From a virus, in IMG/VR virus record IMGVR_UViG_3300012985_000006, positions 78,490 to 142,489 of that record: a DNA stretch of 64,000 nucleotides. The stretch is one strand, 5' to 3'. Within the stretch, counting starts at the first letter, position 1. Every line of letters starts with the position of its first letter. Below are positions 1 to 64,000 of the stretch, one piece after another. The notes under the pieces were generated by a model. It was given only the letters and a program-made list of their open reading frames with translations, made no database searches and was not told the origin of the DNA. The translations under genes were made by a program, and so were the position numbers.

Positions 1-347
1 ATCTTCCTCAATTTCGCTCTTTCCTGTCTCTGTTGTTCAAGTCGATCAGTCTCTTCTTGTTCAGTTTTGGCACGAACAAGGAGGCGATCAGAGGTCTGGG
101 CCATACGTTTCAGGCCTTGAGAGGTGGCGGCCGAGAACCTAAGATTGGTCATTGCGAACATCTGATAGCTACGATCATTGACCATCCGATTTTTACGAGC
201 GTGTTCTCGAAGTGCCTCAGAGGCCTCCAACAAGTTGGATAACGTCTCATCGAGGTTCTGTCGTGCCTCTCTGATTCGAAGCAGCAGACTCTCAGTATCC
301 ATGTTTGAGGTCCGCGCAGCGGCGGCCTTTTTGGTCAATCTAGGCAT
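1..347 (-). CDS. Partial coiled-coil protein, 3' end outside window
   Basis: The 5' end of a minus-strand gene that runs off the left edge; at least 115 codons are visible. The start chosen is the ATG at 345-347, 20 nt past the stop of the upstream paralogue; an internal ATG at 300-302 is the alternative. The N-terminus is Lys/Ala rich (MPRLTKKAAAAR). The rest is heptad-like, rich in Glu, Arg, Gln and Leu, with hardly any Gly or Pro, so a long alpha-helical coiled coil is likely. It sits at the distal end of the packaging and structural operon. I do not recognise the family; a structural or assembly role is only inferred from position. Confidence 0.7.
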   Translation of the reverse strand, partial: MPRLTKKAAAARTSNMDTESLLLRIREARQNLDETLSNLLEASEALREHARKNRMVNDRSYQMFAMTNLRFSAATSQGLKRMAQTSDRLLVRAKTEQEETDRLEQQRQERAKLRK

Positions 348-366
348 CAGGAAATCATCCAGTGTA

Positions 367-888
367 TCACAGTCCCGTCTGAACTCCCAACCAATAGTTG
401 TTCAACGCTTTAGGAATCTGAGCTACAAAGCCAACGAAGAATGCTGGGGCTAGGGGGTTAGAGGGGATTTGTTGGGACAACTCATCCTCATTCGTAAACA
501 ATCCCCGTAAAGAGAAGTACAGAGGGTCGTTTGGCTTGTAGGTCAAAGGCACCAACGGTCCAGAAAGCCTTGAGGCGTAGGTGTAGCGCTCATAGGTAGA
601 GGTACTGATCAGCGCTCCACCGAACATCATGACCGCATAACGGTAGGTTATTTGCTGATCCGTCATAGACGTATAGCGAGCCCCCACCTCTTCAGAACCC
701 TCCAGCAAAAACCCGCCGTACAGGCCGCTCGAATAAGTTACCACACGATCGTCCACACTCGCCCCAACCCATTGGACTCCCTGACCTCCAGCCCAACCCC
801 CGGACAACATCGCATCGGAGATTGCAACAGTAGTGGTGTCACCCTTGAAGAAGACCACACAATCACGGAAACGTGCAATTTCGGTCAT
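367..888 (-). CDS. Tandem paralogue 3 of 3, probable virion protein
   Basis: A 173-residue protein, last of three tandem paralogues. All three begin with a short stretch ending in RDCV, then a VxxKGDxxTV strand, a GGWxGGQxVxW motif near residue 30, a VTYSxGLYxGFxLxGS segment, a ForY-ERYTYASR motif, GPLVPxxY, and FSLRGxFTxEDE near the C-terminus. The mix is beta-rich with no signal peptide or membrane segment. It overlaps the upstream paralogue by 4 nt (ATGA), so the genes are translationally coupled. This is the most divergent of the three. Function is unknown; placement beside the terminase suggests a structural role. Confidence 0.85.
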   Translation of the reverse strand: MTEIARFRDCVVFFKGDTTTVAISDAMLSGGWAGGQGVQWVGASVDDRVVTYSSGLYGGFLLEGSEEVGARYTSMTDQQITYRYAVMMFGGALISTSTYERYTYASRLSGPLVPLTYKPNDPLYFSLRGLFTNEDELSQQIPSNPLAPAFFVGFVAQIPKALNNYWLGVQTGL

Positions 889-1403
889 ATAGATGTTTGC
901 ACTCCGAGGTAGGAATCATTCAGTGATTTGGGGGATTGTGTGACGGATCCAATGTAATAACCATTTGGAGCTCTAGGGTCTCCTGAGAGGGTCCATTCAT
1001 CTTCTGTGGTGAAATACCCTCGAAGTGAGAATCTGAGGCGTTGCCCTTCCACATACTGAATGGGCACCAAAGGGCCTGAAATTCTAGAGGCATAGGTGTA
1101 CCGCTCATACGTAAGGGTGCTGATCAACCAGCCTCCAAGACAGAGGACCCCAAACCCATATTCAATCTGATTCTTGAAGAATGATACGTACTGATCTGAA
1201 GATTCGTTGGATCCCCAAAGGAAGAAGCCCCCATATAGACCGTCCGAGTAGGTCACTCTGAATTCATCGAGGGGTGAGTCTTGCCACATCACCGCTTGAC
1301 CCCCGGCCCAACCACCTTGTTTCATTTGAGGAGAGATGGCGACCGTGTAGGCGTCCCCCTTGAAAAACACCACGCAATCCCGAGTTCGGAAGATCTCAGT
1401 CAT
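885..1403 (-). CDS. Tandem paralogue 2 of 3, probable virion protein
   Basis: A 172-residue member of the tandem trio, sharing the RDCV start, GGWAGGQxVMW, VTYSDGLYGGFFLWGS, FERYTYASR-type and FSLRGYFTTEDEWTL blocks with its neighbours. It is closest to the upstream copy: both carry the identical block around FTTEDEWTL. Starts with ATG and overlaps both neighbours by 4 nt. A beta-rich soluble protein is predicted. Three coupled copies fit either a heteromeric structural assembly or recent amplification of one gene. No enzyme motif is visible. Confidence 0.85.
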   Translation of the reverse strand: MTEIFRTRDCVVFFKGDAYTVAISPQMKQGGWAGGQAVMWQDSPLDEFRVTYSDGLYGGFFLWGSNESSDQYVSFFKNQIEYGFGVLCLGGWLISTLTYERYTYASRISGPLVPIQYVEGQRLRFSLRGYFTTEDEWTLSGDPRAPNGYYIGSVTQSPKSLNDSYLGVQTSI

Positions 1404-1924
1404 ATGCTCACCTGTATGGTCATGTACTGAGAAGTCACAGATGTAGGAGGTTGGATCACAAAAGCTATGAAATACTCGTTGGCTCCCCTAGGGTCTCCAG
1501 TCAGTGTCCACTCATCTTCTGTGGTGAAATACCCTCGAAGTGAGAACACAAGCCGGTCGCTAGATTGATACGTTATGGGGACCAACGGCCCTGCTTGCCT
1601 AGAAGCATAGGTGTACCTCTCAAAAGCAGTCGTCATGATGACCCAGCCACCTGCCCCAATGGTGGCGAATTGATAGGCAGGCTGATTCTTGGTGATGGCG
1701 GTAAATTGATCTGACGATTCATCAGATCCCCAAAGCAGGAATCCCGCATACAGGCCGTCCGAATAAGTGACGCGAAATTCATCTCTAGCGGCCGCTACCC
1801 ATTGAACTCCCTGACCACCTTGCCAACCTTTGGCAGCCATCAACTGATCTACAGTGACAGTGTAACAATCTCCTTTCACAAGGATCACACAATCACGTGT
1901 GCGGTATTGCTCAGGAGGCATCAT
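1400..1924 (-). CDS. Tandem paralogue 1 of 3, probable virion protein
   Basis: A 174-residue protein, first of the trio in transcription order. It starts at tandem ATG codons overlapping the TGA of the 94-residue gene upstream. Shared blocks: RTRDCVILVKGD at the N-terminus, GWQGGQGVQW, VTYSDGLYAGFLLWGS, FERYTYASR, GPLVPITY, FSLRGYFTTEDEWTL. The conserved aromatic and glycine pattern suggests a compact beta fold. No catalytic residues stand out. Context (terminase upstream in the same operon) points to virion or head-completion function by inference only. Confidence 0.85.
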   Translation of the reverse strand: MMPPEQYRTRDCVILVKGDCYTVTVDQLMAAKGWQGGQGVQWVAAARDEFRVTYSDGLYAGFLLWGSDESSDQFTAITKNQPAYQFATIGAGGWVIMTTAFERYTYASRQAGPLVPITYQSSDRLVFSLRGYFTTEDEWTLTGDPRGANEYFIAFVIQPPTSVTSQYMTIQVSI

Positions 1925-2205
1925 TCATCCTTTGGTTCACGTTTTCTATCAGGGGATTGCCCCCACTTAGATATGATGCGTTCGAGAAACGTAAGCTGCT
2001 GGATGTCCCCTCTAAATAGCTTCTCCCAGCTACCGCCACCTTTTCGGAACACCAACCTCAGAAGCATGAAATCTTCTGGATTGATGATCAAGTCTGCCCC
2101 CAACAAATGGTCCGCAAATTGGCGAATCACCCGATTGGAGAACACAAGCTGTAGAGGACGGGGCTCTTCCAATTCACCCTCTCCTTCGGACAGAACGACG
2201 TCCAA
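1921..2205 (-). CDS. Small hypothetical protein after TerL
   Basis: A 94-residue protein lying between the terminase and the tandem trio. The reading frame opens at a TTG (2205) inside the 3' end of terL; no ATG is available near the 5' end, so the start is uncertain. The N-terminus is acidic (SEGEGELEEPRP), the middle is hydrophobic with a LGADLII segment, and the C-terminus is basic. It overlaps the next gene by 4 nt. Not recognised. A small head-joining or completion protein would fit the position, but nothing in the sequence proves it. Confidence 0.65.
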   Translation of the reverse strand: MDVVLSEGEGELEEPRPLQLVFSNRVIRQFADHLLGADLIINPEDFMLLRLVFRKGGGSWEKLFRGDIQQLTFLERIISKWGQSPDRKREPKDE

Positions 2206-4177
2206 TCAAGCTACGATCGCCCATACCGTGTTTCATCATACGAGTCATCTGGTAGCTTTGAACGCTTGGGCTGGAAGCAACAATCGGGCGATAGACACTC
2301 CCATGAGTGGTGTGTTTTTGGTTCATCAAAACCTCTGAGCTCAACCAGATGGAGCGTATCAAAGCATCGCTCATATCGTCATGAGCGCCGGCTTTTTTGG
2401 GTGCTTGAACCGATACGATGTTCTTGCTGATTTGTTCAGCTTGGAGGGTCAACAGCTCGGCAATCAAGGGGGAGTGTTTGCTCCCGTCCCTGACTCGTTC
2501 TGGGATAGGCCAGTCGTACAGTTCGAGATTCTCATCGAACATGAACATTTTGGCCACCTGATACATCTTGCTGGTCTGATCTCTGGTGTAGAATTCAGAG
2601 GTGAACTGCTTCAAGCCATGCTTGTGTAGATTCTGTTCTAGAGGGATGCCGTTCCAACGGTCAAAAATTCCTGCAGTGATGTGGAATTTCCTGCACAAGG
2701 CCCGAATCCATTCCCCAATGGCGTCAAAATCGATACGTTCAACGTTACTCAACTGCTTGGCGTAGTCGGTAGCCTGACTGAGGTCTAGGTGTGGATTGAC
2801 GTCACGCCAATTCTGACCTGCGTACCATATTTCGTGGTAATCAAGGACGATCTTGGTCCCTTCCACATGAGTGATCGCAATAGCGGTCCCGTCATTCACA
2901 AGTCCAACGTCGATTCCCATCTGATGGGGGGATCGAGGCACACCCATCACCTTTGGGCGAAGCTCTGGCTTGACGCAAGCCATCAAATCCGTTTCACGTT
3001 CCACCCAACCACGAACCTGGTCACTGAACTGAGCTCCGTGTTCGGTCACGAACGTCACAGGATCGGCGTGGTACTTTTCCTTGTAGTAGCTGCTAGGAAC
3101 GGTCGGGTTGATTTCCCAGGTGGGGGCTTGGATGGCAAGGATGTTTTCCGAACCAGGTCCGCCCCGCATCGCCAGATCGAACTTGTTGTAAAACAAGCCA
3201 GAACGGCCCAAAGGCGAGGAAATGAGGATGATACGGCTCTCTACCGGCGCTTCCTTGCCCGTTACAGGGTCGATGAGAGGACGGCGAGATACAGGATCTT
3301 TCTTCGAGTAGGCGGCCGATGACGGCACAACAGCGCCGTACACATCCTCAGCCGACATACCACCCTTCTCAAGAAAGTGCGCCACCTCGTCCAGGATGAT
3401 GACGACGTTACCCGCACCACGGAGCCCCTTGCCGTTCGCACCCTTGAATGTGACACGGATGGTGGCTTTACCGTTCAGCGATTGGTACTTACCGTCCCCA
3501 TTCCGCACATCTGTACCGAATTTCTCGATGTCGTAGGGGGTACGGAAGTTGAGAAAGGTCTGGGTGTTAGAAGCTGTATGAGGTTTGAAGTACTCACATT
3601 TGACAATGTGTGAGGCCACTTCGTTGAACAACAGACCTGCCTGATCCTTGTCGGTCGCCACCGAGATGATCTGGATACGGTTTCCGTTCGGTAGACCGTA
3701 GTACTCCTGAGGGTTGTAGAGATTGAGGAGGCGGTACACCTCGTAAGAGGCGAAAATGCCAGATAAAGTCGTTTTGCCGCCACGGCGTCCGATCGACAGT
3801 ACCAGTTCCCGTCGATCGTGATCCTGCACACCAATATTGCAACGCCCCTCATTGTGGAGGAAGGACAGGTAATCCCGTTCCGACAGCTCGTACAAGACCT
3901 TGGTCTTGAGCATATCGGTAACCTGGATTCGCCGATTCGGATCCTCAGGAATATGGGTGTCTAGCTCAAGATTGTAGTAGAGCTTGACAAGGAACCGCTG
4001 TGCTGGATACAGCGTCATGTTCAGCCCCCAGGGCTGTTCGATGTATTCCAATATGCTGAAAATCTTGGGACCCGAAGCTGCACCTGAATTGGTGACAGCC
4101 GCTTGAGCCGCTTTGACTTTCTGATTGGAGCTTCGGACTAGACTAGATAGTCCGTCCCGTTTCTTCTCTGCAGGCAC
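2174..4177 (-). CDS. terL: Terminase large subunit (packaging ATPase/nuclease)
   Basis: A 667-residue large terminase. Terminases pump DNA into the prohead and cut the concatemer. The N-terminal ATPase has an adenine/Walker A segment (SIGRRGGKTTLSG, around residue 130) and Walker B (VVIILDEVAH, around 260) followed by a coupling ISSPLGRSG motif. The C-terminal RNase H-like nuclease shows DVGLVNDGTAIAI, FDAIGEW and HDDMSDAL acidic clusters, the expected three metal-binding Asp sites. Length is normal to slightly long for the family. The start is GTG at 4177 with a purine-rich GAGGTAGC upstream. It lies 8 nt after the 191-residue gene, a small-terminase candidate. Confidence 0.95.
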   Translation of the reverse strand: MPAEKKRDGLSSLVRSSNQKVKAAQAAVTNSGAASGPKIFSILEYIEQPWGLNMTLYPAQRFLVKLYYNLELDTHIPEDPNRRIQVTDMLKTKVLYELSERDYLSFLHNEGRCNIGVQDHDRRELVLSIGRRGGKTTLSGIFASYEVYRLLNLYNPQEYYGLPNGNRIQIISVATDKDQAGLLFNEVASHIVKCEYFKPHTASNTQTFLNFRTPYDIEKFGTDVRNGDGKYQSLNGKATIRVTFKGANGKGLRGAGNVVIILDEVAHFLEKGGMSAEDVYGAVVPSSAAYSKKDPVSRRPLIDPVTGKEAPVESRIILISSPLGRSGLFYNKFDLAMRGGPGSENILAIQAPTWEINPTVPSSYYKEKYHADPVTFVTEHGAQFSDQVRGWVERETDLMACVKPELRPKVMGVPRSPHQMGIDVGLVNDGTAIAITHVEGTKIVLDYHEIWYAGQNWRDVNPHLDLSQATDYAKQLSNVERIDFDAIGEWIRALCRKFHITAGIFDRWNGIPLEQNLHKHGLKQFTSEFYTRDQTSKMYQVAKMFMFDENLELYDWPIPERVRDGSKHSPLIAELLTLQAEQISKNIVSVQAPKKAGAHDDMSDALIRSIWLSSEVLMNQKHTTHGSVYRPIVASSPSVQSYQMTRMMKHGMGDRSLIGRRSVRRRG

Positions 4178-4185
4178 TCGCTACC

Positions 4186-4761
4186 TCATAGATTCTGGGC
4201 TTTTTCTGTCCAGCCATCCAATTCGGTCTCAAGGCGGTTGAAAAGCATATCCACTTGTTCGGTAGTCAGGGTCTCGGTAGCCGCGTTCCGAATTGTGTCG
4301 ATGAAAAACGCGAAGACTTTTTGCATCCGTTCACTGTTGAAATCGATGAAGTTGTGTCCCAACTTCCGCATCTCTAGTTCGATCGAGGCCACATCTTTGA
4401 GGGCACCAATCCGTCGACTAGATATTTGGGTCGTATCTTTGCCGTATTTGGCAGCCTCCACCCGATCACAGTAGAGGGAAGCCGCCTCATTGGCGATTTC
4501 CTCTTTGATCTTCTGCAACGTCTCAAGAGGATCTTGGCGTGTCTTGACTGCTTTGGCTACTGAGTCTGATTCAATGTACTCCGCCTTCAATCGCTGTATT
4601 TCAGCGTGGTAGGCCAGGTCATCTACGGTCGGCTTGGGATTGATTTTCTTCGGCCGACCAGGTCCTCGTTTGATAGGGCCGGTAGCAGCGTGCATCGGCA
4701 CCACCATCGCCAAAGGACCTATTTTCGCCGTATCTGAATTTTCATTTTCATCTGACATCAC
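4186..4761 (-). CDS. Candidate small terminase or DNA-binding protein
   Basis: A 191-residue, mainly helical protein directly upstream of terL. Near residue 32 it has an AT-hook-like RGPGRPKK patch, followed by long charged helices. No clear helix-turn-helix can be drawn by eye. Small terminase subunits usually precede terL, bind pac/cos DNA and are of about this size, so this is the best candidate in the window, but the assignment rests on position and the basic patch. The ATG overlaps the end of the 128-residue gene by 4 nt. Confidence 0.7.
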   Translation of the reverse strand: MMSDENENSDTAKIGPLAMVVPMHAATGPIKRGPGRPKKINPKPTVDDLAYHAEIQRLKAEYIESDSVAKAVKTRQDPLETLQKIKEEIANEAASLYCDRVEAAKYGKDTTQISSRRIGALKDVASIELEMRKLGHNFIDFNSERMQKVFAFFIDTIRNAATETLTTEQVDMLFNRLETELDGWTEKAQNL

Positions 4762-5144
4762 TTCTTACCTTCCGCCGTTCCTTTCGCGCCATTCCCCTCA
4801 GTACGAATCAAGTATTGGGACAAGTTACGTACTACATCGTAACCCTTGTCTTTCGGGATCTGATTGGAGATAGCCTTGGACAGGTCCTTGCCCGATTGAA
4901 CCAAGTTCAGTACCCCCGTCTGGTCTGGAGTAGGGGTGAACACATCCTCAGGGCGAAGATCTCGCCGATCCGGCTCCACAATGTCATCCCCCTCATCCTT
5001 GGATGTCCCGTAATCTTTCGTGATAGCCGTACCTATCCCCTTGGGCTTGTTGATAGGCGTGGTGTTTTTCCACGCCTTTTGACGAGCGCCAGGAGCTTGG
5101 TCCGCTTGCTTGAAGCGAACCACAATCCGACGTGCGGAGATCAC
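4758..5144 (-). CDS. Hypothetical protein, packaging operon
   Basis: A 128-residue soluble protein with a basic N-terminus (ISARRIVVRFKQ) and a middle rich in Asp, Pro and Lys that looks disordered. The C-terminal part may be helical. It overlaps the genes on both sides by 4 nt. I do not recognise the family and see no catalytic motif. Its place between a large virion-like protein and the terminase genes suggests an assembly or packaging accessory. Confidence 0.7.
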   Translation of the reverse strand: MISARRIVVRFKQADQAPGARQKAWKNTTPINKPKGIGTAITKDYGTSKDEGDDIVEPDRRDLRPEDVFTPTPDQTGVLNLVQSGKDLSKAISNQIPKDKGYDVVRNLSQYLIRTEGNGAKGTAEGKK

Positions 5145-7129
5145 AGTCGAACTTTCTGATGGCTCCCAAACTCGATATTCTGGCTAGCTGTCTTTAGTTC
5201 GGGTTGGAGGTCAAAGCTCCCATCATCGTGCTGGAGCTGATACTCTTGCATCACGCTCAAGCCGTTGTTCATGAGGCTTTCGTACGACACGACAGTTGAG
5301 GCGCCAGAGGCCAAAATGGCTCGTTGTTCGGCCATTTTGTCGATATAAGGGGGTTCAACTACCAATTGCTTGTTGATGACTGAGCAGAAGCCAGGACGAG
5401 TTTGATGCACACAGGAAGCGCACTTGTCCCCTACCTTCAGGTACTGTACTGCCGCCCTAGAACGGTGGGCTGTTGAGGCAGTGGCACAACCCTTCCCATA
5501 GTCGTCATAGACGGTGGGATCGATGTACTTGATACCCTGTAGACCCTGTTCGGCCAACACCACTTTGAGCTCACCCGCTGTTGCTTGAAGGTCCCGTACG
5601 TCAAAACGGCTCTTCAGCAGATTGAGCAGGTCTTGGCCGTAAAGGCCTTCGTTCATGTACTTGGAAGCCGACTTTAGGATCTCTCGTTTGGTCAACTCAT
5701 TGGTGCTGGCAGCCCTGGATTGCCCATAGAAAGCCTTCTCAATCGAACTACGGACCGCTGAGCCGCTGGACGCCAACGGGGCAGAAGCGGCCTTGTGGAT
5801 GGCCTTGAGAGCCTCAACTGGAGTCGGACCCCACGAACACTTGGCAGCATCGTGCGGCAACTTTCCTGCAATGCGGTGCTCATCCAACACCGCTGCAACC
5901 GTGGTGGGGGTCAAGACTGCTTCAGCAGAAGCCACCAATGCGCGGCCGTACATCATGCAGCGGCCCACCTTGTTGAAGATACAGGTCTGGCACTTGTCAC
6001 CCGCCACAATGGCTCGAACCTTCGATCCGTGCTTGTTGATAAAGTCCGCCCCCTCTCGACAATCATCGAACGAGGTCTGATTGGAGTAAACAGCCCCATA
6101 GAGGCCTGCTTGCTTGAACAACGGCACCCACTCGGACTTGGTTTCCTCAAGCAACGTCAGGTCGAAAGCGAGCCTCAACGCATGAACCAGCTCTGGCTCA
6201 CTATGACCCTTGAGCATTTCACGGCTCAAAAGAGCAATGATTGGGCGGGCCTTGGAAGCTGCGATCTTTTGCTGAGCTTCAACATCCCGCTTCTTGGTCA
6301 GGCTCGCGACTGCAATCAATTGCTCAGAAGTGTTGCCTTGAGGGATAGGAGCTTGTGGAGCTTGTGGTCGGCCCGTAAAGGCTACTGGAATGGTCGACAT
6401 CTCACCCAAAAAGGCTTGACGAATACGTTCCTTGGGGGTGCTTCCCGTAGAAGCCTGGACCGATCTTCCCCTTGCCGCTTGTTGTTTCTCAATCGTACTG
6501 GCCAACGCTTCAGTGTATGGAACCTCAATCTGAAGGTCCTTGTGAAACACACCACACACACTGCTACCGTCAGCCTGCACAGAGCGGTGTACACAATCAC
6601 CGCAAGCCTGCTTGGCAAGAACGAACGGAGCGTCTAGGGCGAAACGGCGGACGAACTCTGAAGCAGTTTTACCCCCTTTAGCACAATCAGGGAAGTCGGC
6701 CGCGCTGATGTACAGCTTACCAAGTAGACCACGCTCAGCCATGACGGTCGCCAGAGCGGTTTTGGCTAGACCCAAGACGGTAGAGTCGTACCTAGAAGAT
6801 AAGGCATGACTGATCTTCTGGGGGTCCGTTGACTGCATAATCGCCAAACGAGCAGTACGAATCAAATCTTCTGGGACAGAACGGAGTTTTCCGTGGATAG
6901 ACGACAGATCGCCCATCGTCTTTGGTTCCCCCTTGTTGGGTACCAATCTTGAAGGAGACTCGTCCTGATGGTTCCACAAGGCAATCAGATCTGGAGCGAT
7001 ATCCAGATTCTGCTTTGGCAGGCGATCCTGAGCACGATACTCAGCCTCATCGACATCCAGCCAATCCAAATCTGAGACGCCGGAGCTGCCCTCTTTCATA
7101 AAGTTGGTCAAGTCGCCAAGATCAGCCAT
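5141..7129 (-). CDS. Large protein with three CxxC-type Cys modules
   Basis: A 662-residue protein not matching a family I know. It contains three copies of a Cys module spaced about 200 residues apart. Each has a (D)xxxGxxF/A lead, then CxxC (CGDCVHR near 175, CQTCIFN near 380, CASCVHQ near 570) and a further Cys 8-12 residues on. Each module follows a helical segment ending in an AxRGLLGKLYI- or QAGLYGAVYS-like turn that introduces a D/E-rich loop. The pattern suggests internal triplication with a metal or Fe-S site per unit. Overlaps neighbours by 1-4 nt. It could be a virion structural or portal-associated protein. Confidence 0.8.
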   Translation of the reverse strand: MADLGDLTNFMKEGSSGVSDLDWLDVDEAEYRAQDRLPKQNLDIAPDLIALWNHQDESPSRLVPNKGEPKTMGDLSSIHGKLRSVPEDLIRTARLAIMQSTDPQKISHALSSRYDSTVLGLAKTALATVMAERGLLGKLYISAADFPDCAKGGKTASEFVRRFALDAPFVLAKQACGDCVHRSVQADGSSVCGVFHKDLQIEVPYTEALASTIEKQQAARGRSVQASTGSTPKERIRQAFLGEMSTIPVAFTGRPQAPQAPIPQGNTSEQLIAVASLTKKRDVEAQQKIAASKARPIIALLSREMLKGHSEPELVHALRLAFDLTLLEETKSEWVPLFKQAGLYGAVYSNQTSFDDCREGADFINKHGSKVRAIVAGDKCQTCIFNKVGRCMMYGRALVASAEAVLTPTTVAAVLDEHRIAGKLPHDAAKCSWGPTPVEALKAIHKAASAPLASSGSAVRSSIEKAFYGQSRAASTNELTKREILKSASKYMNEGLYGQDLLNLLKSRFDVRDLQATAGELKVVLAEQGLQGIKYIDPTVYDDYGKGCATASTAHRSRAAVQYLKVGDKCASCVHQTRPGFCSVINKQLVVEPPYIDKMAEQRAILASGASTVVSYESLMNNGLSVMQEYQLQHDDGSFDLQPELKTASQNIEFGSHQKVRL

Positions 7130-8454
7130 CAGTTCGTCCTGTCTGTTTTTTCGGGCCTATTGTGTATTGGATCTGGCCGGTAAGTGTGAGTGCTGTAGTC
7201 GTATCGCACATAAGGAGTTTCCAAGTCCTCGTACGTATAGTCTGTGTTCATCATGCTGGGAGACATCTGACCTGCAGGAGTAGGTTCCCCCGGCATCTCT
7301 GATTGAGCAAACGTGTCGTCCCCTCGATAGTAATCTGAACGAGCGACCGGCCTATCCCCATCATTGGGCAGCTCTCCAGCCGCATGGTGATCGCTGACTG
7401 CGGCATCGAACTCTGGAGTGGTGTCTCCCGAGGAGCCGGCAGGAGTGCCTGGCAAACCAGAGGTAGGACCGTAAACCCCCTTATTGCCGTAACCCTCGCC
7501 AGAGGGGTTACCGTACCCACCTGCACCCTCTCCTTTGGCCCCATAACCAAGACCAAAATCATAGGCGTCTGTGGGGGTTGGTTCCGTGACAGCACCAGGC
7601 ATAGATGATCCAGAGTATCGACTAGGAATGTAGCCCGCCCCCTGGTCGTAAGGCTGTCGTTCGATCATAGAAGGATGACCCCAACCATCGTACGCCATCT
7701 CTGGCTCAGGTTGATCTTCTCGATCCAAGTGTTCTACCCTAGGGCCTCCCAATTCAGTTGGAGACACTGAGGAATTGCTTTGATGGTTGTAACTGGCTTC
7801 CTTCGAGCGAGTCATCGGCTTAGCCTGATCGACCTCACTACCAGAGCCTCCAGGTAGGCTTGACGCCTCAGCTTCCTCTGATTCGTCCTGATCCTCACCG
7901 CCGTCATTCTCAGCGTCGATCTCTTCCTCTTCCTCTTCAGACTCAGCGGTAGGGTCTTCGAGAATTCCTTCCGATTTTTCGACGTAGCGTTCGATGTCCT
8001 CGGCATCGTTTTCATCCAGCATTGCTAGACGAGGGCGCCAATGTGGAGCTGTGATCTCATCGTGAAGTGTATCAGTGATAGCACTCAAAGCTTCACAAGC
8101 GGCGTACAGCTTCTTACGAATATCCGGAACCCCCATCACGTACCCACGACCACCCAACATGCCGTCAGGACTGACGGTGGCGGACTTCAGGCGACTCAGG
8201 TGCTTGTAAGCTGTCAGAGCGTGTCCCAGCGCAACACTTGAGGCCCAGAGCGTTTGAGCCATTGGCTTCAAAGCCTTGGGATCAAAGGGGTGGTCTTTAG
8301 GGATATTTCGCTTTGCTGTCAGGCTGCCGCCACCCCCACCATCTATCTCCCCACCCTCTTCCGGGGGAGTGGGGTCAGACGGAGGAAAGGCGGCTGTTTT
8401 CTGTACAGCGGCTGCCTTCGTCATAACTCGCTTGATGAGATCTCGATTGGACAC
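7129..8454 (-). CDS. Acidic, low-complexity virion-type protein
   Basis: A 441-residue protein. The first 170 residues are partly ordered and helical. Residues about 175-215 are an extreme Glu/Asp stretch (EEEEEEIDAENDGGEDQDE type), and the C-terminal half is rich in Gly, Tyr, Pro and Ser (SGEGYGNKGVYGPTSG), clearly disordered. No enzyme motif. Stop and start codons share a base with the 662-residue gene downstream. Acidic, disordered proteins in head operons often act as scaffolds or internal proteins; that is inference here. Confidence 0.75.
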   Translation of the reverse strand: MSNRDLIKRVMTKAAAVQKTAAFPPSDPTPPEEGGEIDGGGGGSLTAKRNIPKDHPFDPKALKPMAQTLWASSVALGHALTAYKHLSRLKSATVSPDGMLGGRGYVMGVPDIRKKLYAACEALSAITDTLHDEITAPHWRPRLAMLDENDAEDIERYVEKSEGILEDPTAESEEEEEEIDAENDGGEDQDESEEAEASSLPGGSGSEVDQAKPMTRSKEASYNHQSNSSVSPTELGGPRVEHLDREDQPEPEMAYDGWGHPSMIERQPYDQGAGYIPSRYSGSSMPGAVTEPTPTDAYDFGLGYGAKGEGAGGYGNPSGEGYGNKGVYGPTSGLPGTPAGSSGDTTPEFDAAVSDHHAAGELPNDGDRPVARSDYYRGDDTFAQSEMPGEPTPAGQMSPSMMNTDYTYEDLETPYVRYDYSTHTYRPDPIHNRPEKTDRTN

Positions 8455-8457
8455 AAA

Positions 8458-8742
8458 TCAACCTTTTACTGGAGAGGTGTTGTCAAACTGACGCTCAATG
8501 TAGAAGTCTTCGCCTTCTTTGCGGATAGACCAAAGGTCATTGGTCGACAAATGAACCAGTTCGTTCGAAGCTGTCCTCGTGAAGCCCTTGAGCTGATCCA
8601 AAGAAGCGACACGAATCCTGGCCGGCTTGACAGCAGCTGCCTTTTGGCCAAAAGGGGAGATAATGGTTGGTTCGGACTCAAAGAATGCGTCCATACCTGA
8701 AGCAGTGCTCTGAATGTTGGATAGTTTGAAGTCAGCCATCAA
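8458..8742 (-). CDS. Small hypothetical protein
   Basis: A 94-residue protein with an ATG start at 8742, 4 nt after the Ig-like gene. The N-terminal half is polar with a short FGQKAAAVKPARIRVASLDQL stretch, the C-terminal half is beta-like and ends in a charged EGEDFYIERQFD segment. No motif or relative recognised. It is co-transcribed with the structural genes on both sides. Confidence 0.65.
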   Translation of the reverse strand: MMADFKLSNIQSTASGMDAFFESEPTIISPFGQKAAAVKPARIRVASLDQLKGFTRTASNELVHLSTNDLWSIRKEGEDFYIERQFDNTSPVKG

Positions 8743-8746
8743 TACC

Positions 8747-9673
8747 TCACGTAATCACAAGTCTAATGAGAACATCCGTGTAATCGTTTGCACTGTAACC
8801 ACTGATCCTAAGGGTTTCCTCGTAGGTCCCCAGATACAACCCCTCCACAGGGGCGACCGAGACAGTGATGTTCTGATTCTGGGCGGCACCCAAGGTCCCA
8901 CTGCTAGGAGTGAACCCAGACAACCAATTCTGGGATAGCCCCGTCAACCGAGCAATCTGGAAATCCAAGACTGATCCAGAAGGTCCGGTGTTGGTCACCA
9001 TAAAGGACATGTCGGAGATTGGCGGAAAAGGACCACTCAACGGGCGGGCTGCCGTGAAAATGACCAATGCCGTGGAGGTCCCAATGACGGCCTTTGGCCG
9101 AACATTGATCGTGACAGGAAGCGTCTGGACAGTATTTGTGGCTCTAGGGTCCTGGACGGTGATGGTGGCGTGATATGGGCTGCCACTGGTCAGCAATGAG
9201 GTGGAGTCCACCGCAACATCGAAATTACCGTACTGGTTGGGCGCCAAACCCCCCACCACAGCAGGGGAAACGTCCACATAAGGAGCGGAAGATGACAACG
9301 AAGCATCGAGCAAGGACCCGAAAACTCCAGAATTGGTCACTGTACTGGTCTGAGCGAGAGAAAACCCTCGACCCTCATCCACATCAAAAGTGAGTGAGGT
9401 GGGCGGGCCCAGCAAGATGGTGGGCTTGTAGCTCTCCTTCAGAGTCTGGATCGAGTCTGCCATCGACTGCACCACATCCCCAGGGAGTGGGATCGAATCT
9501 CTCAAAAACCCATAAGGCGTAAAGATATCAACGATTTGGAATGTAGGCTCTAGGCCCGACACATCCATTCGCGTAGTCCAGCTCCACGTTCTGGAATTTA
9601 CCAGGACACTGAACTTTATATCTTGGGTTTGAATCCTGGAAGGGGGGAACGGCAAGGTAGACTCCTCCACCAA
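8747..9673 (-). CDS. Ig-like repeat structural or adhesion protein
   Basis: A 308-residue protein composed of beta-sandwich, Ig-like domains in the C-terminal two thirds, each with the repeated pattern of alternating Val/Thr strands ending in a hydrophobic pair (for example SSGTLGAAQNQNITVSV and LYLGTYEETLRISG). The N-terminal 80 residues form a separate domain (SVLVNSRTWSWTTRMDVSG). Ig-like domains of this type decorate phage capsids and tails and bind cell-surface sugars. The start is GTG with a good GGGAGGC ribosome site 7 nt upstream. It is the first gene of the downstream structural operon, after a 78-nt gap. Confidence 0.75.
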   Translation of the reverse strand: MVEESTLPFPPSRIQTQDIKFSVLVNSRTWSWTTRMDVSGLEPTFQIVDIFTPYGFLRDSIPLPGDVVQSMADSIQTLKESYKPTILLGPPTSLTFDVDEGRGFSLAQTSTVTNSGVFGSLLDASLSSSAPYVDVSPAVVGGLAPNQYGNFDVAVDSTSLLTSGSPYHATITVQDPRATNTVQTLPVTINVRPKAVIGTSTALVIFTAARPLSGPFPPISDMSFMVTNTGPSGSVLDFQIARLTGLSQNWLSGFTPSSGTLGAAQNQNITVSVAPVEGLYLGTYEETLRISGYSANDYTDVLIRLVIT

Positions 9674-9751
9674 TTGCCTCCCTATAAGTAAAAAAGGCTT
9701 ATTTCTAGAGGTCTTAGGCTACAATCCTTAGTGTAGATCGACCTCTAGGCC
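9674..9751 (-). promoter_or_regulatory. Intergenic control region before structural operon
   Basis: A 78-nt gap between the sigma-like gene and the structural operon, long for this compact region. On the minus strand it has a TA-rich run with TTTTTT, then TTATAGGGAGG running into the ribosome site of the Ig-like gene. A weak inverted repeat (AATAAGCC and its partner) flanks the T-run, so a terminator for the upstream operon and/or a late promoter is plausible. Neither is proven. Confidence 0.4.
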
Positions 9752-10405
9752 TCAAGTACATTCGTCGCCGCCCCGATCCTTCCATTGAGGTAACGACACT
9801 TCCCTACGTATGTTGAAATTCTGAGCGATGGCGCTGAATATTTTCTCGTATGGGCGATACTGTTCGTCCTTGTCGGCTGTCTCTTGCAAAGTCTTGACCG
9901 CCTTGAAGAAGCGATGGCGGACCCGCCCTTGAGTGAGACCTAGTTTGGACGCTACCTCTGATTGGCATGTGGACACCCACATACCGATCAGGATATCGAT
10001 ATCGATCTTCTGGGGGAAGATGGTCGCCAGGTTGGTCTCAAGGTCCTCTTTTGACACGGTTGGGATCGAGAGCAGGAATTTGAGACGCTTGATACCTCGG
10101 TCCAAACGATAACTGATAGCCGCCTGAGTGACCCCAAAGATGGCGGCAATATCTGCTTGACGCTTCTTTTGAATGAAATAGAGGTAGATCAGGTCCGCTT
10201 CTCGTTCTGGGATGCAGTCCAGCAGAGGGGAGATCCGACTCTCATAGTCCCCATCCGACAAGTAATCGGACAACACATCCGCGCTTACATTGGTTACGAG
10301 ATCTTCATCTATTTTCTCGTCCTCATTGTCGAACCTGGGGTCCTCAGATGAGAAACGATTGGCCAGCTCTGAAGGGTCGATGGAGATAACGTAACCATTA
10401 CTCAT
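9752..10405 (-). CDS. Sigma-like factor with two region-4-type HTH domains
   Basis: A 217-residue putative transcription factor. The middle (about 62-115) reads as sigma-70 region 4 or LuxR-type HTH: IPEREADLIYLYFIQKKR, then QADIAAIFGVTQAAISYRLDRG. A second similar unit follows (about 130-180): MWVSTCQSEVASKLGLTQGRVRHRFFKA. The N-terminus is acidic and no region-2 core-binding block is obvious. Phage-encoded sigma-like proteins redirect host RNA polymerase to middle or late promoters. It lies just before the structural operon, consistent with late-gene control. The two-HTH layout is unusual. A non-sigma transcription regulator is the alternative. Confidence 0.75.
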   Translation of the reverse strand: MSNGYVISIDPSELANRFSSEDPRFDNEDEKIDEDLVTNVSADVLSDYLSDGDYESRISPLLDCIPEREADLIYLYFIQKKRQADIAAIFGVTQAAISYRLDRGIKRLKFLLSIPTVSKEDLETNLATIFPQKIDIDILIGMWVSTCQSEVASKLGLTQGRVRHRFFKAVKTLQETADKDEQYRPYEKIFSAIAQNFNIRREVSLPQWKDRGGDECT

Positions 10406-10406
10406 T

Positions 10407-12212
10407 TTACTCAGGTCTCCTGAAGAAGGTATTCAGCAGCTCGGGCTGGATATCGTAGTCCGCCAGAATGGCCTGCGCCACGTTGGGGTCCATATCTGTG
10501 GGGATCGATTCGATATCGACATCCACCAGAGACATGAGTTCCACATTTATTCTAATTTGCGGTTCGAAGCTGCGCAACCTCTCATACTGACCTTTAGTCA
10601 AACCAGTGAGGCCTGACCGATAGACGGCATCCACAGACCCATGAGCTTGGATAAGCGCTTTCAGGACTTTCTTGGGTACACGCGGGACGCCCGGGATATT
10701 GTCAGAGTCGTCCCCGTAAAAGGCTCGGAGTTGAACCATCTTGGACGGCGCGACTCCGATAGTTTCTAGAACGGTGGTAGGGTCGAACAAGATCTCGTTG
10801 CGCGAGCCGACCGGCGGAATCAAAAGCGAAGTATCGTCATTGACGAGTTGCAACAAATCTTTATCGGTAGAGAACATGACGTTCTTCTGCCGAGCAAGTT
10901 CACGCCTAGTCAGGGTGGCGATCACATCGTCCGCCTCCTCTTCCTTGTTCCAAGCCTGTCGGACACCCAACAATGGGAGGATCTTCTTCAGGACGGTCAG
11001 ATCTGGAGGATTGGAGTTCCTTTGCGCCTTGTACTCAGAAAAACGTGACTTGCGACGCTTCGAGCTGCCGTCCCAAGTTACGTAGAGAGCAGCATCAGGG
11101 TACCTCTTCTTGAGGGACCCTAGACTACGAAGAAATCCTACCATAGCCCCTGTCGGACGTCCCTTACTGTCCGTAAGATTGGACAATCCAGGTGCGTAGG
11201 CACAACGGCACGCCAGATTGTGCCCATCCACGATCACATTTTCGACCATATCTTTTTCCTGCTTATGTGCCAAAGCCCTAGAAATACTGTCAACATCATC
11301 CCAAAGATTGCGAATCCTTTTCAGGATCCCGTCTATCTTGGTCAACTTGTCTAGCTTGGACTGCAGACTGTTGAATACAATATCACTGTAACGATCATTG
11401 TTGAACGCCACATAACTGTACAGAAGTCGGCCCCTAGATTCCCAATCCCGCATCTTCTTCAAGTGCTCTGTTTTCTCGCGGATTTGCGACAACATCTTTG
11501 AGAAAGCGGGGGTATCTTTCAGAAATAGCTGTAGATCGGAGATCGCAGTTAGCTTGCGATACCAGATTTCCACATGAGCATAGGTTCGATACGTCTGGAC
11601 CAAATCATCAAAAGGGGCGGTCCATCGTACTATAGGATAGGCTGCCATCGCCCAATCACGGAGTGCCGTTAGACGACTATTCTCATTCGATAACGGGGCT
11701 CTCTCTTCAACGACAAGGAAGCTCCTAGGAAGCGTCACCAAACTCTGTTTGGATCGCAGATCGATCCAGACCTGTACCTTCCCTTCCTCGGGAATCTCCT
11801 CGATGACTTTGGCCCCCATGTTTTTATAGGGGCCGGAAGTGATGCGGACCCTATCCCCAATACCGATCCCCTGATCTACCAGGAGTCGTATTTGCTCTTT
11901 CATTTTGTCTATAGCGGAATCTTCCACTGTGGACAATTTCCTAGCTCGACCCGTCATACCAGGCAGAGCAAGGACTGACTGGATGTATTTAGTGTTCTCT
12001 AGGCGAAAGTATTCCTGAGGAGCTCTGTCAAGCCGAACGAACACATACCCTTCCATCAGTATGTGGACGGACCGCGCATCTGCTATTTGAGTGACAGCCG
12101 CTGGAACAAACACCTCGGCTCTCTTCAACGAACGGAGGATCGCCGATTTGATAATCTCAGGATCTTCCTGATCACCCCTAGAGGTGAGCTCCAATACGAC
12201 CCACGACCCCAT
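10407..12212 (-). CDS. NusG-domain/5'-3' exonuclease (FEN) fusion
   Basis: A 601-residue fusion. Residues 1-95 resemble the NusG NGN domain (SWVVLEL strand, LMEGYVFVRL hairpin, ALPGMTG). Residues 117-170 form a KOW domain (GIGDRVRITSGPYKNMGAKV). A helical linker spans about 180-320. From about 322 to the end is a polymerase-I-type 5'-3' exonuclease / FEN: VDGHNL, WDGSSKRR, EEEADD, STDKDL and FYGDDSDNIPG carry the metal-binding acids. The FEN domain removes RNA primers and flaps; NusG binds RNA polymerase. The start is the ATG sharing the A of the dnaX stop codon. Joining a transcription factor domain to a replication nuclease is unexpected. Confidence 0.9.
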   Translation of the reverse strand: MGSWVVLELTSRGDQEDPEIIKSAILRSLKRAEVFVPAAVTQIADARSVHILMEGYVFVRLDRAPQEYFRLENTKYIQSVLALPGMTGRARKLSTVEDSAIDKMKEQIRLLVDQGIGIGDRVRITSGPYKNMGAKVIEEIPEEGKVQVWIDLRSKQSLVTLPRSFLVVEERAPLSNENSRLTALRDWAMAAYPIVRWTAPFDDLVQTYRTYAHVEIWYRKLTAISDLQLFLKDTPAFSKMLSQIREKTEHLKKMRDWESRGRLLYSYVAFNNDRYSDIVFNSLQSKLDKLTKIDGILKRIRNLWDDVDSISRALAHKQEKDMVENVIVDGHNLACRCAYAPGLSNLTDSKGRPTGAMVGFLRSLGSLKKRYPDAALYVTWDGSSKRRKSRFSEYKAQRNSNPPDLTVLKKILPLLGVRQAWNKEEEADDVIATLTRRELARQKNVMFSTDKDLLQLVNDDTSLLIPPVGSRNEILFDPTTVLETIGVAPSKMVQLRAFYGDDSDNIPGVPRVPKKVLKALIQAHGSVDAVYRSGLTGLTKGQYERLRSFEPQIRINVELMSLVDVDIESIPTDMDPNVAQAILADYDIQPELLNTFFRRPE

Positions 12213-13630
12213 CAAGCCGCCCCTACGCCCAGTATTTTCAGACGTTGTTCAAAGCTGATGCGCCACTCTTCTGCGGTTATCAAGTCGGCACGACCCTTAG
12301 GGGTGTCCTTGAAAAGGACTCGTGTATCGGCGTCGTGCGTCCCACGAGGCATATCCTTCCGTACCGCCTTGTCATCCAAAGACGTAAGAGCCCGCGCATC
12401 GTCAGAACCCAAGTTACCCACCTTCCGATCTGAGGGGGGTGGGCTAGAAGGGCGTTTCGTCTCTGCAACCGGAGGGGTGGGCAGAACAACTTCCACCTTT
12501 GCGACAGGAGCTGCGGTTGGAGCGACTGTGGAGGCCGTTTCCTGTGCTGGAGATGCCTGAACCTGCACCAAGACTGTTTTGGTCGACGTATCTTTGGCTG
12601 GTGGCGTTCCAGACACACATGACATTACATCACATAGTAAACGGAGGCGGGTCGCCTTCGAGGTACCTAGGAAGTGCTCGGCCAGCTGCAACAGGCTATC
12701 CCCATATTGGAGTTGCAGCTTCTGGGCTAACGGTTTGTCGACGTAAGTATAATCCACGTACATGTTGTTAGCCATGCGATAGCTGGTCATGGCTGCCTCT
12801 GCCAAACCTTCGTATACTGCCTCAGGTCCAACCTGATCGCAAGTCATCTCTACGAGTTGAATAGCTGTAGAGGGAGTTCCTAACGAGAGTAAGATCTCAT
12901 AATATTTCGAAACCACCGACAAATTGAGATACTCTCTCACTGAGGCGCTGGTTATTTCACCCAGTTGGGCAATCATCTCCAAGGTATTGATGATGTCGCG
13001 CACATGGCTGTGCGATGCGTCAATCACCGTCAGTACAGCATCTTCCTCAAACCCCACCCCTTCTTGGGTCAGAATCCAACACATCCTAGTGAGCAGATCC
13101 TCACGAGGGATGGAGCGAATCTTATATTCCTCACACCTAGATCGGATCGGACCTCTGATCTTTTCTGCCTCAGTTGTGCAAAAAATGCCGACAAATTTGG
13201 CTTCCTCGATGGGTTTTAGCAACACATCTTGGGAAGCGGCGCTCATCCGGTGCATTTCATCGAACAGGTAGATACGTTTTTCTGCACCTTGGATGGCGAA
13301 AGGAAGGTCTTTGACGATCTTCCTCATGTGATCGATTGTGCCGTTTGAAGCCGCGTCCGTCTCCGTAAATGCTTGGCTGGTGTCTGCGAAAACCTCTTTG
13401 CAGTTGTTGCAGACATTGCACGGCTCCCCATCCGATTGGAGATCCTGGCAAAGCATCGCTCGGGCGAGGATACGGGCAAGGGTCGTTTTTCCTTGCCCGT
13501 GCCCGCCGCTAAAGATGTAGCTCGTGTCGAGAGCCGTACCTTTGACCAACCGCGCCTTGAGAACTAGGGCAGCACTTTCCTGGCCCAATACGTCGGAAAA
13601 ACGTACTGGGCGGTACCGCTTGTCCCACAT
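12212..13630 (-). CDS. dnaX: Clamp-loader ATPase, DnaX-like (gamma/tau)
   Basis: A 472-residue AAA+ clamp-loader subunit. It starts WDKRYRPVRFSDVLGQE as in bacterial DnaX; Walker A is GGHGQGKTT, the Zn site is CNVCNNC with an upstream Cys, Walker B is LFDEMH, and the sensor region contains an SRC arginine-finger motif (RSRCEE). A lid domain follows and the tail (about 360-440) is a disordered Pro/Ala/Thr linker. With HolA- and HolB-like genes at 33-35 kb it can form a full clamp loader that opens the beta clamp encoded 3 kb downstream. Overlaps the NusG-FEN gene by one base. Confidence 0.95.
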   Translation of the reverse strand: MWDKRYRPVRFSDVLGQESAALVLKARLVKGTALDTSYIFSGGHGQGKTTLARILARAMLCQDLQSDGEPCNVCNNCKEVFADTSQAFTETDAASNGTIDHMRKIVKDLPFAIQGAEKRIYLFDEMHRMSAASQDVLLKPIEEAKFVGIFCTTEAEKIRGPIRSRCEEYKIRSIPREDLLTRMCWILTQEGVGFEEDAVLTVIDASHSHVRDIINTLEMIAQLGEITSASVREYLNLSVVSKYYEILLSLGTPSTAIQLVEMTCDQVGPEAVYEGLAEAAMTSYRMANNMYVDYTYVDKPLAQKLQLQYGDSLLQLAEHFLGTSKATRLRLLCDVMSCVSGTPPAKDTSTKTVLVQVQASPAQETASTVAPTAAPVAKVEVVLPTPPVAETKRPSSPPPSDRKVGNLGSDDARALTSLDDKAVRKDMPRGTHDADTRVLFKDTPKGRADLITAEEWRISFEQRLKILGVGAA

Positions 13631-13631
13631 A

Positions 13632-14126
13632 TCAAACCTCGGTCGTTTGCAGCAAGTCCTCTGCCAGATTCTCTTCCTCAGTCTCCACCAAACTCCCCAG
13701 GTCTAGTTTCTGGGCGATAGAGACGAATCCTGCCAGACCCTGATGCCAAGCACCGTGGCGAGATAGGATTGAAGAGAACTCTTGAACGTCTGGCTCTCTT
13801 GTGGACCAATTCATGGTGCCGGTCTTCTCGTCTTCCTCACCAGTCAGATGCTCAAGAAGGTGGTCCACCAGAGCGGTCCTTTGAGACTCCGATAGTTCCT
13901 GCCACAGGTCGGCCGCCACCTCGATTACGAAGTCTCGTTCGAGGGCCCACTCAAAGTAACCGCTGAACTTCTTGACCTTGCCGTAAAGAGGGCGACCACC
14001 TTTATTGGAGGCCTTGTCAACGAACACGTAGCTGATCCGAGCATCCGCCAATTCAGGGTGGTAGTTGGGGATCAGGCCCGCAGCTATTTTGGCAACGTCT
14101 TCAGCTTCACTGTATATTTTGGCCAT
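13632..14126 (-). CDS. Phage metallopeptidase-family protein, altered active site
   Basis: A 164-residue protein resembling the small 'putative phage metallopeptidase' family: YVFVDKASNKGGRPLYGKVKK, an IEVAADLWQ strand, SESQRTALVDHLLEHL and a C-terminal EPDVQEFSSILSRHGAW block. In relatives the central helix carries HExxH; here it reads HLLEH, so the catalytic Glu is replaced and the protein may be inactive or altered. It follows the primase-like gene with a 22-nt gap and precedes dnaX by 1 nt. Its role in the phage is unknown. Confidence 0.7.
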   Translation of the reverse strand: MAKIYSEAEDVAKIAAGLIPNYHPELADARISYVFVDKASNKGGRPLYGKVKKFSGYFEWALERDFVIEVAADLWQELSESQRTALVDHLLEHLTGEEDEKTGTMNWSTREPDVQEFSSILSRHGAWHQGLAGFVSIAQKLDLGSLVETEEENLAEDLLQTTEV

Positions 14127-14148
14127 TGTCTCTATTTCCTTAGCTGGG

Positions 14149-14847
14149 TCAAGTTCCCAGATTCTTTAGGTATACACCGAATTTATCGTCTCCGAGGATT
14201 TCCCAAAGGTCAGATGGGTCTTTAGCCTCGCGACCATCAAAAAACTTCAAGCGGGGGAACTTGGGGATGTGCACCCGAAAGTCGGGGGCGTCATGTTGGG
14301 CAAGTTCTTTGGCCCCTTTCCACCCTGTAGGGTCCATGTCGTACCCCAACCAAACGTTTCGGACGTTGCGTTTGAGGAACCGCAACAAGGCTGTGCTGAC
14401 AGCGGCGGTCATCGTGGGGATGATGTTAGGATAGACCCTTTGGATGGGAAAAAGGTCAAACGCACCTTCGACAATCCAGATTGACTGGCTTTGCCACACA
14501 TGAGGCATCGCCTGAGCGAGCCCGAACAGTACCGGCTCATCATGGTCCAACAAATAGTCGGTATATCCTTTGGCGGCTCGATCCAGGTGTCTAAACTGTA
14601 CCCCCTTCACCTGCCCCAAGGCATTGGTCATCGGGAATACCAACATGTCGTTCAGACGTCTCCCTTGCCAACACCACTCTAAGAAGTCGGCCGCCCCCTC
14701 CATGGGCGGAAGACGCCTATTTAGATACCCTATCTGATAGCTGGAAATCTGGGTGTCGGTCACACCTCGGGCGTATAAGGCTTCGGCTACCTGTTCCGTC
14801 ACTCCAGTGGCCGCAAACTCTACCAGAGTATCAAGCCACCGAGTCAT
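14149..14847 (-). CDS. dnaG: DNA primase catalytic (TOPRIM) protein
   Basis: A 232-residue primase core that makes RNA primers for lagging-strand synthesis. The N-terminal part has the RNA polymerase-type block (FPMTNALGQVKGVQFRHL, as in DnaG). The TOPRIM fold has the acidic motifs WIVEGAFDLF (catalytic Glu and Asp) and LGYDMDPTG (DxD). The usual N-terminal zinc-binding domain and the C-terminal helicase-binding domain are missing, so it is shorter than a host DnaG. It overlaps the 204-residue upstream gene by 17 nt, and lies in the replication operon. Zinc-finger function could be supplied by another protein. Confidence 0.85.
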   Translation of the reverse strand: MTRWLDTLVEFAATGVTEQVAEALYARGVTDTQISSYQIGYLNRRLPPMEGAADFLEWCWQGRRLNDMLVFPMTNALGQVKGVQFRHLDRAAKGYTDYLLDHDEPVLFGLAQAMPHVWQSQSIWIVEGAFDLFPIQRVYPNIIPTMTAAVSTALLRFLKRNVRNVWLGYDMDPTGWKGAKELAQHDAPDFRVHIPKFPRLKFFDGREAKDPSDLWEILGDDKFGVYLKNLGT

Positions 14848-15445
14848 GACCTATTAGGATAAGGGAACGATCCGCCTGACACAACATGATTGACAGGAAT
14901 TCCCTAGACCTCATGTAGTGCCCCACCAATCCAGGGGAGGTGCTCAGTATGGCTTGACCCTCCGCCAAAGCATCAGTAACTAGGATTAGGATGCCCTCCG
15001 ATTCGGCCACATACCCCCTAGAAAGAGTTAGCCGATCCACTTCATCTTCTGACAATTCGGCGCCGCAGATTCTAGGTAAGTCGGAATACGGGAGCAACAG
15101 ATAACGGGCTTCTAGCTGAAATGAGGTCATTTTCCGCACGGCATCCGACAGATTGACGCACCGATTATCCCAGCCTAGACTCTTAGATAGAGTACCCACA
15201 GTCTCAAATAAGCCAGCCACTACGGGGTTTTCTTCGTCTATAGGACATTCGAAAAACCCTTGTAGGACGAAGGGCTCTGACTGAAGAGGATCAGTGCGCA
15301 GAAAGGTCTGGAGCAATCGCCCCTTCGTATTGGAAACGACCCACGGACCTCTCGACTTGTCCATGGGTCGTTTATTGGCGATTGGAGTGGCTTCCTTTCG
15401 AAGCCGTTCAGCAATCAAGATTCGTTCAAGAACCGAGATTTTCAT
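14831..15445 (-). CDS. Hypothetical protein in replication operon
   Basis: A 204-residue soluble protein of unknown function. It has a GLFETVGTLSKSLGW helix, an RYLLLPYSDL strand, and alternating hydrophobic strands near the C-terminus (GILILVTDALA, RSLILIGHD) that could be a nucleotide-binding-like fold, though no Walker or Rossmann glycine motif is seen. It overlaps the upstream gene by 20 nt and the primase by 17 nt. Because it is locked between the primase and SbcC-type genes, a replication or repair role is likely. Confidence 0.65.
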   Translation of the reverse strand: MKISVLERILIAERLRKEATPIANKRPMDKSRGPWVVSNTKGRLLQTFLRTDPLQSEPFVLQGFFECPIDEENPVVAGLFETVGTLSKSLGWDNRCVNLSDAVRKMTSFQLEARYLLLPYSDLPRICGAELSEDEVDRLTLSRGYVAESEGILILVTDALAEGQAILSTSPGLVGHYMRSREFLSIMLCQADRSLILIGHDSVA

Positions 15446-15953
15446 TCTTGGGTGCCGAAAGTAGAGGGGTCAAGTCGGGTACTGTGATGACGGGTTCAAT
15501 TCGAATCCTCTTAAACCACAACAACACCCGCTTCCACCAAGGGATAGCAAGTGTTTGACTGATGCCTGCCGCCCACAACAGCTCGTGCACGCCAGGCATA
15601 TTCAGTTCCAACCATTCCGGATTGGAGGTTTGGGACACGAACTCTCTGAAGAGGGACTCTTTGGTTTGCAAAGCAGTGAAGAAGGGGCATCGCTTAGCAT
15701 CGATAGGGTCTTCACAGATGGTCCCTTGCCATTCCTCAGGGTTCTCAGAATTGAGCATACAGAGGCCAATAGTGTTGGGGGTAACAATGATAGGTAGCCC
15801 CACCCTATGTTCCTCGGGACGTGGTTCGACAGGTTGCCTGTGGTTGTGGACGCAGAGATGCGGTAATCTCTGGCTAGCCTCCAGGACCCTACGGTCCAGT
15901 TCGGCGCACAGCAAGCCCCTAGCTTTGGCTAGTATTTCCTCGGGAGTCTTCAA
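15426..15953 (-). CDS. Hypothetical Cys-containing protein
   Basis: A 175-residue protein. The start used is TTG at 15953, which overlaps the TGA of the SbcC C-terminal gene (TTGA), and removes a stretch that only encodes the overlap. Four cysteines lie in the middle: LCVHNHR, IGLCML, TICEDPIDAKRCPFF. The spacing (Cys-x..-Cys-x(7-8)-Cys) is reminiscent of primase large-subunit or Fe-S-type Cys sets but is not diagnostic. The C-terminus has a short basic and aromatic stretch (PWWKRVLLWFKR). Function unknown. Confidence 0.65.
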   Translation of the reverse strand: MKTPEEILAKARGLLCAELDRRVLEASQRLPHLCVHNHRQPVEPRPEEHRVGLPIIVTPNTIGLCMLNSENPEEWQGTICEDPIDAKRCPFFTALQTKESLFREFVSQTSNPEWLELNMPGVHELLWAAGISQTLAIPWWKRVLLWFKRIRIEPVITVPDLTPLLSAPKNENLGS

Positions 15954-16627
15954 GAGGGCACCTTCTTCACTATCAAAAATGGTGTTACACCGTCTTCCTC
16001 GAAGACTTCTGAGCAACGGTAGACATTATGTGCATGTTCCTTGTAGGCGGGCTTGTGGGTGACCAGCAATAGGTCGAACCCCAACTTCTCGGCCACGCCT
16101 CTCAGGAACTGACTGGTGTAGTCAACATACTCATCTGATACTGCTCCCAGCGATTCATCCAAGATCAGGACCGGCCACAGCTTCAGACGCTTGATAGCCA
16201 AGACCCTCAAGATCAACGATACGACGGTAGAAGGTCCGCCACCGAAGGCTTCGAGCGGTTTACCTCTATGGGAACGATGGCTGCCCTTCAACCCTCTCCG
16301 AATGAAGAAGTCGACCGAGATTTTGTTGTGCTTTGGGCCAACCTCAGATTCAAGGCTCAGAATCTGATCAGTGAAAATGGTCTGCAACCCTTCAGTTGCA
16401 ATCTTTTCCACAGATCGTACCTGCTTCTCAACCAATTGATCCAAAAGTGCGCGGAAGAGCTCCACCACCTTGGACAGGATTTCTATTTCCTGATCCAGGT
16501 GGAGTACTTCCGCTTTCTTGGCCCGCAACTCGTCCGCGGCCCTATCTCGTAGGACCGTCAGACGAGTTGCAGAGGCTTCGACGCTCTTTACCCTTGCTTC
16601 GAAGGCATGAAGCGTGTCACTAGGCAT
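15950..16627 (-). CDS. sbcC-C: SbcC/Rad50 C-terminal ATPase half
   Basis: A 225-residue protein equal to the C-terminal half of a Rad50/SbcC ABC ATPase. A coiled-coil arm fills about 1-90. After it come the ABC signature (FGGGPSTVVSLIL), Walker B (VLILDESLGAVS, catalytic Glu in DES) and the H-loop (LLLVTHK). There is no Walker A or N-terminal lobe, which are in the 20014-21252 gene, so the ATPase is assembled from two chains. It overlaps the clamp gene by 40 nt. With SbcD it would process DNA ends and hairpins. Confidence 0.88.
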   Translation of the reverse strand: MPSDTLHAFEARVKSVEASATRLTVLRDRAADELRAKKAEVLHLDQEIEILSKVVELFRALLDQLVEKQVRSVEKIATEGLQTIFTDQILSLESEVGPKHNKISVDFFIRRGLKGSHRSHRGKPLEAFGGGPSTVVSLILRVLAIKRLKLWPVLILDESLGAVSDEYVDYTSQFLRGVAEKLGFDLLLVTHKPAYKEHAHNVYRCSEVFEEDGVTPFLIVKKVPS

Positions 16628-17841
16628 TCGTAGGAACCTTCTGGGGAAATAACCACTTCACCGTCAGCATTCAGGTTGAAGCGGTCGAAAGTACGGAAGA
16701 AGGCAGCCTCTTTGGGGCGAGTCTTACTCGCCGGTACGAGCGCCGTCCTAAGCTCGACAGCATACCCCTTCGCCGATTCAAACAGGCTGATGAAGTGATC
16801 CACATTGACGTTGAATTCGAACGACGGGATAGAATCCGACCCATCCTCAAGCTTCAGACTGTCGACCCCAACAGGAGCGCTGGTGATGTCGTCCGAGCCA
16901 TCAATTGCCTTGAAGTGTAGGAATCCGTCCTTGTAGATCAGACGGATCTTATCCTGATCGGTCGACAAAACCGCTCGCATATGCTTGAGAGACTTGAGGA
17001 TCAACTCCTTCGACACCATCAGGACCGACTTATCCTGGCTGGTGGCGTAGTACTGGAAACGGCTATGCTCCTTGACATGGCTGGCCCAACCGATCACAGC
17101 GCCCTCGGTGAGAGCCCCATTCTCGTCAGGGATCAACTCGATCAAGAAGTTGGAACCTTCGCCAAAGCGAACCTTGACCTCTGAACCACACTTACCCAGG
17201 AAGTTGTTGAGGTAGTTCAGATTTTCAATGTGGACCCCCAACCCCTTACCCTTCAGGGCTTCACAAGAGTAGTAGGCCGCACGGGTACCATCTGCACCAA
17301 ACATGATACCGTCCCCCTTCTCCCACTCGGGACGGCTGGTATCGAAAATCTGGAGGGTGTTGAGATGTTCATCTGTCTTGACCGCCTCAGAGGGTGTGAA
17401 AGCAGCAATACTCTTCAAAGCGTCTCGAAGGATGGCCGTGTGAAAGGTCCTCTCTTCTGTGGCCTCGCTGAACTTACGGACCAGAGTGGTGAAGTTGGTT
17501 GGATCGTAGGTCGACAGATCAACCTTGGCCCCACCTTCTGTCGTGTACTTGAGCCAATGGCGTTTCTCGTCCTGACCCGACTCCAGTTCGATCCAGCCAG
17601 CCACGTACTTCAAGGAGCCAATCTTGTCACTAGGGAAGGTGAAGCCGCCCTCCCCCTCAATCGATTCCACAGCCAGCTCAGAACGGATGTACCTCACACC
17701 ATCGTGAGAATGGACGTACACCTTACCACCGTTGGTGGCAATCAAGAAGGCGGTGTCGGCACTCCCGCGTAGTTTTGGCTTGACGATATTGGCAATCTCT
17801 AAGGCCTTGCTCAAGGCCTCTACTGTGGTTTTGATCTTCAT
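16588..17841 (-). CDS. dnaN: DNA polymerase III beta sliding clamp
   Basis: A 417-residue sliding clamp that would encircle DNA and tether the polymerase. Three-domain DnaN architecture is indicated by the length and by repeated strand patterns: MKIKTTVEALSKALEIANIV at the start (as in DnaN), GWIELES in domain 1, a FTTLVRKF helix in domain 2, and ELILKSLKHMRAVLST in domain 3. The C-terminus ends ECLVTRFMPSKQG, as in the terminal clamp strand, which usually ends with MPM-type residues. DnaX-, HolA- and HolB-like loader genes are in the same window. The start is ATG with a short gap after the coiled-coil gene. Confidence 0.88.
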   Translation of the reverse strand: MKIKTTVEALSKALEIANIVKPKLRGSADTAFLIATNGGKVYVHSHDGVRYIRSELAVESIEGEGGFTFPSDKIGSLKYVAGWIELESGQDEKRHWLKYTTEGGAKVDLSTYDPTNFTTLVRKFSEATEERTFHTAILRDALKSIAAFTPSEAVKTDEHLNTLQIFDTSRPEWEKGDGIMFGADGTRAAYYSCEALKGKGLGVHIENLNYLNNFLGKCGSEVKVRFGEGSNFLIELIPDENGALTEGAVIGWASHVKEHSRFQYYATSQDKSVLMVSKELILKSLKHMRAVLSTDQDKIRLIYKDGFLHFKAIDGSDDITSAPVGVDSLKLEDGSDSIPSFEFNVNVDHFISLFESAKGYAVELRTALVPASKTRPKEAAFFRTFDRFNLNADGEVVISPEGSYECLVTRFMPSKQG

Positions 17842-17862
17842 TTTGGGGTGTGTCTTTCAGGG

Positions 17863-18138
17863 TCAGGTGGTACTGAAGGCTGCTAGAGCCTGTTCTACTT
17901 CGCAGAGCTTCTTGTCGAAATCTTCGATCATGGCCGTCACATCGGCCTGCAAACGATCACGGTCTTCCTTGAGGCGTTTTGGGTCATAGCCCGCTTCCTC
18001 TATTTCCCTCTTCAGAGACACCAACTCTTCCTTCTTGGCTTGAAGAAGACCGCTGAGAGTTGACTTTTTGGTGTTGGCGGCCTTGTACCGCTTGCTTAGT
18101 TCTTCGACTTTTTCGCTTATTTGCTCTAGTGAGTTCAT
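17863..18138 (-). CDS. Small coiled-coil protein beside SbcC genes
   Basis: A 91-residue protein, start ATG at 18138, overlapping the Cas4-like gene by 4 nt. Almost all of it is heptad-like (EKVEELSKRYKAA..., LQAKKEELVSLKRE, RLQADVTAMIEDF), a dimeric coiled coil. It lies between the SbcCD-type genes and the clamp and resembles an isolated piece of SbcC arm, so it may be a third SbcC fragment that joins the two ATPase halves. This is inference; a scaffold or recombination accessory is the alternative. Confidence 0.7.
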   Translation of the reverse strand: MNSLEQISEKVEELSKRYKAANTKKSTLSGLLQAKKEELVSLKREIEEAGYDPKRLKEDRDRLQADVTAMIEDFDKKLCEVEQALAAFSTT

Positions 18139-19040
18139 TTGTGTTTCCTCTTTTTCTGTTGAGCCTGAATATCCTGCTGTACCTTGAAACCCTTGGGGCA
18201 GATAGCTTCGACAGCGTAAGGACAAAACCTGCAATTCTCAGGCTTTGGGTTCGGGGTGAAAGTCTCCCTAGCTTTGGAGAAGGGCGCCGTTGGTAGTACG
18301 ACTCTCTCTTTTGCCTTGATCTCCTCGATCGTATCCTTGACCTGTGTGAAAAGAGACTTGATCTCCCCTTCCGAGGTACTGACCCAATCGATGCTCTCCA
18401 CAGGCTCGTAGCGCCAGAACAAGAAGGCCAGCTTGTCTGGCAACTGTCCAGTCTGAAGCTGATACAACATAGCATACCACTGGAGTTGGCGAGGATCGAC
18501 GTACTTGTCCCGATGTTTGGAACCTTTCCCGTCAACAATCAACAAATCGTTGTTGGGGGCGGTCCGCTGAATGATGAAGTCCGAACGTCCTCCCCAAATG
18601 TCCCCATTAGGAGCTTTGAAATCCAACTTGGTCTCGGCTTCCGCCCTGGGGCCTAACAGTCGGTGGTACCGGATGATGCGAAGACCTCTAGGGATCGCAT
18701 CCCTAACATCTGCTATCAGCTCTTCCTTGTTGAGGTACATGCCATATTGATTCTGGTTGGGCCCGTCACCCTTCCACAACAACACGCCGCCCTTGGAGGT
18801 CTCTTTGGCAATGCATTCGTTGATCTGAGACTCCACTCGGGAAAGCATTATTTTCTGCACCTCCGGCTGGCGCCAGAGCTGTTCCACGTAGAACTGCTCA
18901 AACAGCTGTCCCACCACAGAGCCGTAAATCGACCCTAGACGATCATCAGGACCCTCGACCGTGGTCTTGGCGATGTAGCCGTTCCAGTAGTCAAATGTGC
19001 AACTGTCGTATTTCTTGAAACCACTATAGGATAGGTACAT
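18135..19040 (-). CDS. Cas4/RecB-type PD-(D/E)XK nuclease with Fe-S cysteines
   Basis: A 301-residue nuclease. An early Cys (KYDSCTFDYW, residue about 14) and a C-terminal CRFCPYAVEAIC cluster form the four-cysteine Fe-S site known from Cas4, AddB and Dna2-like proteins. The PD-(D/E)XK core is seen in GGRSDFII (motif II), IVDGKGSKH (motif III, D-x-K) and RQLQWYAML (motif IV Q/Y). It should cut single-stranded DNA ends with a metal ion. Sits within an operon of SbcD-, SbcC- and RecA-type genes, so its job is recombination, not CRISPR; no array is present. Confidence 0.88.
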   Translation of the reverse strand: MYLSYSGFKKYDSCTFDYWNGYIAKTTVEGPDDRLGSIYGSVVGQLFEQFYVEQLWRQPEVQKIMLSRVESQINECIAKETSKGGVLLWKGDGPNQNQYGMYLNKEELIADVRDAIPRGLRIIRYHRLLGPRAEAETKLDFKAPNGDIWGGRSDFIIQRTAPNNDLLIVDGKGSKHRDKYVDPRQLQWYAMLYQLQTGQLPDKLAFLFWRYEPVESIDWVSTSEGEIKSLFTQVKDTIEEIKAKERVVLPTAPFSKARETFTPNPKPENCRFCPYAVEAICPKGFKVQQDIQAQQKKRKHK

Positions 19041-20017
19041 CAGGCTCTGGCCTTATCTAGGTAGAATTTGGCTCTGGTTATCACTTCAGGAGCAAAGGAG
19101 TCCAAAGCCTGTAAACTGCTATCGACATTCTGAGGTTGGCCCTCTTCATTGGCCGCAATCGCATCGTTCTCTAGTTGAATGACGAACTGGTCGATCGCCA
19201 GAGATTCCTTCTCCAGACGTTCTTTGCGCTCGACATCAAATACTTCCTCCGCAGGCAATACCGTCAGGGGAAGGGCTTTGACGCTGATTTGGCCTTGATC
19301 TACCTCTATCAAAGCTACTTTCGGCGTTCGTTCCAGGTTTTCTTTGACCAACGCCCCTCGGGAAACAGCCCCTTGATTGACGAAGTACCGTCCCTCTAGC
19401 TGAACGATTCCCTGGTCTCGATGCCAATGCCCAAAACACAGGACATCGAACCCACCCTCGACCAACATACTGTCGTAGCGGAACACCGGCTCCCCAAAGA
19501 AGTCTTCGACATTTGGGGGAGGGTTCTCACCCGCCAAGGCATGGATGATCGCAATCATGGCGGTATCGCCAGGCTGCTTTCTGAAGGCTTGTATCTCCCT
19601 CAGGGTGCGTTCCGAGCTGTAGGGGAACCCTACCACTCTAACCTGCTCCAATCCGTCTATGAAGACCTCTTCTCGGAGCTCCTTGAACACCCCTGACTCG
19701 AACAGGACCCCCAACGGCTGTTTGAGGATGGTGGTCAGATTGTTACCTACAATGTCGTGATTGCCCTCTACGCAATAGACAGGACAATGGTAATCATTGT
19801 GGATCGACATCACGTCTTTGACCAAAGCGTGAGAGTTCCGCAAAGGGTCCTTCACATGAAAGAAGTCCCCTCCGTCCAAGACTGCAATGGCCCCATGATC
19901 CTTGGCCATCTGGCCTATTTGGACCAGATTGCTTCGAATCTCGGCAGGGTAGTCCCCTTTCCAAGAGGCGGGGCCCTTGTCGGCAGCGTGAACATCCGTT
20001 CTAAAGATGAACCTCAC
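19040..20017 (-). CDS. sbcD: SbcD/Mre11-type nuclease
   Basis: A 325-residue calcineurin-like metallophosphoesterase. Metal ligands are seen in RTDVHAAD (motif I), LDGGDFFH (II), VEGNHDI (III), IIHAL (IV) and CFGHWHRDQ (V). This is the Mre11/SbcD set. A C-terminal region of about 70 residues follows the nuclease domain and should contact the SbcC coiled coil. Stop and start codons overlap with the Cas4-like gene by 1 nt and with the SbcC N-half by 4 nt. It would act with the split SbcC to trim DNA ends and hairpins. Confidence 0.92.
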   Translation of the reverse strand: MRFIFRTDVHAADKGPASWKGDYPAEIRSNLVQIGQMAKDHGAIAVLDGGDFFHVKDPLRNSHALVKDVMSIHNDYHCPVYCVEGNHDIVGNNLTTILKQPLGVLFESGVFKELREEVFIDGLEQVRVVGFPYSSERTLREIQAFRKQPGDTAMIAIIHALAGENPPPNVEDFFGEPVFRYDSMLVEGGFDVLCFGHWHRDQGIVQLEGRYFVNQGAVSRGALVKENLERTPKVALIEVDQGQISVKALPLTVLPAEEVFDVERKERLEKESLAIDQFVIQLENDAIAANEEGQPQNVDSSLQALDSFAPEVITRAKFYLDKARA

Positions 20018-21252
20018 GAGGCCTCCTTGTGTAGGTGTTGCCCGCTAATTGGTTGTGTGCACGTCGGACAGACGCCCAAAGCTTCCAGATCCAGAACGAT
20101 GCTTTCCTCAAGCTTGACGGCGGATGCCAAGTCCTTCTGGACGGACAGAAAGCTCGCTTCGGTGTTCAGCACTTTGCTGATGAAGGAATTTACCTTCCGT
20201 AAGGCGTTCAACTTCGCTTCAAAGAGTGCGGGGTCTTCAGCGTTCGGCACAGCACCCCAACCAGCCCAACCATCCAGAGTAACCTCCAAGCCGTGCAGTC
20301 TGGCCTGCAACGTCTTGATCTCCAACAGCTGCTGGTAGGTCTGCCTGATACGGGTGTCGTCAGGCAGCTCGATCTTGGAGATTCCGGTCAGGTTGCGTAT
20401 TTTGGGAGCAATCTCCGACACTCTAGAGTAGAAACCGTCCAAGTCCGAGTGCTTGTCAGAAGTCTCCCTCAATGCTTCGTGATCAGGCAGGGAGGGTGCA
20501 ACTGCAGTCGTCAACGTACCGATTGCTTGGGTCAGGCTCACGGCCTTTGTCATGAAGGAGCTGAGACGTTCGATAGATTCCTGGGACTTCTTCACGTTAG
20601 CCAGACGCTCTCGTAGGCCATTAGCAGTAGAGACCACCCCATCTAGACCGATGTAGATGTCTCCAATCTTTTCCAGAGTCTCAACGTCTTGGGCACGCAC
20701 CTTACGAGTGGCGACGTCTTCTTTTCGGTCTTTGACCGCCATCGCCATCGCGACATTGACCTTCTCCAATTGAGCCACGTCGCTCAGAACATCAGCCACC
20801 ACCGTGCCGGCTTTGTTGAGCAGAAAGATTGGCTCGAACTGATCGGGGATCTGAATCAGTTCTTTACCTTCTCCTACCTTTACCTGATCGAACATACCGT
20901 CAAGGAACGGAGGGGTGCCGCGTTCCAGACCTTCGTAGATCTGAGAGGAGCTCCCTTGGACAACAATGTACCGGTTGACGGCATCACCCTTTTCCCAAGT
21001 CAATTCAAGAGCAGAGGTCTTGATGCGAACTCGGGAAAAGCATTTACATTTCTTGGTGCCACGGATCGCCCTATCGCAGGACGATCCGTGACGGACGAAG
21101 TCAGTTCCGACGGCACCTGTGAGAGCCATTTGAACAGCCCTCACAAGCGCACTTTTCCCAATATTCGAACGACCCACGATGGCCGAGAATCGATCGATCG
21201 CCACAGACGTGTGACGAATAGATTGGAAATCGGTGACTTCTATTTCAATCAT
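20014..21252 (-). CDS. sbcC-N: SbcC/Rad50 N-terminal ATPase half with Zn hook
   Basis: A 412-residue protein equal to the N-terminal half of SbcC/Rad50. It begins IEIEVTDFQSIRHTSVAID and has Walker A GRSNIGKSALVRA, a Q-loop segment (IQIPDQFEPIFLL) and then a long coiled coil. It ends 14 residues after CPTC (Cys395 and Cys398), the zinc hook that lets two coils dimerise. The signature, Walker B and H-loop are on the separate 225-residue protein (15950-16627). A normal SbcC is a single chain of about 1000 residues. Overlaps sbcD and recA by 4 nt. Confidence 0.9.
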   Translation of the reverse strand: MIEIEVTDFQSIRHTSVAIDRFSAIVGRSNIGKSALVRAVQMALTGAVGTDFVRHGSSCDRAIRGTKKCKCFSRVRIKTSALELTWEKGDAVNRYIVVQGSSSQIYEGLERGTPPFLDGMFDQVKVGEGKELIQIPDQFEPIFLLNKAGTVVADVLSDVAQLEKVNVAMAMAVKDRKEDVATRKVRAQDVETLEKIGDIYIGLDGVVSTANGLRERLANVKKSQESIERLSSFMTKAVSLTQAIGTLTTAVAPSLPDHEALRETSDKHSDLDGFYSRVSEIAPKIRNLTGISKIELPDDTRIRQTYQQLLEIKTLQARLHGLEVTLDGWAGWGAVPNAEDPALFEAKLNALRKVNSFISKVLNTEASFLSVQKDLASAVKLEESIVLDLEALGVCPTCTQPISGQHLHKEAS

Positions 21253-22559
21253 TCGGCAGCTTCGTCGTCCTGACTGTCGTCAGAATCGCTTTCGATCACT
21301 TCTTCCACCACAGGGGTGTCCGATACGGAGTCGTCGCTCAAGTCGTTCCCGCCCAGAGCGTCTTCCACAGTGCTGATCATCGACTCCTCATCAGAGATGT
21401 CGTCGACAGGCTCGTCATCCTTGACAGCTACCAAGACTTTGCGCTTGATTTCCTCAAAGATACCGTGGTTCTTGCACAGATAGTCGCGGAACTTCTCCTT
21501 GGAACGTTCCTCATGTTCTCCGTACGATAGAGTGGAACCGCTCTTCTTGATGATCCTATTGGCTACTCCAGACTCAATCAGGCTGTAGTAGTTGTCGATG
21601 CCTTGACCGTACCTGATGAACAGGTCTGTGGTGTGGCCGGCCGTGCTATCGAGGCGGGTCTTGATGATTTTGGCTTGGGTGTGTTGACCGAAAGGTGAGC
21701 GCTTCTTCTTACCAGTGTGACGGTCGGTCACCTCCTTCACCTCACTTCGAATCTTGGTGAATTGGATACGAAGGTGGGCAAAGTACTTGAAGGCTTTGCC
21801 GCCCGCCGTATTGTGGTCACCAGATGCCTTGGCGGTCGTACTGATGACGGCACGATTCTGGTTGATGAACACGAGAGCGGTGCCCTTCGGATTCTTGGAC
21901 ACGTTGGGGTCGTTCAGCCACGTTGCAATCTTGGGCAGGACTTGGCTCAGAGCTCTTGCCTGAGCACCAATCCTCGCCGGATCGTCGAAGCCCTTTTCCA
22001 GCTCTTCTTTCGGAACCATCGCCGCCACCGAGTCAGCGACGATCAGGTCTACCTTGGCCTGGAGTCCGATCAGAATCATCTTCCAACCCTCTTCCATGGT
22101 GTCAGGTTGGAACAACAGCAGCTTGTCGGGATCGAACGATACCCCGATTGAACGAGCGTACTTCTGTGAGAGGGCCTTTTCGAAGTCCAGGAACATCGCC
22201 AGGCCGCCCTGACGTTGGACCTCTGCTACTGCTTCCAAAGCCGCAGTCGTCTTGCCTGAGGCTTCCGCCCCAAACAACTCAGTGTAGCAACGACGGGGGT
22301 ATCCAGGGCAAATGGGCGATTTCCCATCTTCCGCCATGGTGCCACCAATCAGGTGGTCGAGAAGGAACGATCCCGAACTCACGAACGGGCGACTCCCTCT
22401 GTCCTCGCCTACTATTTTCTTGCCAGTAACTTTGAGTACGGCCGCTCTAGCAGCGGCGGCATTCTTTGCCGAGTCCTCGCTAGCCTTGGAGCTGGCTTTT
22501 GGCGTTACTTTAGTATCTTGACCTTCAGGACCTTCTGGTGGTTTCTTTCGAACAGCCAT
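21249..22559 (-). CDS. recA: RecA recombinase
   Basis: A 436-residue RecA that would form filaments on single-stranded DNA and drive strand exchange. Motifs include Walker A GAEASGKTT, IDLIVADSVAAMVP (Walker B), FINQNRAVIS (L1/L2 border) and the phage-like extended C-terminus, which is very acidic (SDDSVSDTPVVEEV..., DSDDSQDDEAAE). The N-terminus is basic (KKPPEGPEGQ) and Ala rich. It overlaps the RuvC-like gene by 55 nt, so the two are co-translated. The acidic tail probably modulates DNA binding, as in E. coli RecA. Confidence 0.93.
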   Translation of the reverse strand: MAVRKKPPEGPEGQDTKVTPKASSKASEDSAKNAAAARAAVLKVTGKKIVGEDRGSRPFVSSGSFLLDHLIGGTMAEDGKSPICPGYPRRCYTELFGAEASGKTTAALEAVAEVQRQGGLAMFLDFEKALSQKYARSIGVSFDPDKLLLFQPDTMEEGWKMILIGLQAKVDLIVADSVAAMVPKEELEKGFDDPARIGAQARALSQVLPKIATWLNDPNVSKNPKGTALVFINQNRAVISTTAKASGDHNTAGGKAFKYFAHLRIQFTKIRSEVKEVTDRHTGKKKRSPFGQHTQAKIIKTRLDSTAGHTTDLFIRYGQGIDNYYSLIESGVANRIIKKSGSTLSYGEHEERSKEKFRDYLCKNHGIFEEIKRKVLVAVKDDEPVDDISDEESMISTVEDALGGNDLSDDSVSDTPVVEEVIESDSDDSQDDEAAE

Positions 22560-23224
22560 TTGATTAGTTCCTCTTCTTCAGGGGTGATTGGTATGTTGGA
22601 GAACCGGAAGAACCTGTCGTCTTCTCGGAAGATCAGTCCTGCCTTGACTGTCCGACCCGCTTTCGCACCCTTTTGGTAGGTGTGCACTCTTGCGAATGAG
22701 TGCTTCTCTGATGGGGTCAGATCTTCTTCTGTGATGATCTTGGATTCCAGCTTCCAGAAGCGGGCAGCTGACCTGGCCAGCAGGTATGCATCCGCTTCAT
22801 TGTGGTTCCACTTTTTGAATTGAGTGTCGGCTCTGGCAGCCTCCAGCATGTCCGACTTGTCCATTGTGCCGCGACGGACCTTTGGGTCCTGTTTGGCCAA
22901 CATCTTTAGGGACAAGGGATCGAAGTAGACTACATCCTTCCGACACAGATAAAGGGCTTCATTGACGTACAGGAATAGGCCGTACAACCCTTCTGAAAAC
23001 GACTCACCAAATGGCGGGGACTCTACCCCAACAGCTTCAATTGGGTATCGAAGTATCAGACTGATCAATTCATCCCGAATCGCCACGTAACGTTCTATGA
23101 ACAGAGCGTTGGCGTCAGTGATGAACTGACCTTTGGCCAAGACTCGGCCGGGCCCCACAACATCAGAGTTATGAACTGCCCAGCCGAATCCGGTCAACGA
23201 CGGGTCAAGACCTAGAGTGATCAT
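22505..23224 (-). CDS. RuvC-like Holliday junction resolvase
   Basis: A 239-residue RNase H-fold resolvase. The first acidic site is in ITLGLDPSLTGFGWAV (Asp7), the second in AVGVESPPFG (Glu), and the third in KWNHNEADAYLLAR near residue 145, matching RuvC spacing. A C-terminal extension of about 90 residues (with KVLKVKILK at the end) is unique to this gene. It would cut recombination junctions before packaging. Upstream of recA, with 55 nt of overlap. Confidence 0.85.
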   Translation of the reverse strand: MITLGLDPSLTGFGWAVHNSDVVGPGRVLAKGQFITDANALFIERYVAIRDELISLILRYPIEAVGVESPPFGESFSEGLYGLFLYVNEALYLCRKDVVYFDPLSLKMLAKQDPKVRRGTMDKSDMLEAARADTQFKKWNHNEADAYLLARSAARFWKLESKIITEEDLTPSEKHSFARVHTYQKGAKAGRTVKAGLIFREDDRFFRFSNIPITPEEEELIKWLFERNHQKVLKVKILK

Positions 23225-23248
23225 GCGGGGGTCGGACCCCCTCCCTGA

Positions 23249-24091
23249 TCAAACCTGATCCATCAAATTCCCGAAATCTCCGTCCATGGAGGTGTCGACG
23301 CCACCCCCATCAGAGATCCCGAGTTTGAGCTTCAGGTCGGCCGTGCTGAGTTCACGGAAGGGCACCAGTTTTTCGTAGATCGGGAAGGCCTTCTCCAGAA
23401 CCCTGGATTGGATCTTCTCGTTACGCCAAATGGCCTTGCCTGCCCCGTCAATATCGAAGTTCTGATACTCCGTATTGGTGCACTTCAGACTGAGGTCTTG
23501 CATGCAGATGTTGAGGTCATTCGACCGCAAGCTCTCTGCTACCTCATGTAGGCGACGAAACACCTTGTTGCTGAAGCGCCAGGGAACGACAGTCCAATTG
23601 GTGGCCAGTTGCTCCTTGATCGGCTCGCCTTCACGAGTGGTGGGGTAGACGATCAGGCAAGTGGTGAAGTAGGTCTTCACGTCGCCCAAGCTCTTCCACA
23701 CCTGATCCGCCTCGGAACCGTCCTTACCCAGGCGAGAGACGACATAGCCGACTCCCTCCTTGTAGTGTGCCTCTATTTTCTTGAAGCGCACATTGGTGAG
23801 GTCCAGCTTGTCCGACTCGGTTAGTTGATCTACCGATTTGCCCAGCGCCTCTGCCTTTTTGGCAAATTGCGCTTGGACAGCAGCAACTATTTCTTCCTTC
23901 GTAGCGGCCGGATTCTTCTTCTTGACTGCTCGAACGACGGCAGCTTCCAACGGATTGAAGTACACGAGGGAAACACGGTAGGTGCGCCCCTTCTCCCCTT
24001 TGAACCAATCTAGTTGATTCGAACGGGCGTGCTTCTTGTCTTCCGCACCAAGCCCCACATCGTCATCGTAGCTTTCGAGATCTATTTCCAT
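23249..24091 (-). CDS. T4 gp32-like single-stranded DNA-binding protein
   Basis: A 280-residue protein with features of phage ssDNA-binding proteins of the gp32 type: a basic and aromatic OB-like core (RTYRVSLVYF, TYFTTCLIVYPTT, VPWRFSNKVFRRLHEV, ICMQDLSLKCTN) and a short acidic tail (DTSMDGDFGNLMDQV) that usually recruits other replication proteins. Two Cys residues and no zinc-binding CxxC are seen, unlike T4 gp32. It is the first gene after a 100-nt control region and is followed by RuvC-like and RecA genes. The fold is inferred from pattern and context. Confidence 0.7.
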   Translation of the reverse strand: MEIDLESYDDDVGLGAEDKKHARSNQLDWFKGEKGRTYRVSLVYFNPLEAAVVRAVKKKNPAATKEEIVAAVQAQFAKKAEALGKSVDQLTESDKLDLTNVRFKKIEAHYKEGVGYVVSRLGKDGSEADQVWKSLGDVKTYFTTCLIVYPTTREGEPIKEQLATNWTVVPWRFSNKVFRRLHEVAESLRSNDLNICMQDLSLKCTNTEYQNFDIDGAGKAIWRNEKIQSRVLEKAFPIYEKLVPFRELSTADLKLKLGISDGGGVDTSMDGDFGNLMDQV

Positions 24092-24194
24092 AACGTTTCT
24101 TGCTCCTACTGCTGTTAGTAAGGGCCCGCACTACCTACAAATTAGATTGTTGGGTAGGAGTGTGAGCTCTATATTGGCTACTACACCGGTTGAT
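24092..24194 (-). promoter_or_regulatory. Control region upstream of the SSB-recA operon
   Basis: A 103-nt gap in a region where other genes touch. On the minus strand it opens with GGTGTAG right after the stop of the 259-residue gene, the motif repeated at many gene borders here. It also has a hairpin with CTACC/GGTAG arms near 24131-24158. A promoter for the ssDNA-binding protein gene is likely; no certain -10/-35 pair was found. Confidence 0.4.
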
Positions 24195-24974
24195 TTAGAG
24201 ATTATCGAAAAGGGACGAATAATCTTCGCCTTCAAGGAATTTGGCGATGGCTGCTTCGTCTGAGTTGGGCTCTGGATCAGCAGACACCACTACTGGTTGT
24301 GGCTTAGGAGTCGCGGTCTCCAACACTGGCTGAACGTCCTCTTCTTCATCAGTAGTCGCCTGTTCGTTGACCGCCGCTGAAGTTACCTCTAACAGGTTGG
24401 TCAACTCGTCATCATCAATAGTGAACCCGTTAGGCATTGTGGAATGTGTCCCACCTTGAGGAGTTCTGTATTGTGACTTGCGCGAGGTTTCGGTCTCATC
24501 TCCGTAGAAAGAGCCAGTTCTGAGTTCCGCATCGATCAGGCCTTTCTGCATACGAATCGCACTTACGGTGTTCTCCAATTCTTTGTGTCGATGACGAACC
24601 GCCTTATCGACGAACCCCAACTCTTTGACTTGGTTCTTCAGCTTGACGATCTTTGCACGCTCTTCTCGAAGAATCAGGTTGATCATAGCCCTACGATCCT
24701 CAATGTTGGGGAGTCGTGTCACCCTGGCATCATCTGCCAACAGGCTGTCCGAGCTGATCGAATAGGCCGCCTCAGCCGCATCAAGCTCGGTCTCGATGGC
24801 GGACTTTTGACGATGCACCTCATGCACCATGAGACTGGTGGTGTTGAGCATCCCTCTGGTTTTGGAGATCAGATCCTGCAAGTAAGCTGGACCCATCGCC
24901 ACGGGGTCTCTCGCCAGCTCAACCACTAGTGTGCCTAGTTGATCGTAAATCTCCTCGATACGTGCTTGTTTCAT
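24195..24974 (-). CDS. Coiled-coil protein after RecD-like helicase
   Basis: A 259-residue protein; start is the ATG at 24974 overlapping the TGA of the helicase gene (ATGA). An N-terminal helical domain (ARIEEIYDQLGTLVVELAR) precedes a long coiled coil (SAIETELDAAEAAY, ILREERAKIVKLKNQV, HRHKELENTVSA). The last 80 residues are acidic and Pro/Thr rich. The tail ends FLEGEDYSSLFDNL, a short acidic-aromatic end that may bind partners. No enzyme motif; probably a replication or repair accessory. Confidence 0.7.
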   Translation of the reverse strand: MKQARIEEIYDQLGTLVVELARDPVAMGPAYLQDLISKTRGMLNTTSLMVHEVHRQKSAIETELDAAEAAYSISSDSLLADDARVTRLPNIEDRRAMINLILREERAKIVKLKNQVKELGFVDKAVRHRHKELENTVSAIRMQKGLIDAELRTGSFYGDETETSRKSQYRTPQGGTHSTMPNGFTIDDDELTNLLEVTSAAVNEQATTDEEEDVQPVLETATPKPQPVVVSADPEPNSDEAAIAKFLEGEDYSSLFDNL

Positions 24975-27169
24975 TGGTTTTCTCCGACAGGTACACTGAC
25001 AGCCACCAGGTTGTTGGAGATGGCTTTGGAAAGAATGGTGTTGCGCCGCACAACCTTGTTGTTCTCGATCGCCTTCTGGACTGCGGTTTCCTCCCCAATC
25101 AACCACACTCGTTTCTTGGCTCTAGTGACGGCAGTATAGAGCAGATTGCGTTGAAGCATTCGGCCTTGGGTTTTGACGATCGGCATGATGATGGTGTCGA
25201 ATTCCGACCCCTGACTCTTGTGGGCTGTAATCGCATAGGCCAATCGAAGCTTGATTCCGGCCGTCGCCTCAGGGAAGTTGATGTCCTCCTCCATCTGCGC
25301 CCCCAAGCCGTGGATCTTCACCAACAGAGAGTCTCGGTAGACGTGGCGAAGCTTGCCCACATCACCGTTGTAGACCTTCAGCTTGTAGTCATTCTGAACC
25401 ACCATGAGGCGATCCCCCTCCCGAAAGCGCTGCTTGCCGTTGGACCACTCCTTCGGACCCTCAGGATTGAGAGCATCCCGCAACAACTCGTTGAGATTGT
25501 CCACCCCCACCACGCCATCATATTTGGGGGACAGAACTTGGAAATTGGCATCTCGGGATTTCAGTTTCACTGCCATTTCCACAATGAGGGCAGCGATCTT
25601 GGCTTCATCACTGATGCGGACGAACCGAAATTCAGATTCCTTGTCCTGAATCGATAGTTCGGGCATCTTCCCAGAGTTGATCTTGTGGGAATTGATCACG
25701 ATCTCGCCCTGGGCCGCCTGACGGAAGATCTCAGTCAATCTGACGTGCGGCATTGCCTTGCAATCGATCAGTTCGCGGAGAACGTTCCCTGGACCAACCG
25801 AGGGGAGCTGTGCATCGTCCCCTACGAGAATGATCCTCGTATCCGATCGGAGGGCACTAAGTAGGCGGTACAGCAGCTCCTGGTCCACCATACTGGCTTC
25901 ATCCAAAATGACCGCTTCTGTGATGAAATGGTTGTTCTCATTATGCCCCCAATTGATCCCGTCGAACCGGAGCGCTCGATGAACCGTATGGGCCTCATGC
26001 CCCGTAACCGACGCTAGGCGCTTGGCTGCGATGCCGGTAGGGGCCATGAGTCTAAAGCTGATCTTGGCGTCCTCCAATAGCCTCACAAGGGCTCGAAGGA
26101 CGGTTGTTTTACCCGTACCAGGCAGGCCTGTAATGGCCAGGGCCCGATTCTGGGTCAACAGCTCAACTGCCGTCCTCTGGGCGTCCGAGAGCCGAAGCTT
26201 ATGGGACCGTTCGTATTCCTGGATGAAGGTAGTAGTGTCGACCTGCAGGACGGGAGAGGGGTTCAGTCGGGAGGCAATGTAGGCAGCGCTCTTCCGTTCA
26301 AAGTCGAATAGTTGAGGCAAGTATAGCCCAGACTCCACATCCAGCATGGCCGACTTCTGCTTGACCAACTGAACCACTGCCGCGTCATAAGCTTTGGCGG
26401 GCTCGGCCAGAGACAGGATGAGGTTGTCCTTCTGAGCCAGTTCGGAGATGTGCTGCCCCAACTCCCCTCTCCGAAGATAGAGGTGTCCCTGTTTGGATGC
26501 TTCCTGAAGGGCCCAAAGCACCATCCCCTGTATGCGTCTAGGATCGTTGTGCTTGCAACCCAGATGAATAGCCAGACGATCGATCTTGGAGAAAGAGAAC
26601 CCCAAGATCTCCATCAGTCGGTAGGGATTGTCCGCAATGATCTGTGGGGCTTCCGATCCAAAGCGGATCAAGGCAGCCTGTACCTCCATCGCCCCCAACC
26701 CGCCTTCCCGTAACAGTACCGACAAGTCTCTGGTAGCTATGACGGTGCCCCAGCTCAATACCGCCTTTGCCAAAGCCTCCTTTGAGACTTTCGGATATTT
26801 AGTACCTAGGACAACATCTGGCAGTTTGGTCAACTGTTCGAAGGTGTCTAGCCCGTGAGCATTGACCAGGGCATCCACCAAGGTCAAGTCAGAGAACTCC
26901 TTCACACACACGTTCAGGAATTCGACCACCTCTTTAGGTGAACTGGCCCACGGCTCCCAAGTCTGAATCAGGAATTCTTTCCCGTACTTCTGGGCGAACT
27001 GCCACTTACCCAACAACTTGATCGATATCCCTGGTTTGACCTGCAACAGCCCATACAGGTTTCCCTTGACTTTGACGTTTCGATGCCCCTCAGCATCAAA
27101 GTTGAGGATATAGTACCCATCCTGAGTGTAAACAATCGAATACACTCGTCCAACCAGGATGTCGTTCAT
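24971..27169 (-). CDS. RecD-like superfamily 1 helicase (RecD2 type)
   Basis: A 732-residue DNA helicase. The N-terminal 300 residues carry RecD2-like HhH/OB segments. The motor has Walker A ITGLPGTGKTTVLRAL, motif Ia and LMAPTGIAAKRL, Walker B VILDEASMVDQ, motif III ILVGDDAQLPSVGPG, GDRLMVVQND and the C-terminal SAYAITAHKSQGSEFD-type motif V, then motif VI (YTAVTRAKKRVWL). These match 5'-3' helicases of the RecD2 group without RecB/RecC partners. The start is the ATG overlapping the thyX stop (ATGA). It probably helps unwind DNA in recombination and repair. Confidence 0.93.
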   Translation of the reverse strand: MNDILVGRVYSIVYTQDGYYILNFDAEGHRNVKVKGNLYGLLQVKPGISIKLLGKWQFAQKYGKEFLIQTWEPWASSPKEVVEFLNVCVKEFSDLTLVDALVNAHGLDTFEQLTKLPDVVLGTKYPKVSKEALAKAVLSWGTVIATRDLSVLLREGGLGAMEVQAALIRFGSEAPQIIADNPYRLMEILGFSFSKIDRLAIHLGCKHNDPRRIQGMVLWALQEASKQGHLYLRRGELGQHISELAQKDNLILSLAEPAKAYDAAVVQLVKQKSAMLDVESGLYLPQLFDFERKSAAYIASRLNPSPVLQVDTTTFIQEYERSHKLRLSDAQRTAVELLTQNRALAITGLPGTGKTTVLRALVRLLEDAKISFRLMAPTGIAAKRLASVTGHEAHTVHRALRFDGINWGHNENNHFITEAVILDEASMVDQELLYRLLSALRSDTRIILVGDDAQLPSVGPGNVLRELIDCKAMPHVRLTEIFRQAAQGEIVINSHKINSGKMPELSIQDKESEFRFVRISDEAKIAALIVEMAVKLKSRDANFQVLSPKYDGVVGVDNLNELLRDALNPEGPKEWSNGKQRFREGDRLMVVQNDYKLKVYNGDVGKLRHVYRDSLLVKIHGLGAQMEEDINFPEATAGIKLRLAYAITAHKSQGSEFDTIIMPIVKTQGRMLQRNLLYTAVTRAKKRVWLIGEETAVQKAIENNKVVRRNTILSKAISNNLVAVSVPVGENQ

Positions 27170-28038
27170 ACCGCCCCAGGCTTCTGCATGTCCCACTCAC
27201 CAGGGATTTCCTTCCGGTGTTGGACCCACCCTCGGAAGTTGCCAAGGAACGGGACCTTCCCTTTGCCAATCTCACACTGCCGTGTGTAGTCCCACTTTTC
27301 ATCTCCCGTCATCGGGCGGGCCGAGTGCTCGAACGGACTCATGTGACCCCCAGACAAGAGGCGGTTGTACAGCGTGTAGTCCGCCTCTGGGTCTCGGATC
27401 CCATCTTGGGTCAGATAGCTGACCCTAGCACAACGGGCAGTAGACAGCTTGACCAGTTGATTAAGTGTTAGTTCTCCGAACTCCTCAGGGCGAATGTACG
27501 GCAGATGCCACTCACCAGGACCCAACACCTTGGGAGTGCTTCCTTGGTAGTCATCTTCCATCATGCCGGCGATTCGATCGATCTCCGGCTGAGCCATGAG
27601 ATTGTGCCGGAGATGGAAGTAATTGTCCCATTCAGTCGCGGTGCAAACGACAGTGTGCCACATGAACGGCTCCAACAAGCGGTTCGTGATTTGCTTGTGG
27701 ACGCCTATTTTGAGCAGCATTCCGACATGCTTGACGGCACTGTCTCGGGCTAGGAGCCATTCCTCTACGGCCAAAGCCTGCTCCTCTGGAGACAGCTCCT
27801 CCATGGCCTGCATGCCGCTTTGATTCTTCCCCCAATGGATAGGAATGAAGGGATCGTTCAGAACCTTTGCTAGTTGCTTCTCAATCGGGATGGCTCGACT
27901 AGAGGCCGAGTTCCTGGAGAACACTCGATGAGTGTTAAACTCCGCCAACACCATTCTTGGGAAGGTTATTTCGAACGTTGTGAGGCGAATGTTCTCAATA
28001 CTGCACAGGGAATCTGCAATTATTTTACAAGCGTACAT
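27166..28038 (-). CDS. thyX: Flavin-dependent thymidylate synthase
   Basis: A 290-residue ThyX that makes dTMP from dUMP using FAD, NADPH and methylene-tetrahydrofolate. The signature is THRVFSRNSASSRAIP (the RHRxxSxxSxR-type motif region), with MVLAEFN before it. Further matches are TEWDNYFHLRHN and the C-terminal substrate-binding GHMSPFEHSARP. The start is ATG at 28038, just after the ligA stop; the upstream in-frame extension lies in ligA. It overlaps the helicase gene by 4 nt. Together with NrdA/NrdB it supplies nucleotides for the large genome. Confidence 0.92.
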   Translation of the reverse strand: MYACKIIADSLCSIENIRLTTFEITFPRMVLAEFNTHRVFSRNSASSRAIPIEKQLAKVLNDPFIPIHWGKNQSGMQAMEELSPEEQALAVEEWLLARDSAVKHVGMLLKIGVHKQITNRLLEPFMWHTVVCTATEWDNYFHLRHNLMAQPEIDRIAGMMEDDYQGSTPKVLGPGEWHLPYIRPEEFGELTLNQLVKLSTARCARVSYLTQDGIRDPEADYTLYNRLLSGGHMSPFEHSARPMTGDEKWDYTRQCEIGKGKVPFLGNFRGWVQHRKEIPGEWDMQKPGAV

Positions 28039-28048
28039 AGGTTCCTTT

Positions 28049-29962
28049 TCACACTCCACACATAGACACAAAGGCCTCTTCCGAGATACACGTAGTTCCG
28101 TTCTTTCTGGCCGCCTCAGCCTTCGAGGAAGTGGAGGCTGGGTCGGCCAGAACCAGATAGGTCAGACCCTTGCCGACCGAATTCTTGACCATACCGCCAG
28201 CAGCTTCCGCCATCTGCTCAAGCTCAGCTCGTTTTCTTGTGGACTTGCCCGTGAAGCACACCGACTTGCCTGTCAGGGCTCCTTGAGCTCTAGCGGCAAT
28301 CTTGACCCCCGTAGACAGAATGTCGTCGACAAGAGTCCGATGGTGCCTCATCCAAAGGGCCAATGCTTCTGCCCGCTTCGGACCCATACCTGGAATGATC
28401 TGGAGTTGGTCTATCGAAGCTTTGGCAATCTTGTCCACCGAGTCCAAGCCGGCGTCTACCAAAAGGCGGATGGTAGACGTGGCACACAAGGGGATGCTGA
28501 GCCCGCCCAACAGCTTCTCCAACGGCATCTCTGCCGCTCCCCAGAGCGTCTTTAGGACATTGGCAGCCGACTTGTCACCCATCCGGTCCAAGGCGGCCAC
28601 TTGCTCTTGTTTAAGCCTGTAGAGGTCCGCCACGCTAGAGACATGGCCGGCGTCTACCAATTTCTGGATCACAGATTCACCCCATTCAAGGATCCCCAGC
28701 TCTGCCACCCATTGTTTGATGCGACCAACCACTTGGGCCGGACAGCCGGACACATTGGAACAGATGATGTACTCACCATCTCTGGCCGTTGGGTCAGAGC
28801 ATACAGGACATTGGGTCGGGGGTTTGGCGACCGTTCCCGTAGAAGCTACGATTTGATGAACACGAGGGATCACATCATTGGCTCGAATGACCAAGACCTT
28901 GGAGCCAATGTCGACCCCCAAGTCTTCAATGTACTTCAAGTTGTACAGACTTGCTCTGGAGGTCTCAGCTCCAATGAGATTGACGGTATCGAAGACCGCC
29001 ACAGGGGTGATACGCCCAATGCTGCCAACCTGCCAAATGATGTCCCGAATCGTGGTCTCCTTGGCAATGGGAGTGAATTTGTAAGCCACAGCCCCCTGAG
29101 GGCAACCGTTCGTCTCCCCTAGCGAATACTGGTAGGGCAGGTCGTTCAAACGGACAACCAAACCATCAATCTCGTAATCCAAAGAGTCTCTGAACCCTGC
29201 CTGATAGCGGGCCCATTCCGCATTGATGGCAGCCGCATCAAGCACAACCGAGAAGTTGGGTATAGTGAAGCCCAATTGAGCCATATGTAGGAATTGCTCG
29301 TATTCTGTCTTGGAATCGTAGCCTTCTTGGATCTGGTAAGTGACCACCGTTAGGTGCTCACAACCCTTACCGTCAGAGCGCTTGGAAACCCCTGAGGCCA
29401 TGTTCCGGGGGTTGGCGTGACCTGGGAAGTGTTCAAGGAAGTCCGCCTTGAACATGATGATCTCGCCTCTAAAAGTGGCGTTCAGATCAGTTGGTAGCGC
29501 CGTTGGCAGACCCTTCATCCGCAAGACGTTCGGAGTGATGTTTTCCCCCGTTACCCCGTCTCCTCTGGTCGAGGCCTGGACCAACAGGCCTTTTTCGTAA
29601 CGAAGATTGATCGAGATCCCGTCGAGCTTCTCTGTGATCAGATACCCCTCAAGAGAAGTACGGGACAGCTTCGCCACCCACTCGGTCAACTGCTCTGGGA
29701 TCTGGACCTTATCTAGGGAACCCATCAAGGTAGAATGGCGGACTTTTGGCCATTCTGAGGAATCCGATACCGGAGCTCCGATACCGAAGACTTCCTTACT
29801 GGTTTCGGCGAACTCCTTGGAGAGTTCTACAGCCTCATCCCGCCAAGCATCGAATACTTCATCCGATACTGTGGGGGTTCCGTTGATGTAGTCGATTCGA
29901 GCTTGGGCGAGTTTTTTCGTTAGCTCGCCCAAGCGGCCTAGTTTACTGTTGGTATCCACCAA
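28049..29962 (-). CDS. ligA: NAD-dependent DNA ligase
   Basis: A 637-residue LigA that seals nicks. The adenylation motif is TEKLDGISINLRYEKG (Lys-x-Asp-Gly). Further blocks: TRGDGVTGENIT, FRGEIIM, NPRNMASG, YEIDGLVVRL, VAYKFTP. Then come an OB domain, a four-Cys zinc finger (CPVC...CSNVSGCPAQ), HhH motifs (GMGPKRAEALALW) and a BRCT domain at the end (SVCFTGKST). The start is GTG, preceded by GGTGTAAG, a motif that recurs upstream of other starts. Domain order is complete. Confidence 0.95.
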   Translation of the reverse strand: MVDTNSKLGRLGELTKKLAQARIDYINGTPTVSDEVFDAWRDEAVELSKEFAETSKEVFGIGAPVSDSSEWPKVRHSTLMGSLDKVQIPEQLTEWVAKLSRTSLEGYLITEKLDGISINLRYEKGLLVQASTRGDGVTGENITPNVLRMKGLPTALPTDLNATFRGEIIMFKADFLEHFPGHANPRNMASGVSKRSDGKGCEHLTVVTYQIQEGYDSKTEYEQFLHMAQLGFTIPNFSVVLDAAAINAEWARYQAGFRDSLDYEIDGLVVRLNDLPYQYSLGETNGCPQGAVAYKFTPIAKETTIRDIIWQVGSIGRITPVAVFDTVNLIGAETSRASLYNLKYIEDLGVDIGSKVLVIRANDVIPRVHQIVASTGTVAKPPTQCPVCSDPTARDGEYIICSNVSGCPAQVVGRIKQWVAELGILEWGESVIQKLVDAGHVSSVADLYRLKQEQVAALDRMGDKSAANVLKTLWGAAEMPLEKLLGGLSIPLCATSTIRLLVDAGLDSVDKIAKASIDQLQIIPGMGPKRAEALALWMRHHRTLVDDILSTGVKIAARAQGALTGKSVCFTGKSTRKRAELEQMAEAAGGMVKNSVGKGLTYLVLADPASTSSKAEAARKNGTTCISEEAFVSMCGV

Positions 29963-29983
29963 CAGTCTTACACCGAAGCAGGG

Positions 29984-30268
29984 CTATTTACGTACGATAT
30001 TGAAGGGCACAGTGGGTAGTTGTTCGGGCGTGATACCGAATACCTGGCCCCCTCCAGCGTCCTCAACCATCTTGGCCAATTCGGCCAGTGTCTCAAACGA
30101 AGCCAGTGTCAGTCGAACCTCTTGCCCAACGTATTGTTCAAGTAGCTCCTGAAGGTCAGTCGTGTGAGCTTTACCGTCAACTCCTACAGAGATAACCTGC
30201 AGGCGTTCCGTCATAGGGTTCAATTCCACCACACCTTCAAGGATGTGGCCCATAGCATTGGGGCTCAT
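29984..30268 (-). CDS. Hypothetical protein between ligase and NrdA
   Basis: A 94-residue protein. I use the ATG at 30268; the longer in-frame version would overlap the nrdA 3' end. It has a beta-alpha pattern (HILEGVVEL, RLQVISVGVDG, EQYVGQEVRLTLASFETLAELAKMVE) similar to small regulatory or binding domains. No catalytic motif. Located between nrdA and ligA, so it could affect nucleotide metabolism, but that is only position. Confidence 0.65.
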   Translation of the reverse strand: MSPNAMGHILEGVVELNPMTERLQVISVGVDGKAHTTDLQELLEQYVGQEVRLTLASFETLAELAKMVEDAGGGQVFGITPEQLPTVPFNIVRK

Positions 30269-30272
30269 TGGA

Positions 30273-31976
30273 TCATCCTTCACAAGCAACGCATTCGTCT
30301 TTCGACCGTGAAGCCAAATCACCCTTGATCACCCCGTCAGTGCGTAGGTAATACAACGACTTCATGCCGCTTTCCCAGGCCGCCACATGAACCTCATGCA
30401 GGTACTTCGGATCTGAGTTGGAGCCGAAGAACAAGTTGATGGACTGTCCCTGGTCTACCCATTTCTGTCGCTGAGCAGCCTGCTTGACGATTGCGTGTTG
30501 GTTGATCTCCCTAGCGGTCAGGAAGACGGATTTCTCCTGGTCAGTCAAACAGTCCAAGTGCTGAACGCTGCCAGAGGCTTCGTTAATGGACTTCCAAGTC
30601 TCGGCGTCGTTCTTGCCCTTGGTTTCCAAAAGTCGTTCCAGGACACCGTTCTTTCGAATGAAAGTCCCCTTGGCAGATTTCTGGAAGTAGATGTTGGCAG
30701 AAAGAGGCTCCACACCTGCCGAGTGTCCCCCAGAGATGGTGGAATTGGAGACAGTCGGAGCAACAGCCATCAAGTGAGTGTTTCTCCGGCCATGACCCCG
30801 ACACCACTCCGGCTCGCCCAATTCCTCGGCCAATATTTTGGTCTCAGCTTCAGCCTGGGTCTTGATGGTGCGGAATATTTCCGCGTTCAGGGTCATGCTG
30901 CCATAACTATCGAAGGGGTAGGACATTTCCTGAAGCAAGGTATGCCAGCCCAGAACACCGATACCCAAAGCCCGCCCTTTCAAGGCACTAGCTCTGGACG
31001 GCTCCAGACCTTTCACCCCGTCCGATTTCCGAACGTATTCCTCAATCACAGCGTCAAGGAAGCGGACCGTGGTGGCCACCACATCACTATCTTTCCACTC
31101 CCCCCACTTGACCAAATTCAGGCTGGACAGGCAGCAGACAAAGCTGTGATCTGGATCCGTGTGAAGGAATATTTCAGTGCAGATGTTTGAGGTCTTTACG
31201 CTGAGGCCGTTGTCCGTGTAGCACTTCGGGTTCTGCCGATTAACGTTGTCGGTGAAGAACATGTAAGGCTCGCCTGTCTCCACGCGAGCCTTGAGTATTT
31301 CTACCCAAAGGTTCCGTTTGGTCCCGTCTCCTGCCAACATCGACTTCATCCAGTCGTCTGTGATACAGATTCCGTGGTTGAGGTTGAGGCATCTGCGGTT
31401 CATATCCCCGACAGGGCGACGGATATTGAGGAATTCGTCGATGTCGCCGTGTTCGATGGGGAGGTACACAGCCGAGGCACCACGACGTGTACTACCTTGG
31501 TTGACGCTCAACGTGGTGGTGTCGTAGACCTTAGCCCAAGGGATCACCCCCTCAGACTTGCCGTTCCCGTTGATCGAAGCACCACGGCCCCGGATGTCGC
31601 CCAAATAGATCCCCACCCCAGCGCCGTTCTTGGACAGCATTGCTAGTTCGTGGTTCTTCTGGAAGATGCTCGAAACACTGTCGTCGATATGGATCGAGTT
31701 ACACGAAATCGGTAACCCTCTGGTAGTACCCATATTGCTCAGCACCGGAGAAGCAGGGCAAAGCCAATTACGCCACATTGCTTCAAAGAACTTGCCCTCC
31801 CACTTATCTGCGTCTTGGTAGTAGCTGGCAGCCGCTTTAGCTACACGACGGTACATGGTCTTGGGGGTTTCCTCTGGAAGCAAATAGCCCCCTTTCAAAG
31901 TGCGGAAACCCTCATCACCCATCCACTCAGGAGCTTCCCCATCAGCCTTCAGTTGTTCGAAAGTATTTTCCATCAT
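30273..31976 (-). CDS. nrdA: Ribonucleotide reductase alpha subunit, class I
   Basis: A 567-residue catalytic subunit that reduces ribonucleotides to deoxyribonucleotides. Class I features: SCNSIHIDDS (active-site Cys), SNICTEIFL (N-x-C-x-E catalytic triad), the glycine-rich GAGVGIYLGDIRG segment, PTVSNSTISGG, SLYYLRTD (paired radical-transfer Tyr) and the C-terminal CVACEG pair reduced by thioredoxin. There is no N-terminal ATP cone, so allosteric activity control is probably missing. The ATG overlaps the nrdB stop (ATGA). Shorter than E. coli NrdA. Confidence 0.93.
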   Translation of the reverse strand: MMENTFEQLKADGEAPEWMGDEGFRTLKGGYLLPEETPKTMYRRVAKAAASYYQDADKWEGKFFEAMWRNWLCPASPVLSNMGTTRGLPISCNSIHIDDSVSSIFQKNHELAMLSKNGAGVGIYLGDIRGRGASINGNGKSEGVIPWAKVYDTTTLSVNQGSTRRGASAVYLPIEHGDIDEFLNIRRPVGDMNRRCLNLNHGICITDDWMKSMLAGDGTKRNLWVEILKARVETGEPYMFFTDNVNRQNPKCYTDNGLSVKTSNICTEIFLHTDPDHSFVCCLSSLNLVKWGEWKDSDVVATTVRFLDAVIEEYVRKSDGVKGLEPSRASALKGRALGIGVLGWHTLLQEMSYPFDSYGSMTLNAEIFRTIKTQAEAETKILAEELGEPEWCRGHGRRNTHLMAVAPTVSNSTISGGHSAGVEPLSANIYFQKSAKGTFIRKNGVLERLLETKGKNDAETWKSINEASGSVQHLDCLTDQEKSVFLTAREINQHAIVKQAAQRQKWVDQGQSINLFFGSNSDPKYLHEVHVAAWESGMKSLYYLRTDGVIKGDLASRSKDECVACEG

Positions 31977-32935
31977 GTGTCCCAAATCTTAGAGAAATCC
32001 ATAGAGCCTTTGGCGTAGTCGGTCGTCCGTTGAGCAAAGAAGTCCGTATGCGCCACGCCTGCACTCATGACATCGAACCAAGCCATCCGCTCCAAAGCTT
32101 CCTTGTCCAGGTTCTTCCAACGCTTCGCCAACCCCAAATCATTGAGTTTGGTGTTGGTCCGGAAACGGATGAAGTTCTTCATGTCTTTCACGTCCAACCC
32201 TTCCAACTGAGTATCCTCGAAGGCTTTCTCGATAAAATCGTCTTCCAGATCGACGGTAATCTTGGCGGCTTCGTAGATCTCCTCCTTCAGCTTGTCGGTA
32301 AGGATGCCTGGGTACTCTGAAACTAGAGTCCGGAACAGCCAGCAGCCGGCGTCAGAGTGGAGACTCTCGTCCTTGATCGAGAAGGCGATGATCTGACCTA
32401 ACCCCTTCATCTTGTTGAAGCGGCTGAAGTTCAGCAAGATGGCGAAGCTAGAGAACAGATTAACACCTTCATTGAAGGCCGAGAAGATGGCCAATGATCT
32501 GGCTATTTCTTCCTTGGTCTTACCCTTGGTCTCAATCAGGCGATCTATTTTCGCCTTCGCGGTGGGCTCGTAAAGAAAGGCCTCGAAGTCCTCCAGACCC
32601 AAAGATTGGTTCAAGTAGGCGTATGAGACCGCATGAATCGACTCGAAGCTGGCGAAAGTGGCCGCCATCATCTGTATTTCTGGCTTCTTGAACCACTTGC
32701 CGACCATCTGACTCCAGTACTCTTGGATGAACACTTCAGACTGAGTGAAGCCTTTCAGGATGTGTCCAACCGCATGGCGTTCGCCATCGGACAGGTTCAT
32801 CTTCCAGTCATTGATATCCGAGGCCATCGACACCTCAGTGTGTAACCAATGGGACTGTTGTTGAAGCTCCCAATACGTGTATGCTTTCTGGTATTCGAAT
32901 GGAGCGTAGGTGGCTCGTGGGGTGAGTAGCGTCAT
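31973..32935 (-). CDS. nrdB: Ribonucleotide reductase beta subunit, class I
   Basis: A 320-residue radical-generating subunit that pairs with NrdA. The diiron ligands appear as FESIHAVSY (E-x2-H, with the Tyr four residues later at the radical position), FNEGVNLFSS, and IKDESLHSDAG (E-x2-H). The presence of the Tyr argues for a class Ia tyrosyl-radical enzyme rather than class Ic. Length is typical for NrdB. It is separated from holA by 3 nt and overlaps nrdA by 4 nt. Confidence 0.93.
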   Translation of the reverse strand: MTLLTPRATYAPFEYQKAYTYWELQQQSHWLHTEVSMASDINDWKMNLSDGERHAVGHILKGFTQSEVFIQEYWSQMVGKWFKKPEIQMMAATFASFESIHAVSYAYLNQSLGLEDFEAFLYEPTAKAKIDRLIETKGKTKEEIARSLAIFSAFNEGVNLFSSFAILLNFSRFNKMKGLGQIIAFSIKDESLHSDAGCWLFRTLVSEYPGILTDKLKEEIYEAAKITVDLEDDFIEKAFEDTQLEGLDVKDMKNFIRFRTNTKLNDLGLAKRWKNLDKEALERMAWFDVMSAGVAHTDFFAQRTTDYAKGSMDFSKIWDT

Positions 32936-32938
32936 CGG

Positions 32939-33901
32939 TCACTGATCCTTTACAATGGAAAGCACGGTGGTCTCAACCAGAGTCCTCTTGGATCTGATGG
33001 GCCCTCTCATCTGTGAATCTAATCTACATAGTTGGTTGAAATGCTTTCTCAACTTTGCCAGGGAGTACTTGCGAGCCAGCGGGATCAAGTATTCCTGACA
33101 ACGCCGTTCTTTCATGTCGAATCGAATGGCTATGATGGACGCAGAATCCCCCCGTTCCAACATCTGCCTAGTGACCAACACTTGTTCCACACGCTTCAAC
33201 AGGGCGGCCACAAGGGGGATGTTGGCGTCGTCACCCATCTTCTCGTACAGGAAGGATAGATCGCGCATCGCAGCTTTGGAATTCCTGCTGATGACGTGGT
33301 CTGCTACCTGGAATGGCTCCAACGGCTTGTCTGGAGCCACTATTTGCACAACATGCTTCTTGGTTACGAATCCGTCTTTCACCAGATATCGGAGCTTACC
33401 TAGTTCATTGTAGATCCCAAACAGGTTGTCTCCCAAGAAATTGATCAAAGCATCGATGGCTTCTTCATCCAGATTCAACAAGAGTCTCTGAGCTTCATCT
33501 ACGATTCGTTTTCGATACCCCTTGATGTCCCATGGAGGCAACTTCATGTGAGACGAGACGGTCGCCAGTTTAGCTACCGCCGTCCAAGATGCGGGTAATT
33601 TCGCCTTGTGGATAACTGCTGTCACTACCGACAGGGAAGAACCGTCCTCTTCAATCGAGGTCTTCAATAAGCCCTCCAGTTTGACCTCATCCGCCTCATC
33701 AATCACGATGTGTCGGCCCACTCCGAACATGGGTTGAGTCTCGCGCAAGGAAACTATTTGGGATTCCTTGGTCTCGCCACCTTCAAGGAAGCTGGGTTCT
33801 CTGCCTTTGAGAGCTTCCTTGTGCGCAGTTACCGCCCGATTCAGCAGCACTTCCTCATCACCACAAAATACATAGAGGGGGCTTAAGCCTTTTCCAGCCA
33901 T
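32939..33901 (-). CDS. holA: Clamp-loader delta subunit (HolA-like)
   Basis: A 320-residue protein matching DNA polymerase III delta. The N-terminal domain starts LYVFCGDEEVLLNRAV (as in HolA) and lacks an ATP-binding lysine motif, the middle has a DEADEVKLEGLLK strand-loop and the C-terminal collar domain contains RVEQVLVTRQMLERGDSASI and LAKLRKHFNQLCRLDSQMRG. Delta is the wrench that opens the beta clamp. It adjoins the delta' gene (1-nt spacing) and partners the DnaX encoded 20 kb away. Phages rarely encode delta. Confidence 0.88.
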   Translation of the reverse strand: MAGKGLSPLYVFCGDEEVLLNRAVTAHKEALKGREPSFLEGGETKESQIVSLRETQPMFGVGRHIVIDEADEVKLEGLLKTSIEEDGSSLSVVTAVIHKAKLPASWTAVAKLATVSSHMKLPPWDIKGYRKRIVDEAQRLLLNLDEEAIDALINFLGDNLFGIYNELGKLRYLVKDGFVTKKHVVQIVAPDKPLEPFQVADHVISRNSKAAMRDLSFLYEKMGDDANIPLVAALLKRVEQVLVTRQMLERGDSASIIAIRFDMKERRCQEYLIPLARKYSLAKLRKHFNQLCRLDSQMRGPIRSKRTLVETTVLSIVKDQ

Positions 33902-33902
33902 A

Positions 33903-34862
33903 TCAACGCTCCGAGATAGCCACGCAGAAGCAATTCTTGATCTGGTACGCCAGATTGGGTTTACTCGGCAGGCGCTCTTGCACTACATTGATTTCTCGAC
34001 GCAAGGCAGCCAAACGAATCGGTCCTAGTCTTTCCCTCAACAGTGTCAATTCCTCGTGAAGATCCATGTTGGCTATACGTTCGGGGGCGTAAGATATTAG
34101 GTAAAGGTCGGTAACGATACGTTCTAGAAACTGAAAAGCGAGGATCAATTCGGCCGATTTCTTCTCGGTTGCCAACTCGTCAATGGCTGAGAACAGAGTA
34201 GACAGGTCACCCGTCACGGCTGTTTTGAGAAGAGCCATTACACGATTACGAAAAATTATCCGATTCGATCCTAAGTACTGCACTGCGCGGCCAACGGAGC
34301 CCTCTGAAAGGCGAGTGTAGACAGTCGCCTTGGTTGAATCGTCCGTCAGCTGGCTCAATGCGGCGCTAATAAATGGTTCACTCAGTCGATTGTACCGGAC
34401 TACCCCACATCGAGAGATTATCGTTGGGATCACTTTTTCCAAAGAATTAGAGATCAGCAAGAACCTCGTATTTTTTGGAGGTTCTTCCAAAACCTTCAGT
34501 ATGGCGTTGGCCGCCCCCTCGGACAACCGATCAGCACCGTCGACAACTATGTAACGACGTCGCGCAACTGAAGGGTGGAGGGTAGCTTCCGTCAATGCTT
34601 CGCGCATCTCATCCACCCCAATGTCTTTCCCCAAATCTGGGGTCAAGATAATGAGGTCCGGATGGGTTCCACGATCCACTTGCAGACACTGGTTGTCGCC
34701 AGGGTCCCCGCCAGAGAAGTCTTCTTTGATGGCAGCCATCACTGAGAAGCGTTTACCTACTCCTTCAGGGCCTACCAACAGCAGGGGTATCTTACATTCG
34801 TTCGCCACTACCCTTTTGAGGTAGGCAACGCCCTTATCCTGTTCCCGAACCTCGCTCAACAA
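33903..34862 (-). CDS. holB: Clamp-loader delta' subunit (HolB-like)
   Basis: A 319-residue AAA+ protein of the delta' type. It has a Walker A-like GPEGVGKRFSV, Walker B VVDGADRLSEGA, the sensor and ISRCGVVRY (SRC arginine finger) and a collar domain. Walker A is altered (GKR in place of GKT) and the acidic residue of the DEAD box is DGAD, as expected for a subunit that does not hydrolyse ATP. The reading frame starts at TTG (34862) overlapping the zinc-ribbon gene; the first ATG is far inside. Confidence 0.85.
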   Translation of the reverse strand: MLSEVREQDKGVAYLKRVVANECKIPLLLVGPEGVGKRFSVMAAIKEDFSGGDPGDNQCLQVDRGTHPDLIILTPDLGKDIGVDEMREALTEATLHPSVARRRYIVVDGADRLSEGAANAILKVLEEPPKNTRFLLISNSLEKVIPTIISRCGVVRYNRLSEPFISAALSQLTDDSTKATVYTRLSEGSVGRAVQYLGSNRIIFRNRVMALLKTAVTGDLSTLFSAIDELATEKKSAELILAFQFLERIVTDLYLISYAPERIANMDLHEELTLLRERLGPIRLAALRREINVVQERLPSKPNLAYQIKNCFCVAISER

Positions 34863-35040
34863 CTGACGCCTCCAAAAGAGCCGTGTCTTTAGGAGTCTCT
34901 ACTGGAACTAACTGCATGACTGCAAAGTAGTGTTGCTTGCAGTCCGTGCATTCAAATCTGTAGGACTCTTTACCTGTCGGCTTCAGAGTACCCCTACACC
35001 GTAAACAACGCATCCCATCGTGTTTTTCAGACACGATCAA
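34834..35040 (-). CDS. Small zinc-ribbon protein
   Basis: Up to 68 residues, depending on start (TTG 35040, GTG 35034 or ATG 35013). It has a two-pair zinc ribbon: MRCLRCRGTL and FECTDCKQHYF (CxxC ... CxxC). It overlaps the membrane-protein gene upstream and the delta' gene downstream. Zinc ribbons of this size often bind nucleic acid or RNA polymerase. Function unknown. Confidence 0.65.
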   Translation of the reverse strand: MIVSEKHDGMRCLRCRGTLKPTGKESYRFECTDCKQHYFAVMQLVPVETPKDTALLEASVVERGSGTG

Positions 35041-35827
35041 CCAGCATGTTGTTGCTGAGAAACTCGTACACCGTGGAGTACGGAGCGACCTGTTGCAACA
35101 CCCCCGCCTCAGCTTGTTGTCGAGTGGCTTCCAAGTTCTTCGCTACGTAGGAACGGTTCCAGCTCATGTAGTAGAAGGCTGGTCCAACGAACAGCTCAGG
35201 AAAGATCCATTCCACATCATGAGTTTTTTGGATCCATTGTCTGATCGCCACCTCCATACCGTAACCCCGGAGTTCCCAACCGACCCTCCAAGGGGCGGGC
35301 CAAGGAGCTGCCATTACGGCTGATGCGAGTATGAGTGCCGACCACCATCCTGTTTGTGCACACCCTATAGCAAAAAATGACATGAGGACGAAGCCCAGGA
35401 CGAATCCCGCCAGCTTGTCAGACAGCTTGAAGATTAGACAAGCAGCCAAGTACCCCAACACAGGGATGGCCAAAGTCATAACGTGATCTCTGGACACCCA
35501 ACCGTACAGAGCCAAAGGTAGTACTGCTAGAATCTGGGGGAACAGATACGAAATCTTGAACCATCGATTCCGATTAGTATCGTAGATCCTGGTGTAGGCG
35601 TGAGCCAGGTCCCTAATCGAAAGTTCTGGGTTGCTCAGATACCATTCACGTGTCGTAAAATACACGGTGGTGCCAACAACAGTGCACCAATAACGATACT
35701 TTGGGCTAAACACCATCAAAGCACGAAGGACTCTGAAGAACAAGGATTCGTTCTTGAACCGAACCTTCAGAGTAGGCATCTCAGTTCGGAGATGCTCTTC
35801 AAATCGATCCAAGACTTGTGGGTCCAT
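35027..35827 (-). CDS. Membrane protein, about five segments
   Basis: A 266-residue protein. Residues about 105-215 contain several hydrophobic stretches (LAVLPLALYGWV, LAIPVLGYLAACLIF, FVLGFVLMSFFAIG, WSALILASAVMAAPW) that read as transmembrane helices. Soluble N- and C-terminal parts flank them, the N-terminal one with a YRYWCTVVGTTVYFTTREW strand. No signal peptide. Membrane proteins are less common in replication operons; it may place the replication complex at the membrane or alter the host envelope. Not recognised. Confidence 0.7.
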   Translation of the reverse strand: MDPQVLDRFEEHLRTEMPTLKVRFKNESLFFRVLRALMVFSPKYRYWCTVVGTTVYFTTREWYLSNPELSIRDLAHAYTRIYDTNRNRWFKISYLFPQILAVLPLALYGWVSRDHVMTLAIPVLGYLAACLIFKLSDKLAGFVLGFVLMSFFAIGCAQTGWWSALILASAVMAAPWPAPWRVGWELRGYGMEVAIRQWIQKTHDVEWIFPELFVGPAFYYMSWNRSYVAKNLEATRQQAEAGVLQQVAPYSTVYEFLSNNMLVDRV

Positions 35828-35830
35828 GGC

Positions 35831-36046
35831 TCAAATATTGAGGTATCCGCCGACCTGAACCGAAGAGGGTCTGCCACATTTGGTACAACGATAAACCCTC
35901 TGGCCTGTGTGTACCTGCCCCTCAATACGAATTTCCGTGGCTTCCATCGAATCACATGTCTCTTCTTTGCAACGCATGAAGTGGACCGGTTCTTTGGGGG
36001 TTTCAGGAATGAGTCCTGGGGCTGTTCCTTTGTGATCGATACTCAT
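35831..36046 (-). CDS. Small zinc-ribbon protein
   Basis: A 71-residue protein with a probable zinc ribbon formed by FMRCKEETCDSME and VYRCTKCGRPSS, about 35 residues apart (Cys-x4-Cys and CxxC). N-terminus is Pro and Lys rich. The start is ATG. It follows the 129-residue gene by 4 nt and is 3 nt from the membrane-protein gene. No specific family recognised. Confidence 0.65.
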   Translation of the reverse strand: MSIDHKGTAPGLIPETPKEPVHFMRCKEETCDSMEATEIRIEGQVHTGQRVYRCTKCGRPSSVQVGGYLNI

Positions 36047-36050
36047 CTGT

Positions 36051-36440
36051 TTACTCCGGAAATAGTGGTGTCAGGACACCCAACACATGGACATAGTATG
36101 GATCGTTGGGGCTGAGAAGGGTCAAAGAATAGGAAACATTTGGGTCATTGTACCCATTGGGAGTCATGGGGAACAACAATGGATCCAAGGTACCATCCTT
36201 GATGTAAGGTTCAATCTTGGCCCAATCACTAGCTAGGATTTGAACTGCCAATCCTGACCCTTTGAGAAATACGTACGGGATCTCTTTAGTGGTCCCCAGC
36301 GTTACCGATACTTGTTTTCGATACAACCCAACGATCGCCCTAGCGACATCCGGCAAAAGGGCGGCCCTCAATGCTGTGGGTCTTTGACCCCAGATCTGGA
36401 AAAGGCGGTTGTCCACCTCTTCCAGATCCGACAAGTACAA
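36051..36440 (-). CDS. Hypothetical protein after GroEL
   Basis: A 129-residue protein immediately downstream of groEL (2-nt spacing). Helical N-terminus (LEEVDNRLFQIW), then beta-rich (GTTKEIPYVFLKGS, NVSYSLTLLSPND, YYVHVLGVLTPL). It was compared by eye with GroES, which is about 95 residues with a mobile loop and a roof; neither pattern is visible, so I do not call it a co-chaperonin. A phage-specific GroEL partner is a possibility only because of position. Confidence 0.65.
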   Translation of the reverse strand: MYLSDLEEVDNRLFQIWGQRPTALRAALLPDVARAIVGLYRKQVSVTLGTTKEIPYVFLKGSGLAVQILASDWAKIEPYIKDGTLDPLLFPMTPNGYNDPNVSYSLTLLSPNDPYYVHVLGVLTPLFPE

Positions 36441-36442
36441 TC

Positions 36443-38449
<2,007 letters not shown>

Positions 38450-38450
<1 letters not shown>

Positions 38451-39025
38451 CAGGAGTTCAGATCGGAACGGCCCAACATATTGATGAACAGCAAACCTTG
38501 TTCCCGAGCGTCATCAATAGCCACATGTGTATGTGGTGGCAACCCTTTGAACCAAGACTTCGGCATGTTACGCTTCGTAGTTTGGCGGTAAGGAGTCCCC
38601 AAGATCGCCATCGCGTAGGATTTAACATCCAAGCACGAGAAGCTGAATGGACTGTAGCCGCCGAAACGAATCAAATACCAGTAGAGGAAAAGGTAATCAA
38701 AGCCGGCCGGATAGGCAACACAAACAGGTGAGCTGTTCTGTCCTACCGATACTTTACTGACCCACTCTCGGAACAGATTCAAGGCGTGCTCCGGAGCCTG
38801 AGGGTCTTTACGGCAGGCTTCCCATACGGCAGTTGGTTGGGACCCCCACCATTTCATCGTATCTGGGTGGCCTGCCGAACCTTCAAGTAGTTCCAGGTTG
38901 ACAGAGAAAGCGTCTATTTCCTTACCTGACGGCAAGAAAGCTACCGCGCCCAAACTCAGCATCGAGTGAGGGCCAGGAATCGGACCATCGGTCTCGATGT
39001 CGACACTGATGTATATTTCTGACAT
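38450..39025 (-). CDS. DnaQ-like 3'-5' exonuclease (DEDDh)
   Basis: A 191-residue exonuclease. Exo I is YISVDIETDGPIPG (D-x-E), Exo II is VAYPAGFDYLFL (Asp) and Exo III is THVAIDDAREQG (H-x4-D), the complete DEDDh set. A domain of this type proofreads replication or trims RNA (oligoribonuclease, RNase T). No polymerase domain is attached. The start ATG lies 10 nt after GGTGTAAG of the preceding stop, one of the repeated junction motifs. It could supply proofreading for a polymerase not in this window. Confidence 0.88.
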
Positions 39026-39034
39026 ACGTCGGAC

Positions 39035-39316
39035 TTACACCGGTCTGGTCAAGTGTTGTAGCCGCTTCAGAACTTCATCTCGCATATTCGGTCCGTACGA
39101 GTCCGCGATGGCCGGATCCAACATCGAAAGGATGCGCTCTGTCTTCATTCCGGCTTCTACAGCTTCGAGGGCGAAGGCAGTCCAATCAGGAATGACTTCA
39201 CGCTCCTCAAGAAATGAGAACGTCACCTCAAGAGGGACTCCAGTAGTTTCGTAGAAACGGTAGACTCCAGCTACAACAGTCTTGCCGTCCACCGTCCTGC
39301 CAACTACCTCAAGCAT
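39035..39316 (-). CDS. Hypothetical protein
   Basis: A 93-residue alpha/beta protein. An N-terminal beta hairpin (VVGRTVDGKTVVAGVYRFY) is followed by an acidic helix (ALEAVEAGMKTERILSML) and a C-terminal helix (NMRDEVLKRLQHL). The stop codon TAA sits inside the GGTGTAA motif upstream of the exonuclease gene. The start is TTG. No family recognised. Confidence 0.6.
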   Translation of the reverse strand: MLEVVGRTVDGKTVVAGVYRFYETTGVPLEVTFSFLEEREVIPDWTAFALEAVEAGMKTERILSMLDPAIADSYGPNMRDEVLKRLQHLTRPV

Positions 39317-39668
39317 CTACCTCATCGCCCAAAATCTGGATGACCTTATGGTGAGTGACTTTACCGTCTCTGACTCGAAGACCGTCCAAACCCATGCCTG
39401 ATTCCCACGTCACCACCAAGTCGGCCGTCCCTTCAAAAATAGGGAGGATTTCCTCCCAAAGAGCCTCTAAGTTACCGCTGCCTGACCCACCCCAAGGGAT
39501 CCGACGAGGGTATATGAACTTACCCCTAACCTTACCCCACTCGGTATAGCGTTCGAACGGATGAATCTCTGGATACTCAACCTGAGACTCTAAAGCTTCC
39601 AGTGCAGCAATAGAGACTCGGAAGTTGGTGCTTGAGATGATCTCAATCGATTCAACGTGGCTGCTCAT
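39309..39668 (-). CDS. Hypothetical protein
   Basis: A 119-residue soluble protein. Two alpha helices (SIAALEALESQV) and a mostly beta C-terminus (ADLVVTWESGMGLDGLRVRDG) are visible. The start is ATG at 39668, inside the 3' end of the polymerase-fragment gene (frame overlap of 17 nt), and it overlaps the next gene by 8 nt. Function unknown; appears co-translated with the motif-A mini-protein. Confidence 0.65.
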   Translation of the reverse strand: MSSHVESIEIISSTNFRVSIAALEALESQVEYPEIHPFERYTEWGKVRGKFIYPRRIPWGGSGSGNLEALWEEILPIFEGTADLVVTWESGMGLDGLRVRDGKVTHHKVIQILGDEVDA

Positions 39669-39831
39669 AAGATTTCTTCATGTTTTGAATGAACTCTAGG
39701 GCTTCGGAAGACTCGAACTTAGTGTAATCCGCGTTAATCAAGATTGTATTCTCTCGTCCGAAGACTGCTCGTAGCCTTCTTCCTAGTTCAGTGCGGATCG
39801 GGATATTCTGCAGAGCAGGACGAGACCTCAT
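39652..39831 (-). CDS. Mini-protein carrying DNA polymerase I motif A
   Basis: A 59-residue protein. Residues 7-24 (LQNIPIRTELGRRLRAVF) and 30-40 (ILINADYTKFE) match the polymerase family A motif A region, in which bacterial enzymes read LQNIPIR..G..IR..F then xxSADYSQIELR; the catalytic Asp is present. After residue 40 it diverges (SSEALEFIQNMKKSYEQPR) and stops, so the rest of the palm and the fingers are absent. Its ATG overlaps the upstream stop (ATGA), so it is translated by coupling and is not an isolated relic. Function unknown; possible fragment of a split or decayed polymerase gene. Confidence 0.75.
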   Translation of the reverse strand: MRSRPALQNIPIRTELGRRLRAVFGRENTILINADYTKFESSEALEFIQNMKKSYEQPR

Positions 39832-40139
39832 CTGAACAACAACTTGAGCAGATAAAGGACCCCGCCCAATCCGCCCAAGAACATGAATACAGGCACCACG
39901 ATGCGAATCAACTGTCCAGCCCGTTCAACGCTAGCGTCATAGTCGTTGAACGCTGCATTGAACATCGCCAACGCTTTCGAGACATCCTGTGCTCTGAGAG
40001 CTTTGCCAATCGCTTCCAAAGCGACAGTTTGATTTACGGTAGGAGCGTAACGCTCCATCCATTCTTGGAATCCTTCCAAGTCTGACTCTACAATCAGTTG
40101 TCGGCCGCTCGAAAGAACCTCTGAAGACAGTCTAGCCAT
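39828..40139 (-). CDS. Small membrane-anchored protein
   Basis: A 103-residue protein. The N-terminal 75 residues are helical and soluble (ARLSSEVLSSGRQLIV, EAIGKALRAQDVSKALAMF). The C-terminus is one hydrophobic transmembrane helix (IRIVVPVFMFLGGLGGVLYLLKLLF) ending in basic residues. The ATG is preceded by GGTGTAAAGC (10 nt away). Its stop overlaps the ATG of the polymerase-fragment gene, so a shared role at the membrane is possible but unsupported. Confidence 0.7.
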   Translation of the reverse strand: MARLSSEVLSSGRQLIVESDLEGFQEWMERYAPTVNQTVALEAIGKALRAQDVSKALAMFNAAFNDYDASVERAGQLIRIVVPVFMFLGGLGGVLYLLKLLFR

Positions 40140-40455
40140 GCGGGTGCTTTACACCGAGCGTCCTTGATTTCAGCCACTTGGATTTGGGTTTGATCCACAA
40201 CAGAAAAGGGGCCGCCATCGAAAGAGGCCAACTGACCAGAGCTGTGAATCCCAATAGGTTGGGGTCTAGATGCGGTCCTACAAGCACGATGAAGCCGATC
40301 AGGAGCGCGGTCGTGAGGATGACGGAAGGCACCCAAATCTTCCCCACATAGGCTTGATAGTCCCGCTCATCTTGACGTTGTTCAGGCGTCAGAGAATTGA
40401 ACCAACATGCTCGGCGTTCACGAGCTTCAGCATTTCGACGAGACCACCCTACCAA
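40132..40455 (-). CDS. Small membrane protein
   Basis: A 107-residue protein. The start used is TTG at 40455 with a GGAGGT ribosome site 5 nt away; longer in-frame extensions run through the upstream gene. Two hydrophobic segments (VPSVILTTALLIGFIVLVG and LLGFTALVSWPLSMAAPFLLW) make two transmembrane helices, with a charged N-terminus (RRNAEARERRACW). It overlaps the 103-residue gene by 8 nt. Not recognised; may pair with that membrane protein. Confidence 0.65.
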   Translation of the reverse strand: MVGWSRRNAEARERRACWFNSLTPEQRQDERDYQAYVGKIWVPSVILTTALLIGFIVLVGPHLDPNLLGFTALVSWPLSMAAPFLLWIKPKSKWLKSRTLGVKHPHG

Positions 40456-40694
40456 TGAAACCTCCGGAAACTCTTCTTGAGCCAGCGTTCTTTCATGAAT
40501 GGGCGATTGGCCCACCAACGCCATAAGTTGGGTGCCACCTTGTAGACGAGGCTGCCTGCCAGGTGCCACCAATTGTTGACCCAACTACCGCAGTCACACA
40601 GACGGCAATCGGGGTCATGGTGGCGGTGCTTGGAGCATACAGAGTACCAATCGTAACGCCAAGGGCCCCAGCCGCGAGTGGGTAGGCGATTCAT
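40449..40694 (-). CDS. Trp/Cys-rich small protein
   Basis: An 81-residue protein. It is unusually rich in Trp (nine or more) and has a Cys/His cluster (VCSKHRHHDPDCRLCDCGSW) that could bind zinc. The C-terminus is strongly basic and aromatic (KERWLKKSFRRFHW). Start ATG overlaps the preceding gene by 4 nt. Function unknown. The composition suggests a peripheral membrane or nucleic-acid-binding peptide. Confidence 0.65.
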   Translation of the reverse strand: MNRLPTRGWGPWRYDWYSVCSKHRHHDPDCRLCDCGSWVNNWWHLAGSLVYKVAPNLWRWWANRPFMKERWLKKSFRRFHW

Positions 40695-40918
40695 GAATCT
40701 ACGGGTTCGTCTTCAGGTCCAGGGTCTGTGGGTGCGTCTTCAGGTTCAGGTGGTGGGACCGCTGCTTCCAGCTTCTTCGAGAGGGTTACGATCTCCGCTG
40801 ATGTGAGGTAGCGGAAAGCCCCTTGCTTCATGAAGACACCAACCACGTCTTCTCTTTCGTAGACGGCCAAGGTCTTCAACGCCGCACCCACTGCCCGCAT
40901 CTCACGTTCATTGAGCAT
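40691..40918 (-). CDS. Small acidic protein
   Basis: A 75-residue protein. The first 50 residues form helices (NEREMRAVGAALKTLAVYER, EIVTLSKKLEAAV) and the last 25 are disordered, rich in Pro, Glu and Asp with the repeated PEPEDAPTDPGPEDEP pattern. The ATG is preceded by GGTGTAGAGTGATTA, with a junction motif. Not recognised. Confidence 0.65.
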   Translation of the reverse strand: MLNEREMRAVGAALKTLAVYEREDVVGVFMKQGAFRYLTSAEIVTLSKKLEAAVPPPEPEDAPTDPGPEDEPVDS

Positions 40919-40970
40919 TAATCACTCTACACCACCGAAATTGATCTTTCTGAACGTTCTACCTAGGCAG

Positions 40971-41408
40971 TCAATTTGTGAGCTTCTCGTTGCCAATAGT
41001 GTGAAGCCATCGGAGAACTTCCGCGCCCAGATCGCCGTTCACTGACCCATCCCAGCCCAACATCTGACCCTTGCCGGCATAATGGCCGCGAGCAACCTGC
41101 CTAGTTTCAAGGGTGTCTACATGGAAAGCAGTGACAGAACTTTGAGCTAGGGCGTAGCGCACTAGATAAGGCTCGGTTCGAACCTGAATCAGACCTCTAA
41201 CTACGCCGGTCGGTTCCAACGTCGAATCAAGCTCATCGATCAGCCTGTAGTAGCGAGTGTTGTTTGGGATCGTGAACTTGTGTGGGGTGCTCACGTTTCC
41301 ACAAATGACCGTACCAGTGGCAAACTCTTTGAGAGGCGTGGGGTACAACTTCTTGCAGACGAGACACAGAAGCGACAACGGTTCCATCTCACCTTTGGTT
41401 GGCATCAC
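40971..41408 (-). CDS. Hypothetical Cys-containing protein
   Basis: A 145-residue protein. The N-terminus has CLVCKK and a second Cys pair candidate (VICGN), so a degenerate zinc ribbon is possible. The middle is beta rich (YYRLIDELDSTLEP), and a C-terminal basic segment (QMLGWDGSVNGD...) follows. The start ATG lies 9 nt after GGTGTAG, in the 3' end of the HNH-type gene (20-nt overlap). Function unknown. Confidence 0.6.
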   Translation of the reverse strand: MMPTKGEMEPLSLLCLVCKKLYPTPLKEFATGTVICGNVSTPHKFTIPNNTRYYRLIDELDSTLEPTGVVRGLIQVRTEPYLVRYALAQSSVTAFHVDTLETRQVARGHYAGKGQMLGWDGSVNGDLGAEVLRWLHTIGNEKLTN

Positions 41409-42069
41409 CCTGACCTACACCGAAGTCTTGCCTAGCATCAGGTAATTTACAGGCAAAGTCCAGCTGAATGCCCGTCAATCTACGCAAATCTGCTAAAACT
41501 AGTTCCATCTCCTCCACTGTGGCATTCGATTTCAAGGTATTAGCACGGTAAGAGATAACTCTGATGTTACCTCGTGTATACCCACCATGTGGATCAATAC
41601 GATCTACACTTGGACTATCCGGCAATGGTCCCTGTCGGCCGCGACGAGGAGATATCACCAAAGGGATTCCAAGGACGGGGCAAATCGAAGGTATTTGGAT
41701 GTCTTCAACCACTAGATCGAAAGGTAAGGCTTCCTTCTTGGCCCTCGCTCTCAATCTCCACAGGATTTCCAATTCAGGGCGAGTTTGTCGCAGATTTTGG
41801 TAAAAGTCCTGATTGTACGCGATGATTTGAGCCTTATGTGTCTGATAGTACAAAGCATGTGCAGCAGCCGCCTTGGACTTATTCTTCTCTCGGTACTCCT
41901 TCCGTTGAGGGGCATCCGCGGCTCTTTTTTCTGCTTCACAGGATTTGCATCTGGACCTAAATCGACCCTTAGCCTCCTCTCCTCGCGGGTAAAAAGCGCC
42001 TGTAGGTTTAGTCTGTTTACAACTGGAGCATACTTTCGAGGGCACCCTCATGCACGCATCGTTTTCCAT
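41389..42069 (-). CDS. HNH-type (His-Me finger) endonuclease
   Basis: A 226-residue protein. The N-terminus has a zinc-binding cluster (CSSCKQTKPTG, CKSCEAEKRA). A coiled, basic middle precedes the C-terminal nuclease-like block SVDRIDPHGGYTRGNIRVISYRANTLKSN, with the DRI-D/GY..GN..V.S motif used by many phage HNH homing-type enzymes. Two ATG codons (42069 and 42051) lie on the arms of a 13-bp hairpin, so initiation may be controlled by RNA folding. Selfish free-standing endonuclease is the best guess; no intron is nearby. Confidence 0.75.
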   Translation of the reverse strand: MENDACMRVPSKVCSSCKQTKPTGAFYPRGEEAKGRFRSRCKSCEAEKRAADAPQRKEYREKNKSKAAAAHALYYQTHKAQIIAYNQDFYQNLRQTRPELEILWRLRARAKKEALPFDLVVEDIQIPSICPVLGIPLVISPRRGRQGPLPDSPSVDRIDPHGGYTRGNIRVISYRANTLKSNATVEEMELVLADLRRLTGIQLDFACKLPDARQDFGVGQGDANQR

Positions 42070-42081
42070 GCATGAGGGTGC
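42042..42081 (-). promoter_or_regulatory. 13-bp hairpin covering both possible starts of the HNH gene
   Basis: Perfect inverted repeat: 42042-42054 (gcaccctcatgca) pairs with 42069-42081 (tgcatgagggtgc), with a 14-nt loop. The two candidate ATG codons of the HNH gene lie at 42067-42069 and 42049-42051. The arms hide both. In RNA this hairpin could repress translation or serve as a terminator/processing site for the rtcB transcript that ends above it. Confidence 0.7.
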
Positions 42082-42092
42082 TCATAAGCAAA

Positions 42093-43505
42093 TTAGTCGA
42101 CGCCTTTCAAGTTACACACAGGGTACAGCCGTTTGTGAACGGTAGCTATGTCTGCCTGCTCTAAGACAGCCACAACCTCGTCCAAATCTTTGTAAACCTC
42201 GCCGCACTCATCCAAAGGTGTGTGCTTGTGATTGCCGACGATTCCTTCGATCGTTACACCGTTGAAGGTTCGCTTCACCGTCTTCATCTCATGATCGATG
42301 CGCTCTTGCTTGTGCTCAAGCTTTCGCTTCGCCTCTCCTCGGGCCATCTTCCGGCCAGAGCCGTGGTTGACCGAACAAGCGGACTTGTGAGCGCCAGCAT
42401 TTGGAAAAAGGATAACCGCCCCAGTCATCATGCTGCCAGGAATCAGACAAGGGTGTCCAGTCGTTTCCCAAGACGTTCCAACCAGGTCGGGATGGCCTGC
42501 TGGAAAAGCACGGGTCGCCCCTTTGCGATGGACGTAACCTCGCTTGGTCGTACCGTCCGGCAAGACCAAGGTTTCCTCTTGAACGAGGTTGTGACTGATC
42601 TCGTAGTAGACCTCCGAGTCGGCCGCGAAAACCTCTTGCAGAGCCTCCTGGACGCCCTGAACAATCAAGTGTCGATTGGCGATAGCGTAGTTGGCCGCAG
42701 AGTTGTGGTACGCCCAATACTCCTTGCCTAGAGGCTCATCGAGTCGAAGCCAGGAGTCTTCACGACGGTTGGACGGAAGTCCTCGGACCTTCGCCCCCTC
42801 GTAGAAGAAATGGTTGGCAGTCTGCCACCCGTACCCACGGGAGCCACAGTGAATCATCACGTAGACTTCCCCAGAATCCCGATCAACCTGGACCTCAATG
42901 AAGTGGTTGCCCCCTCCAACACTACCCAGCTGGGGAGATGCTTTCTCGTAGGCCCTCTCGATCTTGTTCAGATCGATGTCCTCTGGAATCTCGATGTACT
43001 GACGTTCGCAAAGATCCGACCGGATCCCCAGCGCCTTGGCACCGTAACGAAGGATCTCTTCAGTCTTCTTGGCCCCAAACTTGGTCGAAGCGCCCTGACC
43101 CTTGCCCATGGCGACCCGCTTCTCAATCTCACGAATCAACCGTTCTCGCTGATACCAGCTCTTCAGGGAACTGGCCTGCAGGTCGACCTTCATGTAGACC
43201 ACCCCACACGAAATGTCGTACCCAGAACCAGCCTGGATGATTGTGTTGTCGGTCACCACCGCGCAACCGACGGGGATTCCGTAACCGAAATGACAGTCTG
43301 GGAGGGCATACACACCCGTCACACCCTCATAGGACGCTGCCACTCGAAGCTGATCCCACAAGCCTTCCTCAGAGTCCTGGTAGAGGCTCTCAGACAAGAA
43401 GGCGTTGGCTTCCACCAACATACCAGAAACCTTTGGTAGAACGTATTGACCTTCAGCGACCTTGATAGCGGCGTACTTGAGAGACATGAGTGCCTTTACG
43501 GCCAT
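42093..43505 (-). CDS. rtcB: RtcB RNA ligase
   Basis: A 470-residue RtcB, which joins 2',3'-cyclic phosphate RNA ends to 5'-OH ends using GTP and Mn2+. Metal and GMP-binding residues are in place: PDCHFGYGIPVG (His72 region), GSGYDISCGV (Cys100), GGGNHFIEVQ, MIHCGSRGYG and SVNHGSGRKMARGE (the guanylylated His). It has no Archease or RtcA neighbour. In bacteria RtcB is often encoded with the Ro protein Rsr and Y RNAs; both are present in this window. Likely job: repairing tRNA or other RNA cut by host nucleases, or maturing broken transcripts. Confidence 0.95.
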   Translation of the reverse strand: MAVKALMSLKYAAIKVAEGQYVLPKVSGMLVEANAFLSESLYQDSEEGLWDQLRVAASYEGVTGVYALPDCHFGYGIPVGCAVVTDNTIIQAGSGYDISCGVVYMKVDLQASSLKSWYQRERLIREIEKRVAMGKGQGASTKFGAKKTEEILRYGAKALGIRSDLCERQYIEIPEDIDLNKIERAYEKASPQLGSVGGGNHFIEVQVDRDSGEVYVMIHCGSRGYGWQTANHFFYEGAKVRGLPSNRREDSWLRLDEPLGKEYWAYHNSAANYAIANRHLIVQGVQEALQEVFAADSEVYYEISHNLVQEETLVLPDGTTKRGYVHRKGATRAFPAGHPDLVGTSWETTGHPCLIPGSMMTGAVILFPNAGAHKSACSVNHGSGRKMARGEAKRKLEHKQERIDHEMKTVKRTFNGVTIEGIVGNHKHTPLDECGEVYKDLDEVVAVLEQADIATVHKRLYPVCNLKGVD

Positions 43506-43544
43506 CGAGGATAGCTCAATAAGGGTCTCTTGTCACCTACACCC

Positions 43545-43979
43545 TCAAGTCAGCAGGCGTATGTAAAAAGTCAGAGCCGCCCCTGAGACATTCGTAATGG
43601 AGGTCTGGGTGAAAGTCTCATTGTGGACGATATCCACCGTTCCCGTAGCATCCACCCAGTTGGAACTCACTTTTTTCAACACATACACTGAAGGCGGAAA
43701 TCCGAATCCGTGATTCAAGACGACCGACGCCCCGTTGTTGATCAGTTGGGAGTCTTCAAGCTTCAGCTTACCTGCTGCCAAGAAGGCCTTGATGTCTCCC
43801 GACAGGACGCTTCGCAACACTTCTGAGGTGTTGGGCAAGTACACGCTGTGTCCTGCCCCAAGATAGCGTTCTTCTCCCCTCCGGCCCTCAGTTTGAGAGG
43901 CGGGGGTAAACTTCAGATCTCGTAAGTGGAGCGTGCCCTGAGAGATGTTGGTGACCTTCACATCAGGGCACGGCCACAA
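43545..43979 (-). CDS. Hypothetical beta-rich protein
   Basis: A 144-residue protein with a beta-sandwich pattern (KVTNISQGTLHLRDLKF, AGHSVYLPNTSEVLRSVL, NHGFGFPPSVYVLKKVSSN) and no cysteine pairs or catalytic motif. It follows the VWA gene by 9 nt and precedes rtcB by 39 nt. Resembles small tail or decoration proteins in composition only. Not recognised. Confidence 0.65.
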   Translation of the reverse strand: MWPCPDVKVTNISQGTLHLRDLKFTPASQTEGRRGEERYLGAGHSVYLPNTSEVLRSVLSGDIKAFLAAGKLKLEDSQLINNGASVVLNHGFGFPPSVYVLKKVSSNWVDATGTVDIVHNETFTQTSITNVSGAALTFYIRLLT

Positions 43980-43988
43980 GTAGAAGGT

Positions 43989-45659
43989 TTACTTCACTGT
44001 TGGGGGAATTTGGTCCGGATCCCCCATAGCGATCACTGCGTCAACAGGGATCAATTGAGGAGTCTCAGGAATGATGATCGAGGGTGTTTTGGTGATCTCC
44101 ACCACAGCAGGTACTTGAGACCACAATCGGGCAGCGACGTCCAAAGGAACAGCCGCAACCGCCACCTCAGGGGCCTCCACGAAGTTCGATACCGTCTGGG
44201 TCATCGAGGCATTCCCTAGACTGACATCGCAAAAACTGAGATCCTGCAACGCCTCAGCATCCATACTGGAGGCTCCGAACGCCCTCGTACCCCCGACCTT
44301 CATGCTGCTCAGATAACCACCACTAGTATCGTACAAGCCCTTTGACGACACCTTGTGCTGGACTGACGCCGCCACCCTAGCAGTGTTGTGATGACCACGA
44401 TTCTGAACCAAATTTGCCGTATTGGCCATAATCTGGGCCGCCGCCTCGAACTGCCCCTTCTTGGCTTGTTCCTCGGCCTCCAGCTGAGCCCGCACCACTT
44501 GAGCCAAAGCCACAATGGCATCCAACTCCTTGTTGGGCTCCTTCTGAGCATCCTCCGCCGAGACAAACTGGGCCTTCACCTTGGCCTCAATCGACTTGGT
44601 TTCCCTCTGACCTTCTGAGGTAATGACCTGATAGGTGGTCTTGACATCGAAGATGTTGACCGCTCTGGGTCCAGCCTTCCCCTGCTTGAGTTTGACATCA
44701 AAGACGAAGTGTCTGGTCTCTTCTGCCAAGATGTCAGGAAACTGGAACTCTGCCTCTCCCAATACGTTCTTGGTAACCACCACATCCGTCACAGCCTTTT
44801 CGACGGGATGTCCCGCCAAAGGATTGATCTCAACCAGGATGTTCTGAGCGTAGGTGCTCAATAGGCCGCCCAGCTCTCGTCCGAAAGCCGTCAAGGCGTC
44901 GTCAGGATCCTGCACGTAGGCGTAGTTACCACTTCCTTCTTGGGCAAAGTTGGTCAAGAAGTCCTGATCGCAGGAACCGTTCACCGTCCCCGTCGACCCA
45001 TATCCGAAGGCGCTAACGGTGGTGGAGCCTAGGCTGCTTTTCAGCAATTTGAGGATTTGAGACTTGTCTGTAACCCCCACATTCGGCTCCCCGTCCGTAA
45101 ACAGGATGATTCGCTTGATGTACTTGGGGCTCAGATCCAACCCCTCCACCATCTTGAGCGCCTCAAGAAATCCGTCAGTCAGGTTAGTGCTACCCATGGG
45201 TCTGAGTTTACTCACCAGGTTCTTGAACTGGGTTTTCACCTCGGCTGTCACCTGTTGAGGTTTCATCAGTTTGTGGATGCTGCTTTCAAAGCCTATCAGG
45301 CCAACAATATCCCCAGGCTGGAGCTGATCGATCAGCTTAAGCAGACTCTTCTTAGCGTATTCGAGCTTAGCTCCTGACATCGAGCCTGAGAGGTCAATGA
45401 CCGGCAACACGCAGATAGAGGGCCTCTTGGTCGCCCAATCGGATGCAGGGGCAGTGATGGACACCACCAAATGGGTTTGGTTGTCCTTGGAATGATCGTA
45501 TTTTTGGTTGGTTAGTCGCGCTTGAATTTCCACGGGAAATGCTCCGTTACTGGGATGATACCCAAAATCGAAGATCAGCAGAGCCCGGAAACATTCCAGG
45601 GTCAGAAGTTCTTCGTAAACAGTCGAGGAATCACCTTTTGATGTAGGCCTAAGCCTCAA
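43989..45659 (-). CDS. VWA-domain protein upstream of rtcB
   Basis: A 556-residue protein. A VIT-like N-terminal region leads into a von Willebrand A domain (about 88-265) with MIDAS residues VIDLSGSMSG, TNLTDGF and FTDGEPNVG. A beta-rich C-terminal domain (about 290-370) and coiled coil (EEQAKKGQFEAAAQI) follow. VWA proteins bind partners in a metal-dependent way and act in assemblies; the nearby RtcB and the Ro VWA at 60 kb make an RNA- or protein-handling role plausible. The frame has only a TTG at 45659 as a start, just upstream of a GGCTTAGG region. Confidence 0.85.
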   Translation of the reverse strand: MRLRPTSKGDSSTVYEELLTLECFRALLIFDFGYHPSNGAFPVEIQARLTNQKYDHSKDNQTHLVVSITAPASDWATKRPSICVLPVIDLSGSMSGAKLEYAKKSLLKLIDQLQPGDIVGLIGFESSIHKLMKPQQVTAEVKTQFKNLVSKLRPMGSTNLTDGFLEALKMVEGLDLSPKYIKRIILFTDGEPNVGVTDKSQILKLLKSSLGSTTVSAFGYGSTGTVNGSCDQDFLTNFAQEGSGNYAYVQDPDDALTAFGRELGGLLSTYAQNILVEINPLAGHPVEKAVTDVVVTKNVLGEAEFQFPDILAEETRHFVFDVKLKQGKAGPRAVNIFDVKTTYQVITSEGQRETKSIEAKVKAQFVSAEDAQKEPNKELDAIVALAQVVRAQLEAEEQAKKGQFEAAAQIMANTANLVQNRGHHNTARVAASVQHKVSSKGLYDTSGGYLSSMKVGGTRAFGASSMDAEALQDLSFCDVSLGNASMTQTVSNFVEAPEVAVAAVPLDVAARLWSQVPAVVEITKTPSIIIPETPQLIPVDAVIAMGDPDQIPPTVK

Positions 45660-45816
45660 ATCGAGGGTATTCCAGAGTCGGTTGCTATCGGCCTTCCCAA
45701 ACCCGAAGGTGCGGACTGCCTACACGAAGAACCCAAGCCCTAGGGCGCGGTCCATCTAATGGTCATATACACCATTGCGAAAAGGATCGCAACATCTTTT
45801 TTACACCCACTCTTAT
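45660..45816. promoter_or_regulatory. Divergent promoter region with hairpins
   Basis: A 157-nt gap between the minus-strand VWA gene and the plus-strand pair. On the plus strand 45775-45805 forms a hairpin (ttgcga / tcgcaa, 6 bp) followed by a T-run (cttttttac), a terminator-like signal. A CCCAC/GTGGG hairpin sits at the start of the plus gene. On the minus strand a GTGTAGG (45730) lies in the leader of the VWA gene. Confidence 0.45.
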
Positions 45817-46065
45817 GTGGGAACCCGACGGACAGAATCGAAGAGCAAGCTGATTCTCCGTATCACCAAAGCATTGGAAGATCGGGACACCCTCATCCCC
45901 TGTAAAGCCTGCAATGGGGATGGAAAACGTCTCATGGAATACCCCAAAGGGGGTTACCGGATGATCCAGTGCAAATGGTGCGATGCTGGATTCACCGATA
46001 AAACCACGGCAGCCATGTTCCGAAGATGGCTCAACATTGTGAGGATAAATGACCCCTCTAAGTGA
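45817..46065 (+). CDS. Small CxxCxGxG zinc-finger protein
   Basis: An 82-residue protein when read from GTG 45817; a TTG at 45775 would add 14 residues but lies in a terminator-like hairpin. The body has a DnaJ-type zinc finger: LIPCKACNGDGKRL and MIQCKWCDAGF (CxxCxGxG pattern). The C-terminus is basic (FRRWLNIVRIND). Plus-strand gene coupled with the DUF6527-like gene (17-nt overlap). The same CPTCKGT/CSRCTGNG pattern occurs in the 41-residue gene at 50089. Function unknown. Confidence 0.75.
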   Translation: MGTRRTESKSKLILRITKALEDRDTLIPCKACNGDGKRLMEYPKGGYRMIQCKWCDAGFTDKTTAAMFRRWLNIVRINDPSK

Positions 46066-46378
46066 ATTGGATGCGGTGTTCGTGACCCATACTCCGACCG
46101 GTTTCTATTGCGATCGGTCTTTTGGCGAAGCCCAGGGGATCCTATTCCTCTGTCCTAGCTGCTACCGTAAGAACGGAAACTCCGACATTGGAGTACATAG
46201 TGTTCTGGTTTGGTTCAAAGACAGAGGAGTGCCGGACACTGCCGAGCCTTTGGCTCGTTGGCAGCTATCCGGCACCTCTATGGCGGACGTCACCATCACA
46301 CCCAGCATCAACCTGGCGACCGACGAACATAGCCGTGATGAGTGGCACGGCTATGTTACGAACGGGCACGCTACCTGA
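46049..46378 (+). CDS. DUF6527-like protein
   Basis: A 109-residue protein similar to small conserved phage and plasmid proteins (DUF6527 type): GILFLCPSCY, VHSVLVWFKDRGVP, RWQLSGTSMADVTITPSI and EWHGYVTNG. A CPSC pair suggests zinc binding. It starts in the 3' end of the zinc-finger gene and ends at 46378, abutting the convergent HNH gene. The two plus-strand genes form a small transcription unit. Confidence 0.8.
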   Translation: MTPLSELDAVFVTHTPTGFYCDRSFGEAQGILFLCPSCYRKNGNSDIGVHSVLVWFKDRGVPDTAEPLARWQLSGTSMADVTITPSINLATDEHSRDEWHGYVTNGHAT

Positions 46379-46972
46379 TCAAGCCACTTTGGCTTTGGTG
46401 ATGTACGGATCCCACTCAGGCGGAGCTTTCCGCGCATCAATGTAGGGCTCGTTCATCGGCAGCACAGCGGGCTTGACCGGCACTTTCAGGAGGTGCATTC
46501 CGCTGTCTGCGAGCAGCAGATTACCCTTCCGATCATTACACGGGTAGCAAGCCATCACGATATTCGGCCAATCGGTCTTTCCACCTTTTGAACGAGGGAG
46601 AACGTGATCGTAGTTGAGCTGAGACATCGGGAGCTTGGTCCCGCAGTATTGGCAGGTGAAATCGTCTCGAAGACACACGTTGATCTTTGAGAACTTGATC
46701 CCACTCTTAACCTTGTTCAACTTGCGACGCAGAACCGCCACCGCCGGAACCTTCATATCGAAGGACTCCATGTCGGTCCCAATCACCTGGCGCAAAGCTG
46801 TACGCAGCTCTTTGAAGGTACTCAGGGTCTGACGATCGATATGAGCGATCACCTCATCGTACTGGACAATGACTTCCAGTTTTCCTGCAAACATGCGGGT
46901 CACTGCGTCTTTCCAGTCAACGATTTCGTGCGGCCTGTAGTGCTGGTTGAGTATAAGCGTCTGCGTGAACAT
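46379..46972 (-). CDS. HNH endonuclease (McrA-type)
   Basis: A 197-residue HNH protein of the common phage and cyanobacterial type. The N-terminus has the LILNQHYRPHEIVDWKDAV block found in that family, and the core is FTCQYCGTKLPMSQLNYDHVLPRSKGGKTDW...CYPCNDRKGN (CxxC, DH, N, H/N motif). Metal-dependent nuclease of unknown target; a homing or restriction-like role is possible. Convergent and abutting with the plus-strand DUF6527-like gene. Intergenic leader of about 100 nt upstream (46973-47078). Confidence 0.9.
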   Translation of the reverse strand: MFTQTLILNQHYRPHEIVDWKDAVTRMFAGKLEVIVQYDEVIAHIDRQTLSTFKELRTALRQVIGTDMESFDMKVPAVAVLRRKLNKVKSGIKFSKINVCLRDDFTCQYCGTKLPMSQLNYDHVLPRSKGGKTDWPNIVMACYPCNDRKGNLLLADSGMHLLKVPVKPAVLPMNEPYIDARKAPPEWDPYITKAKVA

Positions 46973-47078
46973 CTGTACCTACTTCACTTTACGTCCTCTT
47001 TGGGCTCAAATATAACCCATTGGATCCTGATTTGCATCCAAATTGTGGGCCTACTACCGTAGTAGACCCACAATTGGT

Positions 47079-47741
47079 TTACCGACTACGCTGATTCTGA
47101 TTCAGGGGGATGTTGGCCAAAGTAGGCAAAATAGCCTGATTGGCTTCCTTCTGGGCAGGCGTCAGATTGGCCGACACCTTCAGGTAGTGATGGCTTTCCA
47201 ACCATTTATCGTACGGAAGATTGCCACGGGTCTTGTTGCATTTACGGCAGGCCGACAAGAGATTGGCCTCGATACTAGGACCTCCCACCTCCCAAAGGAC
47301 CAAGTGGTCAACCGTCAGGGGGATGCCTTCCTTCCCGCCTTTACCGCAATAACGGCAAGTGTAGCCGTCCCTAGCAAAGACCTTCCAAGCAATCGAAGAC
47401 TCGATATTTCGCTGGCTCTTCCTAGTAATGATCTTGGCTAAGGTTCCGTCGGAAGCCTTGGAAAGGATCTCGGTCTCCAACAGGTCGGTCTGGCGGAGGA
47501 AAGTCTCCCATTCGGACGAGCCCATGTTCAGGGTATGGACTTCCAGCTCATCAGTGCCGTTGAAGCTCACGTCATCCCATTCCTTTTGACTGAAGAAGAC
47601 TCGGTGCTGGCCAGAAAAGATTCTCCCATGGTCCTCAGGGAACAGGGCCAGGTACACCTTGCCATTACCAATCCAGACAGAGCCAGCCAACTGAATGGTG
47701 TGGCCGACGTCCAATAGATTAAGATCGTTTAGCTTTGCCAT
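47079..47741 (-). CDS. HNH endonuclease
   Basis: A 220-residue protein. The N-terminus is a beta-rich domain (LAGSVWIGNGKVYLALFPE). The C-terminal half is an HNH nuclease: YTCRYCGKGGKEGIPLTVDHLVLWEVGG...SACRKCNKTRGN, with two CxxC pairs and the DH catalytic core. The ATG follows GGTGTAG by 10 nt. It is the second HNH gene in this part and the last minus-strand gene before the tmRNA region. Role unknown. Confidence 0.85.
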   Translation of the reverse strand: MAKLNDLNLLDVGHTIQLAGSVWIGNGKVYLALFPEDHGRIFSGQHRVFFSQKEWDDVSFNGTDELEVHTLNMGSSEWETFLRQTDLLETEILSKASDGTLAKIITRKSQRNIESSIAWKVFARDGYTCRYCGKGGKEGIPLTVDHLVLWEVGGPSIEANLLSACRKCNKTRGNLPYDKWLESHHYLKVSANLTPAQKEANQAILPTLANIPLNQNQRSR

Positions 47742-47929
47742 GATGGTTCTCTACACCTGAAAGTGAAACGGCATCCCATCCCATTTTGAGATAGATGCCG
47801 TCATTTTGGAAAGATTGCCGCTAAAGGTCTCATCTGGAGTCGGAGTAGGGCCCGTCTCTCAAACCTTACCGCAACCATAGAGCTACCTAGGTTCACGCCA
47901 CCGCTTTCCGTCGGGGACGTGATAGCAGG
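47742..47929. other. Non-coding gap, no gene seen
   Basis: About 190 nt between the HNH gene start and the tmRNA trailer. Contains the GGTGTAG motif at 47752 (on the minus strand) upstream of the HNH gene. I could not identify a tRNA or an open reading frame of note here. A fragment resembling an RNA hairpin (ccgctttccgtcgggg) is present; its meaning is unclear. Confidence 0.5.
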
Positions 47930-47980
47930 GCAGAAGGTACCTTCTGCCTCGTGACTTCATCGAGAGTTCTGAAGTCACTT
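47926..47980 (-). other. 3' trailer hairpins after the tmRNA
   Basis: Two inverted repeats lie just downstream of the tmRNA. One is gtgacttc (47951-47958) pairing with gaagtcac (47971-47978). The other is a perfect 18-nt palindrome at 47930-47947 (gcagaaggtaccttctgc). No T-tract follows, so they look more like processing or regulatory structures than simple terminators. Confidence 0.55.
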
Positions 47981-47982
47981 AG

Positions 47983-48444
47983 TGTAGGTGCGCGGAGTTG
48001 AACCGCGGTCCTCGATTTCTACAGAGAGATCTTGTTCATGTGCGTAGCCTACTAAGCATTCCAACTAGTGGACCCTAAGGAGCCGTAGGCTTCTACCTCA
48101 GGGCTTTGACGGAATCTCGTCCGTCAACCAGCCATTCTACAATCTCACCACCCAGTGGTTAGGCAATCCTGGTAGGCCAGCCTTATCTCGAATGTCTCGT
48201 ATATCCAGGCCGTAGCTTAGGACTCGTTGACATGGGAGACTTCGTTTTGGTTTCACTCCTCGGGTACCAAGACAATCTACCGAGGTAATGGCTACGTGCT
48301 CCCGTCAAGGGAGCGGCTACCCTTTCAGGCAGCAGCAGCGAGTGCGTTGTCGTTCGCAGTTATAACGGCCTGTTTTTAATGGGACAGACTCCCATTGCAC
48401 AATCGATCTACTCCTTCGTCACCAAGTCGAAACCCGTCACCCAC
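47983..48444 (-). ncRNA. ssrA: tmRNA (ssrA), about 462 nt, tag ANDNALAAAA
   Basis: Transfer-messenger RNA that rescues stalled ribosomes. The 5' end GTGGGTG (48444-48438) pairs with CACCTAC (47990-47984); the third pair is the G-U wobble that marks alanine tRNA, and the discriminator is A. The T arm is CGCGG-TTCAACT-CCGCG. The 5' region has GACGGGTTTCGAC as in bacterial tmRNAs. The mRNA-like part is at 48325-48357: resume codon GCG, then codons for ANDNALAAAA and TGA. CCA is not encoded. It is longer than E. coli tmRNA (about 363 nt), and the tag is short and unusual. Phage-encoded tmRNAs are known from several large phages. Confidence 0.93.
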
Positions 48445-48560
48445 ATAGGGTCCGTTGGCCATCAACGCTTCTACGGCTTTGGTTGCCCTCTGCCTCTGCT
48501 CCGACCAACGGCACCACACTAGCTATGCAGCGAAACGTTAAAGCTAGTGTGGCAATTATA
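48445..48560 (-). promoter_or_regulatory. tmRNA promoter (TATAAT) and leader hairpin
   Basis: A perfect -10 box TATAAT is read on the minus strand at 48555-48560. Downstream, 48514-48524 (ccacactagct) and 48542-48552 (agctagtgtgg) form an 11-bp inverted repeat in the leader. A second pair, CCGTTGG/CCAACGG, spans about 48452-48511. No convincing -35 box is seen. Confidence 0.6.
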
Positions 48561-48643
48561 CTACATCAGAGCTGTCCCTTGCGGAACCACCTTGCTCCTA
48601 TCGTTGGCGAATCCGAAGATTCCCAGGCCGAAGGTACGGCCAG

Positions 48644-48728
48644 TGCTGAGAGCGGGATTCGAACCCGCACACCCTTTGAGGGCTGTAGTTTTTGATACTA
48701 CCGTGACTGCCAATTCCACCATCTCAGC
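48644..48728 (-). tRNA. tRNA-Leu (CAA)
   Basis: 85 nt. Acceptor GCTGAGA/TCTCAGC, discriminator A, T arm GCGGG-TTCGAAT-CCCGC. The anticodon stem GTAGT/ACTAC closes the loop ATCAAAA, anticodon CAA. It has a long variable arm (type II), as expected for leucine. CCA not encoded. It lies upstream of the tmRNA in the same orientation. Confidence 0.9.
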
Positions 48729-48738
48729 AATACCCTGG

Positions 48739-49077
48739 AACCCCCGCATGGGGCTCCAGGTTCTGTAACACTGGTTTTCAACGTGTACCACACACCTCAG
48801 AATTATCCAAACTAGCCCATATTGAAAGGGGCAACCTGAGTATCGACCCAAGTACCTAGCCTAGTTGTTTGAATCCTTCTGCCCGGCTTCTAACGGGGAC
48901 TTCTAGAACCAGTTGGGGCGATAGGTTCCCCTACCGTCCTCCACCACCTAAACCGACTTTCGTCGGTCCAAGACTTTTGCTGTTGTCAGCTTCATACACC
49001 CTAACGGTCACCAGTTGGGGTACCTTAAGGGCGGGATAGATGAAAAAGTTCATTTGTCCGTGGGCTGACAGGGGTCA
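48739..49077. other. Non-coding region between tRNAs
   Basis: About 340 nt with no convincing gene. It has a 5-bp hairpin with a TTTC loop (48953-48966, ccgactttcgtcgg) and a CCCAAC.../...GTTAGGG repeat around 49000-49023. No complete tRNA or open reading frame could be built. Possibly a leader or untranslated RNA. Confidence 0.5.
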
Positions 49078-49082
49078 ATGTG

Positions 49083-49151
49083 TGCACCAGACAGGATTCG
49101 AACCTGCTCACCTCGGGTTAGCGAGATGTGGCGCCATTCCACCACCAGTAC
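49083..49151 (-). tRNA. Odd tRNA, anticodon unresolved
   Basis: 69 nt. Acceptor GTACTGG/CTGGTGC uses several G-U pairs, discriminator A, D arm GTGG...CCAC, T arm GCAGG-TTCGAAT-CCTGT. The anticodon arm is abnormal: either a 5-bp ATCTC/GAGGT stem with an 8-nt loop GCTAACCC or a 6-bp stem with a 6-nt CTAACC loop. The variable region is only 2-3 nt. It may be a degenerate gene or an unusual decoder. An anticodon call is not safe. Confidence 0.45.
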
Positions 49152-49353
49152 ATTCGAGAAAGAGCAAACAGGAGCAAGGAAGGTAACAATTCCGCGTCGC
49201 TACCGGTACCGGCCATCTGCTGCTACCTTAATGGTCGACAAGTATCGAAAGCCTATATTGGTGCGAAGGGGATAGTTAGGCGACTCACTGACTTTCGTCA
49301 ATGTCTTTTTACGTGCTCTTTCTCCAGACGGGTTGCCCCGCCTGCTCGATCCC
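49152..49353. other. Short non-coding gap
   Basis: About 200 nt between the odd tRNA and the 175-residue gene. Only shadow reading frames cross it, and no tRNA, terminator or promoter could be assigned. Confidence 0.5.
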
Positions 49354-49881
49354 TCACTCAATCAAGAGTGTTGGATCTAAGTCTACCATCTGGGACGTGG
49401 CATTTGCCGTAGCAATTACGGAACGCAACGCTCCCGCTCGCCGGCTTGCTAGCCCTGTCACGGCCAACAGCTCTTCCGAGCTCAATACTTCCACAGCTCG
49501 TTCTTGGTTAGGATTGTTATCCCTAACGGTGGGGTCCTCATAGCTGTACTTGGATTTCTCCTTACCAGTAACAGCGGCCTTCCACATTTTTTCAATCTTG
49601 CCAGCCGATCCGACATGCTTGATCGCCTCAGCTAAGGTCATGCTCTCACCCTGAACATTCACCCCAACCAAGAGGTTGTATTGCATCTGGGCAACCTGCA
49701 ACTCTACGATCGCCCGCTCGGCAGTACTGATGTCTAGCGCCACATCGTGTGGGGATTTCTTGTTCTCCTCACCCTTAAAACGGTAGAGAGATCCATTGAA
49801 CGACTTGTTGGCCGCCGCCAGGCGAAGTTCCCATTGTTTGAGAGCGTCTCTCAGAGCGTATCCTGTGACTGCAATTGGCAT
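49354..49881 (-). CDS. Hypothetical protein
   Basis: A 175-residue helical protein; start ATG at 49881 (MPIAVTGYALRDAL), with GGTGTAGGATCAAAG immediately upstream. A longer in-frame version would read through tRNA-Met. Helices with many Ala, Leu and Glu, e.g. ERAIVELQVAQMQYNLLVG and AIKHVGSAGKIEKMWKAA, then a basic patch. It contains the NxxNxRA-like segment DNNPNQERAVEVL. Not recognised. Confidence 0.65.
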   Translation of the reverse strand: MPIAVTGYALRDALKQWELRLAAANKSFNGSLYRFKGEENKKSPHDVALDISTAERAIVELQVAQMQYNLLVGVNVQGESMTLAEAIKHVGSAGKIEKMWKAAVTGKEKSKYSYEDPTVRDNNPNQERAVEVLSSEELLAVTGLASRRAGALRSVIATANATSQMVDLDPTLLIE

Positions 49882-49902
49882 CTTTGATCCTACACCGATT
49901 CG

Positions 49903-49976
49903 TGGGCCCGGTCGGGTTCGAACCGACAACCGCCGAGTTATGAGCTCGGAATTCTCACCGATTGAATTACAGGCCC
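49903..49976 (-). tRNA. tRNA-Met or tRNA-Ile2 (CAT)
   Basis: 74 nt. Acceptor GGGCCTG/CGGGCCC, discriminator A, T arm GTCGG-TTCGAAC-CCGAC, anticodon stem CCGAG/CTCGG and loop CTCATAA, giving anticodon CAT. It reads AUG unless C34 is modified to lysidine, which would turn it into tRNA-Ile2 reading AUA. Elongator form: position 1-72 is paired. Confidence 0.88.
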
Positions 49977-49996
49977 GTTGAGAGTCCTAGACTTTG

Positions 49997-50075
49997 TAGA
50001 CCGTGGAGGGATCGAGCCTCTAACCACCTGCATATAAGACGGGCGCCGGACACCTTCCAGCTTAGGTCACGGTCC
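49997..50075 (-). tRNA. Possible tRNA-Ile (TAT), imperfect
   Basis: 79 nt. Acceptor GGACCGT/ACGGTCT is good, T arm imperfect (AGAGG-CTCGATC-CCTCC, one mismatch). Anticodon stem CCCGT/GCAGG with one mismatch around the loop CTTATAT, anticodon TAT. Six extra bases in the D-arm region. The arrangement could also hold a longer stem (CGCCCGT/GCAGGTG). Probable minor-codon isoleucine tRNA or degenerate copy. Confidence 0.55.
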
Positions 50076-50088
50076 GTAATCTTGAGTT

Positions 50089-50214
50089 CTAACGGACTTT
50101 AACGAGGATTCTGCCATTACCTGTGCATCTAGAGCATATGGTCCAGTGCGGGGTACTGAGAACCCTGACATAACTGGTTCCTTTACAGGTAGGGCAAATA
50201 ATCAGAGCGTTCAT
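50089..50214 (-). CDS. 41-residue DnaJ-type zinc finger protein
   Basis: A very small gene missed by length limits. It starts ATG (50214) and stops TAG. The protein has two DnaJ-like zinc pairs: IICPTCKGTSY and TICSRCTGNGRI. Contrast with the 82-residue plus-strand protein at 45817, which has the same CxxCxGxG pattern. It lies between the tRNA with anticodon TAT and tRNA-Leu(TAA). Likely a nucleic-acid or protein-binding peptide. Confidence 0.7.
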   Translation of the reverse strand: MNALIICPTCKGTSYVRVLSTPHWTICSRCTGNGRILVKVR

Positions 50215-50222
50215 TTTCTTGG

Positions 50223-50306
50223 TAGTCCCTACCGGATTCGAACCGGTACGCCCTTTCGGGCAGCCTATTTTAAGTAGGCCGTGTATGCCTTTCCAACCAA
50301 GGGACC
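50223..50306 (-). tRNA. tRNA-Leu (TAA)
   Basis: 84 nt, type II. Acceptor GGTCCCT/AGGGACT with G-U at the end, discriminator A. Anticodon stem GCCTA/TAGGC around CTTAAAA, anticodon TAA. Long variable arm (GCCCGAAAGGGC hairpin). T arm TACCGG-TTCGAAT-CCGGT. Decodes UUA and UUG. CCA not encoded. Confidence 0.9.
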
Positions 50307-50385
50307 GTACTAACCAATCATCGTATCAAAGGATTTCCGACCTTTCAAGGGGTGATTTCTTCTTTGTTTCACCACCTAGATTGCC

Positions 50386-51291
50386 ATGCGGATTCTTATC
50401 GTAGAAGACAGTGCCACCGACCGCCAATTGCTCCGTTACTTGCTTGAGGACAAATTTATGTCCGAGGCAAAGTTTCGGGAGGCTAGCAATCTTGCCACAG
50501 CCGTCAAGTACCTGGATGCGGGCAATATCGACTGCGTTCTGTTGGACCTTCAATTACCTGATTCCGCTGGGAAAGAAACTTTTGAGAAGCTGATTAGTCG
50601 CTTCCCCGATGTGCCGATCATCGTGATGACCAACAACAAGGACCGTGACCTGGCGGTCAACATGATCAAGCTGGGGGCAGCCGACTACATCCTCAAGTCC
50701 TACACCGACGAGGAGGAGCTTTTTCGTCGAATCGTGTTCGCAATCGAGAAACATCGGAGGACCGTTCGCATGCCGATCGACAATGCCTCCAGTATCCACA
50801 AGCTGGAACGAGCTCAAGCCAACCTCGCCTCGGCCCACAAGAGTGGCGAACATGGGGCGATCCGCTCGACAACGATGGAGACCACCACCGCCATTGCGGA
50901 CCTGTCCAAGAGTCTGTTCACCGAGCTACAAGCGATCTCTGGCAAGCTGACCCAGCAGGACACACGGGTCGGCCACATGGAGGATATTGTTCGCACCTTG
51001 GAACAGGAGCTGCTGAAAGGGCACCCTACCCGTGCCTCAATGCGTTCTCAGGTGGATCTGATCGATCACCGGCTCACCCAAAACGAGCAAGGACTGAAGT
51101 CGGTCAGAGACGGGTTGAAACACGATGACGAGACTCAACGAATGAGCGCGGTGTCGTTGCATCAAACCCGCATGACCAACAAGACCAAGCTATTGCTGGG
51201 AGTGTTGACCCTAATTGGAGCTATCGCCACAGCAGTGGCTTCCTACGAGGCCTCCAATGGAGGGAAGGCCGACACAGGGCATCACCCGTGA
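50386..51291 (+). CDS. Response regulator with coiled coil and C-terminal membrane helix
   Basis: A 301-residue protein. The N-terminal receiver domain (1-120) has Glu7-Asp8, phosphoacceptor Asp54 (CVLLDLQLPDS), a Thr in IIVMTNN and Lys in YILKSY. A long helical region follows with heptads (SKSLFTELQAISGKLTQQDT...LEQELL). Near the end one hydrophobic segment (LLLGVLTLIGAIATAVASY) is a membrane anchor. This is an unusual output for a receiver: it seems to tether signalling to the membrane. First gene of a three-gene plus-strand cassette; the ATG is preceded by CACCTAGATTGCC. Confidence 0.9.
   Translation: MRILIVEDSATDRQLLRYLLEDKFMSEAKFREASNLATAVKYLDAGNIDCVLLDLQLPDSAGKETFEKLISRFPDVPIIVMTNNKDRDLAVNMIKLGAADYILKSYTDEEELFRRIVFAIEKHRRTVRMPIDNASSIHKLERAQANLASAHKSGEHGAIRSTTMETTTAIADLSKSLFTELQAISGKLTQQDTRVGHMEDIVRTLEQELLKGHPTRASMRSQVDLIDHRLTQNEQGLKSVRDGLKHDDETQRMSAVSLHQTRMTNKTKLLLGVLTLIGAIATAVASYEASNGGKADTGHHP

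Positions 51292-64000: not shown

What the first reader, a model, noticed from the sequence alone, without database searches (positions are those of the whole stretch)
15950..21252. SbcC split into separate ATPase halves, plus a free coiled coil
The N-half with Walker A and zinc hook (20014-21252) and the C-half with signature, Walker B and H-loop (15950-16627) are separate genes with SbcD, a Cas4-like nuclease, a 91-residue coil and the clamp between them. A normal SbcC is one chain. The 91-residue coil may be a third arm piece.
Basis: partly seen in the sequence, partly recalled or inferred. Interest (0 to 1): 0.72.

Follow-up and report, generated by a model that had tools for sequence, protein, structure and literature searches.

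The report
Phage SbcC broken into three genes
In this virus of bacteria, and in many other bacterial viruses, the DNA-repair motor SbcC (Rad50), normally one long protein, is made as two half-motors plus a small free coiled coil, cut exactly where the motor's arm should turn back; the break is old, conserved, and absent from the literature I could search.

Summary
One overlapping operon in a 142-kb phage contig encodes RecA, an SbcC N-half (Walker A, arm, CPTC zinc hook near its C-terminus), SbcD, a PD-(D/E)XK nuclease, a 91-aa coil, a clamp and an SbcC C-half (signature, Walker B, H-loop). It is not a frame error. A census gave 100 distinct loci; 51 show this whole gene order, and none fuses the halves. 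Bacillus/Paenibacillus (pro)phages (32 loci) carry N, coil, C and SbcD in line; Microcystis phage Mvi-JY20 carries N, SbcD, coil, C without nuclease or clamp. Window-type and Bacillus coils are homologous; no coil gene lies beside eight one-chain phage SbcCs. In a C-lobe tree the split forms are one clade (100/98). No full-length SbcC was found in this contig or in seven relatives.

Best reading: an obligate three-chain SbcC working with SbcD. In the shortest-armed lineages the coil balances the arms to 17-27 residues, inside the one-chain range (1-36); without it the gap is 103-121. Elsewhere the N-arm is longer in about 44-residue steps that the coil does not follow, so how the coil docks is open. 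New variant of a known kind.

The parts
20014..21252 (-). SbcC N-half, 412 aa: N-lobe, arm, zinc hook near the C-terminus
21151..21174 (-). Walker A GRSNIGKS (residues 27-34)
   Evidence: G32 and K33 invariant in 53 N-halves
20059..20070 (-). Zinc hook CPTC (residues 395-398)
   Evidence: both Cys invariant in 53 N-halves; profile hits Rad50 hook structures 6zff/1l8d over positions 338-396
19040..20017 (-). SbcD (Mre11-type nuclease), 325 aa, GTG start
   Evidence: Metallophos E 6e-10; phrog_100 SbcD E 3e-9
18135..19040 (-). PD-(D/E)XK nuclease, RecB/Cas4-like, Cys at 14, 270, 273, 281; linked, not in all split systems
   Evidence: PDDEXK_1 E 7e-14; phrog_69
17863..18138 (-). 91-aa free coil: helix, turn at GYDP (Pro53 in 55 of 57 members), helix
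16588..17841 (-). Sliding-clamp-like protein; linked, not in all split systems
   Evidence: phrog_947 E 2e-6
15950..16627 (-). SbcC C-half, 225 aa: short arm stub and C-lobe
   Evidence: P. furiosus Rad50 C fragment E 9e-10 over 37-213
16235..16246 (-). ABC signature FGGG (LSGG-like, serine replaced)
16154..16171 (-). Walker B VLILDE (residues 153-158)
   Evidence: D157 and E158 invariant in 65 C-halves
16055..16063 (-). H-loop VTH (residues 189-191)
21249..22559 (-). RecA/UvsX recombinase heading the operon
   Evidence: RecA E 4e-43

Best explanation
It is a phage SbcCD (Mre11-Rad50) whose SbcC is built from three chains. SHOWN: the N-half carries the Rad50 N-lobe, an arm and the zinc hook and stops 7-21 residues after the hook; the C-half carries a short arm stub and the C-lobe; a third, homologous small coil gene accompanies them; the three stay separate and conserved across many phages. 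INFERRED: N- and C-lobes dock into one ABC half-site, two such units dimerise around ATP with SbcD bound at the arm base, and the coil supplies part of the missing descending helix packed against the N-arm, so that the hook sits at a chain end rather than in a loop. The complex would process DNA ends and hairpins for RecA-driven recombination-replication, as gp46/gp47 does in T4. One-chain SbcC was probably split once, long ago.
For: Domain identity. P. furiosus Rad50 catalytic domain is deposited as separate N and C chains (1f2t, 1ii8, 3qkr; A and B appear separately), so the lobes can assemble from two polypeptides. Conservation and no fusion: 100 distinct loci, 51 with recA>N>SbcD>nuclease>coil>clamp>C. 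Colinear N>coil>C>SbcD in all 32 Bacilli loci holding N, coil and C and N>SbcD>coil>C in Mvi-JY20. Coil homology: window-type profile scores 41 bits on the Bacillus coil, HHalign 97%; best hit in eight one-chain loci 5.3 bits. Divergent coil in the same slot in further loci and in Magritte. Arm balance. Single clade. Purifying selection. No second SbcC. All three stop codons end N-halves, so no recoding.
Against: No structure or interaction was tested (structure prediction closed). The coil has no specific match to Rad50 arms above coiled-coil background (weak hits to Rad50 descending arms, E 0.002-0.006). In most lineages the N-arm exceeds coil plus stub by 49-232 residues with no compensating change, so a simple full-length antiparallel pairing does not fit. 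In Magritte the coil is next to the nuclease while N, C and SbcD are elsewhere, and its N-half lacks the CxxC. No coil was found in Tunturi_5 with the type-B profile.
Confidence: 0.74

Rival explanations
1. SbcC is split in two, and the coil is an accessory protein (recombination mediator or partner of the PD-(D/E)XK nuclease or SbcD) rather than part of the arm.
For: Coil overlaps the nuclease gene in the window and is adjacent to it in most loci, including Magritte where N and C are far away. No specific Rad50-arm match. Length does not follow the N-arm.
Against: Bacilli phages keep N>coil>C and Mvi-JY20 keeps N>SbcD>coil>C with no nuclease between. No coil gene beside eight one-chain SbcCs. 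Arm balance in short-armed lineages. UvsY did not appear among the Pfam families shown for the coil.
Confidence: 0.27
2. Sequencing or assembly frame error, or a decaying pseudogene.
For: Splits of long genes are often artefacts.
Against: Other genes lie between the halves; same arrangement in independent assemblies, cultured phages and bacterial isolate genomes; purifying selection on all pieces; catalytic residues invariant.
Confidence: 0.01
3. The pieces are made separately but joined afterwards, by trans-splicing introns or a split intein.
For: AP2/HNH-type homing-endonuclease-like genes sit at the N/coil junction in 9 of 32 Bacilli loci.
Against: No Rfam intron family in window 14000-23500 at E 0.1; N-halves end in variable 7-21 aa tails without an intein-like extension, and the tails differ freely between phages.
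Confidence: 0.03
4. The N-half and C-half are unrelated ABC proteins (OLD/RecF-like and another) that do not form one ATPase.
For: Best single hit of the N-lobe profile is an OLD-family protein; in Magritte and Tunturi_5 the halves are far apart.
Against: N-half has no Walker B and C-half has no Walker A; the N-half carries a Rad50 hook; the C-half aligns end to end with the Rad50 C fragment; both co-occur with SbcD.
Confidence: 0.04

Closest known systems
SbcC/Rad50 with SbcD/Mre11 (E. coli SbcCD, P. furiosus Rad50, phage T4 gp46/gp47)
   Same: ABC lobes, arm, CxxC zinc hook, SbcD partner gene, recombination setting
   Different: One chain there, three genes here; hook near a chain end; signature serine replaced (FGG/RGG); arm grows in about 44-residue steps in one half only
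P. furiosus Rad50 catalytic domain crystallised as two chains (1f2t, 1ii8, 3qkr)
   Same: N- and C-lobes as separate polypeptides that form one domain
   Different: An engineered truncation without arms; here natural, with arm, hook and coil
PHROG families 16465 ('exonuclease', N-half) and 15167 ('ATPase', C-half); Bacillus phage vB_BboS-125 gp32/gp34/gp35
   Same: Homologous proteins already in databases under separate labels
   Different: Not connected there as one split SbcC; the coil (gp34) is 'hypothetical protein'
Mimivirus-type Mre11/Rad50 fusion (PMC3175470, title and abstract seen)
   Same: Altered chain architecture of Mre11-Rad50 in viruses
   Different: A fusion of the two subunits, the opposite change

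Membership tests
SbcC/Rad50 | N-lobe with Walker A and Q-loop | tested here: met
   GRSNIGKS; G32, K33 and Q138 conserved; Rad50/SMC/OLD N-lobe hits. The Q-loop assignment is mine, by motif
SbcC/Rad50 | C-lobe with signature, Walker B, H-loop | tested here: met
   Rad50 C fragment E 9e-10; D157, E158 invariant, H191 nearly invariant
SbcC/Rad50 | LSGG-type signature with its serine | tested here: not met
   FGGG here, RGGG in some relatives; the serine position is not strictly a family requirement in phages, T4 gp46 reads FSEGE
SbcC/Rad50 | Zinc hook CxxC at the arm tip | tested here: met
   Both Cys invariant in 53 N-halves; hook structures hit; zinc binding not tested
SbcC/Rad50 | Both lobes and the arm in one chain | tested here: not met
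   Three genes; no fused ORF in the census
SbcC/Rad50 | SbcD/Mre11 partner encoded alongside | tested here: met
SbcC/Rad50 | Assembly and ATP-dependent nuclease activity | not testable with these tools
Coil as segment of the Rad50 arm | Sequence homology to Rad50 descending arm | tested here: inconclusive
   Only weak, coiled-coil-prone hits
Coil as segment of the Rad50 arm | Length that balances the arms | tested here: inconclusive
   Met in short-armed lineages (4 loci), not in long-armed ones

The most novel reading that the evidence does not exclude
A natural three-chain Rad50 in which the descending arm is a separate, exchangeable protein, so the hook lies at a chain end and the arm can open or be re-gated by loss and binding of the coil, while arm length is tuned in about 44-residue modules in one chain only. 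That would be an openable Rad50/SMC-type machine unlike any one-chain form.
Probability: 0.35. Interest if true: 0.82.

Novelty: new variant of a known kind. Interest (0 to 1): 0.72.

Why it matters
SbcC/Rad50 is taught as one chain that must fold back on itself to bring its two ATPase lobes together. A conserved phage clade does without that link, which gives a natural dissection of the machine: lobes, arm and hook can be expressed and removed singly. It makes a long-standing question directly testable, namely whether arm continuity and the hook transmit signals to the ATPase head. It also corrects annotation: the pieces are now filed apart as exonuclease, ATPase, chromosome segregation protein or hypothetical protein, and genomes that appear to lack SbcC may carry it in pieces.

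Tried and rejected
Frame error, pseudogene, recoded stop (N-halves end in TGA, TAG and TAA), introns and a hidden full-length SbcC were tested and rejected. The coil as a defence, scaffold or other known family: only coiled-coil-prone hits. Coil coupled strictly to the nuclease: rejected as a rule, since Bacilli phages and Mvi-JY20 have the coil without it between. A strict arm-length match between N-half and coil failed: the coil stays near 90 aa while the N-arm steps through about 275, 320, 364, 408 and 448. Single-protein search with the N-half found nothing in IMG/VR until alignments were used. A seven-row alignment was too diverse for the genome scan, so a single Bacillus C-half was used. 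Literature searches for a split SbcC or Rad50 returned nothing relevant.

Full report
OBSERVATION. The window is bases 78490-142489 of a 142,489-bp IMG/VR virus record. On the minus strand lies a tight operon: RuvC-like, RecA, SbcC N-half, SbcD, PD-(D/E)XK nuclease, 91-aa coil, clamp, SbcC C-half, then two unknown genes and a TOPRIM primase. From RecA to the coil, neighbours overlap by 1-4 bases; clamp and C-half overlap by 40. The N-half has Walker A at residue 27 and CPTC at 395 of 412; the C-half has signature, Walker B and H-loop.

IDENTITY. A profile of 53 N-halves hits Rad50, SMC, RecN and OLD N-lobes and, separately, the Rad50 zinc-hook structures over positions 338-396. A profile of 65 C-halves hits the P. 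furiosus Rad50 C fragment end to end (E 9e-10). Both hook cysteines and the Walker A and B residues are invariant. NCBIfam and PHROGs agree. The N-half has only Walker A and the C-half only Walker B and signature, so each needs the other to form an ATPase (established Rad50 knowledge).

CONSERVATION. L006, an independent 155-kb contig, repeats the order at 58-84% identity; LR745208, a 485-kb phage, repeats it at about 22-32% with ThyA and other genes inserted. Alignment searches of IMG/VR gave 67 C-half and 46 N-half loci. After removing copies, 100 distinct loci remain: 51 hold the complete recA>N>SbcD>nuclease>coil>clamp>C order, and no ORF contains both halves. N-halves that carry the hook end 7-21 residues after it. 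Substitution rates show purifying selection on every piece; in Bacilli pairs the coil (0.03-0.09) is about as constrained as the C-half (0.02-0.11) (single-pair estimates).

OTHER LINEAGES. Bacillus phage vB_BboS-125 (cultured) has N-half gp32 ending in CPLC, AP2-domain gp33, 78-aa coil gp34, C-half gp35, gp36 and an unannotated SbcD. Twenty-seven IMG/VR and four GTDB loci from Bacillus-group hosts repeat N>coil>C>SbcD; the AP2 gene is present in 9 of 32 loci and absent from the rest; some loci are copies of the same phage. Microcystis phage Mvi-JY20 has RecA, N-half, SbcD, 94-aa coil, C-half, without nuclease or clamp between. In Microbacterium phage Magritte and Tunturiibacter phage Tunturi_5 the halves are scattered. 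A C-lobe tree of 34 split and 8 one-chain phage proteins puts all split forms on one side of a branch (100/98), Mvi-JY20 outermost. Some one-chain branches are long, so a single origin is likely, not proven.

THE COIL. Fifty-seven window-type coils are about 90 aa: a heptad-periodic helix, a turn with proline at position 53 in 55 of 57, and a second helix. The profile scores the vB_BboS-125 coil at 41 bits (HHalign 97%), the Mvi-JY20 coil only weakly (11.5 bits), and nothing above 5.3 bits in eight one-chain SbcC loci. A divergent form with an EFGVsT turn sits in the nuclease-clamp slot of six loci that had seemed coil-less, elsewhere in others, and in Magritte beside its nuclease. The coil therefore follows split SbcC closely. 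Its membership in the arm rests on gene order and geometry, not on sequence similarity to Rad50.

ARM GEOMETRY. In eight one-chain phage SbcCs, Walker A-to-hook exceeds hook-to-Walker B by 1-36 residues (Walker B chosen by eye from the listed candidates). In the shortest split forms the same difference, counting tail + coil + C-half, is 17-27 (type B, n=3; Mvi-JY20, n=1); without the coil it is 103-121. In window-type phages Walker A-to-hook clusters at 320, 364, 408 and 448 while coil and C-half stay constant, and prolines in the N-arm recur every 40-44 residues. The extra modules must fold on themselves or be looped out. This is unexplained.

MECHANISM. Most likely N-half, coil and C-half form one SbcC unit, two units bind ATP between them, SbcD sits at the arm base, and zinc pairs two hooks. 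Shown: parts, conservation, separation, selection. Inferred: assembly, coil placement, activity. One-chain SbcC is essential in Salmonella phage SPN3US (PMC5105663) and T4 gp46/47 acts in recombination and replication, so the same role beside RecA is likely here.

NOVELTY. SbcCD is near-universal in jumbo phages (PMC7824862), but I found no description of a split SbcC or Rad50 in the held open library; subscription papers were not searchable. The pieces exist in databases under unrelated labels. I file it as a new variant of SbcC/Rad50: one defining feature, a single chain, was tested and is not met.

Contigs may be partial. IMG/VR searches relied on short conserved peptides, so the census is a lower bound and a fused relative outside it cannot be excluded.

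Noticed in passing
window 10407-12215 (-): One 602-aa frame joins a NusG-like N-terminus to a complete 5'-3' exonuclease (PF02739 and PF01367, NusG PF02357 at its cut-off); an antitermination-FEN fusion would be unusual. A TTG start leaves the true start unsure.
   Followed up: partly
window 14149-14847 (-), with 14831-15445 and 15426-16016: The primase TOPRIM domain is a separate 232-aa gene; the two overlapping genes before it match no family and may be further primase pieces, so replication genes may be split here as well.
   Followed up: no
L145:9247-10227 (NC_048735.1 about 22423-23403): An SbcD gene of 326 aa in Bacillus phage vB_BboS-125 lies in a gap without annotation between gp36 and gp37.
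   Followed up: yes
L145, L153-L156, L170, L172, L173, L179: An AP2-domain, homing-endonuclease-like gene sits between N-half and coil in 9 of 32 Bacilli loci and is absent from the others; the split point may be a mobile-element site and hint at how the gene was broken.
   Followed up: partly
N-halves of A5; window 20014-21252: Walker A-to-hook length is quantised in steps of about 42-44 residues with prolines at that period; the arm looks built from repeat modules.
   Followed up: partly
L002:8001-9053 (Magritte gp155): This N-half has no CxxC hook, and its genome scatters N, C, SbcD and coil.
   Followed up: partly
window 16235-16246: The ABC signature is FGG (RGG in some relatives) instead of LSGG, so the serine that contacts ATP in Rad50 is replaced.
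   Followed up: no
L034: This locus keeps recA, N, coil, clamp and C, but SbcD and nuclease were not detected between them.
   Followed up: no
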